Positions 1 to 64,000 of a stretch of 64,000 nucleotides of DNA are shown piece after piece. Position 1 is the first letter of the stretch, and each line of letters opens with the position of its first letter. The DNA comes from Yoonia tamlensis (GTDB lineage: Bacteria > Pseudomonadota > Alphaproteobacteria > Rhodobacterales > Rhodobacteraceae), in contig NZ_FOYP01000001.1 of the NCBI RefSeq assembly GCF_900115105.1, forward strand, positions 1,576,097-1,640,096, read 5' to 3'. The notes under the pieces were generated by a model. The model was not told the origin of the DNA, made no database searches, and saw nothing but the letters and a program-made list of their open reading frames with translations. The translations under genes were made by a program, and so were the position numbers.

Positions 1-728
1 ACTTCGCCATGCAAGCCATTGATCACCTTATTAACTCTGCCGCCAAGACGCTTTATATGTCTGGCGGCCAGATGGGTGCGCCGATGGTATTCCGTGGGCC
101 AAACGGTGCCGCTGCCCGCGTCGGCGCGCAGCATTCGCAGTGTTATGCCGCGTGGTATATGCAGGTGCCTGGCCTCAAGGTTGTGATGCCCTATTCTGCC
201 GCTGATGCCAAAGGTCTGATGAAAACTGCCATCCGCGACCCCAACCCTGTGATCTTCCTTGAAAACGAAATCATGTACGGCAAATCCTTTGATGTGCCTG
301 ACATGGATGATTTCACTATTCCCTTTGGCAAGGCCAAGATCGAACGCGGCGGCGATGATGTAACCATCGTTTCCTTCGGGATCGGTGTCGGCTATGCGCT
401 TGAAGCCGCCGAAAAACTGGCCGCTGACGGGATCAGCGCCGAAGTGATCAACCTGCGCACCCTGCGTCCGATGGATACCGCAACGATCCTTGCCTCTGTG
501 CGCAAGACAAACCGCTGTGTCACCGTCGAAGAAGGCTGGCCGCAAGGGTCCGTCGGCGGATATATCAGCAACGTCATCATGCAAGAGGCGTTTGATTATC
601 TTGATGCCCCAGTGATCAACTGCACCGGCAAGGACGTGCCGATGCCCTATGCTGCCAACCTTGAAAAACATGCTTTGCTGACCGTCGACGAAGTCGTCGA
701 CGCCTGTAAATCAGTGACCTACCGCTAA
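1..728 (+). CDS. pdhB: Pyruvate dehydrogenase E1 component, beta subunit (5'-truncated by window edge)
   Basis: This is the C-terminal 241 residues of the E1 beta subunit, which with E1 alpha decarboxylates pyruvate on thiamine diphosphate and passes the acetyl group to E2. The reading frame is open from base 3, so the start lies outside the window. The visible part has the transketolase pyrimidine-binding region ([15 protein letters not shown], then [16 protein letters not shown]) and the transketolase C-terminal domain ([22 protein letters not shown]). It is followed after 12 bases by pdhC with a clear Shine-Dalgarno (AAGGAG at 727-732), so the two are one operon. The N-terminal lipoyl domain often fused to this subunit in alphaproteobacteria cannot be checked here. 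Confidence 0.96.
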
Positions 729-740
729 GGAGACAATGCG

Positions 741-2042
741 ATGCCTACAGAAATCCTGATGCCCGCCCTGTCCCCCACAATGGAGGAAGGCACATTGGCC
801 AAATGGCACGTCAAAGAGGGCGACACCGTGTCCTCTGGCGATATCATGGCCGAAATCGAAACCGACAAAGCCACGATGGAATTCGAAGCCGTTGACGAAG
901 GGGTGGTCGGCAAGATCATCATCGCCGAAGGTACCGAAGGCGTGAAAGTCAACACAGTGATTGCCGTTTTGCTTGAAGATGGCGAAAGCGCCGCCGACAT
1001 TGGCGCAACACCGGCTGCGGCACCGGCGGCAACGCCCGCCGCGGGCGCAGAGGCGGCCCCCGCAGGGGGCTCCGATAAGCCCGCAACCCCTGCCCCGGCC
1101 GCACCCGTCAAAGACGGCAACCGGATCTTTGCAACCCCGTTGGCCCGCCGGATCGCGGCGGACAAGGGTCTTGATCTGGCGGCGATCACCGGTTCTGGCC
1201 CGCATGGTCGGATCGTGAAAGCCGATGTTGAAAATGCAACCGCTGCGCCAAAAGCTGCTGCTGCGCCCGCCGCCAAAGCCGCAGCCCCCGCTGCCGCGAC
1301 AATGGCCACCGGCCCGTCAACGGATGTTGTGTTGAAAACATATGCCGATCGTCCGTTCGAAGAGGTCAAGCTCGACGGGATGCGCAAAACCATCGCCGCC
1401 CGTCTGACCGAAGCCAAACAATCCGTGCCGCATTTCTACCTGCGCCGCGATATCCAGCTTGATGCGCTGCTCAAATTCCGCAGCCAGTTGAACAAGCAGC
1501 TCGAAGGGCGCGGCGTCAAGCTGTCCGTCAACGACTTCATCATCAAGGCCTGCGCGATTGCCTTGCAGCAAGTTCCCGAGGCCAACGCTGTTTGGGCCGG
1601 TGACCGGACGCTGAAATTCACAAAATCGGATGTCGCGGTCGCGGTCGCCATCGAAGGCGGGTTGTTCACACCTGTGCTGCAAGATGCTGATAGCAAATCA
1701 TTGTCGGCCCTGTCCGAGCAGATGAAAGACCTTGCTACCCGTGCGCGCGACCGCAAACTGGCACCGCATGAATACCAAGGCGGGTCTTTTGCGATCTCCA
1801 ACCTTGGCATGTTCGGCATCGACAATTTTGACGCCATCATCAACCCGCCACATTCCGCCATTCTGGCCGTTGGTGCGGGGGTTAAAAAACCAATCGTTGG
1901 CGCAGACGGCGAACTGACTGTCGGCACGGTCATGTCATGCACATTGTCGGTCGATCACCGCGTGATTGACGGCGTTCTGGGTGCAAACCTTCTGAACGCA
2001 ATCAAGGACAATCTTGAAAACCCGATGACGATGTTGGCTTAA
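741..2042 (+). CDS. pdhC: Dihydrolipoamide acetyltransferase, E2 of pyruvate dehydrogenase complex
   Basis: A 433-residue E2 that accepts the acetyl group on a swinging lipoyl arm and transfers it to CoA. One lipoyl domain occupies residues 1-80 with the lipoylated lysine K43 in ETDKATME. An Ala/Pro-rich linker (about 85-125) leads to the peripheral subunit-binding domain (about 128-165, [15 protein letters not shown]), a second Ala-rich linker follows, and the catalytic domain ends with the active-site motif DHRVIDG (H406). A single lipoyl domain is usual for alphaproteobacterial PdhC. The last gene of the pdh operon; a terminator follows. E3 (lpd) is not directly downstream. Confidence 0.97.
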
Positions 2043-2065
2043 GCCACCAACGAAAACCCCTAAAA

Positions 2066-2104
2066 CGACACGGCACCTTGCGTTAAATCAAGGTGCCGTT
2101 TTGC
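2066..2104 (+). terminator. Intrinsic terminator of the pdh operon
   Basis: Perfect 10-bp stem CGGCACCTTG (2071-2080) / CAAGGTGCCG (2089-2098) with an 8-base loop, followed by TTTT and preceded by AAAA. It starts 30 bases after the pdhC stop, and also rules out a start at 2093 for the next gene. Confidence 0.85.
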
Positions 2105-2128
2105 ATTCCACGTCATTCAGGAGCCAAC

Positions 2129-2491
2129 TTGCAATCAAGAAAGTCATCTGACATGGACTGGAACAGCGAACTGGCCGAAGCCAGCAGCAACATCGAAAAC
2201 TTTCGCAAAGTACAAAGCCCGGCCGGAGATGGCTTTACCGCAATTCACCGTGCGGCGATGACGCCAGGGGCGTTGGATGCAAAGCAAAAAGAGCTGATCG
2301 CGCTGGCAATAGGTATTTCCAAGCAATGTGTCGATTGTATTGGCTTTCACGTTCGCGCAGCCATCGAAGCAGGTGCCACGCGTGATGAAATCGCCGAAGT
2401 GATTTCAGTTTGTATGATGATGGGCGGGGGACCTGCCTATATGTACGGTGTCAAAGCACTGGAAGCCTATGACCAGCTAGCGATACGGTAG
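2129..2491 (+). CDS. AhpD-like / carboxymuconolactone decarboxylase family protein
   Basis: A small all-helical protein of the AhpD/CMD superfamily. Numbered from the ATG at 2153, the redox pair C59-x-x-C62 with H66 (KQCVDCIGFHVRAA) is the AhpD-like CxxCxxxH motif, which suggests a peroxidase or disulfide-reductase role rather than decarboxylation. Two starts are possible: TTG at 2129, five bases after AGGAG (2119-2123), giving 120 residues, or ATG at 2153 (MDWNSEL, 112 residues) with no good ribosome site. I place the start at the TTG because of the ribosome site. It lies just after the pdh terminator and appears to be transcribed alone. Substrate unknown. Confidence 0.8.
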   Translation: MQSRKSSDMDWNSELAEASSNIENFRKVQSPAGDGFTAIHRAAMTPGALDAKQKELIALAIGISKQCVDCIGFHVRAAIEAGATRDEIAEVISVCMMMGGGPAYMYGVKALEAYDQLAIR

Positions 2492-2543
2492 CTCTATGCC
2501 CGATTTCATTTGCCTTGACTGACTATTTGCCCTCAATCACAAG

Positions 2544-2588
2544 TTAGATCGACATTGCGGGCTGGGCACAGCCCGCTTCACCAACGAT
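2544..2588 (-). pseudogene. Relic of a cysE 3' end
   Basis: Read on the minus strand this encodes IVGEAGCAQPAMSI and a stop, nearly the same as IVGEAGCSQPAMSM near the end of the intact CysE. At DNA level bases 2551-2588 match 3509-3546 at 32 of 38 positions by my count. Upstream (2589-2635) the similarity fades to scattered matches. The two copies are in the same orientation and flank the lipoprotein gene. It is too short to be a gene; it looks like what is left after a duplication or an insertion at the 3' end of cysE. Confidence 0.7.
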
Positions 2589-2660
2589 CTGCCTACACAC
2601 GGCCGTGACGCGGCACGTCGTCCTATACGTCCGACTCAGCCGCGTGACCGCGCGCGCCGT

Positions 2661-3392
2661 TTAGGTGGGCGGCACCAGTGCAACGACGGTGATCGATATA
2701 TCCGAAATATCGCGGGCGCAGTGCACCGTTGCTTGTCGGCCATCATGTTCAACAAATGCTTCACCCGGCCCGCTTGATAAGACCAGCCAATTATCGCCTT
2801 CGCGTTCGCGCACCCATTTGGCGACAGTGCGTGATATGTCACCTGAACTCAGGTTCGGCCGGAGCGGGCCATAGGAAATCAGGTCGTCGGCGCCACCAGA
2901 AACAAAATCATAATCACTTGTCGTCAATCCTGATGCTTCGCCGATATCAAGAAAACACGGGATCGCCTCGGTTGTCCTATCCGCAATTGCAGGCCTGCGC
3001 CCCATCAACGACAGCTGCGCCGTTTCGACAATGCTTCCTTCAGGAATAGCGGCAAGATCGAAAAATGCTTTGCCCTGATAGGCGTGATGTATCCATGTAT
3101 TACAAGGGATCGGGTCTTGGCCTGGGATAAGCGTAGATTCGAAGCCGACCCGCACATCGCCACGGTCGCGCCCCCCAGTATCACGCCAGTCGTGCATCAA
3201 CGCCGAGCCAGTTCCGGTACGTTGCAGGAACGGGCAAACCCCGGTTGTGTAGGATGCCGCGACATGATGCACGCCTTGCACAGTGGGTCGCAACACAAAT
3301 GTCTGCCGTTCGCGGTCTGCAAGATTATCAAGAATGTCGCAGCCGGCCAAAGCTCCAAGCGCTGAAAGAACAGCTATTTGTCCAAGTTTCAT
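2661..3392 (-). CDS. Putative lipoprotein of unknown function
   Basis: A 243-residue protein with a lipoprotein signal peptide: MKLGQIAVLSALGALAGC, lipobox LAGC with acceptor C18. The start is the ATG at 3392, behind GGAGG at 3403-3407; a TTG start seven codons upstream would break the signal peptide. The mature part has several cysteines, repeated short beta-like stretches and the segments VAKWVREREGDNWLVLSSG and AFFDLAAIPEGSIVETAQLSLMG, which recall carbohydrate-binding or DNRLRE-like beta-sandwich domains, but I do not recognise the family. It sits between cysE and a cysE 3'-end relic, so it may be an acquired insert. Confidence 0.7.
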   Translation of the reverse strand: MKLGQIAVLSALGALAGCDILDNLADRERQTFVLRPTVQGVHHVAASYTTGVCPFLQRTGTGSALMHDWRDTGGRDRGDVRVGFESTLIPGQDPIPCNTWIHHAYQGKAFFDLAAIPEGSIVETAQLSLMGRRPAIADRTTEAIPCFLDIGEASGLTTSDYDFVSGGADDLISYGPLRPNLSSGDISRTVAKWVREREGDNWLVLSSGPGEAFVEHDGRQATVHCARDISDISITVVALVPPT

Positions 3393-3477
3393 CTCTAAAA
3401 TGCCTCCAATCAATCAAATAATGACTGATTGTAGCACAAATCGAGCGCCTTCATAACAGCGTAGTGTTGGCCGGTCG

Positions 3478-4287
3478 TTAGCTTCCGTTGGGCAAAAGCT
3501 GATTCATTGACATTGCGGGCTGCGAACAACCTGCTTCGCCGACGATGCGTGCGGGTACGCCTGCGACCGTTTTCATCGGCGGTACGTCTTCGAGAACAAC
3601 AGATCCGGCCGCGATACGACTGCAGTGACCAACAGTAATATTGCCTAGCACCTTGGCCCCTGCGCCGATCAGCACGCCATTGCCAATCTTGGGATGCCGG
3701 TCGTCGTCTTCCTTTCCGGTCCCGCCAAGCGTGACGGAATGCAGCATCGATACGTTGTCACCGATCACAGCCGTTTCACCGACAACGATCGAATGCGCGT
3801 GGTCGATCATGATCCCTTGACCGATCCGCGCGGCGGGGTGGATATCAACGCCGAAAATCTCGCTGACGCGCATTTGAACAAAATAGGCCAGATCGCGCCG
3901 CCCCTGCTGCCAGAGCCAATGCCCGAGCCGGTAGGCCTGCACAGCCTGAAACCCCTTGAAATACATCAAAGGTTGCAAGAAACGCTGGCAGGCGGGGTCA
4001 CGGTCAACGATGGCCACGATATCGGCGCGCGCCGCCGCGCATAGCGACGAATCTTCGGCATAGGCCGCATCGGCGATTTCGCGCACGATCTGTTCGGACA
4101 TTTCCGCCGAAGCCAGCTTCATCGACAATCGGTAGGCCAGCGCCCCTTCAAAGCTGTTGTGGTGCAAAATGCAGGCATGGATCATCCCGCCGATCAGCGG
4201 CTCTGCCTTGATCGCGTCTTCGGCTTCTGTGCGGATACGCCGCCAGACCGGATCAACTTCGCGCAAACTTGGGTTCGGATGTGCCAT
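3478..4287 (-). CDS. cysE: Serine O-acetyltransferase
   Basis: A 269-residue enzyme that acetylates L-serine with acetyl-CoA, the first step of cysteine synthesis, in the cytoplasm. The N-terminal helical SATase domain (about 1-140) is followed by the left-handed beta-helix with hexapeptide repeats (IHPAARIGQGIMIDHAHSIVVGE, then VSMLHSVTLGGTG and PKIGNGVLIGAGAKVLGN). The catalytic histidine is in IDHAHS. The C-terminal tail is NQLLPNGS rather than the usual tail ending in Ile that binds cysteine synthase, so complex formation is uncertain. In Rhodobacterales cysE is commonly the gene after the GTA cluster, as here. Confidence 0.96.
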   Translation of the reverse strand: MAHPNPSLREVDPVWRRIRTEAEDAIKAEPLIGGMIHACILHHNSFEGALAYRLSMKLASAEMSEQIVREIADAAYAEDSSLCAAARADIVAIVDRDPACQRFLQPLMYFKGFQAVQAYRLGHWLWQQGRRDLAYFVQMRVSEIFGVDIHPAARIGQGIMIDHAHSIVVGETAVIGDNVSMLHSVTLGGTGKEDDDRHPKIGNGVLIGAGAKVLGNITVGHCSRIAAGSVVLEDVPPMKTVAGVPARIVGEAGCSQPAMSMNQLLPNGS

Positions 4288-4361
4288 CGGGGTTTCCTTT
4301 GCCTCTCAGACTTCCTGTTTAGAACAAAACGGCGCCTGTGGCCAAGAACAAAGCTGTGATT

Positions 4362-4652
4362 TCACATATCAACCGGCGTGATCCCCCCGAGATGGGCGCA
4401 AAGCAGCGCAAGACTGGTCAAAAACGCAGGCTCTGACGTGGCAGGTTTGACAGGTTGCGGGTGTTTCATCGCCGCTGACATCAGCGTGCCGGTGCCGAAT
4501 TTCGGGTGTGCAAGGCCACAGCCAAGCCGGTAAATGTCGGCCATATCCGCCTGATCGCACAACAATTTGACCATCGCGCGCCGTGCCGGCGCGGGCTGTG
4601 CTGCCACAACCCGCGCCGCGATTTCCAGATCGGCCAACTGTACGGGCCGCAT
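4362..4652 (-). CDS. Conserved small protein trailing the GTA operon
   Basis: A 96-residue, Ala/Leu-rich protein that begins 2 bases after the g15 stop, so it is translated from the same messenger. It contains QPAPARRAMVKLLCDQADMADIYR and LGCGLAHPKFGTGTLMSAAM, with helical propensity and no membrane segment or signal peptide. Genes of this kind often follow g15 in roseobacter genomes, as far as I know without an assigned function. A role in GTA particles is possible but not shown. Confidence 0.75.
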   Translation of the reverse strand: MRPVQLADLEIAARVVAAQPAPARRAMVKLLCDQADMADIYRLGCGLAHPKFGTGTLMSAAMKHPQPVKPATSEPAFLTSLALLCAHLGGITPVDM

Positions 4653-4654
4653 GG

Positions 4655-7600
4655 TTACACCTGCATATCCACGCCCATATACGGCCCCGCGCCATAACGG
4701 GCCGAGACCTGCGCAACCTCGATCCGGTAGGGCAATGCGCCGACGTCAGCGGCGCGTGCGGTATCCGCATAGGACCAGTCGGGCGTATTTGTCACCGCGC
4801 TACGTTTCACCAGCCCGTCTTGTATGACCCTGATTTGATAGCTTTCTGTATCCTCGCCCAGCGGGATTTCCCCGTCTGCCCAGATATCGCCGTCGATCCG
4901 GCTGCACCGTATCCATGACAGATCGGTGCCGCCCGCCCCCGCCTGTGCGCGCAGATGCGCCACCGGATAGGGCCGTAGCCCGTTGCCTTGGAATGTGTGC
5001 ACCGCATAGCGAAAGCTCGCGTCTGTGATGGGTCGTTTGGCCGGCCCAAAACGCAGGTGCCGCGGCAGACCGCGCAGCGCCGAAGGGATCGTGATCTGTG
5101 CAGGCGTCCCATCCAGCACGACAATTTGCGATGCGGCGGGCCAGATAGCGGGCATCAACCCGCGGCTTCCTGCTTGCCCGCGCAGCAGTCCGGTTAACCG
5201 GTAGCTGCGCGTGGCCGTGGGCGTGGCGGTTTCAAACTGGATGATTTCCCATTTGTCGGGCGTCCCGTCCCCGATTGCAATTGTGTTCGCCCCTGACAAA
5301 AGCGCTGCTTTACTGGCGGAACTAAGTTCGCCGTTGATCAGCGTCACCTCGAACCCGCTTTGGCGGTCCCATATCCCGACAGGCCCCGCGCCCAGCGCCG
5401 ACTGGCTGATCCCGATTATTGCGGGGCTATCCGAGATGGATTGCAGCGTATAATCGCTATCTTGCGGAGCACCATATAGCGCGATGCTGCCTGGCCATGG
5501 CCGCCCAGCCGCAGCGAAGTAAGGCGCGGTTGGTTGTTCGTCACCTGTCAGCAGCGGCAGATCCATGAACAGCGCGGTGACCGGCACCGGCCCGAAATAG
5601 GGCTGCAAAACCGGACCAGAGCCGTCATCGGGCGCGCTGCGATAGGTTTCCGCGTCAATCCGCGTCGCCTCGATCAGCCGCAAGCCGGATTCTTCGATCC
5701 GGTCTACGCGGTAGCGGCCAGCGTGATCAGCCGTGTGCAACGCAACCACATCACCCGCCCCAACATCAAGCCGTGATGGCGGCAGCGCAAAGCTGGCCTG
5801 ATCGCGCGCGATCCGCGCCTCTTGCAGCCAGCGGGTGACAGCATTGCCGGCCTCGGCGCGGGTCAGGGCCAGCGGCACCTCGGTCTGGTTCACACCGTAG
5901 GTTTGTGTGTCAGGATGCACGGCCTCTGCCGCGATGGCGGCGTAATCGGCATCATTGTCGAAATGCACAAGCTGGATACGCGCAGCAGTTTCGGCCGCTG
6001 GGCTGCGGGTCAGCGCGATGGATTGATCCTTTTCAGGATCAATCGCCAGATCATCCGCACCCAGTTGATGATCCGCCCGCCCGACGCGGTTTTCAAACAC
6101 CAGCATCCCGTCGCGTTCCATCGCGTCAAACCCGTAGGTCATCATCAACGGCTGGAGCGCCGCGCGCCCCGATCCGATATCGCGCACATCATAGCCGCGC
6201 ACGACACCGTATAGCCGCGACACATCAAAGCGCGTGACCCCAGAGCGCGTACAGATTTCCGCAACAACAGAGGCAAGACTGCGGTTACTGACCCGCCCGT
6301 TCAGCCAATGCCCGCGTGCATAGTTATCCCCGTCCGACCAAAGACTGCGATTGCCCGGAAAGAACGGATAGGGTCGTGCGTCCCATGCCCAGACATGCAT
6401 GCGGGCCGTGTCAACCATCGGGGCGCCGTATGCGGTTGACACGGGGTTGTTGGCGACATCCCCGAAATGCCCGTAGACCGCGCGCAAATATTGCATCTGC
6501 ATGAAATCATCGCGGTTGCCGTTGGAAAAATGCGGCAATTGCGATTCAGATGATTTGGGATCAAGGAATTTATTGGGCTGGTTGGCGCCCTTGTCGATGG
6601 CCGCACAGCCAAATTCGGTAAACCAGAACGGTTTGCTTTGCGGTATCCACGCGGTTGGGCTGGTGTCGCGCACCCCGCCCACGCGGTTATGGTGCGGGTT
6701 CTCCCACCAGCCTTTGAAATCCTTGTATCGCCAGATCCATGGTTCCCCCATCCCGTCAGTGATCGGGGTGCGCCGCTGGGATGCGCGGGCTTCGGGGCTG
6801 GGATAGTACCAGTCATAACCTTCGCCACCTGCGACATTGCTGCGCAGATAGTCGAGATTATAGATCGCACCCGCATCTACATCGGCATGATCATCGCCAT
6901 CGCGCCAATCGGACAGCGGCATATAGTTATCCACGCCGATAAAGTCGATATTGGGATCAGCCCAAAGCGGGTCAAGATGAAACAGTTTGTCGGCAGTGCC
7001 TGTGGGCTGATACCCGTGATATTCCGACCAATCCGCCGCATAGCTGATCTTGCAGGTGGGCCCAAGAATACCGCGTACATCTGCCGCCAGTTGGATCAGC
7101 GCGTCCACCGCCGGAAAGCTGTTCCCCGCCCCACGTATCTGTGTCAGCGCCCGCATTTCTGAGCCAATACAAAAGGCAGACACGCCCCCTGCCGCCGCAC
7201 AAAGATGCGCGTAATGCAGGATAAAGCGGCGGTAGCCCCAATCGGTGGGGCCCACATAGGATACTTGCGTGCCGCTCACGGTGAAATCGGACGCCTGCGC
7301 ATTGCCCATAAACGCGGCAACCTCTGCCGCTGCCCCTGCGGTCCCGTCGGTGGTGCCATCCATATAGGGGGCGAGCGCCGTGGTAATCCGCCCGCGCCAT
7401 GGCAGGGCGGGCTGGCCCGTGTTCCCCGTCCACGGATCGGGGAGCGTATTATCCGCCAGTTGCTCCATCAGAATGAACGGATAGAACACAGGCGACAGAC
7501 CCCGCGCAGTCATATCGCGCAAGGCTTCCACCACAGATGCATCCGTCGGCGTGCCGCCATAGACGGGCGCGCCGTCCAGTTGCGGGATCACCTGCGCGCC

Positions 7601-8545
7601 CGAACGGGTTACGCCCGACACGCGCCATGGCATCAAATCTGCGTCCACGTCATTTTGTTCGACCTTGGGCATAATCTGGCAATCACCGCAGCGCAGATCA
7701 TCACCGAACCACGACACCACCATCATCACAGATCCGCAGGCGGGCACCTCGCCCTGCAGCGCATCCATGGACGTACTGAAATCGCTTTGCCCCATTGGCG
7801 TGTTGGTGTTGACCGCCACCTGTTCACCGTAGGACGGCGACATATGCACCTGTGACGTGGCCAGCGCATATTCGCCCGTTCCGGGGATCAATGCGACACC
7901 AGAGATCAGATCGCCAAGTGCTTCATCGCCGGGGCGCATGACCTCGAACGTCAGCTGCGGGATACGGTTGCCGAATTGGCCCAGTGGCACATCTTCAAGC
8001 ACGACATAGGCCGTACCACGGTATGCGGGGGTGTTTTCAATGCCTTCAACCGCGGCAATTTTCGGGTCGGGTTGCTGGTCAAGCGCGCCAGTATAAACGC
8101 GCATGTTCAGATCATCTTGGGCCACTTCGGTGCCATCCGCCCAAATGCGCCCGATGCGGCTGATTTCACCTTCACAAAGCGCGATGGCCACGCTGACGCT
8201 ATAGGAAAATTCGGTCACCTTTGGCGTGGGCGGCGCACCTTTGCCGCTGCCCGATGTCTTGCTACTTTCTTTGAACTCGGACGCCCAGATAAGCTGTCCT
8301 GGCACGCGCATCCGCCCGTATAGCTGCGCAAGGTCCGCGCCCTCGTTCGCGCCGGTCAGGCGCAAGCGGTCTACCCGCCCCGTTTCCACAGGATCAGACC
8401 CCGCACCCATGATCCGCTGGTCAATCTGGCGCCCCAGCGCCGCCCCCGCCGCGCGGCCGATCGTTGCCATAGATAGCCCCAAGACAGAGCCGCCGATTGA
8501 CCCGCCCAGCGCCATACCCGCTGCGGAAAGAACGATTGTCGCCAT
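4655..8545 (-). CDS. GTA megatron / host-specificity tail protein (g15)
   Basis: A 1296-residue tail-tip protein, the largest in the GTA cluster and about the length of RcGTA gp15. The N-terminus is a glycine-rich hydrophobic stretch (MATIVLSAAGMALGGSIGGSV). The middle (about 430-760) is the GTA TIM-barrel-like glycosidase-fold domain, with ISYAADWSEYHGY and FWFTEFGCAAIDKGANQPNK. A phage-tail_3-type domain follows (about 800-980), and the C-terminal part (AGRPWPGSIALYGAP onward) matches the host-binding end of the family. In RcGTA this protein forms the outer baseplate and contacts the recipient cell. It lies 6 bases after g14 and is translated from the same messenger. No frameshift or stop interrupts it. 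Confidence 0.95.
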   Translation of the reverse strand: MATIVLSAAGMALGGSIGGSVLGLSMATIGRAAGAALGRQIDQRIMGAGSDPVETGRVDRLRLTGANEGADLAQLYGRMRVPGQLIWASEFKESSKTSGSGKGAPPTPKVTEFSYSVSVAIALCEGEISRIGRIWADGTEVAQDDLNMRVYTGALDQQPDPKIAAVEGIENTPAYRGTAYVVLEDVPLGQFGNRIPQLTFEVMRPGDEALGDLISGVALIPGTGEYALATSQVHMSPSYGEQVAVNTNTPMGQSDFSTSMDALQGEVPACGSVMMVVSWFGDDLRCGDCQIMPKVEQNDVDADLMPWRVSGVTRSGAQVIPQLDGAPVYGGTPTDASVVEALRDMTARGLSPVFYPFILMEQLADNTLPDPWTGNTGQPALPWRGRITTALAPYMDGTTDGTAGAAAEVAAFMGNAQASDFTVSGTQVSYVGPTDWGYRRFILHYAHLCAAAGGVSAFCIGSEMRALTQIRGAGNSFPAVDALIQLAADVRGILGPTCKISYAADWSEYHGYQPTGTADKLFHLDPLWADPNIDFIGVDNYMPLSDWRDGDDHADVDAGAIYNLDYLRSNVAGGEGYDWYYPSPEARASQRRTPITDGMGEPWIWRYKDFKGWWENPHHNRVGGVRDTSPTAWIPQSKPFWFTEFGCAAIDKGANQPNKFLDPKSSESQLPHFSNGNRDDFMQMQYLRAVYGHFGDVANNPVSTAYGAPMVDTARMHVWAWDARPYPFFPGNRSLWSDGDNYARGHWLNGRVSNRSLASVVAEICTRSGVTRFDVSRLYGVVRGYDVRDIGSGRAALQPLMMTYGFDAMERDGMLVFENRVGRADHQLGADDLAIDPEKDQSIALTRSPAAETAARIQLVHFDNDADYAAIAAEAVHPDTQTYGVNQTEVPLALTRAEAGNAVTRWLQEARIARDQASFALPPSRLDVGAGDVVALHTADHAGRYRVDRIEESGLRLIEATRIDAETYRSAPDDGSGPVLQPYFGPVPVTALFMDLPLLTGDEQPTAPYFAAAGRPWPGSIALYGAPQDSDYTLQSISDSPAIIGISQSALGAGPVGIWDRQSGFEVTLINGELSSASKAALLSGANTIAIGDGTPDKWEIIQFETATPTATRSYRLTGLLRGQAGSRGLMPAIWPAASQIVVLDGTPAQITIPSALRGLPRHLRFGPAKRPITDASFRYAVHTFQGNGLRPYPVAHLRAQAGAGGTDLSWIRCSRIDGDIWADGEIPLGEDTESYQIRVIQDGLVKRSAVTNTPDWSYADTARAADVGALPYRIEVAQVSARYGAGPYMGVDMQV

Positions 8546-8551
8546 GACCTG

Positions 8552-8983
8552 TTATCCTTTTGAAATCTCGAATTGCGCGGCAATCCTGCGCCGCCACGGG
8601 TGCGACAGCGGGCTTTCAACCACGCCGTGCCCCGCATATGAATGGATGAAAGCAGGCTGCACGCCTGCACGGCTGATAATGCCGATATGTTTGGCCACAG
8701 CCCCTGTGCGCATCCGAAACAAGATCACCTGCCCCGCGGCCAGCGGATCGCCTGTGACCTCGTGCATATGGGTGCGCGCGCCCCTATAAAGCGCCTCATC
8801 CCCTTGGGGTTCGGACCAATCGGCGGTATAGGCGGGCACCTGTGCGGGCTCTGCGCCGTACAGCTCGCGCCAGACCCCGCGCAAAAGCCCCAGACAATCG
8901 CAACCAACACCCTTCACGGACGCCTGATGCAGATAGGGCGTGCCGATCCATGCGCGCGCGGCGGTGACAATTGGCGGGCTCAT
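8552..8983 (-). CDS. GTA cell-wall peptidase, NlpC/P60 family (g14)
   Basis: A 143-residue NlpC/P60 cysteine peptidase carried in the GTA tail, thought to cut recipient peptidoglycan during DNA delivery. The catalytic cysteine is C30 in GCDCLGLLRGVW; H99 (AKHIGII) and H114 (FIHSY) supply the rest of the site. The fold is complete: IGTPYLHQ at the start, GQVILFR before the histidine strand. ATG overlaps the g13 stop by 4 bases (ATGA), a sign of translational coupling. Confidence 0.94.
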   Translation of the reverse strand: MSPPIVTAARAWIGTPYLHQASVKGVGCDCLGLLRGVWRELYGAEPAQVPAYTADWSEPQGDEALYRGARTHMHEVTGDPLAAGQVILFRMRTGAVAKHIGIISRAGVQPAFIHSYAGHGVVESPLSHPWRRRIAAQFEISKG

Positions 8984-9858
8984 CGGAACAGGCTTCCGCC
9001 CGCATTGGCCCCGTCACTGCGCGGCACGCTGACCAGCCAGTCATTCCCCGGAATATCGGGAAAGCCCTGAAAGTTGATGAAGTTGCTGAATTTCTCGCGG
9101 CAGGTATCGGCACGTTTGTTGCACCCAGCGATCAGGCGGATCTGATCGCCTGCCACAATCGGCGCTTTGATCTGGTCCCAAAGGGTAATCTGGCGACTGC
9201 CACCTGCCAGCGCATCCGATTTGATCACGCCGCGCAATCCCTGTGCGGCCCCTGTTAGCACTTCCAACTGCCCTTGTTCAAACCAGCGGTCATTGAACGG
9301 CGCCATATCCGCCAATGCAAAGACCTGCCCGTCAGTGTCACCCGCCACAGCTTCGGCCATGCACGCAGGGTCCGACAGATCAACACCACAACGCGCATCG
9401 CCCAGGACCGCGCTACAGGTCTTGAAATAGGACCGCCCTTGCGGCTGGTTTAACGCCTCGGTCAGCCCGCGCAATTCGGCCTGAAACCCGCCGCGCGCGC
9501 GGGTGATTTCGCCGATGGTGCCATAAAACCGCAGCTTGCGCGCGCTAGGGTCATCCCATTGCACCAGCCAAGTCTGCACGACGGCCCCGTCATAGCGGCC
9601 CGCGTTGATATCCGATTCCGTAATCGCATCGGCTGACAGCACGCCAATAGCCTCGGTATTATCAACCGAAAGCCCTGTGGAGCTGGCCAGCGCGCGGGCG
9701 CTTAGCCCCGATTCCGGTGTGAAATCAATGCCATCAAAGGAAAGCGGCAGATCATGATCGGTAAAGCCCAGCGTCACGCCGTTGCTGCGCGTGACCGCCC
9801 AGCAGGTGCATAAATGTGTGGCGCCGGTTGCCAGATGGTTTTGCAATGGCGTGGTCAT
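8980..9858 (-). CDS. GTA baseplate hub protein, DUF2163/BR0599 (g13)
   Basis: A 292-residue protein with an N-terminal DUF2163 domain (TTPLQNHLATGATHLCTCWAV, FTPESGLSARALASS) and a C-terminal phage_BR0599 domain (GCNKRADTCREKFSNFINF, GFPDIPG). Cysteines in FKTCSAVLGDARCGVD and in GCNKRADTC match those that hold an iron-sulfur cluster in the RcGTA hub; this assignment rests on the published RcGTA structure and not on this sequence alone. It overlaps g12 and g14 by 4 bases each. Confidence 0.94.
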   Translation of the reverse strand: MTTPLQNHLATGATHLCTCWAVTRSNGVTLGFTDHDLPLSFDGIDFTPESGLSARALASSTGLSVDNTEAIGVLSADAITESDINAGRYDGAVVQTWLVQWDDPSARKLRFYGTIGEITRARGGFQAELRGLTEALNQPQGRSYFKTCSAVLGDARCGVDLSDPACMAEAVAGDTDGQVFALADMAPFNDRWFEQGQLEVLTGAAQGLRGVIKSDALAGGSRQITLWDQIKAPIVAGDQIRLIAGCNKRADTCREKFSNFINFQGFPDIPGNDWLVSVPRSDGANAGGSLFR

Positions 9859-10487
9859 ACCCGCACCTCGACCACTGGCACATCGGGGATTTCGCCCGCC
9901 TGAAAATGGGAAACAGATGTTTTGATCGCATCGGTGTCAAAGCGCACGGGCACGTCAAAATCAAAACCAGCCGTAATATCCGCTCCCAGATCCGGCGGAT
10001 GGCCAAAGGTCAAAAGCCCTGTGGTATGATCAATCGTGTAATCCACCCCGTCGGTTTGAACCACGCCGCCAATGGCCACACGGACCGACCCCACCACAGG
10101 TTTGGCAACGGGCCGCAAATAGCTGGTATCGCCGGACCGGTAGGTCTTGGTCAGTTGAAACACATCTGCGATCTCATCGCCTGTGCCGATCAGCTGGTCC
10201 TCTGCATCGGTTTCCGCCGACGGCGCGCAGGATTTGAAATCGCTCCAGTCTTTCCAGCGAAAGCCGATCAGCTGACCCTGACGGGCCTCAAAAAACGCAA
10301 TCAGCGTGGCGATATCATCCAATGACCGCAGCCCCATGCCCGCGTCATAGCGGCGGCGCGCGTGTGCCCATGGCGTATTACGTTCTTCAAACCCGTTGGC
10401 GAGCGTGACAATATCGGTGCGCCGTTCCGGCCCGCCCACAGACCCAAGGCTTAGTGACGCAGGAAAACGTATCTCGTGAAATGCCAT
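9855..10487 (-). CDS. GTA distal tail protein, DUF2460 (g12)
   Basis: A 210-residue DUF2460 protein (MAFHEIRFPASLSLGSVGGP) that forms the distal-tail ring between tube and hub in RcGTA. The start is the ATG at 10487 behind a strong AAGGGGG ribosome site; a longer reading to 10580 would only add out-of-family residues overlapping g11. Motifs typical of the family are ITLANGFEERN-like IVTLANGFEERNTPW, RRRYDAG and FRWKDWSDFKS. Confidence 0.94.
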   Translation of the reverse strand: MAFHEIRFPASLSLGSVGGPERRTDIVTLANGFEERNTPWAHARRRYDAGMGLRSLDDIATLIAFFEARQGQLIGFRWKDWSDFKSCAPSAETDAEDQLIGTGDEIADVFQLTKTYRSGDTSYLRPVAKPVVGSVRVAIGGVVQTDGVDYTIDHTTGLLTFGHPPDLGADITAGFDFDVPVRFDTDAIKTSVSHFQAGEIPDVPVVEVRV

Positions 10488-10497
10488 TTTGGCCCCC

Positions 10498-11157
10498 TTA
10501 CCGGTTCCGCTGGCTGCGGCCCAAGGCGCGCGCCATCTGTGATGCAACCTGCCCGCTTGAGCGCTGGAAGCTTTGCGCATCAGGTGTTGAAATGTTCATA
10601 TTGACGGTGACAGCGCCGCCGCCTTGGGTGCGCACCCCCAACCGCCCATCCGCGCCACGTGACAGCGGCATGATGGCTTCGGGGCCGGCTTCGCCCATCA
10701 GACCCGTGCCGCCGCGCATCGGGAATGCGACAGGGCTGCTAACAACCCCGCCTTTGGCAAAGGGCATGACGCGGCCTTGGGAAAATGGCGCGCCATCGGC
10801 ATAGGGCATCATCGACGACACAGCCGCGTTGATCCCGTCTGACAACATGCCGCCCAGATGGTTCATCACCGGATTGACGGCCGCCGAATAGGCCGTGTTG
10901 ACCATAGATTGCGCCAGCCCGCCCAAAACATCCGACAGTTTCGCGCCATCCAGCACCAGCCCGTCAAATGCACGGCGCAGCCCGCCCGAAAACCCGCGTT
11001 CAAGATTGCCCAGATCGCGGGTGGTGTCCGATAGCGACCCCTGCACCCCGCGCAACTGGCTATCAAAGGCGGCGGTCACTTGCGCCGCATCGCCGATGGT
11101 TTGTTCCAGCGCGCTGACATTACTGTCCAGCTGGTCGATCTTATCTGCGTCGTCCAT
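10498..11157 (-). CDS. GTA tail tape measure protein (g11)
   Basis: A short tape measure protein of about 219 residues, which fits the short GTA tail. A heptad-like helical N-terminal part (QLDSNVSALEQTI) leads to hydrophobic helices and the tape-measure C-terminus with FAKGGVVSSPVAFPM and GLMGEAGPEAIMPL, the conserved GEAGPEAI motif. I place the start at ATG 11157 (MDDADK); ATG codons at 11160 and 11169 are also possible. The N-terminus overlaps the end of g10.1. Probably the substrate of the two tail-assembly chaperones just upstream. Confidence 0.92.
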   Translation of the reverse strand: MDDADKIDQLDSNVSALEQTIGDAAQVTAAFDSQLRGVQGSLSDTTRDLGNLERGFSGGLRRAFDGLVLDGAKLSDVLGGLAQSMVNTAYSAAVNPVMNHLGGMLSDGINAAVSSMMPYADGAPFSQGRVMPFAKGGVVSSPVAFPMRGGTGLMGEAGPEAIMPLSRGADGRLGVRTQGGGAVTVNMNISTPDAQSFQRSSGQVASQMARALGRSQRNR

Positions 11158-11353
11158 CATTCTCTCCAAAACTCGCGTCAGGATATGCCTGTTCGAGTTC
11201 GGCCAGACGGTTGCGCCCCATCGGCGCGACGGCTTGCGTCTGGCCCAACATGGTTTGCAGCTCGAACGGGGTAAGCGCCCAGAACTGGGCAGGTGTCAGG
11301 CGCAGCCCATGCAGCCCCGCCCGCATCAACCCCTGCCAATCAAGCCCGATCAT
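11141..11353 (-). CDS. GTA tail assembly chaperone-like small protein (g10.1)
   Basis: A 70-residue Rcc01693-type protein (DWQGLMRAGLHGLRLTPAQFW, then LTPFELQTMLG). In tailed phages such small genes between the tube and tape measure genes are tail assembly chaperones, the second often made by frameshifting; here it has its own ATG overlapping the g10 stop by 4 bases, so no frameshift is needed. It overlaps g11 at its 3' end. Confidence 0.88.
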   Translation of the reverse strand: MIGLDWQGLMRAGLHGLRLTPAQFWALTPFELQTMLGQTQAVAPMGRNRLAELEQAYPDASFGENDGRRR

Positions 11354-11664
11354 GGCGGCGGCGCGAATGCCCGCGCGAGCAAGGTTGCCGCCAGTTGCGC
11401 AGCCCCCACCGGACCGCCAGCAATATCCGCCGACATCAGATCAGCCGATGTGCCGCGCCAGCCGCCCCCGCGCAGCCCCGCCACGATCACGGCCATCACA
11501 TCGCGGCTTGAAAATGCACCGCTTTCAAAGCGGCGGATCAAATCAATCAATGACCCTTCGCCAAGGCCCGCCTCCAGCTCGGCCAATGCGCCAAGTGTCA
11601 GCTTGCAGGCATGGGGCGCACCATCGATGCGCACTTCGGCCTCTCCCGTCCAAGGGTTTGCCAT
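11350..11664 (-). CDS. GTA tail assembly chaperone (g10)
   Basis: A 104-residue GTA family protein of the phage TAC_11 type (ANPWTGEAEVRIDGAPHACK, TLGALAELEAGLGEGSLIDL). It probably binds the tape measure protein before the tail tube polymerises. Its ATG overlaps the g9 stop by one base (TGATG). Confidence 0.92.
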   Translation of the reverse strand: MANPWTGEAEVRIDGAPHACKLTLGALAELEAGLGEGSLIDLIRRFESGAFSSRDVMAVIVAGLRGGGWRGTSADLMSADIAGGPVGAAQLAATLLARAFAPPP

Positions 11665-12080
11665 CAGATCAACGCCGTAAATGTCAGCGCACCCGCCGAG
11701 GCCAGCGACAATTCATATGTTGCCTCGCCATTGTGCGACCCTGCATATTCGATTGACGTGATCTGGAACGGCCCTTCGACGGTGCCAAAATCGGGGATAA
11801 TCACCTGAAAATCGGGCGTTTCACCGTCAAAGAAAATCTGGCGCGCGCGTTCATCGGTGGCTTCGTCCTTGAACACGCCTGATCCTGAAATCGATGCGGA
11901 TTTCACGCCCGCACCGCCCAGAATTTCGCGCCAGCCGCCTGTGCTTTCCAGACTGGTCACATCAACCGTGTCGGCGTTAAAGCTGATCCGCGTGGCGCGC
12001 AGCCCCGCCGCCGTTTCAAACAGGCCTCCGCCCGTCATGTCGATCTTGACCAAAAGGTCTTTTCCGTTTTGCGCTACCAT
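11664..12080 (-). CDS. GTA major tail tube protein, TP901-1 family (g9)
   Basis: A 138-residue tube protein (MVAQNGKDLLVKIDMTGGG). It has the family's beta-rich layout with FNADTVDVTSLESTGGWREIL and the C-terminal YELSLASAGALTFTAL strand pair. Hexamers of this protein stack to make the tail tube. Length and motifs are normal. Confidence 0.94.
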   Translation of the reverse strand: MVAQNGKDLLVKIDMTGGGLFETAAGLRATRISFNADTVDVTSLESTGGWREILGGAGVKSASISGSGVFKDEATDERARQIFFDGETPDFQVIIPDFGTVEGPFQITSIEYAGSHNGEATYELSLASAGALTFTALI

Positions 12081-12103
12081 AGCCCGTTCTCCGTTGTATG
12101 AAA

Positions 12104-12517
12104 TTAAGCGTCATCCGCGACACGTGCGCGAAAGATCAGGTTGATTTGGCGGACATCGCCCGTGCCGACACGCGCGGCCTTTGCCTTGTAGAAATTCAGT
12201 GACACCAGCGCGCCGCGCGTCAGCGTCAGATTGGCATCAACCAATGCGTCCGATACCGCCGCTGCCGCGGTTTTTGCGGTCGAAAATCCGGCACTTTCCG
12301 TCACGACCGTGACCGTGAATTCATGCACCGCACCGCCGCCGGTTTTATCGGACGCATCGCGCACGTCCTCCGCGCCCAAAACCACATACAGCGCGGGCAA
12401 TGTGCCGCTCGGTAGCGCGTCATAGATCGCCGCCCCCACAAGCGCAGTCAGGTCCGGATCGGCGGCCAGATGCGCGTAAACAGCCGTTTGAAGTGCCGAA
12501 GCAACGCCATAGCTCAT
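12104..12517 (-). CDS. GTA tail terminator, DUF3168 (g8)
   Basis: A 137-residue DUF3168 protein (MSYGVASALQTAVYAHLAAD, ALVGAAIYDALPSG). In RcGTA the product caps the tail tube at the neck. It overlaps g7 by 4 bases and leaves 23 bases to g9. Confidence 0.93.
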   Translation of the reverse strand: MSYGVASALQTAVYAHLAADPDLTALVGAAIYDALPSGTLPALYVVLGAEDVRDASDKTGGGAVHEFTVTVVTESAGFSTAKTAAAAVSDALVDANLTLTRGALVSLNFYKAKAARVGTGDVRQINLIFRARVADDA

Positions 12518-12852
12518 GATGCGGTCTCCTCGGTTGCGTGGCAGGTCAGATAACGCTGGTCGGCGTCATGCTCGGCCACGGCGGTGATTTCGAAAAACCG
12601 GTTCCCTTCGCGAAACCGCTGCCCCGCGACAGGCCGCGAAGCCGCGCCATGCGGTGCCGCGCGCACGGTAATGCGGTAAGGCACCCGCGACACAGTCGCG
12701 GCAAAAGCTGCCGTCTCGCGCCCAGATCCGGGTTTGATTGCAGCCCAGTGAACGCCCAGCGGTTCCCACTGACGGATATATCCGCCCGCGCCATCACTGA
12801 CCTGCGTCGGAGCCTCGAGAACAAGCGCGCGGTTGAGATGCGGCATCTTCAT
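12514..12852 (-). CDS. GTA head-tail stopper / adaptor, SPP1 gp16-like (g7)
   Basis: A 112-residue protein with the head-tail adaptor signature: an N-terminal LNRALVLEAPTQVSDGAGGY strand-turn and the C-terminal FEITAVAEHDADQRYLTCHA segment. In RcGTA it closes the portal channel. It overlaps g6 and g8 by 4 bases each. Confidence 0.93.
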   Translation of the reverse strand: MKMPHLNRALVLEAPTQVSDGAGGYIRQWEPLGVHWAAIKPGSGRETAAFAATVSRVPYRITVRAAPHGAASRPVAGQRFREGNRFFEITAVAEHDADQRYLTCHATEETAS

Positions 12853-13442
12853 AGCGGGCCACCCATGAACAGGCGCACCGTGCGGTACTGTTCAATGAGC
12901 GCGCTCACGCCAAAAGGCATCGCAGGCGTGCCACGGGCCACATCATGGCGGTATTCGTAATAATGCGCGGCCAGCATCAAGACGGCCTGCGCTAGATCGG
13001 CAGGCAGGTCCGACCATTCCGGCCCGAACCCCGCCAGCAAACCGATCTGCACACGGCCATTTGTCGGCACTGTGGGCAGGCTTGCGCCGCTGGCCTTGAG
13101 GCTGGGGCGTTGCATGTCGGGTTCCAGATACCAGCCATCGGTCACGACGGTTTCATCGCCATTCATCGCGATCAATGTGACTTCGGAAATCGCGCTGACG
13201 GGCGCCACTGGCAGCGGCTGGCGCCGCGCATCACGCCAATCGGTCAGGGTCCAACTGAAATCGCGCGCGATCAGGATCTTGCCGGTGCGCGCCTCGATCG
13301 CAGCCATTGCGGCCCGCAGATAGCTTTCCAGCACCCCATTCTGCAGCCCATCATCCGAGAACCCCGAACCAAGGCGCATATGGTCTTTGAATTGTGCGAC
13401 CGGCAGCGCCGATTGCGGCACGGTGGTCTCTTCGACTAACAT
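12849..13442 (-). CDS. GTA head-tail connector (g6)
   Basis: A 197-residue head-tail connector of the HK97 gp6 type (LPVAQFKDHMRLG at the start; AQAVLMLAAHYYEYRHD near the end; a final YRTVRLF). Two ATGs in a row (13445, 13442) are possible starts. It follows the capsid gene after an unusually large gap filled by RNA structure (13493-13593). Confidence 0.93.
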   Translation of the reverse strand: MLVEETTVPQSALPVAQFKDHMRLGSGFSDDGLQNGVLESYLRAAMAAIEARTGKILIARDFSWTLTDWRDARRQPLPVAPVSAISEVTLIAMNGDETVVTDGWYLEPDMQRPSLKASGASLPTVPTNGRVQIGLLAGFGPEWSDLPADLAQAVLMLAAHYYEYRHDVARGTPAMPFGVSALIEQYRTVRLFMGGPL

Positions 13443-13492
13443 CATGGAATTACTCCGAAAATATCCGATCTTGCGACCGTTTTGATCAAATT

Positions 13493-13593
13493 CCCCGGAC
13501 GCGACCCCCTCGCATCACTCGGACGGAAGCAAGTAGCTAGACAATGCGAGACTGCCCAATGCGTCCGGGGACCAAGGGCGATTGCGCCCTTGG
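13493..13593 (-). promoter_or_regulatory. Multi-stem RNA structure between GTA capsid (g5) and g6 genes
   Basis: The 163-base gap between g5 and g6 holds three perfect stems. A 10-bp outer stem CCCCGGACGC (13493-13502)/GCGTCCGGGG (13561-13570) encloses a 7-bp stem CTCGCAT (13509-13515)/ATGCGAG (13544-13550). Next to it is a 9-bp hairpin CCAAGGGCG (13572-13580)/CGCCCTTGG (13585-13593) with a 4-base loop. No U-run follows on the minus strand, so it is not a plain terminator. It could stabilise the capsid mRNA 3' end, be an RNase site, or partly attenuate downstream genes. Confidence 0.6.
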
Positions 13594-13608
13594 GGTTTCA
13601 CGCCAGGA

Positions 13609-14793
13609 TTAGCTGGTCGCGAACTTCAACAATTTGATCGCGCCAAAGTCGCTCACGGCACCGCCCACGCGTTTGGTTGCGTAAAACAGCACGTGCGGCT
13701 TGGCCGAAAACGGATCGCGCAGCACCCGCAGATCAGGGCGTTCGGCCACGGTGTAGCCCGCGCCAAAATCACCGAAGGCGATCGCCATTGCGTCAGCGGC
13801 GATATCGGGCATGTCTTCGGCGATCAGCACCGGATAGCCCATCAGACGTGCAGGTTCGCCCGCCGCCAGACCGTCAGACCACAAGAAACGCCCGTCATTG
13901 TCTTTGAGCTTGCGGATGGTGCCTGCGGTTTTGGAATTCATCACAAATGTGCCGTTAGCGCGGTATTCGGCACCCAGTGCATAGACCAGATCAACAACCG
14001 CATCGCCACCATCAATGCCGCCCGCCGTGCCTGTCGGCACATAACCAAGATTGCCCCAGACCCAGATATCATTATCCACCGCTGGGTAGCTCATGATGCC
14101 CTTTGGCTTGTCGATCCCGTCACCGTTGATAAATGCACCGGCCTCGGAACGGGCGAATTTATCGGCGATACGGCCAGCCAGCCAACCTTCGATGTCAAAG
14201 GCGCTGTCATCCAGCAAACGCTGGGACGCTTTGGGCAGGGCTGACAATTCATGCAGCGCAATTGTGATCCGGTCGATCTGGGGCGTCGCGGTTTCCACGG
14301 TTGCGGCCGTCTCAGTCGCCCAGCCTGCCCCCATTTCCGTGTGATCGACCAGCACGTCATAAGATGTCGCATCGACGCTGACCACATTGGCAATTGCGCG
14401 GATAGATGCGGTGGACGACAGCGTGCCCTTGATCGTATCCGCGGTTTGCGGATCGACAAGATAGCCGCCGTCCGCCGCCACAGATGTGGTCATTGATTTA
14501 CCGTCAAGTTCCAGCCCGCGCAGCGCATCATCATCGCCCGAACGCAGGTAAGCTGCAAAGGCTTTTTGATGCGGCGCTTCTGTTTGCGCGCAATTGGCCA
14601 AAGCGGCACGTGATGTCATCATTGTTTTTCGATCCAGCTTGTTCATCCGGTCATCCTGTTTTTGAAGTTTGGCATTAATGCCGTGGGAAAAGTCTTTGAA
14701 TTCGCTTACGAATCCGGCAATTGCCGCATTCAGCTCCTGTGCCGGAGACATATCTTCCCCGACCCGAGACTTGCTCTCAGTCTTGCTCATCAA
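13609..14793 (-). CDS. GTA major capsid protein, HK97 fold (g5)
   Basis: A 394-residue HK97-type capsid precursor. The first ~100 residues are charged and helical and act as the scaffolding delta domain, to be removed by the g4 protease. The mature part starts around TREALANCAQTE-like AALANCAQTEAPHQKAF and shows the family motifs YLVDPQTADTIKG, ELSALPKASQRLLDDS and the C-terminal FYATKRVGGAVSDFGAIKLLK. It ends 16 bases before the structured gap that precedes g6. Intact. Confidence 0.96.
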   Translation of the reverse strand: MMSKTESKSRVGEDMSPAQELNAAIAGFVSEFKDFSHGINAKLQKQDDRMNKLDRKTMMTSRAALANCAQTEAPHQKAFAAYLRSGDDDALRGLELDGKSMTTSVAADGGYLVDPQTADTIKGTLSSTASIRAIANVVSVDATSYDVLVDHTEMGAGWATETAATVETATPQIDRITIALHELSALPKASQRLLDDSAFDIEGWLAGRIADKFARSEAGAFINGDGIDKPKGIMSYPAVDNDIWVWGNLGYVPTGTAGGIDGGDAVVDLVYALGAEYRANGTFVMNSKTAGTIRKLKDNDGRFLWSDGLAAGEPARLMGYPVLIAEDMPDIAADAMAIAFGDFGAGYTVAERPDLRVLRDPFSAKPHVLFYATKRVGGAVSDFGAIKLLKFATS

Positions 14794-14821
14794 TCTGTCC
14801 TTTGATCGTGATCTGGGCGGG

Positions 14822-15352
14822 TTAATCCCGCGCCATCAAACGGCGGGCATCGTCAAATGCCTTAGCCAAACCGCGCATGGTAGCAGCAGCGGGGTCGTCG
14901 CCCTTGGCCGCAACACGCGCCTCTTGCAGCATCGGAAATGTCACCAGCGACACCTCCCACAGCTCCAGCTGAGACAAAAGCCGTCCGCCTTTGTCGTTCT
15001 TTTGGGCTTTGACGGTCCGGTAGCCGATCGACAGACCGTCAATCGCACCCGCCGCCACCAAGGACGCGGCTTCGCGCCCTTTGGCCACATCGGTCAGCAG
15101 CCGCCCCTTGACCCAAAGGCCTTTGGCGTCTTCGCGGACTTCATCCCAGACCCCGATGGGTTGGGCCGGATCATGCTGCCAAAGCATCTTGATCTGGCGA
15201 CCCTGCGCCAATGACGCAGCATATGCGCCCGGCTGAACCGTATCGCCGCCCTGATCCGCCTGCCCGAACAGTGACGCGTAGCCGCTGATCACAGATCCGT
15301 CCGTTACGGTCACATCCGCGCCCAATGCGCAAAACTTATGTTCCAAACTCAT
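14822..15352 (-). CDS. GTA prohead protease, HK97/S78 family (g4)
   Basis: A 176-residue capsid maturation protease. The catalytic His is in KMLWQHDPAQPIG and the Ser in GAIDGLSIGYR; YASLFGQADQGGDTVQPGAY is the family's N-terminal motif. The start is ATG 15352 (MSLEHKF), overlapping the small upstream gene by 3 bases; the reading to 15433 would run through that gene. Confidence 0.94.
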   Translation of the reverse strand: MSLEHKFCALGADVTVTDGSVISGYASLFGQADQGGDTVQPGAYAASLAQGRQIKMLWQHDPAQPIGVWDEVREDAKGLWVKGRLLTDVAKGREAASLVAAGAIDGLSIGYRTVKAQKNDKGGRLLSQLELWEVSLVTFPMLQEARVAAKGDDPAAATMRGLAKAFDDARRLMARD

Positions 15353-15552
15353 AGCGTTCTCCCGCTGAGTGCTTTTACAATTTCGAAAACCAGCAGCCCG
15401 AAACAACCGCAGACGATCAGCCAGATCTGCCATTCAAGACGGGTGATCATGGTCTCGATCCGGCCCAGCCGGAGATCAACCTGTGCAAACCAGAAATCAG
15501 AAACGGGCGGGCGGTGCGGCTGGCCTTGCAGGTCGACAACTTTATGATCCAT
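15349..15552 (-). CDS. Small GTA membrane protein between portal and protease genes
   Basis: A 67-residue protein (MDHKVVDLQGQPHRPPVSDF) with one strong transmembrane helix (about residues 37-60, WQIWLIVCGCFGLLVFEIVK). The ATG at 15552 overlaps the portal stop and the stop overlaps the protease start, so it is fully embedded in the operon. Small genes at this position (g3.5) are known in RcGTA-type clusters; function not known to me. Confidence 0.8.
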   Translation of the reverse strand: MDHKVVDLQGQPHRPPVSDFWFAQVDLRLGRIETMITRLEWQIWLIVCGCFGLLVFEIVKALSGRTL

Positions 15553-16723
15553 CGCCAACCTCAAGCGTTGGCAAGCCCAACAATGCGCGCTTCTCGGCAT
15601 CCGTCAAAAACGCGGCCTCGCCAACACGGCGCCACTGCGCATCGCGCTCAGCCGAAAGGGCGGGGATCTGGTCCAGATCAGGCCGCAATTCAAACCGTTC
15701 GCCGGTAAAGTCTGACAGCCAGTCCGCAATCGTGCTTGTGACCCGCGTCACCAGCGGCAGCACGGTCAGCCGGTAAAACGCGCGGTTCGATTCCTGGTAA
15801 TTGGCATAGGTCGCATCGCCCGGAATACCCAAAAGCATCGGCGGCAACCCGAAAGCAATCGCGATTTCGCGCGCCGCGAGTTCCTTGGTTTTCTGGAATT
15901 CCATATCCGAAGGCGAAAACCCCATCGGTTTCCAATCCAACCCGCCTTCAAGCAACATCGGCCGGCCCGCATTGCGCGCCCCTTGGTGCTGGGTTTCCAT
16001 TTCCACCAGCAGCCGGTCATATTGATCCGCCGAAAGCGACGCCTGCCCGTCCGCGCCGCGGTACACAATCGCACCTGATGGGCGGGCCGCGTTATCCAGC
16101 AGGGCCTTAGACCAACGCGACGCGGCATTATGCACATCCACCGCATTGGCGGCGGCCTGAAGCGCCGACAGACCGTAATGATCATCCTGCGGGTGAAAGC
16201 TTTTGAGGTGGCAAATTGGGCCCTGCCCGTCGACCATGGCAAAACGGTGCTTGCGCCCGTTCACCGCATATTCATAGCCAACAGGCCAGCCATCAGCGCC
16301 CGGCACAATCGACATCCGGTCGGACCGCAACACATGCAATTCAAGCGGCAGACCTTCCTCGCCCACGGCCTCAAGATAACCATTGCCCGTCAACAAAAGC
16401 TGGCCGACAGCGGCCTCGATCAATTCCGCGCGGCCCTGCGCCCCGTTCGGGCGGTTAAGCAGCGCCAGCACCGGATGCGTGTCATAGCGGCGCGTCGAGT
16501 CTTGCAAGACCAGCGGGATGGCAGCAGCGGCTTCGGCGATCATTTTGACCGCGCGAAACCCGATGGGGTTGTTGGTAAACCCTGTGCGGGTCAGTGAAGC
16601 GGCGTCACGCGGGCTCCAGGCGACGCGGCCCGCACCTGACATCGCCATCACACGGCCCGTTGCCGATGCTTTCGCTTCGGGAACCGTGTCGTCTGACGTG
16701 GTGCGGTTAAAGAATTCGAACAT
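15542..16723 (-). CDS. GTA portal protein, HK97 family (g3)
   Basis: A 393-residue portal protein forming the 12-subunit ring at the capsid vertex through which DNA is packed. Family motifs are GFTNNPIGFRAVKMIAEAAA, LRSDRMSIVPG, FHPQDDHYGLSALQAAA and FGLPPMLLGIPGDATYANYQ. It is preceded by a 91-base gap with a hairpin downstream of the terminase gene. Confidence 0.95.
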   Translation of the reverse strand: MFEFFNRTTSDDTVPEAKASATGRVMAMSGAGRVAWSPRDAASLTRTGFTNNPIGFRAVKMIAEAAAAIPLVLQDSTRRYDTHPVLALLNRPNGAQGRAELIEAAVGQLLLTGNGYLEAVGEEGLPLELHVLRSDRMSIVPGADGWPVGYEYAVNGRKHRFAMVDGQGPICHLKSFHPQDDHYGLSALQAAANAVDVHNAASRWSKALLDNAARPSGAIVYRGADGQASLSADQYDRLLVEMETQHQGARNAGRPMLLEGGLDWKPMGFSPSDMEFQKTKELAAREIAIAFGLPPMLLGIPGDATYANYQESNRAFYRLTVLPLVTRVTSTIADWLSDFTGERFELRPDLDQIPALSAERDAQWRRVGEAAFLTDAEKRALLGLPTLEVGDGS

Positions 16724-16781
16724 CCAGATCTCCTTGGTGCAATCGTTGAAAACAATTTGCGCTGAATTGATTGTGAAATTG

Positions 16782-16805
16782 GTAGGGGCGCGTACGCACC
16801 CCTAC
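16782..16805 (-). promoter_or_regulatory. Hairpin between terminase (g2) and portal (g3) genes
   Basis: GTAGGGG (16782-16788)/CCCCTAC (16799-16805) with an inner GCG-TA-CGC, interrupted by one C-A mismatch. It begins 10 bases after the g2 stop. No U-run follows on the minus strand, so a processing or stability role is as likely as termination. Confidence 0.45.
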
Positions 16806-16814
16806 GCAACGCCG

Positions 16815-18158
16815 TCAAAGCCCACGAATGCTGGGGTTTCGCCATTTCTGGGCGGGCTCCACCATCAAATCATAAAGCGCCCAAACCAGCGCATCGACAC
16901 GGTCAGGCGACCCGCGCCCTGCGAATCCCTGCGTCGTCATCTGGCACATCTGGTCCTCAAGCTGCGCCAGCCCGCGCAGGTGTTGCACGCGGCCCTGCTC
17001 ATAAAGGGCGGCAATCGGTTCCGCCCGCGCGACTTTGCCCTTGGACGCATGCACCGACCGGTAAGACACCAGCGGGTCGACCTGCCGGATGACGGCTTCG
17101 ACCATATCGCCACCTTGATTGACCTCAGCCACAAGACGATCCGCCCCAAAACGGTCCATCGCATCAATCGCGGCACGCGCCCAGTCGGTTGGTCGGGCCG
17201 CAGACATCGACACATCCGCCAGAACATAAGCACGCCAATCCTGCGGTGGACCTTCCATGACGACACCTGCCACAACGATACCGCACTCATCTGACCCTTT
17301 GTGCGATGTGCCCGGTGGATCAATCGCCACGACAACGCGAGTGCAAACCGGATGATGATCGGTTTGCAAATTTGCCAGCTGATCCGTCCCCCAAAGCGCG
17401 CCTTCGACATCATCCAGCAGCGCACCGTCAATTTCTTGGCGGCCCAGCGACGTGCCCGCATAACGCGCTTCGATTTCAGTGAGAAAGCTTTGCGCAAGAT
17501 TGGCACGGTTGGCTTGGGTCGGCGCATGGGTTTGCACCGTGGAATCCAAAGCAAGCAATTCGCGCAACGCAGCCGTACGGCGCGGCGTGGTGGTCACACA
17601 GGCCTGTGGATGATCGCCAAGTCGCAAGCCGAACTGCAACATATCCCACGTGTCCCCCGCCTTGCGCCATTTTGCCAGCTCATCCGCCCAAAGCGCATCA
17701 AACTGCGGGCCGCGCAGGGATTCAGGCTCGTGCGCCGAAAACAGCTGGGCCTGCGCGCCATTGGGCCAGACCAGCAATCGCCGTGTTGCGATCCAGTCGG
17801 GGCGGCGATCCGGCGGACAAACCGCCATGATCCCGCTTTCACCAAACACCATGACCTCGCGGGCCTGATCCATGGTTTCGGCCACAATTGCCAAGCGGCG
17901 CGCGCGGCCCGGCACTGTGGGGCGCGGCCCTTCGACCATCGTGCGCACCCATTCGGCACCAGCGCGCGTTTTGCCCGCCCCGCGCCCGCCCAAGATCACC
18001 CATGTGCGCCAATCGCCAACAGGCGGCAACTGGTGCGGCAAGGCCCAGAATGCAAACATATAGGGCAGCGCCGCCACCTGCGCCTCTGTCAGCCCGTTGA
18101 TAAATTCAATCTGCGTCAAGCGCGGCGCGGATGCGATCAAGCTGGCCCCCGATGTCAT
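16815..18158 (-). CDS. GTA terminase large subunit (g2)
   Basis: A 447-residue packaging motor. Walker A is GGRGAGKT (residues 57-64) and the nuclease domain shows VVVAIDPPGTSHKGSDE with its metal-binding Asp. It cuts and pumps host DNA headful by headful; in GTAs it has lost phage-specific DNA recognition. I place the start at ATG 18158, which overlaps the 3' end of g1 by 53 bases; the frame stays open to 18266 but that extension would read through g1. Confidence 0.93.
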   Translation of the reverse strand: MTSGASLIASAPRLTQIEFINGLTEAQVAALPYMFAFWALPHQLPPVGDWRTWVILGGRGAGKTRAGAEWVRTMVEGPRPTVPGRARRLAIVAETMDQAREVMVFGESGIMAVCPPDRRPDWIATRRLLVWPNGAQAQLFSAHEPESLRGPQFDALWADELAKWRKAGDTWDMLQFGLRLGDHPQACVTTTPRRTAALRELLALDSTVQTHAPTQANRANLAQSFLTEIEARYAGTSLGRQEIDGALLDDVEGALWGTDQLANLQTDHHPVCTRVVVAIDPPGTSHKGSDECGIVVAGVVMEGPPQDWRAYVLADVSMSAARPTDWARAAIDAMDRFGADRLVAEVNQGGDMVEAVIRQVDPLVSYRSVHASKGKVARAEPIAALYEQGRVQHLRGLAQLEDQMCQMTTQGFAGRGSPDRVDALVWALYDLMVEPAQKWRNPSIRGL

Positions 18159-18432
18159 CGCGCAGGGCGTCATAGTCGATGGTTGTGTCGGGTTCGTTGG
18201 CTTGTTGCAGGGCATAAAACGCCTCCTCTGCGGCAAGCACCTTAAGATGTGCTGCCTGTAAATCACTGAGCTTGCTCAGGATGGCTTTGGGGGGGATGGC
18301 AGTGGCGGTTTCAATTTCCGCAATCATTTGCCGCAACAGATTACGGATCGAAAGATACAGCTCCGCAGTCTCGGCCACACGGGCCGCAGCATCATCAAAG
18401 GCGGCAGGCCCTTGATCGTCTAAATTATTCAT
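18106..18432 (-). CDS. GTA terminase small subunit (g1)
   Basis: A 108-residue acidic helical protein (MNNLDDQGPAAFDDAAARVA, then LYLSIRNLLRQMIAEIE and KLSDLQAAHLKVLAAEEAFY) in the position and size of RcGTA g1, a small terminase without a recognisable DNA-binding helix-turn-helix. It is the first gene of the GTA operon. The start at ATG 18432 lacks a strong ribosome site; the open frame to 18519 would begin inside the promoter region. Confidence 0.88.
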   Translation of the reverse strand: MNNLDDQGPAAFDDAAARVAETAELYLSIRNLLRQMIAEIETATAIPPKAILSKLSDLQAAHLKVLAAEEAFYALQQANEPDTTIDYDALRDDIGGQLDRIRAALDAD

Positions 18433-18469
18433 GTGGATTTTGCCTGTATTAGGCTTCCGTGTCCCCGAG

Positions 18470-18484
18470 AGGTGCCAAGCACCT
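18470..18484. promoter_or_regulatory. Palindrome in the GTA leader, candidate operator
   Basis: AGGTGC-CAA-GCACCT, a perfect 6-3-6 inverted repeat, 38 bases upstream of the g1 start and just downstream of the proposed promoter. It could be a site for the GTA activator GafA or another regulator, or a small leader hairpin. Confidence 0.35.
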
Positions 18485-18496
18485 TCTAGCAGGACC

Positions 18497-18526
18497 ACAA
18501 TAGGCATATCAGCGCCCAAAAGTCAA
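18497..18526 (-). promoter_or_regulatory. Candidate sigma70 promoter of the GTA operon
   Basis: On the minus strand TTGACT (18526-18521) is followed after 18 bases by TATTGT (18502-18497). The transcription start would fall near 18490, giving a leader of about 58 bases before g1. The match is fair, not strong. Confidence 0.35.
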
Positions 18527-18560
18527 TCAGCCGGGGGCCCATCTAAGCGCCCCCGGCTGA
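18527..18560 (-). terminator. Strong hairpin between mltG and the GTA operon
   Basis: A perfect 12-bp stem TCAGCCGGGGGC (18527-18538)/GCCCCCGGCTGA (18549-18560) with a 10-base loop. On the minus strand it is followed by TTGACTTTTG, a weak U-run. It lies 24 bases after the mltG stop, so it probably ends fab/mltG transcription before the GTA promoter. Confidence 0.65.
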
Positions 18561-18584
18561 CAAATAGTTAACCTTTACAAAGCC

Positions 18585-19742
18585 TTAATTGTCCGTGCTT
18601 TGCTCTGCTTCCAGCGCACGCCAACGGGCGACATTGCGGTTATGTTCGTCCAATGTGGTGGCAAACGCATGCCCGCCCGTGCCATCCGCCACAAAGAAAA
18701 TGAACGGCGTCGTGTCAGGATTTAGGGCAGCTTCGATGCTCGCACGGCCCGGGTTCGCAATCGGTGTCGGCGGCAGCCCGTCTATCACATAGGTGTTCCA
18801 CGGGGTTTCACCACGCAGCTCACTTTGGCGCAACCCACGGCCCAAGACGCCTTCGCCTTGGGTGATGCCGTAAATCACGGTCGGGTCCGTTTGCAGCTTC
18901 ATGCCTTGGTTCAAACGGTTGATAAAGACGCTGGCCACCTGACGGCGTTCTTCGGCAATACCTGTTTCTTTCTCGACAATACTGGCAAGGATCAACGCCT
19001 CTTCAGGGGATGCAAGCGGCAGGCCGTCAGCGCGTTCAGCCCAAGCAGTGGCAAGGATTGCGGCCTGACGTTCGGACATCTGCGTCACCAATGTAGAAAC
19101 GCGCATATCCGCCGCAATGTCATAGCTGTCGGGCGCAAGCGTGCCTTCGGGCGGGGCTTCGCTGACGTCGGCAACCAGCAAATCAATCGCGCCAAGCGCA
19201 TTTACGATCTGCCAGCTTGTTACCCCTTCGGCCAAAGAAACACGGTAGCGCGTATCCGACGATGCACGTACTTGGGTGTAGGCCTCGGGCGTTTCTTCGA
19301 TCTCCGGCTCGTAGCTGACCAGTTCGACAAAACGATTTGTCGCGGGGTCCAGTTCGCGCACCTGCACCTGCAACCGGTTGATCCCCACACGGTAGACGAC
19401 TTCGGTGCCGCAGGTATTTTGACCGCCACGGGTGACGATGCTGACAATTTCTTCCATTGAGGCCGCTTCAGGCACCAAAAAGCTGCCAGCCTTAAGCAGG
19501 CCGGATTTATTGGCATAATCTGCACCGGTCTCAAAGATGAACTCGGATGAAATTGCTTCGCGTTCGGCCAGATTTCCAGCCACGCGCGACATATTTGACC
19601 CCGGATCGACCTGAAAACAAATCGCCTGCGCCAACGGGCCGGGTGCGGAATATTGGCTAATGCCCCATCCGATTGCGCCAACCAGCAAGAACAGCGCGAC
19701 AATCATCAGGTTCAGAAAATTGGACGCGGTATGGCGCCACAT
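18585..19742 (-). CDS. mltG: Endolytic murein transglycosylase
   Basis: A 385-residue inner-membrane enzyme that cuts nascent glycan strands. An N-terminal membrane helix (NLMIVALFLLVGAIGWGI) is followed by the YceG/MltG domain with the catalytic Glu in ASIVEKETG, then LNQGMKLQTDPTVIYG and the C-terminal TPIANPGRASIEAALNP. ATG 19742 overlaps the fabF stop by one base (TGATG), so it is coupled to fabF; the frame open to 19844 is inside fabF. Confidence 0.95.
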   Translation of the reverse strand: MWRHTASNFLNLMIVALFLLVGAIGWGISQYSAPGPLAQAICFQVDPGSNMSRVAGNLAEREAISSEFIFETGADYANKSGLLKAGSFLVPEAASMEEIVSIVTRGGQNTCGTEVVYRVGINRLQVQVRELDPATNRFVELVSYEPEIEETPEAYTQVRASSDTRYRVSLAEGVTSWQIVNALGAIDLLVADVSEAPPEGTLAPDSYDIAADMRVSTLVTQMSERQAAILATAWAERADGLPLASPEEALILASIVEKETGIAEERRQVASVFINRLNQGMKLQTDPTVIYGITQGEGVLGRGLRQSELRGETPWNTYVIDGLPPTPIANPGRASIEAALNPDTTPFIFFVADGTGGHAFATTLDEHNRNVARWRALEAEQSTDN

Positions 19743-21004
19743 CAGCTGACCTTTCCGAACACGACGCTGGCATTTGTACCGCCAAAGCCGAATGAATTCG
19801 ACAAGGCGATGTCGATCTTGCGTTCGCGTTTCGCGTTGGCACATAGATCAACCGTGGTTTCCACAGCCGGATTGTCCAGATTGATTGTCGGCGGGGCCAC
19901 CTGATCGCGGATCGCAAGGATCGAGAAAATCGCCTCGATCGCGCCTGCGGCCCCCAAAAGATGCCCTGTTGCGGATTTTGTCGACGACATGGTCAGTTTG
20001 GCTGCGGCCTCTGGCCCGACAAGCCGTTCCACTGCACCCAATTCGATTGTGTCGGCCATGGTCGAAGTGCCGTGCGCGTTGACGTAATCAATCTGCGTCG
20101 GGTCAATGCCCGCATTGCGGCAGGCCGCGCGCATGGCGCGTTCGGCGCCTTCGTGATCAGGTGGCGGCGCCGTGATGTGATGCGCGTCACCGCTAAGACC
20201 GTAGCCCAGCACTTCGGCGTAAATACGCGCGCCGCGTGCCTTGGCGTGTTCGTATTCTTCGAGCACAACCATGCCCGCACCCTCGCCCATCACAAAACCA
20301 TCGCGGTCAGCGTCCCACGGGCGGCTGGCCTTTTGCGGGTCATCATTATGCTTTGTACTCAGTGCCTTACAGGCATTAAACCCCGCGATCCCGATTTCGC
20401 AGATTGCTGCCTCGGCGCCGCCTGCGATCATAACATCCGCATCGCCATGCTGGATCAGCCGCGATGCATCACCAATTGCATGGGCACCGGTTGAACAGGC
20501 GGTCACAACGGCGTGGTTGGGACCACGGAAACCGTATTTGATAGACACCTGACCGGAGATCAGGTTGATCAGCGCGCCTGGCACAAAGAACGGCGACACA
20601 CGGCGCGGGCCTTTTTCAGCCATCATCACGGCGGTATTTGCGATTGAATTCAGCCCGCCGATGCCCGACCCCATCATGACACCGGTGCGTTCCTGATCTT
20701 CGCGGTCCTGCGGCATCCAGCCAGCATCCTCGATCGCCTGCTGCGCTGCGGCCATGCCAAACAGGATAAAGGTGTCAACCTTACGCTGTTCTTTGGGTTC
20801 CATATATTTATCGGCGTTGAACGTGCCGTCGGTGCCATCACCAAGCGGCACCTCGCAGGCATATTGAGTGGTCAGCGCGCTTGGATCAAAGCCGGTAATG
20901 CGCCCTGCCCCTGATTGCCCCGCGAGAATACGTTCCCACGATTTTTCGACACCATCTGCCAGAGGTGTCACCAACCCCAAGCCCGTTACTACCACACGAC
21001 GCAT
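19742..21004 (-). CDS. fabF: 3-oxoacyl-ACP synthase II
   Basis: A 420-residue condensing enzyme of fatty acid elongation (adds malonyl-ACP to acyl-ACP). The thiolase-fold triad is complete: Cys in VTACSTGAHAIG, His in NAHGTSTMADTIELGAV, and Lys/His in STKSATGHLLGAAGA. Its usual upstream neighbour acpP is 1.7 kb away because two plus-strand genes lie between. Confidence 0.97.
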   Translation of the reverse strand: MRRVVVTGLGLVTPLADGVEKSWERILAGQSGAGRITGFDPSALTTQYACEVPLGDGTDGTFNADKYMEPKEQRKVDTFILFGMAAAQQAIEDAGWMPQDREDQERTGVMMGSGIGGLNSIANTAVMMAEKGPRRVSPFFVPGALINLISGQVSIKYGFRGPNHAVVTACSTGAHAIGDASRLIQHGDADVMIAGGAEAAICEIGIAGFNACKALSTKHNDDPQKASRPWDADRDGFVMGEGAGMVVLEEYEHAKARGARIYAEVLGYGLSGDAHHITAPPPDHEGAERAMRAACRNAGIDPTQIDYVNAHGTSTMADTIELGAVERLVGPEAAAKLTMSSTKSATGHLLGAAGAIEAIFSILAIRDQVAPPTINLDNPAVETTVDLCANAKRERKIDIALSNSFGFGGTNASVVFGKVS

Positions 21005-21164
21005 ATTCTGCCCTCACCTGATTGGCGTATTTGAACGCAGTGATAACCCAGCCTGTCAGGTCGGGGCAAGTGCGCGCAGAGATTCAGGTGGTTACCGCGC
21101 GAATCTTCACCGCAAATTAACAGATCAAAAGCGATAAATGCAGCGTATGAACAGGCTGGCGCAG

Positions 21165-21770
21165 ATGAACGCACGACTTCGGCAATACATCGTTTTACTT
21201 TTGCTGACCTGCTTTGCCGGTCGGGCCTGCGCAAATTGCGCGGTGATCAATACAATCGACAATCTGCACAGCGTCGAAACACGCCTGCTGCACAACCCCA
21301 ATTCGCCACTTTTCATCTCCGAGATTCGCTATCTCACCAGTCAGGCCCGCCAGCTAAGCGGGTCTTCCATCACAGAAGGAATCGGCGCAAACCCGATGTC
21401 CGAAAAAGGGGCGGCGCTTCTCTATTTTATCTACTACGCGAAAAAGCTCACGCTTGAGGTCAGTATCGACGAACCGAATACTGCCATGCGGCATCTACAA
21501 AATCCGCAGGTCCTAGAAAATATGGCAACAGTCGGCACTTACCTGAATTCAATGCGCTGCACCGAGGCGCAGATTGCCAGCGCCGAAAAGCTGCCGATCG
21601 TCGTCTCGGACCAGATTGATATTGATCTGCTGGTCGCGCGCGCCTTTGTGACGGCGGCGTTTAGCATGCGCAATATCGCAATTGTGCTGGTGATCGCGCT
21701 TTGCCTTCTGGTCTGGTCGTACCTGCGGCAACCGGAAAATACGCGGATAAGGCAGGCAAAACGCGATTGA
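21165..21770 (+). CDS. Membrane protein, paralogue of the PilZ receptor's sensory half
   Basis: About 201 residues: a signal peptide (NARLRQYIVLLLLTCFAGRA), a helical periplasmic part starting CANCAVINTIDNLHSVETRLL, and a C-terminal membrane helix (NIAIVLVIALCLLVWSY) followed by a short basic tail. The periplasmic start is clearly related to that of the next gene (NCLVIAVLDSMHSVEQRLA), but the PilZ domain is missing. I prefer ATG 21165, which lines up with the start of the paralogue; ATGs at 21138 and 21147 are alternatives. Family not recognised. Confidence 0.75.
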   Translation: MNARLRQYIVLLLLTCFAGRACANCAVINTIDNLHSVETRLLHNPNSPLFISEIRYLTSQARQLSGSSITEGIGANPMSEKGAALLYFIYYAKKLTLEVSIDEPNTAMRHLQNPQVLENMATVGTYLNSMRCTEAQIASAEKLPIVVSDQIDIDLLVARAFVTAAFSMRNIAIVLVIALCLLVWSYLRQPENTRIRQAKRD

Positions 21771-21847
21771 TCCGCCATACGCGGCTTGCTTTATCGTTTC
21801 TTAACGCACTGCCGCTTATCGTTGGCCCACCCAAAATGGGAATGACG

Positions 21848-22684
21848 ATGGCCCGTGGTTTACGCATTTATTTTGCTGTTCTTTTGCTTTTGCTTGGCAC
21901 GCAGTCCGCGCGCGCGAACTGTCTTGTGATCGCTGTTCTTGATAGTATGCACAGCGTTGAACAGCGTCTGGCGCGGGGCGACGACAGCCCCGATCTTGCT
22001 GCCGACATTTTGTTCTTGCAACGCGAACTGGCGCTGGTTGCGGATCTGGATCTGACCGATGCGGTCGGGCCTGCCAATCTGGCCGCGTTTGAAACCTTTG
22101 TGGACAATACCGCAGTTTTCATACGCATATATCTGCGCGGCGATGCGGTTGTTGCGCGCGCGCATTTAAGAACCCGCGCAGTTGCCGACAATCTGCACGC
22201 GGTCGCCGCACGGCTGCCCTATCTGCGCTGTGATGCGCCGCCAAATGCGACCCCGGATCTGCCCGCCGATGAAACCGGATCAAACCTGTCTGGCGTTGCG
22301 CTAAACTTCAGCCTGAACCTGCGCCGGATATTGGGTGTGCTTGCCGCGCTGATCGGTGTTTTCTTGACAGTTTTCACGGGGTTCCATTTGCGGGCGCGCA
22401 AGCATCGGCGCGAAAAACGGCACCGTATCCACTACCCCACCAGCTATGAGGCGATGAACAGCACATTTGACGGCGTTCTTCTTGATGTGAGCGCCGCAGG
22501 CGTGAAACTGCGCCATGACCCGATGCATCCGCTGACAATCGGCGCCAAGGTCAAGGTGCGTATTCTGGACACATGGACCGCCGGAACCATCCAATGGGCG
22601 AACCCGAATTACAGCGGGATCCTGTTCAGCCACCCGATGAACACACGCGAGGTTCTCAAACTTGTGCGCGCACCAAAGACATAG
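21848..22684 (+). CDS. Membrane-anchored PilZ-domain protein, putative c-di-GMP receptor
   Basis: About 278 residues: signal peptide (MARGLRIYFAVLLLLLGTQS), a helical periplasmic domain with cysteines near both ends, a transmembrane helix (LGVLAALIGVFLTVFTGFH) and a cytoplasmic PilZ domain. The PilZ domain has the RxxxR element (RREKRHRIHYP) and the DxSxxG element (LLDVSAAGVKL), both needed to bind cyclic di-GMP. The ATG at 21848 has GGGA seven bases upstream; ATGs at 21842 and 21836 are alternatives. It lies 77 bases after its paralogue. Input and output are unknown. Confidence 0.82.
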   Translation: MARGLRIYFAVLLLLLGTQSARANCLVIAVLDSMHSVEQRLARGDDSPDLAADILFLQRELALVADLDLTDAVGPANLAAFETFVDNTAVFIRIYLRGDAVVARAHLRTRAVADNLHAVAARLPYLRCDAPPNATPDLPADETGSNLSGVALNFSLNLRRILGVLAALIGVFLTVFTGFHLRARKHRREKRHRIHYPTSYEAMNSTFDGVLLDVSAAGVKLRHDPMHPLTIGAKVKVRILDTWTAGTIQWANPNYSGILFSHPMNTREVLKLVRAPKT

Positions 22685-22692
22685 CCGGTCCA

Positions 22693-22723
22693 ACAAAAAA
22701 CGGCGCCCGAAACGGACGCCGTT
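22693..22723 (-). terminator. Intrinsic terminator of acpP
   Basis: AACGGCG-C-CCG (22699-22709)/CGG-A-CGCCGTT (22713-22723), an 11-position stem with one mismatch and an AAA loop. Read on the minus strand it is followed by TTTTTT. It separates the convergent PilZ gene and acpP. Confidence 0.85.
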
Positions 22724-22746
22724 CTAGATCAATCAGACCAATGGGC

Positions 22747-22980
22747 TTATTGCGCGCCGTTGATGAATTTAACCGCGTCACCAAATGTCTGGATCGTTTC
22801 GGCCGCATCATCAGGGATTTCAATCCCGAATTCTTCTTCAAAAGCCATAACCAGCTCAACTGTATCAAGGCTGTCTGCGCCCAGATCGTCGATGAAAGAC
22901 GCTGTTTCTGTTACTTTATCTTCTTCAACACCAAGATGCTCTACTACGATCTTGCGTACGCGGTCTGCAACGTCGCTCAT
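22747..22980 (-). CDS. acpP: Acyl carrier protein
   Basis: A 77-residue acidic ACP carrying fatty acyl chains on a phosphopantetheine at S37 ([19 protein letters not shown]). The start at 22980 has AGGAATTTGAC upstream; the frame continues further but is not ACP. Its promoter probably lies in the 193-base gap after fabG. Confidence 0.97.
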
Positions 22981-23090
22981 GTCAAATTCCTCATGTCTTT
23001 CTGGGCAGTTGCCCGTTCTAATTTGGGCTTGCGCCCGACTTAATCTTTCCCCTCGCGGGGTTTCACCGATCTGCGCCACAAACATCCGAC

Positions 23091-23100
23091 GTGACGTCAC
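23091..23100. promoter_or_regulatory. Perfect palindrome upstream of acpP
   Basis: GTGACGTCAC, 111 bases upstream of the acpP start in the fabG-acpP gap. It may be a transcription factor site; no regulator can be assigned. Confidence 0.25.
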
Positions 23101-23173
23101 ATGCGCTTTTTCGGCAAATCTGGATGGCCTATAGCAGAGAAATCCGCTTAGGCAAACGGTTTCATGCCCATCA

Positions 23174-23911
23174 TTAAAGCATGGCCATCCCGCCGTTCAC
23201 ATGCAAGGTGGTGCCGGTCACATAAGCGGCCTCTTGACTAGAAAGATACAGCACTGCCGCTGCGATCTCGTCTGCGTTGCCCATGCGGCCTGCCGGAACT
23301 TGCGTCAGAATGCCTGCCTTTTGATCATCTGTCAGTTTATCGGTCATTGCAGTGGTGATAAACCCGGGTGCCACGCAGTTCACGGTGATCCCGCGGCTGG
23401 CAACCTCGTAGGCGATGGATTTCGACATGCCGACAACACCGGCCTTTGACGCCGCATAGTTTGCCTGACCAGGGTTTCCGGTGGCCCCCACGACGGATGA
23501 AATATTCACAATCCGCCCCCAGCGCGATTTCATCATGCCACGGATCACGCCTTTGCACAGGCGCATGGTTGATGTCAGGTTCACATCCAGCACCGATGAC
23601 CATTCATCATCCGACATGCGCATAAAAATATTGTCGCGGGTGATGCCTGCGTTATTGACCAGAATATCCACCGATCCCATCGCATCCGCTGCCTGTTTTG
23701 GCAGCGCTGTGACGGCCTCTGCATCGCTTAGGTTACAGGGCAGCACATGCGCGCGGTCGCCCAGTTCGGCGGCCAGCGCCTCGAGCGGGGCAACGCGTGT
23801 GCCAGACAGCGCAACAGTTGCACCAGCCGCATGAAGCGCCTTGGCAATCGCGCCGCCAATCCCGCCAGAAGCCCCTGTAATCAGGACATTTTTTCCATTC
23901 AAATCAAACAT
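23174..23911 (-). CDS. fabG: 3-oxoacyl-ACP reductase
   Basis: A 245-residue short-chain dehydrogenase that reduces 3-oxoacyl-ACP with NADPH. It has the cofactor motif [12 protein letters not shown], and the catalytic Ser plus Tyr-x3-Lys in ISSVVGATG and YAASKAG. The ATG at 23911 follows GAAGGA; it is 10 bases after the fabD stop, so fabD-fabG is one operon. Confidence 0.97.
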
Positions 23912-23921
23912 ATATTTTCCT

Positions 23922-24860
23922 TCAAGCATTCAACGCGGCAACGGCTGCGGCCACATCATCAGGGGTGCCAACAGCCGCGGCTGTCAGGCTGCGGTCGATC
24001 CGTTTGACCATACCACATAGCGCCTTGCCAGCGCCAATTTCATAGACTTCCGTGACCCCTTGCGCGGCCATATAGCTGACACTTTCGCGCCAGCGCACAG
24101 ATCCGGTGACCTGTTCCACAAGCAGCGACCGAATCGTTGCAGGGTCGGTCACGGCGCTGGCTTCGACATTGGCAACAAGCGGCACTGTGGGCGCGTCAAT
24201 CGCGACACCGTCCAGCGCCTTCGCCATTGCTTCAGCGGCGGGGGCCATCAGGGCACAGTGGAACGGCGCGCTTACCGGCAATAGCAATGCACGTTTGGCG
24301 CCTTTTTCCTTGGCAATGACAGTGGCGCGTTCCACGGCATCTTTATGCCCTGAAACAACCACCTGCCCTGGATCATTGTCATTGGCAGCCTGACAGATTT
24401 CGCCTTGCGCAGCCTCGGCCGCAACAGCGGCCACGGTTTCGAAATCAAGCCCCAGAATTGCGGCCATCGCGCCAACGCCAACCGGCACTGCCTCTTGCAT
24501 GGCGGTGCCGCGCAGACGCAACAGGCGTGCGGTATCGGCAATGCTGATCGCGCCCGCAGCGGCAAGCGCGGAATATTCGCCCAGTGAATGCCCAGCGACA
24601 AATTGCGCCGCTGTGATGGCAACGCCTTCGGCCTCTAGCGCGCGCATCGCGGCAAGCGAGGTGGCCATCAACGCAGGCTGCGCATTTGCGGTCAGCGTCA
24701 GATCGGCAATATCGCCTTCCCAAATCAGCTGCGACAGTTTTTCGCCCAAGGCGTCGTCCACCTCGTCATAAACGGCTCGTGCGGCGGGATAGGCATCGGC
24801 CAATGCCTTTCCCATCCCGATTGTCTGTGCCCCTTGGCCCGGAAATACGAATGCGCGCAT
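23922..24860 (-). CDS. fabD: Malonyl-CoA:ACP transacylase
   Basis: A 312-residue enzyme that loads malonate onto ACP. The nucleophile is S92 in GHSLGEY, with the second catalytic His in VSAPFHCALM and the N-terminal FPGQGAQTIGMG. First gene of the fabD-fabG unit. Confidence 0.97.
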   Translation of the reverse strand: MRAFVFPGQGAQTIGMGKALADAYPAARAVYDEVDDALGEKLSQLIWEGDIADLTLTANAQPALMATSLAAMRALEAEGVAITAAQFVAGHSLGEYSALAAAGAISIADTARLLRLRGTAMQEAVPVGVGAMAAILGLDFETVAAVAAEAAQGEICQAANDNDPGQVVVSGHKDAVERATVIAKEKGAKRALLLPVSAPFHCALMAPAAEAMAKALDGVAIDAPTVPLVANVEASAVTDPATIRSLLVEQVTGSVRWRESVSYMAAQGVTEVYEIGAGKALCGMVKRIDRSLTAAAVGTPDDVAAAVAALNA

Positions 24861-25037
24861 GCGACCTCTCCCTTTTGATCACGGTTTGCGCCTAGGCTTA
24901 CCCTGCGGCGCGCAAGCGCACAAGCGAACCCTCATGTGATCGTGACCGCACAAATCCCATGCACAGGCACACATACGCGGCAGTTTGCGCGAATCCTTTG
25001 CCCTGCTAGCCTGTGGTAAATTATTCCGGAGATTGCG

Positions 25038-26216
25038 ATGCCTGCCACCAATTCAAACAGCGCCTATGGCTCTGTGAGCAAAATTTTTCACTGGCTGACC
25101 GCCCTGCTGATCCTGACAGTTATCCCGCTGGGGGTTGTGGCGAACAGGCTGGCCTTGGACGCGCCGCTAAAGGTGCCGCTGTTTTCAGTGCACAAATCGC
25201 TGGGCGTGATCATCTTTTGTGTCGCACTTGCACGGATTCTCTGGGCGCTTACCCAAGAAAAACCGGGCGATCTGCACCCGCAGCGCAAGGTCGAAACGCT
25301 GGTCGCGCATATCGTGCACTGGCTGCTTTATCTATCGCTGGTTCTGGTGCCGCTGTCGGGCTGGCTGCATCATGCGGCAACTGACGGGTTTGCGCCGCTG
25401 CTGCTGCCGTTTGGCGATAACCTGCCGTTTATCCCCAAAAACGAAAGCATTGCCGCGGTGTTTTCGGGCCTGCATTGGGTCTGGAGCAAAGTTCTCGTGG
25501 CATCAATATTGCTGCATTTCGCGGGTGCGATGAAGCACCAGATCATCGACAAGGACGCCACGCTGCGCCGCATGTGGTTTGGCAACCCGACCTTGCCAGA
25601 GACACAAGCGCCGGACCGCCAACGCGCAGCCCCGATCGCCGCTCTTGCCATCTATCTGGTTGCCGCAGCAGGGGCCGGACTGGCGGGGCTGTTCTCGCAT
25701 AATGATCTGGAAAACCGCGCATCGCTTGCGCAGGTGGCGACCGAATGGCAAGTCACCGAAGGCACGCTTGGCATCAGCATTACCCAGCTTGGCAACCCTG
25801 TCAGCGGGCAGTTTGACGATTGGACTGCGGCGATCCAGTTTGACGAAAACGCCAGCGGCACGCTTGGCAGTGTCACCACGACAATCGCTATCGGATCACT
25901 GCACTTGGGGTCTGTTAGCGGTCAGGCCATGGGCGCCGATTTCTTTGATGCAGCCGCGTTCCCCACCGCGGCATTTACCGCCGATATCACGGCAGACGGG
26001 CCAGACTATCTGGCGACAGGCTCGCTACAGATCAAGGATATCACCCTGCCCGTGGTCCTGCCTTTTGCGCTTGATCTTGATGGGGACACGGCAGAAATGT
26101 CGGGAACGCTGGCGCTTGACCGCCGTGATTTTGCAATCGGCCAAAGCGTTGCGGATGAAAGCAATCTGGCGTTTGCGGTCGCGGTTACAGTGAACCTGCG
26201 CGCGACACGCAACTAA
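25038..26216 (+). CDS. Cytochrome b561 fused to a YceI-like domain
   Basis: A 392-residue membrane protein. The N-terminal half is a cytochrome b561 with four membrane helices (about 12-34, 48-68, 90-112, 140-165) and heme-ligand-like histidines in IFHWLTA, FSVHKSLG, IVHWLLYLSLV and LLHFAGAMKH. A fifth hydrophobic helix (about 195-214) leads to a periplasmic YceI-like lipocalin-type domain (about 225-392, with GADFFDAAAFPTAAF). The pairing suggests quinol-linked electron transfer coupled to an isoprenoid-binding domain, which is inference. A stand-alone yceI gene is convergent and next to it. Confidence 0.9.
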   Translation: MPATNSNSAYGSVSKIFHWLTALLILTVIPLGVVANRLALDAPLKVPLFSVHKSLGVIIFCVALARILWALTQEKPGDLHPQRKVETLVAHIVHWLLYLSLVLVPLSGWLHHAATDGFAPLLLPFGDNLPFIPKNESIAAVFSGLHWVWSKVLVASILLHFAGAMKHQIIDKDATLRRMWFGNPTLPETQAPDRQRAAPIAALAIYLVAAAGAGLAGLFSHNDLENRASLAQVATEWQVTEGTLGISITQLGNPVSGQFDDWTAAIQFDENASGTLGSVTTTIAIGSLHLGSVSGQAMGADFFDAAAFPTAAFTADITADGPDYLATGSLQIKDITLPVVLPFALDLDGDTAEMSGTLALDRRDFAIGQSVADESNLAFAVAVTVNLRATRN

Positions 26217-26221
26217 AAAAA

Positions 26222-26248
26222 ACCCGCGCCCGGATCACGGGCGCGGGT
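26222..26248 (-). terminator. Terminator between the b561-YceI fusion and yceI
   Basis: A perfect 11-bp stem ACCCGCGCCCG (26222-26232)/CGGGCGCGGGT (26238-26248), loop GATCA. The A-run on its left gives a U-run on the minus strand, so it mainly ends yceI; it may also act on the plus strand. Confidence 0.8.
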
Positions 26249-26272
26249 CAAAAATTGCATTGGCGCTATGGC

Positions 26273-26848
26273 CTATTCGGCTTTCATTGCCTCGACAGAG
26301 ATCACGACCGAAACTTCGTCGCTAACATAAGGGGCAAAGGCACCGACGTCGAATTCAGAACGCACGAGGGTGGTTGTCGCAGTGAAACCGGCCCAAGGCT
26401 TTTGCGCCATTGGGTGATCGCCGGCCTGATTAAGCACCGTATCAAGCACCACCGATTTGGTCACACCGTTCAGAGTCAGATCACCAGTAATCAGCGCCGT
26501 GTTATCGCCTGTGACCTCGATTCCGGTCGACGTGAAAGTCACCATTTCATCGGAATCCGCGCCAAAGAATTCACCGGACATAAAGTGTTCGAACCGTGCT
26601 TCCCAGCCTGTCATCATGCTGCGAACGGGGAAAGATACCGAAACGCTGGATGCTGCGGGGTCTTCCTGATCAAAGGCGATTTCGCCCTCAAACCCAGAAA
26701 ACATGCCATGGCTGGTCGAATAGCCAAGGTGGTCATAGGAAAACACGATCTGGCTATGGCTTGCATCAAGCACATAGGTTTCAGGGGCGGCAACTGCGGG
26801 GGCTGCTGCGGCCATCAAAATTGCGGTGGCAAAAGTTGTGCGTATCAT
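26273..26848 (-). CDS. YceI family periplasmic protein
   Basis: A 191-residue secreted protein with a signal peptide ending APAVAA and the YceI fold: YVLDASHSQIVFSYDHLGYS at the N-terminus and FFGADSDEMVTFTSTGIEV in the middle. YceI proteins bind polyisoprenoids in a lipocalin-like barrel. Convergent with the b561-YceI fusion, of which the second half is a distant relative. Confidence 0.93.
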   Translation of the reverse strand: MIRTTFATAILMAAAAPAVAAPETYVLDASHSQIVFSYDHLGYSTSHGMFSGFEGEIAFDQEDPAASSVSVSFPVRSMMTGWEARFEHFMSGEFFGADSDEMVTFTSTGIEVTGDNTALITGDLTLNGVTKSVVLDTVLNQAGDHPMAQKPWAGFTATTTLVRSEFDVGAFAPYVSDEVSVVISVEAMKAE

Positions 26849-26958
26849 TGGGGGGCTCCATTAATGAGAAATTACCCATACACCAGAAGCCCGATCGCCC
26901 CACAAAGCAATTCAGCAATTCCAAACAAATTGTGTTCGGCAATACACGTAAGCCGCAA

Positions 26959-27492
26959 TCAGGCCTTTGTGCCACCCCCGACCATCAGATCCCGTGCCAG
27001 CCGGTCACGCAGCGCAATCAGCTGCGCCTCTAACCCTTCGGCAACGCTAATCTGTTGATCTGTATCGCGATATTGCAGCACCAAAAGCGACATCGGGCCA
27101 TGCCCGTCAATGATGTGAACGCCGCCAATTGTGTCAAACCCGTATGCACCCACCGTAGTCGGCCTGCCCGCGCGGTTGCTGATCACCTGCCGGATTTCGC
27201 CGACGCTTGTGTCGACATGGATCTCTGTTTGGGACCCGCGGCTTGCAAACCACAGCAAATAGAACGCTGCCGCCCCCAATAAAACGGAAGCCACAATGCG
27301 CATGGTGCCCACGCCCTCGCCCGTAAACAAAAGCGGCACTATAGTGATGCTGACCGCGGAAATCATCAGGCACGCGCCAAAAAAATAAGAAGCCGATTGC
27401 GCAAGGATCACGCCAAGTGCGGGGCTGGTGCCCGACCGGATCTGGTAGCCCCAAAACGTATCTTCAACCGAAAACTGCGTATTATCTGTCAT
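26959..27492 (-). CDS. Membrane protein of unknown function
   Basis: 177 residues from ATG 27492 (MTDNTQFSVEDTFWGY). Two membrane helices (about 29-50 and 60-78: GVILAQSASYFFGACLMISA and IVASVLLGAAAFYLLWFAS) precede a cytoplasmic or periplasmic beta-rich domain (IHVDTSVGEIRQVISNRAG, then GPMSLLVLQYRDTDQQ). I do not recognise the family. Divergent from rpsF. Confidence 0.75.
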   Translation of the reverse strand: MTDNTQFSVEDTFWGYQIRSGTSPALGVILAQSASYFFGACLMISAVSITIVPLLFTGEGVGTMRIVASVLLGAAAFYLLWFASRGSQTEIHVDTSVGEIRQVISNRAGRPTTVGAYGFDTIGGVHIIDGHGPMSLLVLQYRDTDQQISVAEGLEAQLIALRDRLARDLMVGGGTKA

Positions 27493-27664
27493 GCGATTTT
27501 GCCCGTCTGTGCGTTCTGACACCAAGCTACCGCTCGCGGCGCCGCTTGAACACTGTTTTTGCGAAAAAAATTGCGATCATTCACATCAATTGCGGCCAGA
27601 ATCACACAGCGTTACAATAATGCGACCGACCCGCATTCAGGCAATAAAGACTGGGCAATGCGGC

Positions 27665-27692
27665 TTGCATCATGGCTCAGGACATGTATAAG
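27665..27692 (+). promoter_or_regulatory. Candidate promoter of rpsF-rpsR-rplI
   Basis: TTGCAT (27665-27670) and TATAAG (27687-27692) with a 16-base spacer, giving a leader of about 100 bases before rpsF. Confidence 0.5.
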
Positions 27693-27737
27693 GCCGCAAC
27701 CTTTCTGTGTAAATTTGAACTGCGCAGTCTCTCGTGG

Positions 27738-27766
27738 ATGGGGTGCAGAAAGGGTCACTGCCCCAT
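27738..27766 (+). promoter_or_regulatory. Hairpin in the rpsF leader, candidate ribosomal autoregulatory site
   Basis: ATGGG (27738-27742)/CCCAT (27762-27766), a GT bulge, then GCAG (27745-27748)/CTGC (27758-27761), loop AAAGGGTCA. It lies 35 bases before the rpsF start. S6-S18 complexes bind leader hairpins in other bacteria; whether this one fits that motif I cannot tell. Confidence 0.35.
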
Positions 27767-27801
27767 ACTTTGAAATGCGCTGATAAATGAATGGAGTACG
27801 C

Positions 27802-28155
27802 ATGCCGCTATACGAGCATGTCATGATTGCGCGTCAGGATCTTTCCAACTCGCAAGCAGAAGCCCTTATTGAACACTTCGGTTCGGTACTTGCTGACAAC
27901 GAAGGCAAGTTGCTGGAAAGCGAATACTGGGGCGTCAAAACGATGGCCTATAAGATCAACAAGAACCGCAAGGGCCACTATGCCCTGCTGCGCACCGATG
28001 CGCCTGCACCTGCGATCCAGGAAATGGAACGCCTGATGCGCCTGCATGACGACGTCATGCGTGTGCTGACCATCAAGGTCGACGCACATGAAGAAGGCCC
28101 GTCAGTTCAGATGCAGAAACGCGAAGAACGTGGCGAACGCCGCGAGCGCCGCTAA
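27802..28155 (+). CDS. rpsF: 30S ribosomal protein S6
   Basis: A 117-residue S6 (MPLYEHVMIARQDLS, then KTMAYKINKNRKGHYALL) that binds 16S rRNA together with S18. The start is ATG 27802 with GGAG eight bases upstream. The C-terminal tail is charged (KREERGERRERR). First gene of rpsF-rpsR-rplI. Confidence 0.97.
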   Translation: MPLYEHVMIARQDLSNSQAEALIEHFGSVLADNEGKLLESEYWGVKTMAYKINKNRKGHYALLRTDAPAPAIQEMERLMRLHDDVMRVLTIKVDAHEEGPSVQMQKREERGERRERR

Positions 28156-28181
28156 TCAGATCTTAGATAAGGACCACAATC

Positions 28182-28409
28182 ATGGCTACTAAACCATTTT
28201 TCCGTCGTCGTAAGTCCGATCCGTTTGAAGGCGAAAACGCGCCAAAGATCGACTACAAAGACACTCGCCTTTTGCAGCGCTATATCTCCGAGCGCGGCAA
28301 AATCGTTCCAGCCCGTATCACAGCTGTTGGTGCCAAGAACCAGCGCAAGCTCGCCCAGGCGATCAAACGCGCACGTTTCCTTGCCCTGCTGCCATACGCA
28401 GTCAAGTAA
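28182..28409 (+). CDS. rpsR: 30S ribosomal protein S18
   Basis: A 75-residue basic protein ([50 protein letters not shown]), typical S18, partner of S6. AAGGA lies upstream of the ATG. Confidence 0.98.
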
Positions 28410-28421
28410 GGACACCGACAC

Positions 28422-29027
28422 ATGGATATTATTCTACTGGAGCGCGTGGCCAAACTGGGTCAAATGGGCGAAGTCGTTTCTGTCAAAGAAGGCTACGCAC
28501 GTAACTACCTGCTGCCACAAGGCAAAGCACTGCGCGTCAACGCTGCCAACATTGCCCGTTTCGAAGCCGAGAAAGCTCAGCTCGAAGCACGCAACCTTGA
28601 AAGCAAAAAAGAAGCAGAATCACTGGCTGAAAAGCTGGATGGCGAAACCTTCATCGTTATCCGCTCTGCGTCTGACGCAGGCGCGCTTTACGGTTCTGTG
28701 ACCACACGCGATGCCGCAGAAGCTGCAACGCTTGCCGGTTTCACCGTCGACAAGAAACAGGTCGTTCTGTCTGCAACAATCAAGGATCTGGGCCTGCACG
28801 ACGTTACCGTCAACCTGCACCCCGAAGTTGCTGCAACAGTCACCCTGAACGTCGCCCGTTCCGCCGAAGAAGCCGAGCTGCAAGCAGCCGGTAAATCTAT
28901 CGCTGAACTGGCCGCCGAAGAAGAAGCAGCCGCTGAATTCGAAATTCAGGAACTGTTTGACGACATCGGCTCTGCCGCTGACGAATTCGGTGACGACGAA
29001 GCACCGGCAGCAAGCGAAGACGAATAA
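28422..29027 (+). CDS. rplI: 50S ribosomal protein L9
   Basis: A 201-residue L9 ([35 protein letters not shown]) with the long connecting helix and C-terminal domain. It is longer than the ~150-residue E. coli protein because of an acidic C-terminal extension (from about residue 155), as is common in Rhodobacterales. Confidence 0.97.
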
Positions 29028-29054
29028 TAATTCGTCCCTGCTTATGCAAGAATC

Positions 29055-29085
29055 AAGGCCGCGCCAGAAATGGGGCGGCCTTTTT
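29055..29085 (+). terminator. Terminator of the rpsF-rpsR-rplI operon
   Basis: AAGGCCGC-G-CC (29055-29065)/GG-G-GCGGCCTT (29072-29082) with one mismatch, then TTT. Confidence 0.85.
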
Positions 29086-29186
29086 CGTGGCCATCCGCGC
29101 TTCCCGCTCCGGATGTATACACCCTTGTTACGAATCCCCATCAGATGTCTAATCACCACACATCTAGAAATCCGGGGGATTATCTT

Positions 29187-31145
29187 ATGACACTTCGCTT
29201 AAACCGTCGTCACTTTCTTGCAGGCTCTGCCGGGCTGATCGCCATGCACCCGTTTTCCGTCAACGCCGCCACCGGCCAAGCGCATTTGCGCCTGATGGAA
29301 ACCACCGATCTGCACGTGCATGTGTTCCCATATGATTATTACGCCGATAAGGCCGTTGATACGGTCGGCCTCGCGCGGACCGCATCCATCATCGAAGGGG
29401 TGCGCGCGGAATCGACCAACTCGCTTTTGCTCGACAATGGTGATTTCCTTCAAGGGAACCCGATGGGCGATTACATCGCCTATGAACGTGGTATGGCCGA
29501 AGGCGACATGCACCCTGTTATTACGGCAATGAACACGCTGGGCTATGATGCATCTACATTGGGCAATCATGAATTCAACTATGGCGTGCCATTCTTGATG
29601 AAGTCGGTCGCAGGGGCTGCATTTCCGGTTGTGTCCGCAAACGTCATTAAGGAAATGGGCGCAACCCCAACGCAAGACACGACATTGCTGCCGCCTTACA
29701 CCATTCTTGAGCGCACCCTGACCGACGGCACAGGTGCGGCCCATCCGATCAAGATCGGGCTGATCGGCTTTGTGCCGCCGCAAATTATGAACTGGGACCG
29801 CAAGCATCTCGAAGGGAATGTGCAGGCCCGTGATATCGTCGCTACCGCCCGCGCCTATGTGCCGCAAATGAAAGAACAAGGCGCCGATATCATTGTCGCG
29901 CTTTGCCATTCGGGCATCGGCGAGGCTAATGAATCTGACGGGATGGAAAACGCGGCAATCCCATTGGCGGGTGTGGACGGGATCGACGCGATCCTGACGG
30001 GGCACAGCCACCTTGTATTCCCGTCATCGAACTATGACGATTGGGCGGGCGTTGATGTTACCGCTGGCACGATCAACGGCAAACCCGGCGTGATGGGCGG
30101 GTTCTGGGGCAGCCATATGGGTCTGGTTGATCTGCTGCTGGAACGTGACGGCAACGGCTGGCGCGTGCTGTCGCACACATCCGAAGCCCGCCCCATTTCG
30201 CGCCGCGAAGAAGACCGCAGCATCACCCCACTGGTCGCGGATTACGCGCCGGTGCTTGCATCCATCCAGGACATCCATGATGAAACCTTGTCCTATGTGC
30301 GTACCGCCGTGGGTAAAACCGATGCGCCGCTGCACAGCTATTTTGCGCTGGTCGCGGATGATCCATCGGTGCAGATCGTATCCAATGCGCAGACATGGTA
30401 CATCGCCGACCAAATGGTCGGCACCGCCTACGCAGGTCTGCCGATCCTATCAGCCGCAGCCCCGTTCAAAGCAGGCGGACGCGGTGGCCCTGAATATTTC
30501 ACCGATGTGCCTGTGGGTGATGTCGCGATCAAAAACGTCGCCGATCTTTACCTTTACCCCAACACCGTCCGCGCGGTGAAAATCACCGGGGCGCAGGTAA
30601 AACTTTGGCTGGAACGCTCTGCGGGCATGTTCAACCAGATCACGCCGGGATCATCCGATGCGGTGCTGCTGAACCCTGACTTCCCCAGCTATAACTTTGA
30701 TGTGATGGACGGGGTGACATATCAGATTGACCTGTCACAACCCGCGATGTTCGACCGCGAAGGCGCGGTGATCAACGCAGACACCAACCGGATTGTGAAC
30801 CTGTCCTTCAACGGCGCACCGATTGATCCGGCCCAGGAATTCATCGTCGCGACCAATAACTACCGCGCATCCGGCGGTGGTTCTTTCCCTGGTGCGGACG
30901 GCTCTACCGTGATCTTTGAAGGGCCCGACACCAACCGCGACGTGATTGTGCGCTATATCGTCGACCAAGGCACAGTCAGCCCCCGCGCCGATGCCAACTG
31001 GTCATTTGCGCCTATGGCGGGCACCACGGTGATCTTTGAATCCGGTCCTGCGGGCGCGCAATATGCAGATAGCGTCGCGGGCATGGATATCACCCCTGCG
31101 GGCAATAGCGACACGGGCTTTGCCCTGTTCCGCATCGCGCTATAA
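29187..31145 (+). CDS. cpdB: Tat-exported 2',3'-cyclic-nucleotide 2'-phosphodiesterase / 3'-nucleotidase
   Basis: A 652-residue periplasmic nucleotidase. The N-terminus is a twin-arginine signal (MTLRLNRRHFLAGSAG). The metallophosphatase domain shows METTDLHVHVFPYDYYA, DNGDFLQGNP, GNHEFNYG, CHSGIGE and TGHSHLVFP; the 5'-nucleotidase C-terminal domain follows with GDVAIKNVADLYLYPN and NNYRASGGGSFPG. I start it at ATG 29187; a longer frame to 29070 would run into the rplI terminator. It probably scavenges phosphate from nucleotides. Confidence 0.93.
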   Translation: MTLRLNRRHFLAGSAGLIAMHPFSVNAATGQAHLRLMETTDLHVHVFPYDYYADKAVDTVGLARTASIIEGVRAESTNSLLLDNGDFLQGNPMGDYIAYERGMAEGDMHPVITAMNTLGYDASTLGNHEFNYGVPFLMKSVAGAAFPVVSANVIKEMGATPTQDTTLLPPYTILERTLTDGTGAAHPIKIGLIGFVPPQIMNWDRKHLEGNVQARDIVATARAYVPQMKEQGADIIVALCHSGIGEANESDGMENAAIPLAGVDGIDAILTGHSHLVFPSSNYDDWAGVDVTAGTINGKPGVMGGFWGSHMGLVDLLLERDGNGWRVLSHTSEARPISRREEDRSITPLVADYAPVLASIQDIHDETLSYVRTAVGKTDAPLHSYFALVADDPSVQIVSNAQTWYIADQMVGTAYAGLPILSAAAPFKAGGRGGPEYFTDVPVGDVAIKNVADLYLYPNTVRAVKITGAQVKLWLERSAGMFNQITPGSSDAVLLNPDFPSYNFDVMDGVTYQIDLSQPAMFDREGAVINADTNRIVNLSFNGAPIDPAQEFIVATNNYRASGGGSFPGADGSTVIFEGPDTNRDVIVRYIVDQGTVSPRADANWSFAPMAGTTVIFESGPAGAQYADSVAGMDITPAGNSDTGFALFRIAL

Positions 31146-31148
31146 CGC

Positions 31149-31183
31149 AAAAGGCCCGGCATCCGCGTGGATACCGGGCCTTT
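31149..31183. terminator. Bidirectional terminator after the nucleotidase gene
   Basis: AAAGGCCCGG (31150-31159)/CCGGGCCTTT (31174-31183), continued after one mismatch by ATCC/GGAT (31161-31164/31169-31172). U-runs are possible on both strands (TTTCTTT right, TTTTGCG left read on minus). It lies between convergent genes. Confidence 0.85.
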
Positions 31184-31201
31184 CTTTACTGTCAGATCGG
31201 C

Positions 31202-31681
31202 TTAGCGATCAAATGTTTCCATTGACAGGCGCGCATTGCAATATTCGCCGTCATAGGTCCCTGCCCAGATATCAATCCGGCCATCCGCCGGACGCGTCAG
31301 AACGATACGCGGATCAAGATTGCCGTTATCGTCATCATCGTAATACCAATTGGCCGAAGATGTGTTGATCAGCAGCGCAGAATCGCATTCGCTGATCATG
31401 CTGATTACCAACTGATAACGGCCCATGCCGGAAACCTGAAACGAGAAATCAGGTGCGGTGGTGAAATATCCGGCACCTGTATCTGTGCCCGGACGCACGT
31501 TTGAACAGTTCCAAATATAGTTTTCACCGCCCGCGATCACGTCAAACGTGCGCTCTTGGTAAAGCTGCTGACCTGTCGCCTGATAAGAGGCCGCAGGTGT
31601 CGCATTAAAGTTAGGGCAGGCAACCGCAGCCGAGGCAAAGCCCAGCATCGCTGCCGCAGTCATCAAAATAGATTTCATCAT
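31202..31681 (-). CDS. Secreted small protein with a PPC-like beta-sandwich
   Basis: About 159 residues with a signal peptide (MKSILMTAAAMLGFASAAVA). The C-terminal half, with LLINTSSANWYYDDDDNGN, DPRIVLTRPADGRIDIWAGT, resembles bacterial pre-peptidase C-terminal domains, in which an acidic loop precedes a final strand pair. Two consecutive ATGs (31681, 31678) follow GGGAG; the second has the better spacing. No enzyme domain is attached. Role unknown. Confidence 0.75.
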   Translation of the reverse strand: MMKSILMTAAAMLGFASAAVACPNFNATPAASYQATGQQLYQERTFDVIAGGENYIWNCSNVRPGTDTGAGYFTTAPDFSFQVSGMGRYQLVISMISECDSALLINTSSANWYYDDDDNGNLDPRIVLTRPADGRIDIWAGTYDGEYCNARLSMETFDR

Positions 31682-31784
31682 TATCTCCCAAAGGTAAGCT
31701 ATCACAATTATGGTCGTTAAATATAACGGCCCACTTGCGGTAGGCGTATGACAATACAGTGGCAAAATAATGCGCACTGCGTCA

Positions 31785-31815
31785 AATAAAAAGGCGCCCC
31801 GATGGGACGCCTTTT
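31785..31815 (-). terminator. Terminator of tig
   Basis: AAGGCG-C-CCC (31791-31800)/GGG-A-CGCCTT (31804-31813), loop GAT, one mismatch. On the minus strand the stem is followed by TTTATTTG. Confidence 0.8.
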
Positions 31816-31836
31816 CATAAAATATCGTTTGGTCGT

Positions 31837-33168
31837 TTACTCTTCTTCGAGCTTCTCAACCGCAGCCTGCAGATCGTCTTTGCTGACCTCTTTGTCGGTC
31901 ACAGCGGCCTTTTCAAAGATGTGGTCAACGACCTTATCTTCAAACATCGGCGCCTGAAGCTGCTGACGGAACTGCGCGTTTTGCTGCACGAATTCAAAGA
32001 ACTGACGTTCCTGACCCGGGTATTGGCGCGCCTGGTTCATGATCGCTTGGGTCATTTCCTGATCGGTGACTTTGACTTCGGCCTTTTGACCGATGTCAGC
32101 CAGCAACAGGCCCAGTTTCACGCGGCGCTCGGCCAGTTTCTTGTGCTCGTCAGTGGCTTCGATGGCAGGGTGATCATGGCCTTGCACATCGGGGTTTTCT
32201 TCATGCCATAGCTGATGCGCGATCTGGTTTGCCTCGGCGGTAACCAATGATTCCGGCAGCTCGAATGAAACGGCTGCGTCCAAGGCATCCAGCAAGGCGC
32301 GTTTGGCAACCGCGCGTGACGCGCCGGTGTATTCTGCTTCCAGACGCTCTGTGATTTGGGCTTTCAAACCGGCCAGATCTTCGGCGCCGAATTTCTTTGC
32401 CAGCTCGTCATCAAGTGCGGGCGCTTTTGGCGCTTTGACTTCTTTGATGGTGCAGGTGAAAACTGCCTTTTTGCCCGCAAGATTTTCCGCTTGGTAATCT
32501 TCGGGGAAGGTCACTTCGATGTCTTTTTCTTCGCCCGCTTTGACCTTGAGCAGGCCATCTTCGAAACCGGGGATGAATGAGTTGGAACCGATCACCAGCG
32601 GGTAATCTTCGGCAGCGCCACCTTCAAAGGCAACGCCGTCAACCTTACCAACGAAATCCAACACGACCTGGTCGTCTTTCTTGGCTTGGGTTTTCTTTGG
32701 CTCGTAAGTAACGGCCTGCGGTGACGCGGCAAGGTTATCAAGCGCTTCTTTCACCGAATCTTCATCCGCTTTGACGACCATGCGCTCAAGCTTGATGGCA
32801 GAAAAATCCGTGTCAGCGATTTCCGGCAGTTTCTCGTAGGAAACTTCGACTTTCACGTCGTCGCCTTCTTTCCAATCGGGATCAGCCATTTTCATTTCCG
32901 GCTGCGCCGCAGGACGGTCACCTGATTCTTCAAGGTGCTTGCTCATTGCGCCGTCGATGGCTTCTTGCATCGCTTCGCCCATGACGCGCTGGCCAAACTG
33001 CTTGCGCAGAAGTGCCATCGGTACTTTACCCTTGCGAAAGCCCTTCATTTCAACGGTTGGCTGCGCTTCTTTCAGCTTTTCTTCAACCTTCGCGTCCAGA
33101 TCGGCCGCGGTCACGGTGATCGCATAGCCGCGCTTGAGGCCTTCGTTCAGGGTCTCAGTAACCTGCAT
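31837..33168 (-). CDS. tig: Trigger factor
   Basis: A 443-residue ribosome-bound chaperone and peptidyl-prolyl isomerase. The ribosome-binding signature is in [17 protein letters not shown] (residues 43-59); the FKBP domain follows ([33 protein letters not shown]) and then the C-terminal substrate cradle. Ends in an acidic tail. The gene for tRNA-Leu lies just upstream on the same strand. Confidence 0.97.
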
Positions 33169-33189
33169 GTGCTGTCCTTCATAAACTTA

Positions 33190-33274
33190 TGGTGCGGGTG
33201 AAGGGACTCGAACCCCCACGCCTCGCGGCGCCAGAACCTAAATCTGGTGCGTCTACCAATTCCGCCACACCCGC
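33190..33274 (-). tRNA. tRNA-Leu (anticodon UAG)
   Basis: An 85-base class II tRNA including an encoded CCA (33190-33192). The acceptor arm pairs GCGGGTG with CACCCGC; the anticodon stem CCAGA/TCTGG encloses the loop TTTAGGT with anticodon TAG; a long variable arm follows, and the T loop reads GTTCGAGTC. It reads CUA (and probably CUN) codons. Confidence 0.95.
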
Positions 33275-33393
33275 ATGATTAAAGGGGCAGTCTGTTAGGC
33301 CTGCCCCATGGTTGGGCGCTGTCTAGCAAAGCCTTCCACCGGATGCGAGAGGAAAAATGCGCTTTCTTGATGCGATTGCGCAGAAACTTCGGA

Positions 33394-35490
<2,097 letters not shown>

Positions 35491-35553
35491 TTCCACGCCG
35501 CAGCCTGCTGCGGCACGCAACACCACGACAAGATACTCAGAAAGGCACCAACT

Positions 35554-36960
35554 ATGGACAACAAAGCTTTCCTTAAGCTGATCAAAGACGAAGAGGCCGA
35601 CTATGTCGATATCCGCTTCACTGATCCACGCGGCAAACTGCAACACGTAACTGTGGTTTCTGATCTGGTTGACGAAGACTTCCTTGAAGAAGGCTTTATG
35701 TTCGACGGTTCATCCATCGCCGGTTGGAAATCAATCGACAAATCCGACATGAAACTGATGCCAAAGGCCAGCAGCGCCTATGTTGATCCGTTCTATGCGG
35801 AAAAAACAATCTGTATCCACTGTGACGTGGTCGAGCCCGACACAATGGAACCCTATGACCGCGACCCGCGCGGCACAGCAGCCAAAGCCGAAGAATACCT
35901 GAAATCTACCGGTATCGGCGACGCCGCATATTTTGGCCCAGAAGCAGAATTCTTTGTCTTTGACGACGTGCGCTTCCAGGTTTCCATGAACAAAGTGTCC
36001 TATCAGGTTGACGCGATTGACGGTGCTTGGAATTCCGACACCGAATATGAAATGGGCAACACAGGCCACCGTCCAGGTATCAAGGGCGGCTATTTCCCTG
36101 TGAACCCGATCGACGACGCACAAGAAATGCGTTCCGAAATGCTGTCCACCATGAAGCGCATGGGCATGAAAGTTGACAAGCACCACCACGAAGTGGCGTC
36201 TTGCCAGCACGAGCTTGGCCTGATTTTCGGCACGCTTACACACCAAGCGGACGAAATCCAGAAATACAAATACGTTGTGCACAACGTCGCCCAAGCCTAC
36301 GGCAAATCAGCGACATTCATGCCAAAGCCAATCTCTGGCGACAACGGCACCGGTATGCACGTGAACATGTCGATCTTCAAAGACGGCAAGCCACTGTTCG
36401 CAGGCGACAAATACGCGGACCTGTCACAAGAAGCGCTGTATTTCATCGGTGGTATCCTCAAGCACGCCAAAGCGCTGAACGCGATCACCAACCCCTCCAC
36501 AAACAGCTACAAACGCCTGATCCCTGGCTTTGAAGCCCCTGTTCTGCGCGCCTATTCTGCGTCTAACCGGTCTGGTTGTGTGCGTATTCCTTGGGCCGAA
36601 AACCCGAAAGCAAAGCGCGTCGAGGCACGTTTCCCCGATCCGTCCGCAAACCCATACCTGTGCTTTGCAGCACTTCTGATGGCCGGCCTTGACGGCATCA
36701 AGAACAAGATCGATCCAGGCCCCTCTTCTGACAAGGATCTTTACGATCTGCCACCAGAAGAACTGGCAGGTATCCCAACTGTTTGTGGGTCACTGCGCGA
36801 AGCGCTTGAAGCCCTCGAAGCAGACCATGACTTCTTGATCCAAGGTGACGTGTTCACCAAAGAACAACTCGAAGGCTACATGGAACTGAAATGGGAAGAA
36901 GTGTACGCCTACGAGCACACACCACACCCGATCGAATACAAAATGTACTACAGCTGCTAA
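35554..36960 (+). CDS. glnA: Glutamine synthetase, type I
   Basis: A 468-residue GSI that makes glutamine from glutamate and ammonia. It has the latch [16 protein letters not shown], the beta-grasp domain, the metal-binding [10 protein letters not shown], the putative ATP-binding [20 protein letters not shown] and the adenylylation tyrosine in DLYDLPPEE, so GlnE control is expected. It lies 63 bases after glnB and ends at a strong terminator. Confidence 0.98.
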
Positions 36961-36982
36961 TTTCCGGCAGTTGCGAATTTGG

Positions 36983-37012
36983 AAAAGGCATCGCGCAAGC
37001 GGTGCCTTTTTT
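36983..37012 (+). terminator. Terminator of glnBA
   Basis: Stem GGCATCGC (36987-36994)/GCGGTGCC (36999-37006) with loop GCAA, one T-G pair, extended by AAAA/TTTT and followed by TTTTTT. Confidence 0.9.
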
Positions 37013-37019
37013 GCATTGG

Positions 37020-37886
37020 CTAGCGCGCAAGCCGGACGGTCGCCAAAACCCCGCGGTGATCAGACCCGAGCAGATCACGGTAAACCACATGCCCGCCACC
37101 GGGCGCGGCAACGTGATCCAGAAACAGGGGCACCCCGTAAAGTGAATAAGTCGGGCGCAGGGGGCGGGCCAGAACACTGCCCGCCGCCTGCCGGATACGG
37201 CGGGCAGAAGCCGCCCAGGGAAAGATATTGAAATCCCCGCCCAGCACGACCGGCCCGTCCAGCTGCGCGATCAACGCGACAGCCGCATCAGCGGCGCCCG
37301 CGTGATCATAGGGATAGGGCCACGGCAAATGCACCGAAGCCACCCACAACCGCTGCCCGCCGTTTTCGATCTGTGCTGCTGCAACGCCGCGCTGCGCAGA
37401 ACAGCGGGCTGGCGCGGTGAAAGCCGTCTTTGACAGCACAGCAACGCCGCTCCAGCCGGAAAAGCGGCACAGGTGCTGGTAGGGGTATCCAGCCGCCAGC
37501 AGCTTCAAGATCGCGTCATTGCGGTGCGAGACCTCTTGCAATGTGACAACATCCGCGCCGCTGGCACGAATATCGGCCGCAAGCACAGCCAAAGCATCAT
37601 TGCGGTACAGCAGGTTCTTGGAATAGACCGTCAACGCGCCACCCTCGGGTGCGCCAATCATCGCAGGCACCGTCGTTGCAAAGGCCGCACAAGCAGCAAC
37701 CAAGGCAAAAAAACGCAAGACCGCGGACAGGCGAAACCCCAGATAAAGACAGCAGACCACCCCCAGCGGCATACGCAGCAGCGACAGGCTGTCGCCCAGC
37801 GGATGCAGTCTGCCCGCAAAACCCAGCGCCACGCCCGCGCAGGCTGCAAGCAAAGCCAATGCGCCCAGTCTTCGAAACCATAGCAT
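37020..37886 (-). CDS. Membrane-anchored endonuclease/exonuclease/phosphatase family protein
   Basis: A 288-residue protein with three N-terminal membrane helices (about 7-25, 36-52, 58-78) and an EEP catalytic domain, probably outside the membrane: SKNLLYRNDALAVLA, DVVTLQEVS (metal-binding Glu), VLGGDFNIFPWAAS and the terminal GSDHRGVLATV His. Members hydrolyse phosphodiesters (nucleic acid or sphingomyelin/inositol phosphates); the substrate cannot be told here. ATG 37886 follows AAGGGG; the frame stays open to 38264 but that part is non-coding in look. Confidence 0.88.
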   Translation of the reverse strand: MLWFRRLGALALLAACAGVALGFAGRLHPLGDSLSLLRMPLGVVCCLYLGFRLSAVLRFFALVAACAAFATTVPAMIGAPEGGALTVYSKNLLYRNDALAVLAADIRASGADVVTLQEVSHRNDAILKLLAAGYPYQHLCRFSGWSGVAVLSKTAFTAPARCSAQRGVAAAQIENGGQRLWVASVHLPWPYPYDHAGAADAAVALIAQLDGPVVLGGDFNIFPWAASARRIRQAAGSVLARPLRPTYSLYGVPLFLDHVAAPGGGHVVYRDLLGSDHRGVLATVRLAR

Positions 37887-38321
37887 GCGCGTCCCCTTCT
37901 CTTGCATCACCTGCCATCCATAGCGTGCAGCGACATCAGGATATGACAAGCATCTGTGCAAAGTTTGCGCAGATCCCACAGGTAGGGTGGATTTAAATCC
38001 GCCTTGCGTTTGAGCAATCGTTTGCTCCGAGCCTTCCGTTACCAACTTTGCAAGCACCGAGAACCTGACTTTCGCGCTTTGCGCAGCTAACGGAAGCAAA
38101 GAGGAAAATGACCATTGTTGCGGCGACTGGCGCGCTGTACCTTGCCTTTGTGTTGCGGTCGCACAAGATGTAAGTTGAAAGTTCAAAAGCCGTTTCTTGG
38201 GGAGATTGCTCAAGGCATTTTGTTGAGCCGCGCTTTTGCAGGCAGATTTGTGTCTTAGTTTCATCTAACCTTAATACGAAATTCGAGAGACTCCCACGGG
38301 CACAGATAATAGGATGACAAC
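37887..38321. other. 435-base region with nested inverted repeats
   Basis: No long gene. It holds a near-perfect palindrome GGTGGATTTAAATCCGCC (37986-38003), a hairpin GAGCAA-TCGT-TTGCTC (38012-38027) and a 9-bp stem CTTCCGTTA (38033-38041)/TAACGGAAG (38088-38096). Immediately after comes a ribosome-site-like GAGG and a 21-codon ORF (listed separately). The right part, 38174-38321, presumably contains the promoter of the PagL-like gene. Confidence 0.5.
38108..38173 (+). CDS. Possible 21-residue membrane microprotein
   Basis: ATG 38108 to TAA 38173, preceded by AAAGAGGAAA. The peptide MTIVAATGALYLAFVLRSHK plus a final Met has a hydrophobic stretch of about 15 residues and a basic end, like small membrane peptides or type I toxins. 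It lies directly behind a set of RNA stems. A chance ORF of this length is quite possible. Confidence 0.3.
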   Translation: MTIVAATGALYLAFVLRSHKM

Positions 38322-38840
38322 ATGGACAGTACACTTGGTCTGATCTGGCTGCTGACGAGTTTGACAGATATGACGTTGAATGATTGCCCCAACGGTTGCC
38401 TGAAAACCGAAAAGCTGGAACCACAGATATTTTATCAGCTGGGACAACTGCATTCTGATGAATTTCAGAATGCGAATGAGTTCTACCTTGGTTACGACAG
38501 CCATCGTCGTCGCGGCCCGTCTCGCCCCACTTATGGCCTATCGCTCACAGCTGATGGGGCTGCATGGTTCGGGATTGGCGGGAAATGGAGCAGCCAGTAC
38601 GTCTACGACTCCCCATTGTTCATCGAAACCTCACTGATGCCTGGTTTGTACAGGCAAGGTGACGGCGCTGATCTTGACGGGACTCTGCAAATTCGAGCGG
38701 CACTTGGTGTTGGATATACGTTTGACAACGGCAGTAACCTAACGATCATCTACGACAGCATGTCTAATGCAGATTTTTTCGATGACAGCCCGAGCCGCGA
38801 GACACTCGCCATCCGTTGGACGACGAACTGGAACGGTTAG
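38322..38840 (+). CDS. PagL-like outer-membrane protein, catalytic His replaced
   Basis: A 172-residue predicted beta-barrel of the lipid A 3-O-deacylase (PagL) type: alternating strands such as YGLSLTADGAAWFGIGGKW and IRAALGVGYTFDNGSNLTII, ending RWTTNWNG. The active-site region reads DSMSNA followed by SRE: S148 and E160 are in the right places and 12 apart as in PagL, but the His expected at 146 is Ser. The N-terminal hydrophobic stretch (LGLIWLLTSL) is short for a signal peptide. It may be inactive or have another role. Confidence 0.7.
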   Translation: MDSTLGLIWLLTSLTDMTLNDCPNGCLKTEKLEPQIFYQLGQLHSDEFQNANEFYLGYDSHRRRGPSRPTYGLSLTADGAAWFGIGGKWSSQYVYDSPLFIETSLMPGLYRQGDGADLDGTLQIRAALGVGYTFDNGSNLTIIYDSMSNADFFDDSPSRETLAIRWTTNWNG

Positions 38841-38862
38841 AGCCATCCAATGGCTGCTTTTG
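38841..38862 (+). terminator. Weak terminator after the PagL-like gene
   Basis: AGCCAT (38841-38846)/ATGGCT (38850-38855), loop CCA, followed by GCTTTT. It begins directly at the stop codon. Confidence 0.45.
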
Positions 38863-39109
38863 GTTGGCTGCCGACATTGTCGAAAAACGCGTAATTGGCG
38901 AAGACGTCCCGCATAGCAGCACATAACCAAGATTTACTGAAAGTCGGGTATGGGCCAATATCGCGTCGTGCGACCCTTCAGTGAATGAGTGAAATTTCGC
39001 GGCATCGTGCCATTGATGCGGAACGTGACACACTTCCACTTGAGCCTTTGCCCCCTGCCCCTTATGACGCAGGGGAATATTGCTGCTCACCCCAAGAAAG
39101 GTGCCCCCC

Positions 39110-40417
39110 ATGATTCCACGCTATTCCCGCCCAGAAATGACCGCCATCTGGGAGCCCGCCACCAAATTCAAAATATGGTACGAGATCGAGGCCTATGCCT
39201 GCGACGCACAAGCCGCGATTGGCGTGATCCCCGCCGAGAGCGCCGCCGCAGTCTGGAAAGCCAAGGACGTGGAATTTGACGTGGCCCGCATCGACGAAAT
39301 CGAAGCCGTGACCAAACACGACGTTATCGCATTCCTGACCCATCTGGCCGAACATATCGGATCGACCGAGGCGCGCTTTGTGCATCAAGGCATGACATCT
39401 TCCGACGTGCTTGACACAACATTCAACGTGCAACTTGTCCGCGCCACTGACATTTTGATTGCAGGCATGGACCGTGTTTTGGCCGCGCTCAAAACCCGCG
39501 CGCATGAACATAAAGACACGATCCGCATTGGCCGCAGCCACGGTATCCACGCCGAACCCACCACGATGGGGCTGACATTCGCACGGTTCTACGCCGAAAT
39601 GGACCGTGGTCGTGCCCGTCTGGTCGCTGCCCGTGCAGAAATCGCAACCGGTGCTATTTCAGGTGCAGTCGGTACTTTCGCCAATATCGACCCATCGGTC
39701 GAAGAATACGTCTGTGAAAAACTCGGTCTGTCACCGGAACCGATCAGCACACAAGTTATCCCGCGCGACCGTCACGCGATGTTCTTTGCCACGCTGGGTG
39801 TGATCGCATCATCTATAGAAAACATCGCCACCGAAGTCCGCCATATGCAGCGCACTGAAGTGCTTGAAGCCGAAGAATTTTTCTCGAAGGGTCAAAAGGG
39901 ATCGTCCGCGATGCCGCATAAACGCAACCCCGTGCTGACCGAAAACCTGACTGGCCTTGCGCGCCTGGTGCGCATGTCCGTTGTACCCGCGATGGAAAAC
40001 GTGACACTTTGGCATGAACGTGACATCAGCCATTCATCCGTTGAACGTGCAATCGGGCCCGATACCACAGTGACGCTTGATTTTGCGCTGCACCGCCTGG
40101 CGGGCGTGATTGAGAAACTGGTGATCTACCCTGACAACATGCTGGCCAACATGAATAAATTCCGCGGGCTGGTGATGTCACAGCGCGTTCTTTTGGCCCT
40201 GACCCAAGCCGGCGTCAGCCGCGAGGACGCCTATAAGCTGGTCCAGCGCAACGCGATGAAAGTCTGGGAGCAGGGCAAGGATTTCCAAACCGAGCTTTTG
40301 GGTGACGCCGATGTGCTGGCGGCGCTTTCAGCCGACGAAATCAAGGAAAAATTCGACCTTGGCTATCACACCAAACACGTCGAAACGATCTTTGCACGTG
40401 TCTTTGGCGACAGCTAA
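39110..40417 (+). CDS. purB: Adenylosuccinate lyase
   Basis: A 435-residue enzyme of the fumarase/aspartase superfamily that releases fumarate from SAICAR and adenylosuccinate in purine synthesis. It starts MIPRYSRPEMTAIWEP, has the catalytic His in RSHGIHAEPTTMG and the signature GSSAMPHKRNP. ATG 39110 is the family start; the frame is open 10 codons further. Monocistronic, ended by a strong hairpin. Confidence 0.97.
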   Translation: MIPRYSRPEMTAIWEPATKFKIWYEIEAYACDAQAAIGVIPAESAAAVWKAKDVEFDVARIDEIEAVTKHDVIAFLTHLAEHIGSTEARFVHQGMTSSDVLDTTFNVQLVRATDILIAGMDRVLAALKTRAHEHKDTIRIGRSHGIHAEPTTMGLTFARFYAEMDRGRARLVAARAEIATGAISGAVGTFANIDPSVEEYVCEKLGLSPEPISTQVIPRDRHAMFFATLGVIASSIENIATEVRHMQRTEVLEAEEFFSKGQKGSSAMPHKRNPVLTENLTGLARLVRMSVVPAMENVTLWHERDISHSSVERAIGPDTTVTLDFALHRLAGVIEKLVIYPDNMLANMNKFRGLVMSQRVLLALTQAGVSREDAYKLVQRNAMKVWEQGKDFQTELLGDADVLAALSADEIKEKFDLGYHTKHVETIFARVFGDS

Positions 40418-40421
40418 ACAC

Positions 40422-40458
40422 ATGCGGTCGGCCCTGCGCAAACACGGGCCGACCGCAT
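40422..40458. terminator. Bidirectional hairpin between purB and luxI
   Basis: A perfect 13-bp stem ATGCGGTCGGCCC (40422-40434)/GGGCCGACCGCAT (40446-40458) with an 11-base loop. There is no long U-run on either side. It sits between the convergent stops of purB (40417) and luxI (40466) and so probably serves both. Confidence 0.7.
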
Positions 40459-40465
40459 TCCCCTG

Positions 40466-41137
40466 CTAGACAACCGACGGCGCATGAAGCGCAGCCACAG
40501 CCGCAGCACCGGTTGCCTTTGGCGCGGCGACTGCTGCAATCGGCTTTTGGCGACGGGGCTTGGCGGGCATGCTCATTGCGACATAGCGCCGTTGATCGTG
40601 GCAATTCACATAGGGATCGCCGATCAAATCCACCTCATAGCCAAGCTGGCGCAAGGTGCGCGCAAAAACCGGCGGGCAAAGTGCGATAATTTCGGTGCCG
40701 CCATGGGCCTTGGTTTGCGCCACCACCCCGTCCAGCACAAGCCCAAGACATTCGGACCGCTCGGCCTGTGTCGTGACCTCGTCTGAAATGACAACGCGGG
40801 TTGCTTCCCAGACGTTGGGCGTAACTGTCGCGACATTGATAATATCCTTGGGAATGCCAATCAATTTACCGGCAACCGCATCACCCAGCATATAGGTATG
40901 CGACCCCCATTGCGCCGTTGTGGACATGGCGCGCATGCCGCCGATCACCTTGCCGTCGCGCAAAACAAGCGAATAATGGGCGTTGGGATTGTCATATTGA
41001 TCCATCTCGACGTTATCGTCATGCGGGATATCCCAGCCAAGCTGGTCAACAAAAAACTGCTTGCGAAGTGCAAGGAACTCATAAAATGCGGTGCCGTGCT
41101 GATGCAGCTGGGCAAAACTAAACGAAATATTTTCCAT
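40466..41137 (-). CDS. luxI: Acyl-homoserine-lactone synthase, LuxI family
   Basis: A 223-residue autoinducer synthase that joins an acyl group from acyl-ACP to S-adenosylmethionine. The invariant residues are present: R25 and F29 (LRKQFFV), W35 (LGWD), D46 and D49 (EMDQYD), R69 (GGMR), E111 and R114 (VWEATR). After the usual end (about residue 190) there is a 30-residue basic and Ala-rich tail (KPRRQKPIAAVAAPKATG) not seen in LuxI itself. It lies 125 bases after luxR on the same strand, with a nested palindrome in between. The acyl chain cannot be predicted here. Confidence 0.94.
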   Translation of the reverse strand: MENISFSFAQLHQHGTAFYEFLALRKQFFVDQLGWDIPHDDNVEMDQYDNPNAHYSLVLRDGKVIGGMRAMSTTAQWGSHTYMLGDAVAGKLIGIPKDIINVATVTPNVWEATRVVISDEVTTQAERSECLGLVLDGVVAQTKAHGGTEIIALCPPVFARTLRQLGYEVDLIGDPYVNCHDQRRYVAMSMPAKPRRQKPIAAVAAPKATGAAAVAALHAPSVV

Positions 41138-41184
41138 GGTGATTTCTCTCTACCGAAAAGCGATCTCAACGCCAAATTACACCT

Positions 41185-41222
41185 GCTAATTGTCACATAA
41201 ACTGTGACTTAAGCAAATTAGC
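41185..41222. promoter_or_regulatory. Nested palindrome upstream of luxI, candidate LuxR operator
   Basis: Inner perfect dyad GTCACA (41192-41197)-TAAAC-TGTGAC (41203-41208) enclosed by a second perfect dyad GCTAATT (41185-41191)/AATTAGC (41216-41222). It is centred 66 bases upstream of the luxI start and 41 bases after the luxR stop. No U-run follows, so it does not look like a terminator. Confidence 0.5.
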
Positions 41223-41262
41223 GTTAAATTTTACATAAGTAATGAAAAAACGACCAATGGGT

Positions 41263-41871
41263 CTAGATTAGCCCGTACTGGTTCGCAAGTGCCGCAGCCT
41301 GCGTGCCGGTTTTTGCACCCAGTTTCAATTTTGCGTTTTTCAGGCGTTGCTTCACCGCACCTTCGCTGACGCTCAACTCAAAGGCGATCTCCTTGAGCCG
41401 TTTACCATCCTTGACCATGCCCAATGCCTCCAGCTCGGCGCGGGTCAGATTGGTTGGCGGTGCGGTTTCATTGTGGCGCCGCACCAGCAAGGCTTTCAGC
41501 AATTTCATCTCAAGATCGGTATACTCGCGGTCGCTGCGGGTAAACGATGCAAACGAACGCTGCGCATCAACATTCCCGTCAAATACGGAAATTGTTACAC
41601 CGTAGGCCATGCCGAATGTCTTTGCCTGGGCAATGATGCGTTTGGGGTCGTCAATCGGGATTTCGCTCCAGCGGCATGTGCCTGTATTGCTATAGGCCCA
41701 CCGCACTGCCGGATCGAACAGCATAAACCTCTGGGTTGTATAATGTTGCACCCACTCTGGCGGAAATGCATTTACTTCCTCCATCGGAAAGGCAAAGCCG
41801 ATCCGCAGTGCAATATAATGTCCAGACGGCGCGAGCTGCTCGATTTCGTCTGGTCCCATCAGTGTCGACAT
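41263..41871 (-). CDS. luxR: LuxR-family autoinducer-responsive regulator
   Basis: A 202-residue regulator. The autoinducer-binding domain (about 10-140) keeps the usual ligand-pocket residues W40, Y44, D53, P54, W68 and G91. The C-terminal LuxR helix-turn-helix (about 143-202) shows LTRAELEALGMVKDGKRLKE, IAFELSVSEGAVKQRLKNAK. It is shorter than LuxR (~250) at the N-terminus. Located upstream of luxI on the same strand, it is the likely cognate receptor. Confidence 0.93.
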   Translation of the reverse strand: MSTLMGPDEIEQLAPSGHYIALRIGFAFPMEEVNAFPPEWVQHYTTQRFMLFDPAVRWAYSNTGTCRWSEIPIDDPKRIIAQAKTFGMAYGVTISVFDGNVDAQRSFASFTRSDREYTDLEMKLLKALLVRRHNETAPPTNLTRAELEALGMVKDGKRLKEIAFELSVSEGAVKQRLKNAKLKLGAKTGTQAAALANQYGLI

Positions 41872-41931
41872 TCTGATTCCTTAAGCCCCGATATTTTTAA
41901 GGCCTTGTTGTTAATCCACTGATATCTGTAC

Positions 41932-41975
41932 AATGCAAAAACGCGGTGCTTCGAACAGTAGTATTGCGAAAACGC
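41932..41975. repeat. Imperfect direct repeat in the luxR / AID-only divergent region
   Basis: AATGCAAAAACGC (41932-41944) and ATTGCGAAAACGC (41963-41975) match at 11 of 13 positions, 31 bases apart, about three helical turns. It lies 31 bases upstream of the plus-strand gene and 60 bases from the luxR start, so it could be a shared control site. Confidence 0.35.
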
Positions 41976-42006
41976 AGCCCATGGCAACCGGAAAGCGAGT
42001 AAAGCA

Positions 42007-42495
42007 ATGTCGCAAACACAATTCGAGATTAGCGAAGTCTTAGAACAGCTCAGCGAATGTGCACCCGCAGGTTATGCATTGGGTTTTCATATCGCGTTCA
42101 CAACGCCAAAATTTATGTTCCAATCCTATCCAAAAGCGTGGCTCGATTATTACTCACAAAATGGTCTTATTATGGCAGACCCGATGGTTGCATGGGGCTT
42201 TGAAAACACGGGCGCCTGCCGTTGGTCGGACCTCGACGATCCGGGTGGCGTGATGAAAAAAGCGGCCGAATTCGGCATGCCCTACGGCGTTGTTTACGCC
42301 ATCAAAGCCGACGATAGCCTTAGCATATGCGGCTTTGCGCGGGCGGATCGTGAATTCTCGGACAGCGAAATTGACGATATTTCGAACAAAATCAACTATC
42401 TCCACAAATCCACCGCGGATCAGGCGCGGCTTTCACCCGAAACCGTGCAAGAACTTAAGAACATGTCGATCCTGTTCACGCACCCGGGGTCCTAG
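42007..42495 (+). CDS. Autoinducer-binding-domain-only LuxR paralogue (no DNA-binding domain)
   Basis: A 162-residue protein that is an autoinducer-binding domain and nothing else. W45, Y49, D58, P59, W63, W73 and G94 match the ligand-pocket positions, and the stretch NTGACRWSDLDDP...FGMPYGV is close to NTGTCRWSEIPIDDP...FGMAYGV of the neighbouring LuxR, so the two are paralogues. It ends in ELKNMSILFTHPGS where a helix-turn-helix should begin; only 53 bases separate it from the next gene, so no hidden HTH remains. It could bind signal, or pair with LuxR and inhibit it, as truncated TraR-like TrlR does in Agrobacterium. That role is inference. Confidence 0.88.
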   Translation: MSQTQFEISEVLEQLSECAPAGYALGFHIAFTTPKFMFQSYPKAWLDYYSQNGLIMADPMVAWGFENTGACRWSDLDDPGGVMKKAAEFGMPYGVVYAIKADDSLSICGFARADREFSDSEIDDISNKINYLHKSTADQARLSPETVQELKNMSILFTHPGS

Positions 42496-42548
42496 GGGCG
42501 GCTTCTAACCTTTCGTTTACCCCAGCAGGCTAGATTGCGGGGATGAGC

Positions 42549-43595
42549 ATGCACTTTGACACATCTGATTCTCCGGCGCTTTCGCGTCGACGCAAGGCCG
42601 CAATGATTGTCCAGATGATGATCAGCGGCGGCAGCAACCTATCGTTGTCCCAACTGCCCGAATCGCTTCAGGAAGTGTTGACCGATGAACTGGGCGCAAT
42701 CAAACTTGTTGATCGTGATACAGTTGCCGGCGTCGCGGCAGAATTCACCGCACAGCTTGAATCCATCGGGCTTTGCGCACCTGGCACGCGCGACGGTGCC
42801 ATTGCCGCACTATCGGATCACCTAAGCCCTGATTTGGCCGCAAGGTTGCGCGCGCAAACCGCAAAAGTGCGCAATGGCGATCATTGGCATGTGATCGCGG
42901 ATCTTCCGACCGCGCGGCTTGTTGACATCATGACCCGCGAAAGCATCGAAATCTGCGCTGTTGCGCTGTCCAAGCTACAAGTCGGTAAAGCTGCAGAAAT
43001 CTTGACGCAAACACCTGGCGAACGCGCGCGCAGGATTACCTATGCAATGGCGCTAACGTCCGAAATATCCCCCGATACTGTGCACCGGATCGGGGCATCT
43101 TTGGCGAAAGAATACGGGCAACCCGCCAAAATCGCCTTTGAAAAACCGCCCGTGCAGCGCCTTGGTGCCATTTTGAATTCAACCGTCACCGATACCCGCG
43201 AAGACGTACTGGCATCACTTGGTGAAGCAGATCCCGCATTTGCCAACGACGTGCGCAAGGCCATTTTCACCTTCAAGGACATCGCGCCGCGGGTCAAACC
43301 GACCGATATTCCCAATTGTATCCGCGCAGTCGATGCAGAGGTGCTAACCCGCGCGATTGCCGCTGGACTTGCCGGTGAACAGGCAATGGTCGATTCCGCA
43401 GAATTTATTCTTGGCAGCCTGTCGCAGCGTATGGCCGGACAACTGCGTGAAGATGCCGAGGAAATGGGAACCATCAAAAAATCCGAGGCAGAGGCAGCTA
43501 TGTCCGCCATCACAACAGCCATCCGCGAAATGGCCGAAAGCGGGGTCATCACCCTGATCGATCCGGACGAGGAGGAGGAGGACAAAGACGAATAG
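42549..43595 (+). CDS. FliG-like protein outside a flagellar cluster
   Basis: About 348 residues with FliG middle and C-terminal domains. The middle part reads DLPTARLVDIMTRESIEICA, VALSKLQVGKAAEILTQTPG, where FliG has the EHPQ motif this has ESIE. The C-terminal part has LNSTVTDTREDVLASLGEAD, FKDIAPRVKPTDI and the conserved GQLREDAEEMGTIKKSEAEA. It ends in an acidic tail (DPDEEEEDKDE). ATG 42549 has GGGG eight bases upstream and is preferred to 42543. It follows the AID-only gene by 53 bases and is probably cotranscribed. Either a flagellar switch component or a relative with another role. Confidence 0.8.
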   Translation: MHFDTSDSPALSRRRKAAMIVQMMISGGSNLSLSQLPESLQEVLTDELGAIKLVDRDTVAGVAAEFTAQLESIGLCAPGTRDGAIAALSDHLSPDLAARLRAQTAKVRNGDHWHVIADLPTARLVDIMTRESIEICAVALSKLQVGKAAEILTQTPGERARRITYAMALTSEISPDTVHRIGASLAKEYGQPAKIAFEKPPVQRLGAILNSTVTDTREDVLASLGEADPAFANDVRKAIFTFKDIAPRVKPTDIPNCIRAVDAEVLTRAIAAGLAGEQAMVDSAEFILGSLSQRMAGQLREDAEEMGTIKKSEAEAAMSAITTAIREMAESGVITLIDPDEEEEDKDE

Positions 43596-43664
43596 CGCGT
43601 GGACAGCCCCCCGCATATCGCCCTATCATCGCGCGATGATTCAGACCGAAACAAATGCACCGCG

Positions 43665-44552
43665 ATGACGCCGCGCAGTTCACCACAAGGCACTAATGCA
43701 GACTGGATCGCCAACCGTGTTTTACGGGGCTTGATCGCGACAATGCTGCGGCTTCCTTACGAAAAACGCGTCCCCGCGATGGGGCGCGCGCTGAGTGGTG
43801 TCATCGGCCCGCTTGCTGGCTATCGCAAACGCGCCGAAGCGAATCTTGCGTTGATCTACCCCGATATGCCCGCGGCACGGCGGCATGAAATTGCTGTGGC
43901 CTGCTGTGATAATTTCGGGCGCACGTTGATTGAAAACTATTCTTGGCAGGAATTCTCTGCGCGACTGGCGCAGGTTACGCCAACAGGCCCGGGTGTTGCG
44001 GTCCTTGCCCAAGCCGCAGCCGACAAGCGGCCCGTGATGTTTGTAACCGCCCATTACGGCAATCACGAAGCCCCGCGTCAGGTGCTTACAGCCATGGGAT
44101 ACAACATTGGCGGGCTATATCGGCCGATGGAGAACCCCTATTTCAACGACCATTATGCCCAGACAATGACTTCTTGGGGAGGACCAGTGTTTGCACAGGG
44201 ACGGCGTGGAACGCTCGGGTTTGCGCGGCACCTGAAATCGGGCGGCATGGGCACGCTTTTGTTTGACGTTTCTGCCAAAGGGGTCAGCCTGCCGTTTTTG
44301 GGGCATGGCGCACATACCGCGACCTCGGCCGCTGATATTGCGCTGCGCATGAATGCCGTTGTCATTCCCTATTTCGGTATTCGCCAGCCGGACGGCCTGT
44401 CCTTTGCGGTCGAGATTGAAACCCCGATCACCCCTGCAAGTCCGGAACAGATGATGCTGGAAATGACACAGCGGCTCGAAGCGCAGATCGGCCGCGATCC
44501 CGCACAATGGTTCTGGGTCCATCGCCGCTGGAAGCCGCGGCGCAATCACTAG
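43665..44552 (+). CDS. Lipid A acyltransferase-like protein (LpxL/HtrB family)
   Basis: About 295 residues of the lysophospholipid acyltransferase superfamily. The catalytic H-x4-E motif is HYGNHEA in VMFVTAHYGNHEAPRQ; LYRPMENPYFNDHY and GMGTLLFDVSAKGVSLPFLG are family motifs, and the end QWFWVHRRWKPR is typical of LpxL. It adds a secondary acyl chain to lipid A in relatives. The start is uncertain: ATG 43665, or GTG 43599 four bases after the FliG-like stop. The stop shares the palindrome CTAG with the convergent next gene. Confidence 0.9.
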   Translation: MTPRSSPQGTNADWIANRVLRGLIATMLRLPYEKRVPAMGRALSGVIGPLAGYRKRAEANLALIYPDMPAARRHEIAVACCDNFGRTLIENYSWQEFSARLAQVTPTGPGVAVLAQAAADKRPVMFVTAHYGNHEAPRQVLTAMGYNIGGLYRPMENPYFNDHYAQTMTSWGGPVFAQGRRGTLGFARHLKSGGMGTLLFDVSAKGVSLPFLGHGAHTATSAADIALRMNAVVIPYFGIRQPDGLSFAVEIETPITPASPEQMMLEMTQRLEAQIGRDPAQWFWVHRRWKPRRNH

Positions 44553-45241
44553 CGCAGTTGCGCGGCCCCCACGATCGGCCCGTTGCCCGCATGTTGAACA
44601 AGGACAGCAACCGGATCGTCGCCATGCATTTCCGCACGCACGGTCAAAACCCCTGCACCATCCCACGCCGCCACCTGATCAAAGGCGGTCACAACATTGG
44701 AATAGGTCAATTGCTTTCCGGCATTTTCACCATGGCGAATGTCAACAATTTCTTCGGGTGTAAACCGCACGATTTCAACGACATAGCTTCCTGTTGTCTG
44801 TGCGACCGCTGAAATCTCCAGCTGGCCTTGGGTCCGTGTCAGTGTCACCGTGACAGGGTAGACCTCCCGCCCATGCGCCTGCAAAAGCTCCATCACCTGC
44901 ATGGGCCGCGACCCGATCACATGATCCACACCCCCGATAATCATCTGCGGCGTATAGACTGTTGGCGCATGCGCCGCACGGGCATAGGCATGTTGGCGCG
45001 CCGTGTTTTCTGGGCGTCCAAAGATATCGGTCCAGCCGATATAATCCCAGTAGTCGACATGCAGCGCAAGAGCGATCACATCGTCACGTTTAGCCAATTC
45101 ATGCAGCAACGCATCTGCGGGCGGGCATGATGAACAGCCCTGTGATGTGTATAGTTCGACAACCACTGGGTCGGCCTGCGCCGTGTCGGTTGCTGAAACT
45201 ATAAACCCACAGACTGCTAGAGCAGATAATATCCTAAGCAT
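44549..45241 (-). CDS. Secreted DUF1223 thioredoxin-like protein
   Basis: A 230-residue periplasmic protein of the DUF1223 family. A signal peptide (LRILSALAVCGFIVSATDT) precedes VVELYTSQGCSSCPPADALL, with a thioredoxin-like CxxC pair. ATG 45241 is the start. The stop overlaps that of the convergent acyltransferase gene by 3 bases. Redox function likely, partner unknown. Confidence 0.88.
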   Translation of the reverse strand: MLRILSALAVCGFIVSATDTAQADPVVVELYTSQGCSSCPPADALLHELAKRDDVIALALHVDYWDYIGWTDIFGRPENTARQHAYARAAHAPTVYTPQMIIGGVDHVIGSRPMQVMELLQAHGREVYPVTVTLTRTQGQLEISAVAQTTGSYVVEIVRFTPEEIVDIRHGENAGKQLTYSNVVTAFDQVAAWDGAGVLTVRAEMHGDDPVAVLVQHAGNGPIVGAAQLR

Positions 45242-45381
45242 TGTACATCCCGATTTGACTTGCATCCGGTGTAGCCCGCCCCGCCTGTAATGACCAATCA
45301 ATGAATTGCGAACAGTTTGTTATGTATGTTTCAATGGCAGCAGCGTGAACCTTGTTAAAAAGTCCGTGTTTTGGTAAGGTT

Positions 45382-45437
45382 AGCCGCACGCATACGTTGA
45401 TCATCTTACATTGTTTCGATAGTCCAACAGTGCGGCT
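45382..45437 (+). promoter_or_regulatory. Stem in the leader of the MarC-family gene
   Basis: AGCCGCAC (45382-45389) and GTGCGGCT (45430-45437), a perfect 8-bp inverted repeat with a 40-base AT-rich loop, followed by TTCTT. It ends 23 bases before the GTG start. It might be a leader structure. Confidence 0.3.
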
Positions 45438-45460
45438 TTCTTAAACAGACTTGGGCTATC

Positions 45461-46120
45461 GTGGACTGGACCAACCTACTTCGTGAATTTGTCACACTCT
45501 TTGTGGTCATCGATCCGGTGGGTTCAATTCCGGTGTTCCTGTATTCCGTCGCATCCGTGCCGTCTAGGCTACACCGCCGTTACGCAGTGCGCGCGGTGTT
45601 TGTCGCCACAATGGTATTGTTTACGTTTCTAATCGCCGGGCAGTTTGTGTTAGAAACGCTGGGTTTACGATTTGGTTCATTCCAAATTGCAGGCGGGATC
45701 ATCCTGTTCCTATTCGCCTTAAGCATGATCTTTGGTCACTCAAAGGCGGAAACCGAAATCGAAGAGGCAGGCAAGGATCATCTTGCAGGTGCCGTTTTCC
45801 CGCTTGCTATGCCGTCAATCGCGTCACCTGGCGCAATGTTGGCTATTGTCGTATTGACTGACAATCACGAACAAGCTTTGACAGAACAATTGATTACTGC
45901 AGGCTTACTAATTGTCATAATGGCCTTTACCTTAATACTATTGTTAGCGGCAACCTACGTTCACCGGATTATCGGGAATACAGGCGCGAGCGTAATCAGC
46001 CGCGTGATGGGAATGATTTTGGCAACAATTGCAATTGACTCCATAATCGGAGGGATGGAGGCGTTGGAAATGATCGTCCTACCAACCGAACAATCTGCAG
46101 ATGGGCTTTTGAGCGATTAG
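45461..46120 (+). CDS. MarC family integral membrane protein
   Basis: A 219-residue protein with about six membrane helices (VTLFVVIDPVGSIPVFLYSV, FQIAGGIILFLFALSMIFG, LAGAVFPLAMPSIASPGAM). The start is GTG 45461, matching the N-terminus of the family; there is no good ribosome site. The 3' half is strikingly AT-rich with TTA/TTG/CTA leucine codons (38-40% GC over 45841-45960 by my count), unlike its neighbours, which suggests horizontal transfer. Function of the family is unclear; no antibiotic role should be assumed. Confidence 0.92.
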   Translation: MDWTNLLREFVTLFVVIDPVGSIPVFLYSVASVPSRLHRRYAVRAVFVATMVLFTFLIAGQFVLETLGLRFGSFQIAGGIILFLFALSMIFGHSKAETEIEEAGKDHLAGAVFPLAMPSIASPGAMLAIVVLTDNHEQALTEQLITAGLLIVIMAFTLILLLAATYVHRIIGNTGASVISRVMGMILATIAIDSIIGGMEALEMIVLPTEQSADGLLSD

Positions 46121-46121
46121 C

Positions 46122-46658
46122 CTACTTAGCCGCTTCCAACAGGGCTGGCAAAAACCGCTGTTCATAATCTGATCCGACCAGCGGCCCGACATAGCGAAAC
46201 AGCACAGTGCCATCACCGTCTACGATAAATGTCTCGGGCGGGGCTGTGACCCCCCAGTCGATCGCCACCCTGCCCCGCAAGTCGAATCCGGTGGCGAAAA
46301 ACGGGTCTTCGTAGTCAACCAGATAAGCGGATGCCTGATCTTGTTGATCGCGGAAATTGATGCCTGCCACGCGGTAGCCTTGTTCGGCCAGTTCCAGCAG
46401 TTTCGGGTGCTCTGCGCGGCATGGCGGGCACCAGCTTGCCCAGAAATTGACGATGGTCAATTCACCACTGCGCAGGTCCGCATCTGTCAATTGCACGGTG
46501 CCTGACACCGCCTCGGTCGGGACTGCGGGTGCTTGCTGTCCAATAAAGGTTGATGGCAGGTCGTCCGATTTTCCCTGCCACATGCTTACTGCGAACATCC
46601 CCGCGAGTGCGGCAAATATTGCTGGCGGCAAGATCACAAGCGGCGATATTTTAGCCAT
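46122..46658 (-). CDS. ccmG: Thiol:disulfide interchange protein CcmG/DsbE
   Basis: A 178-residue membrane-anchored thioredoxin that keeps apocytochrome c cysteines reduced for heme attachment. One N-terminal helix (ISPLVILPPAIFAALAGMFA) precedes VNFWASWCPPCRAEHPKL with the WCPPC active site and TAPPETFIVDGDG with the cis-Pro. ATG 46658 overlaps the ccmD stop; a TTG at 46667 is an alternative. Confidence 0.95.
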   Translation of the reverse strand: MAKISPLVILPPAIFAALAGMFAVSMWQGKSDDLPSTFIGQQAPAVPTEAVSGTVQLTDADLRSGELTIVNFWASWCPPCRAEHPKLLELAEQGYRVAGINFRDQQDQASAYLVDYEDPFFATGFDLRGRVAIDWGVTAPPETFIVDGDGTVLFRYVGPLVGSDYEQRFLPALLEAAK

Positions 46659-46794
46659 TTTTTTCAATCCGTTCCAAGGCGGCGCGCACCCGCACCGACC
46701 GCCGCCAGCTGATCACGATGATCACAGCCAAAAGACCCAAGCTCACCCCGTAAGCGGCCAGCACTTCGACGGCGTATTTCCCCAATTCAGGCAC
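46651..46794 (-). CDS. ccmD: Heme exporter protein CcmD
   Basis: A 47-residue protein from GTG 46794: MPELGKYAVEVLAAYGVSLG, then LLAVIIVISWRRS and a basic tail (VRVRAALERIEKNG). One membrane helix, the usual layout of CcmD, which helps release holo-CcmE from CcmC. The start lies inside the end of ccmC (8-base overlap) and the stop inside the start of ccmG. Recognised from context and size. Confidence 0.88.
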   Translation of the reverse strand: MPELGKYAVEVLAAYGVSLGLLAVIIVISWRRSVRVRAALERIEKNG

Positions 46795-47515
46795 GGCGCG
46801 CCCTCGCTTCTAGGGCCCGGATACGGCGGGCGCGAATTTCAGTCCGCGTGCGCAGCAGCACAAGACCAATAAACAATAAGACAAATCCGGCGATACAAAT
46901 CACCAGCGGTATCCAGAATACGTCCGACACGTTTTCTTCGGCATCCAGTGACAGTGACGCGCCTTGATGTAGCCCTTGGTTCCAGAAATTCACCGCATAG
47001 CGGGACAGGATCGCAAAGACCGACCCCACCATGCACAGCACCGATGTTAGATCAGCGGCGGTGTCGGGGTCTTCGATCGCTTCCCACATGGCCATGTAGC
47101 CAAGGTAAAACAGAAACAGGATCAGGAATGACGTCAGGCGCGGATCCCACGCCCAATAGGTGCCCCACATCGGCTGGCCCCAGATCGCGCCGGTGAACAG
47201 GGCGATCAGCGTCATCACCAGCCCGATTGGTCCAGCCGCCCGCGCGGCCAAGGCCGATACATGGTGGCGACGCACAACCCAGATAAGCGAGGCCACCAAC
47301 ATCATAATCCATGCGTTAATCGCCATCAGCGCTGCGGGCACATGCAGATAGATGATTTTAACAGTTGATCCTTGGCGGTAGTCATCAGGCGTGAAAAAGA
47401 ACCCCCAAACCAGCCCGACCGTCAGGCACAGTGCCGCCGCCCCGAAAACATAAGGCAGCACGGGCGCTGTCCAGCCCATGAATTTCTTTGGATTTGCGTA
47501 TTCCCAGAATGACAT
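46787..47515 (-). CDS. ccmC: Heme exporter protein CcmC
   Basis: A 242-residue inner-membrane protein with six helices that loads heme on CcmE. The WWD-type motif is MWGTYWAWDPRLTSF; the flanking heme-ligand histidines are in IYLHVPAA and NQGLHQGAS. Translationally linked to ccmD. Confidence 0.97.
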   Translation of the reverse strand: MSFWEYANPKKFMGWTAPVLPYVFGAAALCLTVGLVWGFFFTPDDYRQGSTVKIIYLHVPAALMAINAWIMMLVASLIWVVRRHHVSALAARAAGPIGLVMTLIALFTGAIWGQPMWGTYWAWDPRLTSFLILFLFYLGYMAMWEAIEDPDTAADLTSVLCMVGSVFAILSRYAVNFWNQGLHQGASLSLDAEENVSDVFWIPLVICIAGFVLLFIGLVLLRTRTEIRARRIRALEARARRA

Positions 47516-47546
47516 ATCGCCTACCTACCCTGCCCTTACTGCTGCA

Positions 47547-48203
47547 TCAACGCAGATTGATGCGTAACGTGGCCGCAGTCGCAAAGGGCAGCACCGCAAA
47601 ACACCCTGCGGTGATTACCCCCAGCAAGATCAGCGCGCCCGATGCGTCCTGCCCGTCCGCGCCGCGCCGCACAGCCTCGGCCCCGTAAATCAGGGTCGGC
47701 ACGTAAAGCGGCAGAACCAGCAGCGACAAAAGCAAACCGCCACGCCGCAGCCCGACGGTTAATGCGGCCCCAAAGGTGCCGATCATCGACAGGGCGGGTG
47801 TACCAAGAAGCAGCGACAACAGCAGATAGCCATAGGCTTCGGGTGCGAGCGACAGCAGAAAACCCAGCGCGGGCGCCGCCAACGTCAGCGGCAGCCCTGT
47901 GGTGATCCAATGCGCAAGCGCCTTTGCCAATGCGGCCCCTTCCATTGGCAGCGGTGACGTGGCCAAAAGCCCGAGCGATCCGTCTTCAAAGTCCAATGCG
48001 AAAATCCGGTCCAGCGACAAAAGCGCTGCCAGCAATGACGCAACCCAAAGAATGCCAGGCGCGATGCTGGTCAGCAGCGCGGTCTGCGGCCCGACGCCAA
48101 GCGGCACAAGCACGATGACAATCAGAAAAAATGCAAGTCCAAGCCCAAATCCGCCGCCTGCGCGCACCGCAAGGCGCAGATCACGCAGCAAAAGCGCGAT
48201 CAC
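47547..48203 (-). CDS. ccmB: Heme exporter protein CcmB
   Basis: A 218-residue six-helix membrane subunit of the CcmAB ABC transporter (LLLRDLRLAVRAGGGFGLGL at the start; GLRRGGLLLSLLVLPLYVPT near the middle). It overlaps ccmA by 4 bases and needs its ATPase to free holo-CcmE. Confidence 0.96.
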   Translation of the reverse strand: MIALLLRDLRLAVRAGGGFGLGLAFFLIVIVLVPLGVGPQTALLTSIAPGILWVASLLAALLSLDRIFALDFEDGSLGLLATSPLPMEGAALAKALAHWITTGLPLTLAAPALGFLLSLAPEAYGYLLLSLLLGTPALSMIGTFGAALTVGLRRGGLLLSLLVLPLYVPTLIYGAEAVRRGADGQDASGALILLGVITAGCFAVLPFATAATLRINLR

Positions 48204-48814
48204 AAGAACGCCTCGTCGGCGGCTCCGCCCGCATCAGGGGCGGCTTGAAACGGGGTCAGGTCCATTTCGGGCGCATCAATTCCCAGATCAATATGCGTCG
48301 CGATCACCGCGATCCCGCCACTGGCAAGATGGGTGTCTTGCAGCCATTTCGCGAATAGTTTGACGGAAAAACCGTCGAGCGACACAGTCGGTTCGTCCAG
48401 AAACAACACCTTGCGCCCGATCACGCCAAGCCGCGCGAGCCCCAGCCGTCGCTTTTGCCCCGCCGACAAGGTGCCCGCAATCCGCATCCGCAGGTCGGCC
48501 AGATCAAAGGCCTCCCAGATTGTGTCGGGAACAGGATTGCCATAGATATCGGCCCAGAATTGCAGGTTCTCGGTCACGCTCAGCGCGGTCTTGATGCCGT
48601 CGGCATGGCTGGCATAGGCCAGTTCATCCTCGGGCGCGTCCACATGCCCCGATAATGCAGGCTGAAGCCCCGCCAATGTGCGCAGCAATGTGGTTTTGCC
48701 GATCCCATTTGGACCCCGCAGCACCAGCGCCTGCCCTGCGGCCACATCAAAACTGACATCGCTCAGCACCGGAATACCGCCACGTGCACAGGTGACTTCC
48801 TTGACGCGCAGCAT
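48200..48814 (-). CDS. ccmA: Heme exporter ATPase CcmA
   Basis: A 204-residue ABC ATPase: Walker A GPNGIGKTTLL, signature LSAGQKRRLGLARL, Walker B VLFLDEPTVSLD. It energises release of heme-loaded CcmE from CcmC. Its ATG and the stop of the upstream Mth938-like gene touch at 48814. Confidence 0.96.
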   Translation of the reverse strand: MLRVKEVTCARGGIPVLSDVSFDVAAGQALVLRGPNGIGKTTLLRTLAGLQPALSGHVDAPEDELAYASHADGIKTALSVTENLQFWADIYGNPVPDTIWEAFDLADLRMRIAGTLSAGQKRRLGLARLGVIGRKVLFLDEPTVSLDGFSVKLFAKWLQDTHLASGGIAVIATHIDLGIDAPEMDLTPFQAAPDAGGAADEAFL

Positions 48815-49167
48815 CAGACGGGGATCAAGGCAACCGCGACACGCCGCCCTTCGGACAAAAGCACATTATAGGTGCGGCAGGCGGCGGGTGATGCCATGGA
48901 TTCGACCCCGATACCGGCCTGTTCTAGCAGGGTGCGAAATTCGGCGGGCAAATGCGCAATTTCGGCGCCCGTACCGACAAAAAGCACATCCAGCGCATCG
49001 GCCAGCGCGGTCAACGTTTCAGTGTCGACGTATCCGCCCCAAGCCTGCACACCGCTGGCAGAGGCCACAACCGCACCGTCATAGCGTTTGCCGCCAATGC
49101 GAAAGAAACCCGCGCCATAGCCATCGACCGGAGCCGAATTGTCATAGCTGATTTCATTCATCCGCAT
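48814..49167 (-). CDS. Mth938-like domain protein
   Basis: A 117-residue protein of the Mth938/DUF498 family (RIGGKRYDGAVVASASGVQAW, then VLFVGTGAEIAHLP). The family includes the mitochondrial complex I assembly factor NDUFAF3; the bacterial role is unclear. Placement between secF and ccmA is common in Rhodobacterales. Confidence 0.88.
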   Translation of the reverse strand: MRMNEISYDNSAPVDGYGAGFFRIGGKRYDGAVVASASGVQAWGGYVDTETLTALADALDVLFVGTGAEIAHLPAEFRTLLEQAGIGVESMASPAACRTYNVLLSEGRRVAVALIPV

Positions 49168-49176
49168 CGGCGTTCC

Positions 49177-50145
49177 TTAGGTATCAATATGGGCGTAACG
49201 GGTGCCCGCACTTGGGTCTTTCTTGGACCAGTCGCGTTTCACGCCAAGTACCAGCAAAATGGTCGAGGCTACAAAGATCGACGAATAGGTCCCGATCACA
49301 ACGCCCCAGATCATCGCAAAGACAAAGCCACGGATCACATCGCCGCCCAATACATAAAGCGAGACCAGCGCAAGCAAAGTAGTAAACGATGTCATCAGCG
49401 TGCGGCTAAGCGTTTCGTTGATTGACAGGTTCAGCACCTCTTTGAGGTCCTTTTGCTTGTATTTGCGCAGGTTTTCACGCACGCGGTCAAATACGATCAC
49501 CGTATCATTGATCGAATAGCCCACGATTGTCAGCAACGCCGCAATGATGGCCAGATCAAATTTGATCTGCAATTCCGAGAAAATCCCGATAGTCAGCAAG
49601 ACATCATGCACCAGCGCCAACACCGCACCGACCGCAAACTGCCATTCAAACCGCATCCAGATATACAAAAGGATCGCGCCAACTGCCAATGACACGGCCA
49701 GAATTGCAGTATTGATCAATTCACCCGAAACCTTGGGACCAACGGATTCAATGGACTGGAACGACAGCGTGGGTTCAAGCGCGACCAACGCGGCTTCAAT
49801 TGCGTCCACGGTTTCTGACGCGATCCGCTCGTCCCCTTCTTGGGACTGGATGCGGATCATCGCGACATGCTGGTCATCGGCAAAGCCGGGGTCGTTGACT
49901 TCGGCGATGGACACATCGCCAAGCCCCAGCGGCGCAATCGCGCCACGGTAAGCGGCAACATCAACCGCAACTTCGGATTGGGTGCGGATGCTTGTCCCGC
50001 CTTGGAAATCAATCCCGTATGCCAGCCCTTGGACCAGAAACGACCCAAGCGCCACAACCATCATGACCAGCGAAATACCCAGCCAGATCCGCGCCTTCGA
50101 GAAAAAGTCGATCGCCGTGTTATCACGTACAAGTTTCAGGCGCAT
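49177..50145 (-). CDS. secF: Protein translocase subunit SecF
   Basis: A 322-residue membrane protein with six helices: GLAYGIDFQGGTSIRTQSEV after the first, then GYSINDTVIVFDRVRENLRKY and the C-terminal Sec/RND helices. With SecD it uses proton flow to help proteins leave the Sec channel. It lies 1 base after secD. Confidence 0.97.
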   Translation of the reverse strand: MRLKLVRDNTAIDFFSKARIWLGISLVMMVVALGSFLVQGLAYGIDFQGGTSIRTQSEVAVDVAAYRGAIAPLGLGDVSIAEVNDPGFADDQHVAMIRIQSQEGDERIASETVDAIEAALVALEPTLSFQSIESVGPKVSGELINTAILAVSLAVGAILLYIWMRFEWQFAVGAVLALVHDVLLTIGIFSELQIKFDLAIIAALLTIVGYSINDTVIVFDRVRENLRKYKQKDLKEVLNLSINETLSRTLMTSFTTLLALVSLYVLGGDVIRGFVFAMIWGVVIGTYSSIFVASTILLVLGVKRDWSKKDPSAGTRYAHIDT

Positions 50146-50146
50146 G

Positions 50147-51808
50147 TTAAACCTCGATTGTCTTGGGGCGGGCGCGGGCGAAGTAAATCGCGATCAGCGA
50201 GCGGGTCACAAAAATGGCCGTAAAGACCGATGTCAGAATGCCGAAACCAAGCGTCACCGCAAAGCCAGACACCGGACCCGATCCAAAGATAAACAGGATC
50301 ACAGCCGTCATGAATGTTGTAAAGTTGGCATCAATGATCGACGACAGCGCCCTTTCGTAGCCCAGTTCAACCGCGCGTGCGGCGCCCTTGGCTGTTTTCA
50401 GCTCTTCGCGGATGCGCTCGAACACGATCACGTTGGCGTCTACGGCCATCCCGATGGTCAGCACGATCCCCGCAATCCCGGGCAATGTCAGCGTGGCCCC
50501 GATGATCGACAGCAGGCCAAAGATCAGCCCGACGTTGATCACCAGCGCGATATTGGCAAAAATCCCGAACAGCCCATAGCTCAGCACCATATAGCCAAGA
50601 ACCGCAATGCCTGCGACCAGACAGGCAACTTTGCCGGCGTCAATGCTGTCTTGGCCCAACTCTGGCCCGACTGTGCGTTCTTCGAGAACCGTCAGCTTGG
50701 CCGGCAGTGCGCCCGCGCGCAGCAAAATCGCAAGGTTTGTGGCTTCTTCGACGCTGAAATTGCCTGTGATAATCCCCGAACCGCCTGGAATGTGGCTGTT
50801 AATGCGTGGCGCAGAAATGACTTCGCCATCCAGCACGATCGCAAACAGGGACCCGACATTTTCCAGCGTATAATCACCAAAATCGCGCGCGGCAGAGGTG
50901 TTGAACCGGAAGGCCACCGCAGGTGATCCGTTCTGGTCAAAATCAAGCTGCGCGTTTTCTAGATCTTCACCCGTCACGACAGGGTTCTTTTCAAGAATAT
51001 AGAACGCGGCTTCGTTTTCGGCATCAGGTGCCAGAATATTGCCTGTCCCCGGTGATGCAGCAGGGTCGCTTGTGCTGCCCAGAACGGGGTTGAACGTCAG
51101 CTGCGCGGTGGTGCCGATCAGGTCGATCACCTCTTGGGCAGACCCGACACCTGGCACCTGGATCAGCACACGGTCGGTGCCTTGGCGTTGAATGGTGGGT
51201 TCGCGTGTGCCTGCTTCGTCGATACGGCGGCGCACGATTTCAAGCGTCTGCGCCATCGTGCGATTGTTCATCGCTACGATTTCGGCCTCGCTTAGCTTGA
51301 TCGTCAGGACTGGCCCGTTAATGGACACATCCAGATTGCTGCCGGCAGCCCCTGTCAGCGATGTGACCGGCTGGCCAAGGCCGCGCACGATCTCAAGCGC
51401 GCTTGCGGCGCCGGCCTCTTGGGAAATGCGCACGCGCAATTCATCGGCAGGGCTGCCATCGCGGGTCACAAAACCGATGGTGTCGCGTTCGGCGGCCAAT
51501 GCATCGCGCACATTTGGCCATAACCCTTCAAGAAAGGATGCCTGCACGTCTTCTAGCTGCACTTCGACCAGCAAATGCGCACCGCCGCGCAGATCAAGCC
51601 CGAGGTTCACAAGCCCCGACGGCAAGAAACCGGGCCAAAGCGCGGCATCAGCGGCAAGCGCATCATTGGTCTGGCCACTGTCGATGATCGCAGCCGCGTC
51701 ATTATGTGCTTCAACCCGCGTATAGAATGCGTTGGGCATTGCAAACAAAAGGCCAAGAACCACAGTTCCCCAAATCAGAATCTGCTTGGTGAGTGAAAAA
51801 TTAAGCAT
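50147..51808 (-). CDS. secD: Protein translocase subunit SecD
   Basis: A 553-residue subunit: GLDLRGGAHLLVEV at the N-terminus, the large periplasmic P1 domain (IVRRRIDEAGTREPTIQRQG), and six helices with AGIVLTIGMAVDANVIVFERI. Full length, in the yajC-secD-secF operon. Confidence 0.97.
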   Translation of the reverse strand: MLNFSLTKQILIWGTVVLGLLFAMPNAFYTRVEAHNDAAAIIDSGQTNDALAADAALWPGFLPSGLVNLGLDLRGGAHLLVEVQLEDVQASFLEGLWPNVRDALAAERDTIGFVTRDGSPADELRVRISQEAGAASALEIVRGLGQPVTSLTGAAGSNLDVSINGPVLTIKLSEAEIVAMNNRTMAQTLEIVRRRIDEAGTREPTIQRQGTDRVLIQVPGVGSAQEVIDLIGTTAQLTFNPVLGSTSDPAASPGTGNILAPDAENEAAFYILEKNPVVTGEDLENAQLDFDQNGSPAVAFRFNTSAARDFGDYTLENVGSLFAIVLDGEVISAPRINSHIPGGSGIITGNFSVEEATNLAILLRAGALPAKLTVLEERTVGPELGQDSIDAGKVACLVAGIAVLGYMVLSYGLFGIFANIALVINVGLIFGLLSIIGATLTLPGIAGIVLTIGMAVDANVIVFERIREELKTAKGAARAVELGYERALSSIIDANFTTFMTAVILFIFGSGPVSGFAVTLGFGILTSVFTAIFVTRSLIAIYFARARPKTIEV

Positions 51809-51826
51809 GACGCGGCCCTTCGGCGT

Positions 51827-52105
51827 TTAGGATTTCGCCGGATCGGTTTTGTTCAGAACGGTCGTGATCGTTGATTTCACAACGCGCACATTCACGCCAG
51901 CCGCGATTTCAACTTCAACTTCGTTGTCGTCCTTAACTTTCGTGATTTTGCCTTTCACGCCGCCTTGGGTCACGATCTGGTCGCCACGGCGCAGCGATTC
52001 AAGCATCGCCTGATGCAGTTTCAGCTTTTTCTGTTGGGGCCGAATAAGCAAGAAATACATGATCCCGAAGATCAACGTCAGCATTAACAGGTCGGCAGGT
52101 CTCAT
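51827..52105 (-). CDS. yajC: Preprotein translocase subunit YajC
   Basis: A 92-residue small membrane partner of SecDF. One N-terminal helix (LLMLTLIFGIMYFLLIRP) and the basic motif QQKKLKLHQAMLESLRRGDQ, then GGVKGKITKVKDDNEVEVEI. ATG 52105 follows AAAGGA; the frame open to 52210 is non-coding. Confidence 0.96.
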   Translation of the reverse strand: MRPADLLMLTLIFGIMYFLLIRPQQKKLKLHQAMLESLRRGDQIVTQGGVKGKITKVKDDNEVEVEIAAGVNVRVVKSTITTVLNKTDPAKS

Positions 52106-52319
52106 TTCAGCATCCTTTAATTCGCGCAGGGCCAAACGGCCCGAAAGTCGCGGCACGTTACTGGCGAGATAAGCAATTGGCAACCAGATGCAAGGCCATA
52201 AGCCGCCCATTACAGTGATTTGAAAGCATATCAGGCGCGCGCGCGTAATTACGGGTTCACTTGGCCTGCATGATGATGCATATCACGCGCACTATAAACA
52301 TCCCAAAAGGACCGATGCC

Positions 52320-53612
52320 ATGCATGATATCCGCGCCATCCGTGACAACCCCGCCGCTTTTGATGCGGCTCTGTCTCGTCGTGGGATGTCACCTGCGTCG
52401 TCCGAAATTCTGGCACTGGACGAGGCGCGGCGCGCCAAAATTCTGGCCGCCGAAACAGCGCAAGCCGAAGCCAACAAAGCCGCCAAAGAAGTCGGTGCCG
52501 CCAAGGGCCGCGGCGACGAGGCGGAATTCCAGCGCCTGCGCGCATTGGTCGGCGAAAAGAAGGCTGAAATTGCTGCATTGAATGACGAGGCAAAAGCCCA
52601 AGACGTTGCGCTGAATGATCTTTTGATGGCCATTCCGAACCTGCCTGATCCGTCGATCCCTGATGGGGCTGACGAAAATGACAATGTTGAAATCAACCGC
52701 GCAGGCAGCCCGCGCAATTTTGCCTTTACGCCAGTGGAACATTACGAAATTGCGGGCATCCGCCCCGGCATGGATTTCGAAACCGCTGCCAAACTGTCCG
52801 GCAGCCGTTTTGTGCTGCTGTCAGGTGCTGTGGCACGCCTGCACCGTGCGCTGGCGCAGTTCATGCTGGATACCCATGTCGACGAACACGGGCTAACCGA
52901 GGCCATCACCCCCGTGCTAGTGCGCGAGGAAATGATGTATGGCACCGGCCAACTGCCGAAATTCGGCGATGACAGCTATCAAACCACCAACGGCTGGTGG
53001 CTGATCCCTACAGCCGAAGTCACGCTGACCAATATCGTCAACGGGCTGACAGTCGATGAATCCTACCTGCCCCGCCGCTATGTCGCACATACGCAATGTT
53101 TCCGGTCAGAAGCCGGATCAGCGGGCCGTGACACATCGGGAATGCTGCGCCAGCACCAGTTTGAAAAAGTCGAAATGGTCAGCGTAACAAAGCCCGAAGA
53201 TAGCGCGGCAGAGCATGACGCGATGACCAAACGCGCCGAGGCGATCCTTGATAAACTCGGCATCCCCTACCGCACGGTTGTGCTGTGCACTGGCGATCTG
53301 GGGGCTGGCATGCGCAAGACACACGATATCGAGGTCTGGCTACCCGGCCAGAACGCATATCGTGAAATCGCGTCTATTTCGGTCGCGGGCGACTATCAGG
53401 CGCGGCGCATGAATGCGCGCTACAAGCCAACCGGCGGCGGCAAACCCGAATTCCTGCATACGCTCAACGGGTCGGGTCTTGCGGTCGGGCGCTGCTTGAT
53501 TGCTGTGGTCGAAAACGGCCAGCAAGAGGACGGATCTGTTGATCTGCCCGCCGTGTTGCACCCTTACTTGCGCGGCAAGACACGCATCACCGCTGACGGT
53601 CAACTGGCCTAA
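52320..53612 (+). CDS. serS: Seryl-tRNA synthetase
   Basis: A 430-residue class II synthetase. The N-terminal coiled-coil arm (about 30-100) grips the long variable arm of tRNA-Ser; motif 2 is [20 protein letters not shown] and motif 3 includes [17 protein letters not shown]. The stop shares TAA/TAG bases with the convergent DUF2235 gene. Divergent from yajC. Confidence 0.98.
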
Positions 53613-54805
53613 GCACGCGGGAGCAGATCATTTTTGGTGATCTGCTCTTGCAAGGTTTTCATGATTTTTTCCAATGACTTCGGCAGGTAATCATTGTCGC
53701 AGGCGATCCGCGCGCGGGTGATGTCGCTGACATCTTCAATCCGCACGGGCCCTGCGCGATGATGTTTGCGTAGGCTCATGACTTTGGTCATCACGCTGCG
53801 CTTGCTCTTGTTGATCAGATGTTCGCGGATGTTTTGCCCTGCGCGCACCTCGTCGATCACGCGCGCGTCCATTTCAAGCCCGACACGCTGCGCGCCTTGC
53901 GCAATCCAGTCGCAAGCAAATGTCGACAGCCCCAAGCGGTCCCCGCCGCCGCCAATCGACCCGTGATCGCCTGGAAACCATTCCTGCCGGTAGGCCCAGT
54001 TATCGCGGGTGGTCGGTTCAAGCGATGCATCGCTTTCCAGCCCCAGAGCCGCAAGGTTCATCCGGTCGAGCTTCTCAGACCAAAGTGCCGGCGGAAATGT
54101 CTTGCGGTGTTCATCAATGGCCACGGCATGGCGCGCGGATGTCACCATGCTGCTCAGATGTTCATCATGGAATTCATGGCGTTTGTTGAACAGCTTGGCC
54201 GTCATCCAATGACCCGGCACGCCCAATGCGCCCACCGTGTCCCAGACCCCAAGGTAATTCACCGCAAGGTTGACACAAAGATTTGGTCGCGTTTGCAAAC
54301 GCCACTGCCATTCCTTTGCGCTTGTGGCCGTATAGGGGGCAAAATCCGACCGGAACAAGAAACTTTCAGGATCATCGGGGTGGGTATTGGGATCACGCGA
54401 GCGATAGCGGGTCATCGCCTCGCCCAGCCGATGCACATGATTGCGCGGCGGGATACCGCACGACCGGATCAGCCCGGCCAATGAACGCGCGGTATAGGCC
54501 CCGCGCGAAAATCCGAAAATGTAGATCTCATCGCCCGGCTCATAGGCAAAAACAAGCGCGCGGTAGGCGTCTTCGACGTTTTCGACCAGCCCCATGCCCA
54601 TCGCGCCGCCAAGAAAGCGATCCAAGAAACGCGCGACACGATTTGAACCGCGCCCCGCCCCGACGCCCAACACATAGAAAACCTCTTGCTTGACGCCATC
54701 TTTGGCCGTGTGTTTCACAGCCTGCGCTAAACGCACCACATTGGTCTGATGTGCCGCGTCATGGCGGTTCCACGTGCCGTCACAGAAAATAGCAATGCGC
54801 TTCAT
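53609..54805 (-). CDS. DUF2235 alpha/beta-hydrolase
   Basis: A 398-residue DUF2235 protein ([13 protein letters not shown]...; nucleophile Ser in [27 protein letters not shown] and [12 protein letters not shown]). The family includes Tle1 phospholipase effectors of type VI secretion, but no secretion genes lie nearby and most members are uncharacterised. No signal peptide is seen. It overlaps the serS stop by 4 bases. Confidence 0.9.
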
Positions 54806-54877
54806 CTTAAATCACCCTTTGCGAATACGCAGATGCTGCGCAACGCAAAGGAGAAATTCAAGTCAGCTTTTCCCGAC

Positions 54878-56350
54878 CTAACGGTCAGAACCACCCTTTT
54901 TAAGGTGCTTGGACAGGCGCGATGGCTGCGACGATTTTTTATCCTTATATGGGTTCTTGTCGCCCTGATCGCGCAGGAACAGCCGGATCGGTGTGCCGGG
55001 CATGTCAAAATCGACGCGCAACCCGTTGACCAGATAACGTTTATAGCTTTCGGGCATCATATCGGGATGCGATGTCATCACCACAAAGGCAGGCGGGCGC
55101 GTCTTCACTTGGGTCATGTAGCGCATTTTGATGCGCTTGCCGCCCGGTGCGGGTGGCGGGTGCTGTTCCAGCATCCCAACCAACCAGCGGTTCAGGTTGG
55201 CGGTGCTGACGCGGCGGTTCCAAACCTCATGCGCGCGCATGATCGCCTGTTGCAGCTTGTCGACGCCCTTACCGGTCTTGGCCGACACGGTGACCAATGG
55301 CGCACCGCGCAGCTGCGGTAGCAGACGTTCAAAGCTTTCGCGCAGTTCTTTAAGCTTGGTTTGCTTTTCGTCTTCGATGTCCCATTTGTTCACCGCAATC
55401 ACCACGGCGCGGCCTTCGCGTTCGGCCAGATCGGCGATCCGCAAATCCTGTTGTTCAAACGGAATTTCCACATCAAGCAACACAACGACTACCTCGGCAA
55501 ATTTCACCGCGCGCAACCCGTCGGACACCGACAGTTTTTCCAGCTTTTCCTGCACTTTGGCCTTGCGACGCATGCCGGCAGTGTCGAAAATCCGCATCGG
55601 CACGGGCACACCGTCCGGCCCCGCCCAGTCCTGCTGGACAGAGATCGCGTCGCGGGTAATGCCCGCTTCTGGTCCGGTCAGCAGACGTTCTTCACCGATA
55701 ATCTGGTTGATCAGCGTGGATTTACCCGCATTCGGGCGGCCAACTACGGCAATTTGGAGCGGCTTTGCCTTGGTCGGGACGCGCGGCGCATCCTCGTCAT
55801 CATCACCGACTTCAACGTCGATATCGGGCGCGTCGGCCGCGGCACGTTCTTCGTGGGCTTCATAAATAGGGCGCAGCACATCCATCAATTCGCCCATGCC
55901 TTCGCCATGTTCAGCGGACAAGCGGATCGGTTCACCCAGCCCGAGCGAATAAGCCTCTAGGATGGTGGCATCAGCAGCTTTGCCTTCGCCCTTATTGGCG
56001 GCAAGGATCACATTGGCGTTTTTCTTGCGCAGAATTTCCGCGAACACCATATCGGCAGGCAGCACCCCTGCCCGCGCGTCGATCATGAACAAGCAAACAT
56101 CAGCCATTTCAACGGCACGTTCGGTCAGACGGCGCATACGGCCTTGTAGGCTGTCGTCGGTGGCCTCTTCCAGACCGGCACTGTCAAGCACGGTAAATCG
56201 CAGGTCGGCAATCCGCCCTTCGCCTTCGCGCAGGTCGCGCGTTACCCCCGGCTGGTCATCGACCAAGGCCAGCTTTTTGCCAACCAGACGGTTGAACAGC
56301 GTGGATTTGCCCACATTGGGGCGGCCCACGATCGCAAGGGTAAAACTCAT
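54878..56350 (-). CDS. der: Ribosome biogenesis GTPase Der (EngA)
   Basis: A 490-residue protein with two GTPase domains in tandem: P loop GRPNVGKST at residues 8-16 and [11 protein letters not shown] at about 208, the second domain also showing NKWDIED. A C-terminal KH-like domain and a basic tail follow ([12 protein letters not shown]). An acidic linker ([14 protein letters not shown]) joins the G domains. It acts in 50S subunit assembly. It follows bamB by 51 bases. Confidence 0.97.
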
Positions 56351-56401
56351 TGTCTTCGGCTCCTGACGGATGTTGAGGCCCGCCGATACACCAATCAGCG
56401 G

Positions 56402-57694
56402 CTAACGGAAAGCATGCAATTTGCCGTCTTTGCTGACAACATACAGCACCTGCCCCGCAATCACCGGCGCAGAGGCCGCACCACCTGGAAATTCGAGCGT
56501 GCCAATCAATGCGCCGGATGCCGGATCAAACTGACGGATCAACCCGTCGGATGAGGCAACAATCAACCGGCCACCGGCCAAAACAGGGCCATAATGCGCG
56601 TGAACGCGGCGTTGGCGGGCTGTGCGTTCGCTGGTAAAGTTCGGCAGATCAATCCGCCAGACCGGATCGCCGCTATTGGCGTCAAGCCGCACCAGTTCAT
56701 TTACATCATTGATCAGATAAACGGCATTGCCCACCGGCCAAACGGGGCTTAGCGCGCCTTCGCCTGCGGTCCAGATCCGGCTGCCGTCCTTGATATCAAG
56801 CGCCACGATTCGTCCGCCAAAGTTGCCGATATAGACGCGGTCGCCCATGATCACGGGATCGCCCGCAATATCGGTGACAAGCGACGCCGCACTGCCCAGA
56901 CGTTCACCCGAGACGACCGTGCTCCAACGGCGGATGCCGCCTTGGGGGTAGACAGAAACAACTTCACCCGACGGGAAAGGCAGGATCAAATTGTCGCCTG
57001 AAACCGCAGGGGATGCACCGCTGTCAAAATTCGCAACTGATGGCGTGCCACTATATTGCCAGCGAATGCGGCCGTCATTGATATCAAGCGCCCAAGCCGT
57101 GCTATCGCGGCCCACAACGTAGACCAGATCGCCGCGCAGCGTCGCCGAAGCATTCACCGGCGCGTCCAGATCCTGCACCCAGTTAATTGCGCCCGTTCCC
57201 GCATCGAGCGACGTGATTTCACCAAAGCCGGTGGTCGCATAGACACGCCCGCCGCCAACCATGACAGCGCCGCCCGAAGCATCGCTTGCACGGTCGCGTG
57301 ACGGGGTCAGATCGCGGGTCCAGACGGGCTGCCCGTCAACGGTGGTGGCGGTCACGGTAGCGCGTGCATCAACCGTATAGACAATGCCGCCAGCAACCAC
57401 GGGTTCGGCGGTGATCCGCGCGCGGCGGCTGTCGCCTTCGCCGATGGACACAGCAAACAGCGGCGACAGGCTGGCCCCAAGCGCCGGATGGTTAATCTGA
57501 TGTGACGGCCCGCCGTTGCGGTCGGACCAATCGGCGTTGACCTGTGCTTGCGGCAAGGTCACGGGCAGCACCGTGTTTTCAAAAACCGGGGCGTCACGCA
57601 GGGCAAAACGTTCTCCTGGCAGGATCACGTCTTTTTCACCACATGCGGACAACAACGCCAAAGCGAGCCCCGCGCCGAGAATAGATTTTGCCAT
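56402..57694 (-). CDS. bamB: Outer membrane assembly lipoprotein BamB
   Basis: A 430-residue lipoprotein with lipobox LSAC (C18 after MAKSILGAGLALALLSA) and an eight-bladed PQQ-type propeller (repeats such as VVAGGIVYTVDARATVT, RIVALDIKDGSRIWTAG, GRLIVASSDGLIRQFD). It is part of the BAM complex. The start is ATG 57694. Confidence 0.95.
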   Translation of the reverse strand: MAKSILGAGLALALLSACGEKDVILPGERFALRDAPVFENTVLPVTLPQAQVNADWSDRNGGPSHQINHPALGASLSPLFAVSIGEGDSRRARITAEPVVAGGIVYTVDARATVTATTVDGQPVWTRDLTPSRDRASDASGGAVMVGGGRVYATTGFGEITSLDAGTGAINWVQDLDAPVNASATLRGDLVYVVGRDSTAWALDINDGRIRWQYSGTPSVANFDSGASPAVSGDNLILPFPSGEVVSVYPQGGIRRWSTVVSGERLGSAASLVTDIAGDPVIMGDRVYIGNFGGRIVALDIKDGSRIWTAGEGALSPVWPVGNAVYLINDVNELVRLDANSGDPVWRIDLPNFTSERTARQRRVHAHYGPVLAGGRLIVASSDGLIRQFDPASGALIGTLEFPGGAASAPVIAGQVLYVVSKDGKLHAFR

Positions 57695-57717
57695 CACGGT
57701 GCGTTCCAATCTGGGTA

Positions 57718-58374
57718 CTATTGTGTCACAGGCTCGGGCAATGGTTCGCCCAAGGCAATCATCATATTTTGCACACGCTCACGCAAGCCTTGCGTCGACG
57801 CGGCGTCTTCTTCGATCTGGCGCAAAATCACCAGCGCGGCCTCTTTATCGCCGCCGTCCAGATGCACATAGGCGATCTGCTCCATCGCCAGCAGATAATA
57901 GGGCTGGCCAGGCTGCGACAGTGGCGTCAGTGCTGCGATTTTTGCGGCGGCGTCGTCATTAGGCAGCATCGCCGCCTTGAGCGCAGCAAGATCACGGTAC
58001 ATTTGCGGCGCGGTTTCATCGGCAGCAAGTGCGGCAAAACCGGCGGCTGCCCCTGCAAAATCATCGGCTTCGACCATTGCGGATGCGGCCAGCATTGCGG
58101 CCACGGCTGCGGCGGGGCCATCAACCGGAACGGCTGCCAGATCTTGTGCCCGTGCGCTCGCATCGGTGCCTGTCAGCGCATCATAAATCGCATCACCTGC
58201 GGCCTGCGCGCGCGCATTTTCCTGCGCCGACTTATATTCGGAATAGGCCGCACCGCCCACCAAAGCGAGAACCAGCGCCACAGCGATAGGCCCGTATTTG
58301 CGCATCTGCGCATAGAGCTTGTCGCGCTTCACCTCTTCGGTGACTTCGTCGATAAAACTGTCCGAGTTGCTCAC
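57718..58374 (-). CDS. Membrane-anchored TPR-like protein (YfgM type)
   Basis: 218 residues from GTG 58374 (reads MSNSDSFIDEVTEEVKRDKL), five bases after GGGGG; ATG 58386 is a weaker start. One membrane helix (YGPIAVALVLALVGGAAYS) and a helical, Ala-rich periplasmic TPR-like domain follow. The same order (YfgM-like, bamB, der) is common in proteobacteria, which suggests a role near the Sec or BAM machinery. Confidence 0.88.
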   Translation of the reverse strand: MSNSDSFIDEVTEEVKRDKLYAQMRKYGPIAVALVLALVGGAAYSEYKSAQENARAQAAGDAIYDALTGTDASARAQDLAAVPVDGPAAAVAAMLAASAMVEADDFAGAAAGFAALAADETAPQMYRDLAALKAAMLPNDDAAAKIAALTPLSQPGQPYYLLAMEQIAYVHLDGGDKEAALVILRQIEEDAASTQGLRERVQNMMIALGEPLPEPVTQ

Positions 58375-58470
58375 TCTGGCCCCCATTTAACGCTGAATGT
58401 TTCACATCCTTTGCGCGTTCATATCGCGAAGCGGCCCAGATGGACAAGTAAGAAGGCGCGCATCACAGCA

Positions 58471-59682
58471 TTACACGCTGATTTTATCGCCTTTTTCTGT
58501 GCCCGCCTGCCCCATCAGCCGAAACGTGCGCAGCGCCGTGATCAAACCAAGCACCGCACAAAGCGCGATCCCCGCGATCATCGGAACGGCGGTGCCATCA
58601 AAAAACAGCCCCGTCACAACGACCATCATGCCTGCTGTAACCATCTGCAACGTGCCGCCAAGGCTAGAGGCAAGCCCCGCGATTTCGCCGTGCGGATCAA
58701 GCGCCACAACCATCGTCGTTGGCAATATCAGCCCCAGACAGGCGTTGGCGCAAAACAGCCCTGCGATAATCACGGGCAGGCTTGCAAATCCTGCCAGCCC
58801 GATCCCCAAGAGCACAAGCGCAAAGCCCGCAAACCCGATGACCGCAAGCCGCATCACCGGCAAAATGCCAAATCTTTCGCCCAAAGGCGCCGCCATCTGC
58901 GACGCCCCGAAAAAGCCCACCGCGTTGATTGCAAATGCCACGCTAAACCCTGTCGGGGTTAGCCCGAACTGGTCAGTATAGACAAAGGCCGCGCTGGCGA
59001 TGAACACCAAAAAGCTGGAAAACCCAAATCCGCCGATCAGCGTCAAACCCATGAACACCGGATCGCGGGTCAGAACCTTTGTGCCGGACCAAAGGTTGGC
59101 GACGTTCACCTTGACGCGATGTTCAACCAAAAGCGTTTCGGGCAGCACAGTCCCGACAAGCACGAGGCTTAACACTGCGGCAAGCGCCAGCGCCCAAAAG
59201 ATGGATTGCCAGCCCGATATGGCGATCAAACCCGATCCGGCCAGCGGCGCCAGCATCGGCGAGACGGAAATCACCAGCATGATCATCGCCATCAATCTAG
59301 TCGCCGCTGTGCCTGTATGCATATCGCGCACAATCGCGCGCGGCACGACCATCAACACGGCCCCGCCCATGCCCTGGACGGCGCGCGCTGCAATCAGCCA
59401 GCCGATTGTGGGCGCCAGCGCACAGGCGACAGACCCTGCGATAAATATCCCGACACCAGTATAAAGCGGCAGCTTGCGCCCGACCTGATCCGCCCAAGGA
59501 CCATAGAACAATTGCGCCAACCCGAAGGCCACAAAATAAGAGGTCAACGTGAGCTGCACAGCCGTCACATCAGCCGCCAATGCCGCCGCAATCGCGGGCA
59601 TCGCAGGCAGATACATGTCAATCGCGAAAGGACCAACAGCGGATAGAAGCCCAAGAATAAGGGCCGCGCGAAACAAAGACAT
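58471..59682 (-). CDS. MFS transporter, Bcr/CflA drug-efflux family
   Basis: A 403-residue 12-helix transporter. The family motif GPWADQVGRKLPLYTG lies after the second helix, and MVVPRAIVRDMHTGTAATRLM fits the Bcr/CflA group. Substrates of relatives include bicyclomycin, sulfonamides and other small molecules; the substrate here cannot be told. Monocistronic. Confidence 0.92.
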   Translation of the reverse strand: MSLFRAALILGLLSAVGPFAIDMYLPAMPAIAAALAADVTAVQLTLTSYFVAFGLAQLFYGPWADQVGRKLPLYTGVGIFIAGSVACALAPTIGWLIAARAVQGMGGAVLMVVPRAIVRDMHTGTAATRLMAMIMLVISVSPMLAPLAGSGLIAISGWQSIFWALALAAVLSLVLVGTVLPETLLVEHRVKVNVANLWSGTKVLTRDPVFMGLTLIGGFGFSSFLVFIASAAFVYTDQFGLTPTGFSVAFAINAVGFFGASQMAAPLGERFGILPVMRLAVIGFAGFALVLLGIGLAGFASLPVIIAGLFCANACLGLILPTTMVVALDPHGEIAGLASSLGGTLQMVTAGMMVVVTGLFFDGTAVPMIAGIALCAVLGLITALRTFRLMGQAGTEKGDKISV

Positions 59683-59751
59683 GAGAATACCTGAAGTTGT
59701 GGTGATTTGCCCCTTCAGTATGGGCGCATCACCGCAATTGCAACCGCTGTC

Positions 59752-61572
59752 TTAGGCGGCATCTTCTTCGGATTGGCGGTTCCACAGATGCGCATAGCGC
59801 CCCGCAAGCCCCAGCAATTCATCATGTTTGCCCTGCTCAACAATCACCCCGTCCTCAAGCACGACAATCTGGTCGGCATCGGCAATTGTCGACAGGCGGT
59901 GCGCGATTGTGATCACAGTGCGCCCCTGCCCCATTGCCTTCAGCTCCGCCTGAATTTCCATTTCTGTTTGGGTATCCAGCGCCGATGTGGCCTCGTCCAG
60001 CAGCAGGATCGGCGGATTTTTCAACAAGGTGCGGGCAATGCCCACGCGCTGTTTTTCGCCCCCCGACAGTTTCAGCCCACGTTCGCCCACAGATGTCTGA
60101 TAGCCATCTGGCAGGCTGACAATAAAATCATGAATTTTGGCAGCTTTGGCGGCCGCGATAATGTCGTCTTCGGTCGCATCAGGGCGCCCGTAGGCGATAT
60201 TGTAATGCACGGTATCATTGAACAGCACGGTGTCTTGCGGCACCACGCCGATCTGTGCGTGCAAGCTTTCTTGGGTCACGTCGCGCAGGTCTTGGCCGTC
60301 GATTTTCAGCGCGCCTGAATTCACATCATAAAACCGGAACAACAGCCGCCCGATGGTGGATTTGCCGGAACCCGACGAGCCGACAATCGCAACCGTCTGC
60401 CCCGGAGCAACCACCAGATTGATCCCCTTGAGGATCGGGCGCGCGGCATCATAGCCAAAACCCACATTTTCAAGCGTGACCTGCCCGCCTGTGACCGCCA
60501 GCGCGGGGGCGTCTGGCTTGTCTTGCACCTCGGCGGGTTGTTCAAGCAGGTCGAACATGTCACCCATATCAATCAGCGCTTGGCGAATTTCGCGGTAAAC
60601 CGTGCCCAGAAAATTCAGGGGCATGGTGATCTGGATCATGTAGGCGTTGACCATGACAAAATCGCCAACGGTCAACGTGCCGTTTTGCACACCAATCGCG
60701 GCCATTACCATCACCGCGACAAGCCCGCCGGTGATCAGAACCGATTGGCCAAAGTTCAGGAAAGCGAGCGAATAATTCGTGCGCACCGCCGCTTTTTGGT
60801 ATTCGGCCATCGCCGCGTCATAGCGGTCCGCCTCCCATTTTTCGGCACCGAAATATTTGACGGTCTCGAAATTCAGCAGGCTGTCAATCGCCTTTTGGTT
60901 GGCGTCGGTGTCCTGTTCGTTCATGATCTTGCGGATTTTGACGCGCCATTCCGTGACCTTGAAAGTAAACAGGATATAAAGCGAAATTGTCACAAAGACG
61001 ACGGCCAAGTACCAGACATCAAACAAGAAAAACAGAACGGCTGCGATCATCAACAACTCGAGGATCAGCGGCCCGATGCTGAACAACAAAAAGCGCAGCA
61101 GAAATTCGACGCCTTTGACTCCGCGTTCAATCACGCGGCTTAACCCACCGGTTTTGCGCATGATGTGATAGCGCATCGACAGGCGGTGGATATGGGTAAA
61201 GGTTTCCAGCGCAAGCTGGCGCAACGCGCGCTGCCCTACGGGCGTAAACACCACATCGCGCAACTGCTGGAACCCGACCGTCATCAGCCGCGCGATACCG
61301 TAGGATAACGTCAACCCCACCGCGCCAAAGCCAAGAATTGTGGCCGCTGACGCGCCTTCGGGGGCCAATGCATCGACGGCTTGCTTGTAGAAAAGCGGGG
61401 TCGTGACCGCGATCAGCTTGGCCGTGAACAAGATAACCATCGCCAGAATAACACGGCGTTTGACCCAAGGTGCGGATTTCGGCCAAAGATAGGGCGCCAC
61501 GCGGCGGATCACATCCCAGCCTTGCACTTTGGTATTTTCAAGGTTGGCGGATGTTGTGGACAGGTGACGCAT
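59752..61572 (-). CDS. ABC exporter, Atm1/heavy-metal type
   Basis: A 606-residue half-transporter. Six-helix domain with FQQLRDVVFTPVGQRALRQL and YHIMRKTGGLSRVIERG, the signature of Atm1-like exporters, then an ATPase domain: Walker A GSSGSGKST, signature LSGGEKQRVGIARTLL, Walker B ILLLDEATSALD. Relatives export glutathione-bound sulfur or metals. It acts as a homodimer. Confidence 0.94.
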   Translation of the reverse strand: MRHLSTTSANLENTKVQGWDVIRRVAPYLWPKSAPWVKRRVILAMVILFTAKLIAVTTPLFYKQAVDALAPEGASAATILGFGAVGLTLSYGIARLMTVGFQQLRDVVFTPVGQRALRQLALETFTHIHRLSMRYHIMRKTGGLSRVIERGVKGVEFLLRFLLFSIGPLILELLMIAAVLFFLFDVWYLAVVFVTISLYILFTFKVTEWRVKIRKIMNEQDTDANQKAIDSLLNFETVKYFGAEKWEADRYDAAMAEYQKAAVRTNYSLAFLNFGQSVLITGGLVAVMVMAAIGVQNGTLTVGDFVMVNAYMIQITMPLNFLGTVYREIRQALIDMGDMFDLLEQPAEVQDKPDAPALAVTGGQVTLENVGFGYDAARPILKGINLVVAPGQTVAIVGSSGSGKSTIGRLLFRFYDVNSGALKIDGQDLRDVTQESLHAQIGVVPQDTVLFNDTVHYNIAYGRPDATEDDIIAAAKAAKIHDFIVSLPDGYQTSVGERGLKLSGGEKQRVGIARTLLKNPPILLLDEATSALDTQTEMEIQAELKAMGQGRTVITIAHRLSTIADADQIVVLEDGVIVEQGKHDELLGLAGRYAHLWNRQSEEDAA

Positions 61573-61638
61573 GTTGGCTCTCCGGCTGGCAGCCCCCTTA
61601 CCTAGGACGCCGCCCGCCTGATTACCAGTGCACGCCGC

Positions 61639-62823
61639 CTATTGATTGATGTCGGGCACGCGGAATATCTGTCCCGGATAGATCAGGTCCGGGTCGCGGA
61701 TCAGATCGGCGTTGGCTTCGTAGACCTGCACATAATAAACACCGTTGCCCAATGTTTCTTCGGCAATCGCCCAAAGCGTCGACCCCGGTTGCACGGTACG
61801 CACGGCAACCTCGAACCCGTCCTGACCGGTTTCTTCAGCCAGAACGGCGGCAACTTCGGATGCTTCTTCGCGCTTGAACGGGGTTTCAAGCCGCGACACA
61901 ACGTCTCCGGCATCGTCGACCTCATCCACCCGGAGCGTGTATATACCGGTCTCGATCTCGGGGAGGTCAATGCGCCAGTCGCCGCCTTGGGTCACCGGCG
62001 AGGTCGTCACGGGTCGGTTATCAAGATAGATCTGCACCGCCCCGTCCCCGATTGCACGGCCCGAAAGCTGCACTTCCCCGGCGGGATCATATGTGATTGC
62101 GTCCAAGCCCACATTTGGCACCGCCAGTTCGGGCCCCGATTGCACCACGCGCACGCCCTGCGCATCGGCTTGCAAAACGGTTGGTGCTGCGGGTGGTGAC
62201 AGGGTCGGGGTCGGTGCTGCCGCGACTTCGGGTGCGGCGGGCGGCGCGGGCGCGGCAGGGGTTGCGGGCTGCGTGGGGGCGCTATTTGCGGCGGGTGCAG
62301 TGGCGGGAGCAAGTTGCGTGTCTGTTTGGTCGGGCAATGCGGGTGCAGCAACCTGCGCCACGACAACAGCAGGGGCGGCTATCGGGGCTACAATATAGCT
62401 GGTTTCAGACCGCACTGCCGTCGCATCAGGATCCGCAATGAGCAGCAGACTGCGCGGCGTTTGCGATGCCCCTGCAACGGGCAATGCGACAAAATTACCT
62501 GCAGCGTCAGCGGTCACACGGTCCAGTTCCTCTCCGCCCAGCATGATCGCAACGACCTGCCCGGGTTCGGCGCGGCCCGCGATCACGATACCGCCGTCGG
62601 GGTCTACGCGAAACGTGTCAAACTGCGGGCCAACAGTGGTTGGCGGCGCCGCTGGTTCTGCGGGTTCGGGTGCAACAGTGGCAATTGTGTCTTGCGCCTG
62701 CGCCGCTTGGGCGGGCGCGGGGGCTGTTTTGGCAAAGTACACGTAAGCGCCGATCCCGACCGCCACTGCGACCACCCCGCCCAGCGCCATCGGCACGGCG
62801 TTTGATTTGCTTGCTTCTGTCAC
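61639..62823 (-). CDS. LysM-domain envelope protein
   Basis: A 394-residue protein. I choose GTG 62823 (reads MTEASKSNAVPMALGG), seven bases after AGGGGG, over ATG 62844. One membrane helix (about 12-32), an Ala/Pro-rich stretch, a beta domain, a second Pro-rich linker, and a C-terminal LysM domain (VQPGSTLWAIAEETLG, LIYPGQIFRVP) that should bind peptidoglycan. Probably anchored in the inner membrane and reaching into the wall. Confidence 0.9.
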   Translation of the reverse strand: MTEASKSNAVPMALGGVVAVAVGIGAYVYFAKTAPAPAQAAQAQDTIATVAPEPAEPAAPPTTVGPQFDTFRVDPDGGIVIAGRAEPGQVVAIMLGGEELDRVTADAAGNFVALPVAGASQTPRSLLLIADPDATAVRSETSYIVAPIAAPAVVVAQVAAPALPDQTDTQLAPATAPAANSAPTQPATPAAPAPPAAPEVAAAPTPTLSPPAAPTVLQADAQGVRVVQSGPELAVPNVGLDAITYDPAGEVQLSGRAIGDGAVQIYLDNRPVTTSPVTQGGDWRIDLPEIETGIYTLRVDEVDDAGDVVSRLETPFKREEASEVAAVLAEETGQDGFEVAVRTVQPGSTLWAIAEETLGNGVYYVQVYEANADLIRDPDLIYPGQIFRVPDINQ

Positions 62824-62932
62824 GTCTTTCCCCCTAAAGGCCATTGTATTCGGTGCCCCCACCGCACAAGGTAAGCCACCGTAACAACGCTACATTCATG
62901 CGTCAAAGTGAAGCTGCACAAAAAGGGACCAT

Positions 62933-63490
62933 ATGTCTACATTTCCAAAATCCGTTTGCGTCTATTGCGGGTCACGCGATGGCGCCCTGCCCGCCTATGC
63001 GCAGGCCGCTGAAGCCACTGGCCAGATGCTGGCACGCAACGACTGGCGGCTGGTATACGGCGCGGGCGATGTCGGGCTGATGGGACGGGTCGCAAATGCG
63101 GTCCAGGATGCGGGTGGCCGCACCTTTGGGGTGATCCCGACCCATCTACTGGATTGGGAAGTCGGCAAGCGCGATCTAGACAGTTTTGTGATCACCGAAA
63201 CCATGCATGAACGCAAAAAGGTGATGTTCATGAATGCCGATGCAGTGGTTGTGTTGCCTGGCGGCGCCGGATCGCTTGATGAATTTTTTGAAGCACTGAC
63301 ATGGCGACAGCTCAAGCTCCACGAAAAACCGATTATCTTGCTCAATACTGACGGGTTTTGGGATCCGCTTTGGGCGCTACTGACCCATGTGGTTGATCAG
63401 GGTTTCGCAGGCGATGATATTCTGGGCTATGTCGATATTGTGCCCGATGTCGCAGCGCTTGAAACCCGTTTGCGCGCGGCCCTTTCCTGA
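62933..63490 (+). CDS. LOG-family protein (TIGR00730)
   Basis: A 185-residue Rossmann-fold protein. It has SVCVYCGSRDGA at the start and the LOG motifs GGAGSLDEFFEALTWRQL and MHERKKVMF. Relatives hydrolyse cytokinin or purine nucleoside monophosphates to the base and ribose phosphate. The 3' end overlaps the convergent rarD-like gene by 64 bases. Confidence 0.93.
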   Translation: MSTFPKSVCVYCGSRDGALPAYAQAAEATGQMLARNDWRLVYGAGDVGLMGRVANAVQDAGGRTFGVIPTHLLDWEVGKRDLDSFVITETMHERKKVMFMNADAVVVLPGGAGSLDEFFEALTWRQLKLHEKPIILLNTDGFWDPLWALLTHVVDQGFAGDDILGYVDIVPDVAALETRLRAALS

Positions 63491-64000
63491 CGCAGGGCCG
63501 TGACAGAATAAATAATCACACCGCCCCAGATCATCGGAAATGCGATCATATGGGCGGTGCCAAAGGGTTCGGCAAAGATCAGCACCGCGACCAGAAACTG
63601 GAGCGTCGGGTTGATATAGAACGCGATGCCCGTTGTTGCCATCGTCACCCTGCGCGCGCCATAGCTGAACATCAACAGCGGGATCGAGGTAATCGGCCCC
63701 GCAAGAACCAGCATCAGACTATCCGATAAATCGCGACCGAATCCGCCGCTGCCCGTGTGACCCCCCGAAAAATACCCCAGTCCCAGCCAAGCAATCGCAA
63801 AAGGCAGGACCAATGTGACCTCGCCCGCGACGGTCAACAGCGGCCCCGCCGATACACCTTTTTTGATCAGCCCGTAAATCGCAAATGTGCCCGCCAGTGA
63901 CAGCGCAACAATGGGCACAGTGCCAAGCCCAAGGGCCAACACCATCACAGCCGATAAGACCAACACAATCGCCAGCCATTTGAGCGCGCTCAGCGCCTCG
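63427..64000 (-). CDS. rarD: RarD-type EamA transporter (5'-truncated by window edge)
   Basis: The last 191 or so residues of a DMT-superfamily protein. Membrane helices alternate (VPIVALSLAGTFAIYGLIKK, LMLVLAGPITSIPLLMFSYG, GIAFYINPTLQFLVAVLIF), and TTGIAFYINPTLQ is typical of RarD. The frame is open to the edge. It overlaps the LOG gene's 3' end by 64 bases. Confidence 0.88.
   Translation of the reverse strand, partial: EALSALKWLAIVLVLSAVMVLALGLGTVPIVALSLAGTFAIYGLIKKGVSAGPLLTVAGEVTLVLPFAIAWLGLGYFSGGHTGSGGFGRDLSDSLMLVLAGPITSIPLLMFSYGARRVTMATTGIAFYINPTLQFLVAVLIFAEPFGTAHMIAFPMIWGGVIIYSVTALRQERAARKRVSSAATSGTIST

Follow-up and report, generated by a model that had tools for sequence, protein, structure and literature searches.

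LuxI-LuxR loci of marine roseobacters are usually taken as AHL-activated switches. One such locus, located in a 64,000-nucleotide stretch of the Yoonia tamlensis genome (contig NZ_FOYP01000001.1, positions 1,576,097 to 1,640,096 of the forward strand; hereafter referred to as the window), carries back to back with its luxR a second luxR-like gene, which encodes an autoinducer-binding domain (AID) and no helix-turn-helix (HTH). What could a putative signal receptor deprived of its DNA-binding domain do beside a complete LuxI-LuxR pair, and is it an isolated remnant or part of an established regulatory design? We address these questions through the anatomy of the gene, the selection acting on it, its distribution among Rhodobacteraceae, its association with LuxR and LuxI, and its phylogenetic relation to characterized regulators.

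Organization of the locus

The AID gene is a genuine open reading frame, divergent from luxR (Table 1). As a first-pass annotation of the sequence had proposed, its 162-residue product is an AID protein without HTH: Autoind_bind is the sole Pfam domain (residues 35-124, 55.2 bits) and the Pfam scan of this product found no GerE or other HTH domain. The pocket residues listed in that annotation (W45, Y49, D58, P59 and W73) are all present and, together with G94 at the sixth canonical pocket position (TraR G113), make up a complete WYDPWG pocket. Its description as a paralogue of the adjoining LuxR is equally sound, the two proteins sharing 31% identity over 143 aligned residues (E 2e-30). The LuxR displays both expected domains (Autoind_bind, 60.9 bits; GerE, 33.7 bits) and retains all six pocket residues. 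Among proteins of known structure, the best sequence relatives of the AID protein are RhlR and SdiA; its AlphaFold model (5 close sequences) is weak, with a pLDDT of 61, and its top PDB matches, RhlR, SdiA and LasR, are consistent with the identity of the protein while adding little to it.

Table 1. Features of the AID-LuxR-LuxI locus, with positions counted from the first nucleotide of the window
Feature	Coordinates	Strand	Basis
HTH-less autoinducer-binding protein (CerN-type), 162 aa	42007..42495	+	ORF with ATG start; Pfam; clade with CerN
LuxR-type regulator (CerM-type), 202 aa, AID and GerE HTH; presumed partner	41263..41871	-	Pfam; CerM clade
luxI, AHL synthase, 223 aa; follows luxR, same direction	40466..41137	-	Pfam Autoind_synth, 62 bits
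Divergent intergenic region, luxR to AID gene, 135 bp	41872..42006	.	Spacing of 52-169 bp at 48 other loci
Conserved leader motif GGCAACCGGAAAGCGAGT, 6 nt upstream of the AID start codon	41983..42000	+	Motif search
fliG; neighbour rather than core part	42543..43595	+	47 bp after the AID gene; no other FliG_C match in the genome

The motif search revealed no clear palindromic lux box in the divergent region and pointed instead to a leader motif near the AID start codon. The sequence CAACYNNAAAGCGARY has a single exact match in the whole genome, at the AID leader, and the motif GCAACCnnAAAGCGAGT, confined to this one site within the Y. tamlensis genome, lies 6-15 nt ahead of the AID start codon in more than half of 48 loci.

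The gap of 53 bases initially reported between the AID gene and fliG holds for the second ATG of the latter (42549); the first in-frame ATG (42543) reduces it to 47 bp, and gaps of 44-49 bp are found in the closest relatives. The two genes are probably co-transcribed, which would plausibly fit the link of CerN to motility through CtrA. This arrangement with the only fliG of the genome, which is found beside the pair in some 20 related loci as well, speaks for the suggestion that the AID protein is a signal-controlled partner of the FliG encoded behind it. However, the gene is an ordinary, single-copy family fliG (found in 109 of 120 genomes), with FliF located on a different contig in Y. tamlensis, and many AID-LuxR loci have no fliG nearby. 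Moreover, a genome without quorum genes (locus L150) still has fliG between purB and htrB, so the purB-fliG neighbourhood in which the quorum genes are embedded is independent of them. As the pair is linked to fliG in only one genomic setting, a partnership with FliG is disfavoured as the core function of the AID protein and appears to us scarcely credible.

Purifying selection on the AID gene

Four Yoonia/Loktanella relatives encode proteins 75-80% identical to the AID protein and another, from the same genus, a protein 62% identical. The close relatives are equally HTH-less, none of them carrying an HTH-bearing version, and the truncation noticed in the window is therefore a conserved trait. 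Compared with these relatives, the gene shows a pN of 0.12 for a pS of 0.74, and its tail (residues 135-162) values of 0.13 and 0.78. Such ratios indicate, at the sequence level, that the AID gene is under purifying selection, in its body and in the tail replacing the HTH alike. It is consequently neither a chance ORF nor a decaying fragment, and a pseudogene is ruled out. In place of the HTH, the tail of most copies (42412-42492 in the window, residues 136-162) displays the conserved motif L(K/R)xMSIxFTHP, which may serve as a docking element.

Distribution among Rhodobacteraceae

The family sample comprised 295 Rhodobacteraceae genomes, almost all of different genera. Some relative of the AID protein was found in 141 of them and, after inspection of the loci to tell complete LuxRs apart from HTH-less proteins (about 145-180 aa), an HTH-less gene was recognized in approximately 53 genomes, plus closer relatives of the window. 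The pocket, whose retention across orthologues is one of the points raised by the first-pass annotation, is strikingly constant in the 53 aligned copies: W45, Y49, D58 and P59 are invariant, W73 is kept in 52 of the 53, and only 11 columns reach 95% conservation, five of them corresponding to pocket residues. The genomic arrangement is hardly less stable, 49 of the copies being divergent from an adjacent LuxR with a spacing of 52-169 bp, three in tandem with it (L072, L076 and L078) and one without such a neighbour (L083). No HTH remnant was found in the 500 bp downstream of each of the 53 copies, and all are of similar length, which rules out a recent truncation. No such protein was retrieved outside Rhodobacteraceae in 289 genomes sampled across the class, where the single distant match is a 203-codon open frame. 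The missing output domain could still evoke a degenerate LuxR copy without function; purifying selection, a conserved pocket and tail, an occurrence in about 53 genera and a single origin leave next to no room for this explanation.

Several variants were encountered during this inspection. The AID proteins of the three tandem loci have the pocket glycine (TraR G113) replaced by a tryptophan, and that of L072 additionally lacks the pocket tryptophan W85; an altered ligand is possible in these cases. On plasmid plas2 of Loktanella salsilacus (L102), an AID-LuxR pair occurs near transposases with no adjacent luxI, and the pair is probably mobile as a unit. Around 20 of the 45 luxI leaders of the clade (e.g. 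L046, L047, L054, L071 and L063, the window not being among them) contain a hairpin, ACTCTCC-ATAA-AGGAGAG, burying the Shine-Dalgarno sequence some 5 nt upstream of the luxI start and showing some paired changes between loci, which looks like translational control of luxI.

Association of the AID gene with LuxR and luxI

An unbiased search was performed with the LuxR alone as query, without the AID protein, and gave 55 matches at a cut-off of 163 bits. An HTH-less gene is present in the locus for 51 of these 55 LuxRs, which is the unbiased pairing figure since selection of the lower-scoring loci in this clade relied in part on their AID gene. The four LuxRs without AID gene (L137, L139, L140 and L144) all lack an adjoining luxI too. 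In the LuxR tree, every luxI-adjacent LuxR of the partner clade has an AID gene in its locus (43 divergent and two slightly further, plus the window). The AID-LuxR pairing is near-obligate. Outside the partner clade, no AID gene was found beside luxI-linked LuxRs (0 of 27); these 203-aa proteins, which we presume to belong to the GtaR/LuxR1 type from their length and luxI-linked layout, differ from the window pair by this lack of an HTH-less partner. Pairwise distances of AID proteins and LuxRs correlate beyond those of LuxI (partial r 0.62), which is suggestive, phylogeny being incompletely removed.

The AID protein might alternatively be a sink or buffer, binding AHL and setting the quorum threshold while leaving LuxR untouched. 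That pocket residues rank among its best-conserved positions, and that the AID gene is absent only from loci that lack luxI as well, would agree with such a role. Nevertheless, a sink would have no need to stay by one LuxR clade in many genomic settings, and CerN has been shown to act through CerM, making this role very unlikely in our opinion.

The Y. tamlensis genome holds two further LuxR-type proteins besides the window LuxR, and these could be the real target of the AID protein. Contig C7 of this genome (approximately 2210575-2211904, locus L094) encodes, side by side, a second LuxI and another LuxR, a distant one, so that the AID protein may be open to cross-talk.

Orthology with CerN and CerM

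In the AID-domain tree (129 columns, long-branch rows removed), the partner LuxRs constitute one clade (100/100) and the HTH-less proteins another (82/98), the bootstrap of the latter (82) being modest. The LuxR-only tree also recovers the partner clade (100*), and CerR-type and other distant LuxRs were left out of the trees because of long-branch artefacts. The window LuxR falls in the CerM clade in both (100/100 in the AID-domain tree, 100* in the LuxR-only tree). The HTH-less clade includes locus L084, whose gene order is AID gene, divergent from a LuxR followed by a second LuxR and LuxI. The genome bearing it matches plasmid pC of Cereibacter sphaeroides strain 2.4.1 at 100% over 2723 nt and contains the published CerM site once as an exact match, and the LuxR of L084 bears W57F, the pocket change reported for CerM. 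These four elements identify L084 as the cerN-cerM-cerR-cerI locus of C. sphaeroides and, given the shared clades, CerN and CerM are the orthologues of the window pair. The window AID protein and CerN share approximately 33% identity. The published CerM site, TATCCAAAAAGACAG, was not found in the Y. tamlensis genome with up to 1 mismatch, and the window LuxR thus need not share this site. The authors who described CerN left undecided whether it derives from an ancient duplication or from a fast-diverging copy (PMC11655674). Judging from the trees obtained here, we favour an ancient pair of single origin over a fast-diverging copy.

A probable AHL-dependent antagonist of the divergent LuxR

In C. 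sphaeroides, CerM is recovered in CerN pull-downs only when AHL is added, CerN and AHL together weaken CerM-DNA complexes in EMSA, the repression of a reporter by CerM in Escherichia coli is relieved by CerN and AHL, and motility suppressor genetics revealed that cerN and cerI mutants are rescued by the loss of cerM (PMC11655674). It follows from these experiments that CerM acts without AHL and that CerN-AHL removes it. With a probability of about three in four, we consider that the window AID protein is the CerN orthologue in function as in descent, i.e. an AHL receptor which, having lost the domain for DNA binding, acts as an AHL-dependent antagonist of the back-to-back LuxR, the CerM orthologue. 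From orthology and anatomy, we infer that the CerN/CerM mechanism carries over to the window, with AHL binding by the AID protein, an AID-LuxR heterodimer and an AHL-free activity of LuxR. At low cell density, LuxR would sit on its sites without AHL. As AHL made by the adjacent LuxI builds up, it would bind the AID protein, which would then pair with LuxR via the common AID dimer surface; such a complex, having at most one HTH, would take LuxR off DNA, and the LuxR targets would change state at quorum once LuxR has left.

An anti-activator role similar to that of TrlR had been put forward in the first-pass annotation. The AHL-dependent anti-LuxR part of this proposal is likely; the parallel with a recent TraR-like copy does not stand, the identity to the partner being 31% as against 88% in the published case. 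A brake of the TrlR kind, in which an AHL-activated LuxR is dampened by dead heterodimers with the AID protein and AHL, would be compatible with the same anatomy in TrlR (AID without HTH) and with a window LuxR whose six pocket residues make AHL binding plausible. On the other hand, CerM binds DNA without AHL and GtaR, related to CerM, is relieved by AHL (PMC11655674), so that an AHL-activated LuxR would require the sign to have changed inside the clade; in addition, TrlR arose recently as a copy of TraR, with which it shares 88% identity (PMC11655674), and the AID lineage is old. We regard this brake as rather unlikely, and the original view of a brake on the quorum circuit finds no support in the orthologous system, whose sign is the opposite: CerM works AHL-free and is released by CerN-AHL. 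The antagonism proposed here would probably mean that an AHL-free regulator is released at quorum, rather than that an AHL-activated one is braked. The main reservation concerns the LuxR pocket: where CerM carries W57F, the window LuxR has retained the tryptophan, so that it may bind AHL itself and could behave differently from CerM.

Comparison with known systems

TrlR, encoded by octopine-type Ti plasmids of Agrobacterium tumefaciens, is an AID-only protein that, in the presence of AHL, ties up a complete LuxR-type protein in inactive heterodimers, and constitutes an analogy in the way of working. As a recent truncated copy of TraR, it opposes an AHL-activated regulator, whereas the window AID belongs to an ancient lineage and its partner, unlike the target of TrlR, is probably active without AHL. 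GtaR of Rhodobacter capsulatus and LuxR1 of Dinoroseobacter shibae are short LuxRs placed in one orthogroup with CerM and CerN in the CerM/CerN paper (PMC11655674). The closest counterpart is CerN, which like the window AID has no HTH, shows the WYDPWG pocket and is encoded divergently from a short CerM-clade LuxR; the window pair differs in adjoining its own luxI directly, without an intervening CerR, and in its position at purB-fliG. It represents a further, well-supported case of the recently described CerN-type anti-LuxR proteins.

The layout of the window corresponds to the "D topology" of luxRI loci (Cude and Buchan 2013, PMC3824088), defined by fliG upstream in the opposite direction and adenylosuccinate lyase downstream: purB, encoding this lyase, and divergent fliG flank the locus at opposite ends, and two luxR-like genes are present. 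The D-type genomes likewise have two luxR entries each in that article, whose cited portion neither mentions the absence of HTH in the second "luxR" nor proposes a function for it. Tentatively, and at somewhat less than even odds, the pair could reflect an ancient family-wide split design, with the HTH-less protein as principal AHL receptor and the divergent LuxR as an AHL-independent regulator that the former strips off DNA at quorum; in D-type loci, the pair would then be the luxI-attached quorum circuit, annotated as two luxR genes. If the HTH-less partner is the actual AHL-dependent switch, quorum predictions for these genera carry the wrong sign. The D topology and the CerN/CerM mechanism of C. 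sphaeroides were already known; the present analysis adds that the pair appears old, of single origin and widespread in Rhodobacteraceae, and that it is the luxI-linked circuit of the D-topology roseobacters.
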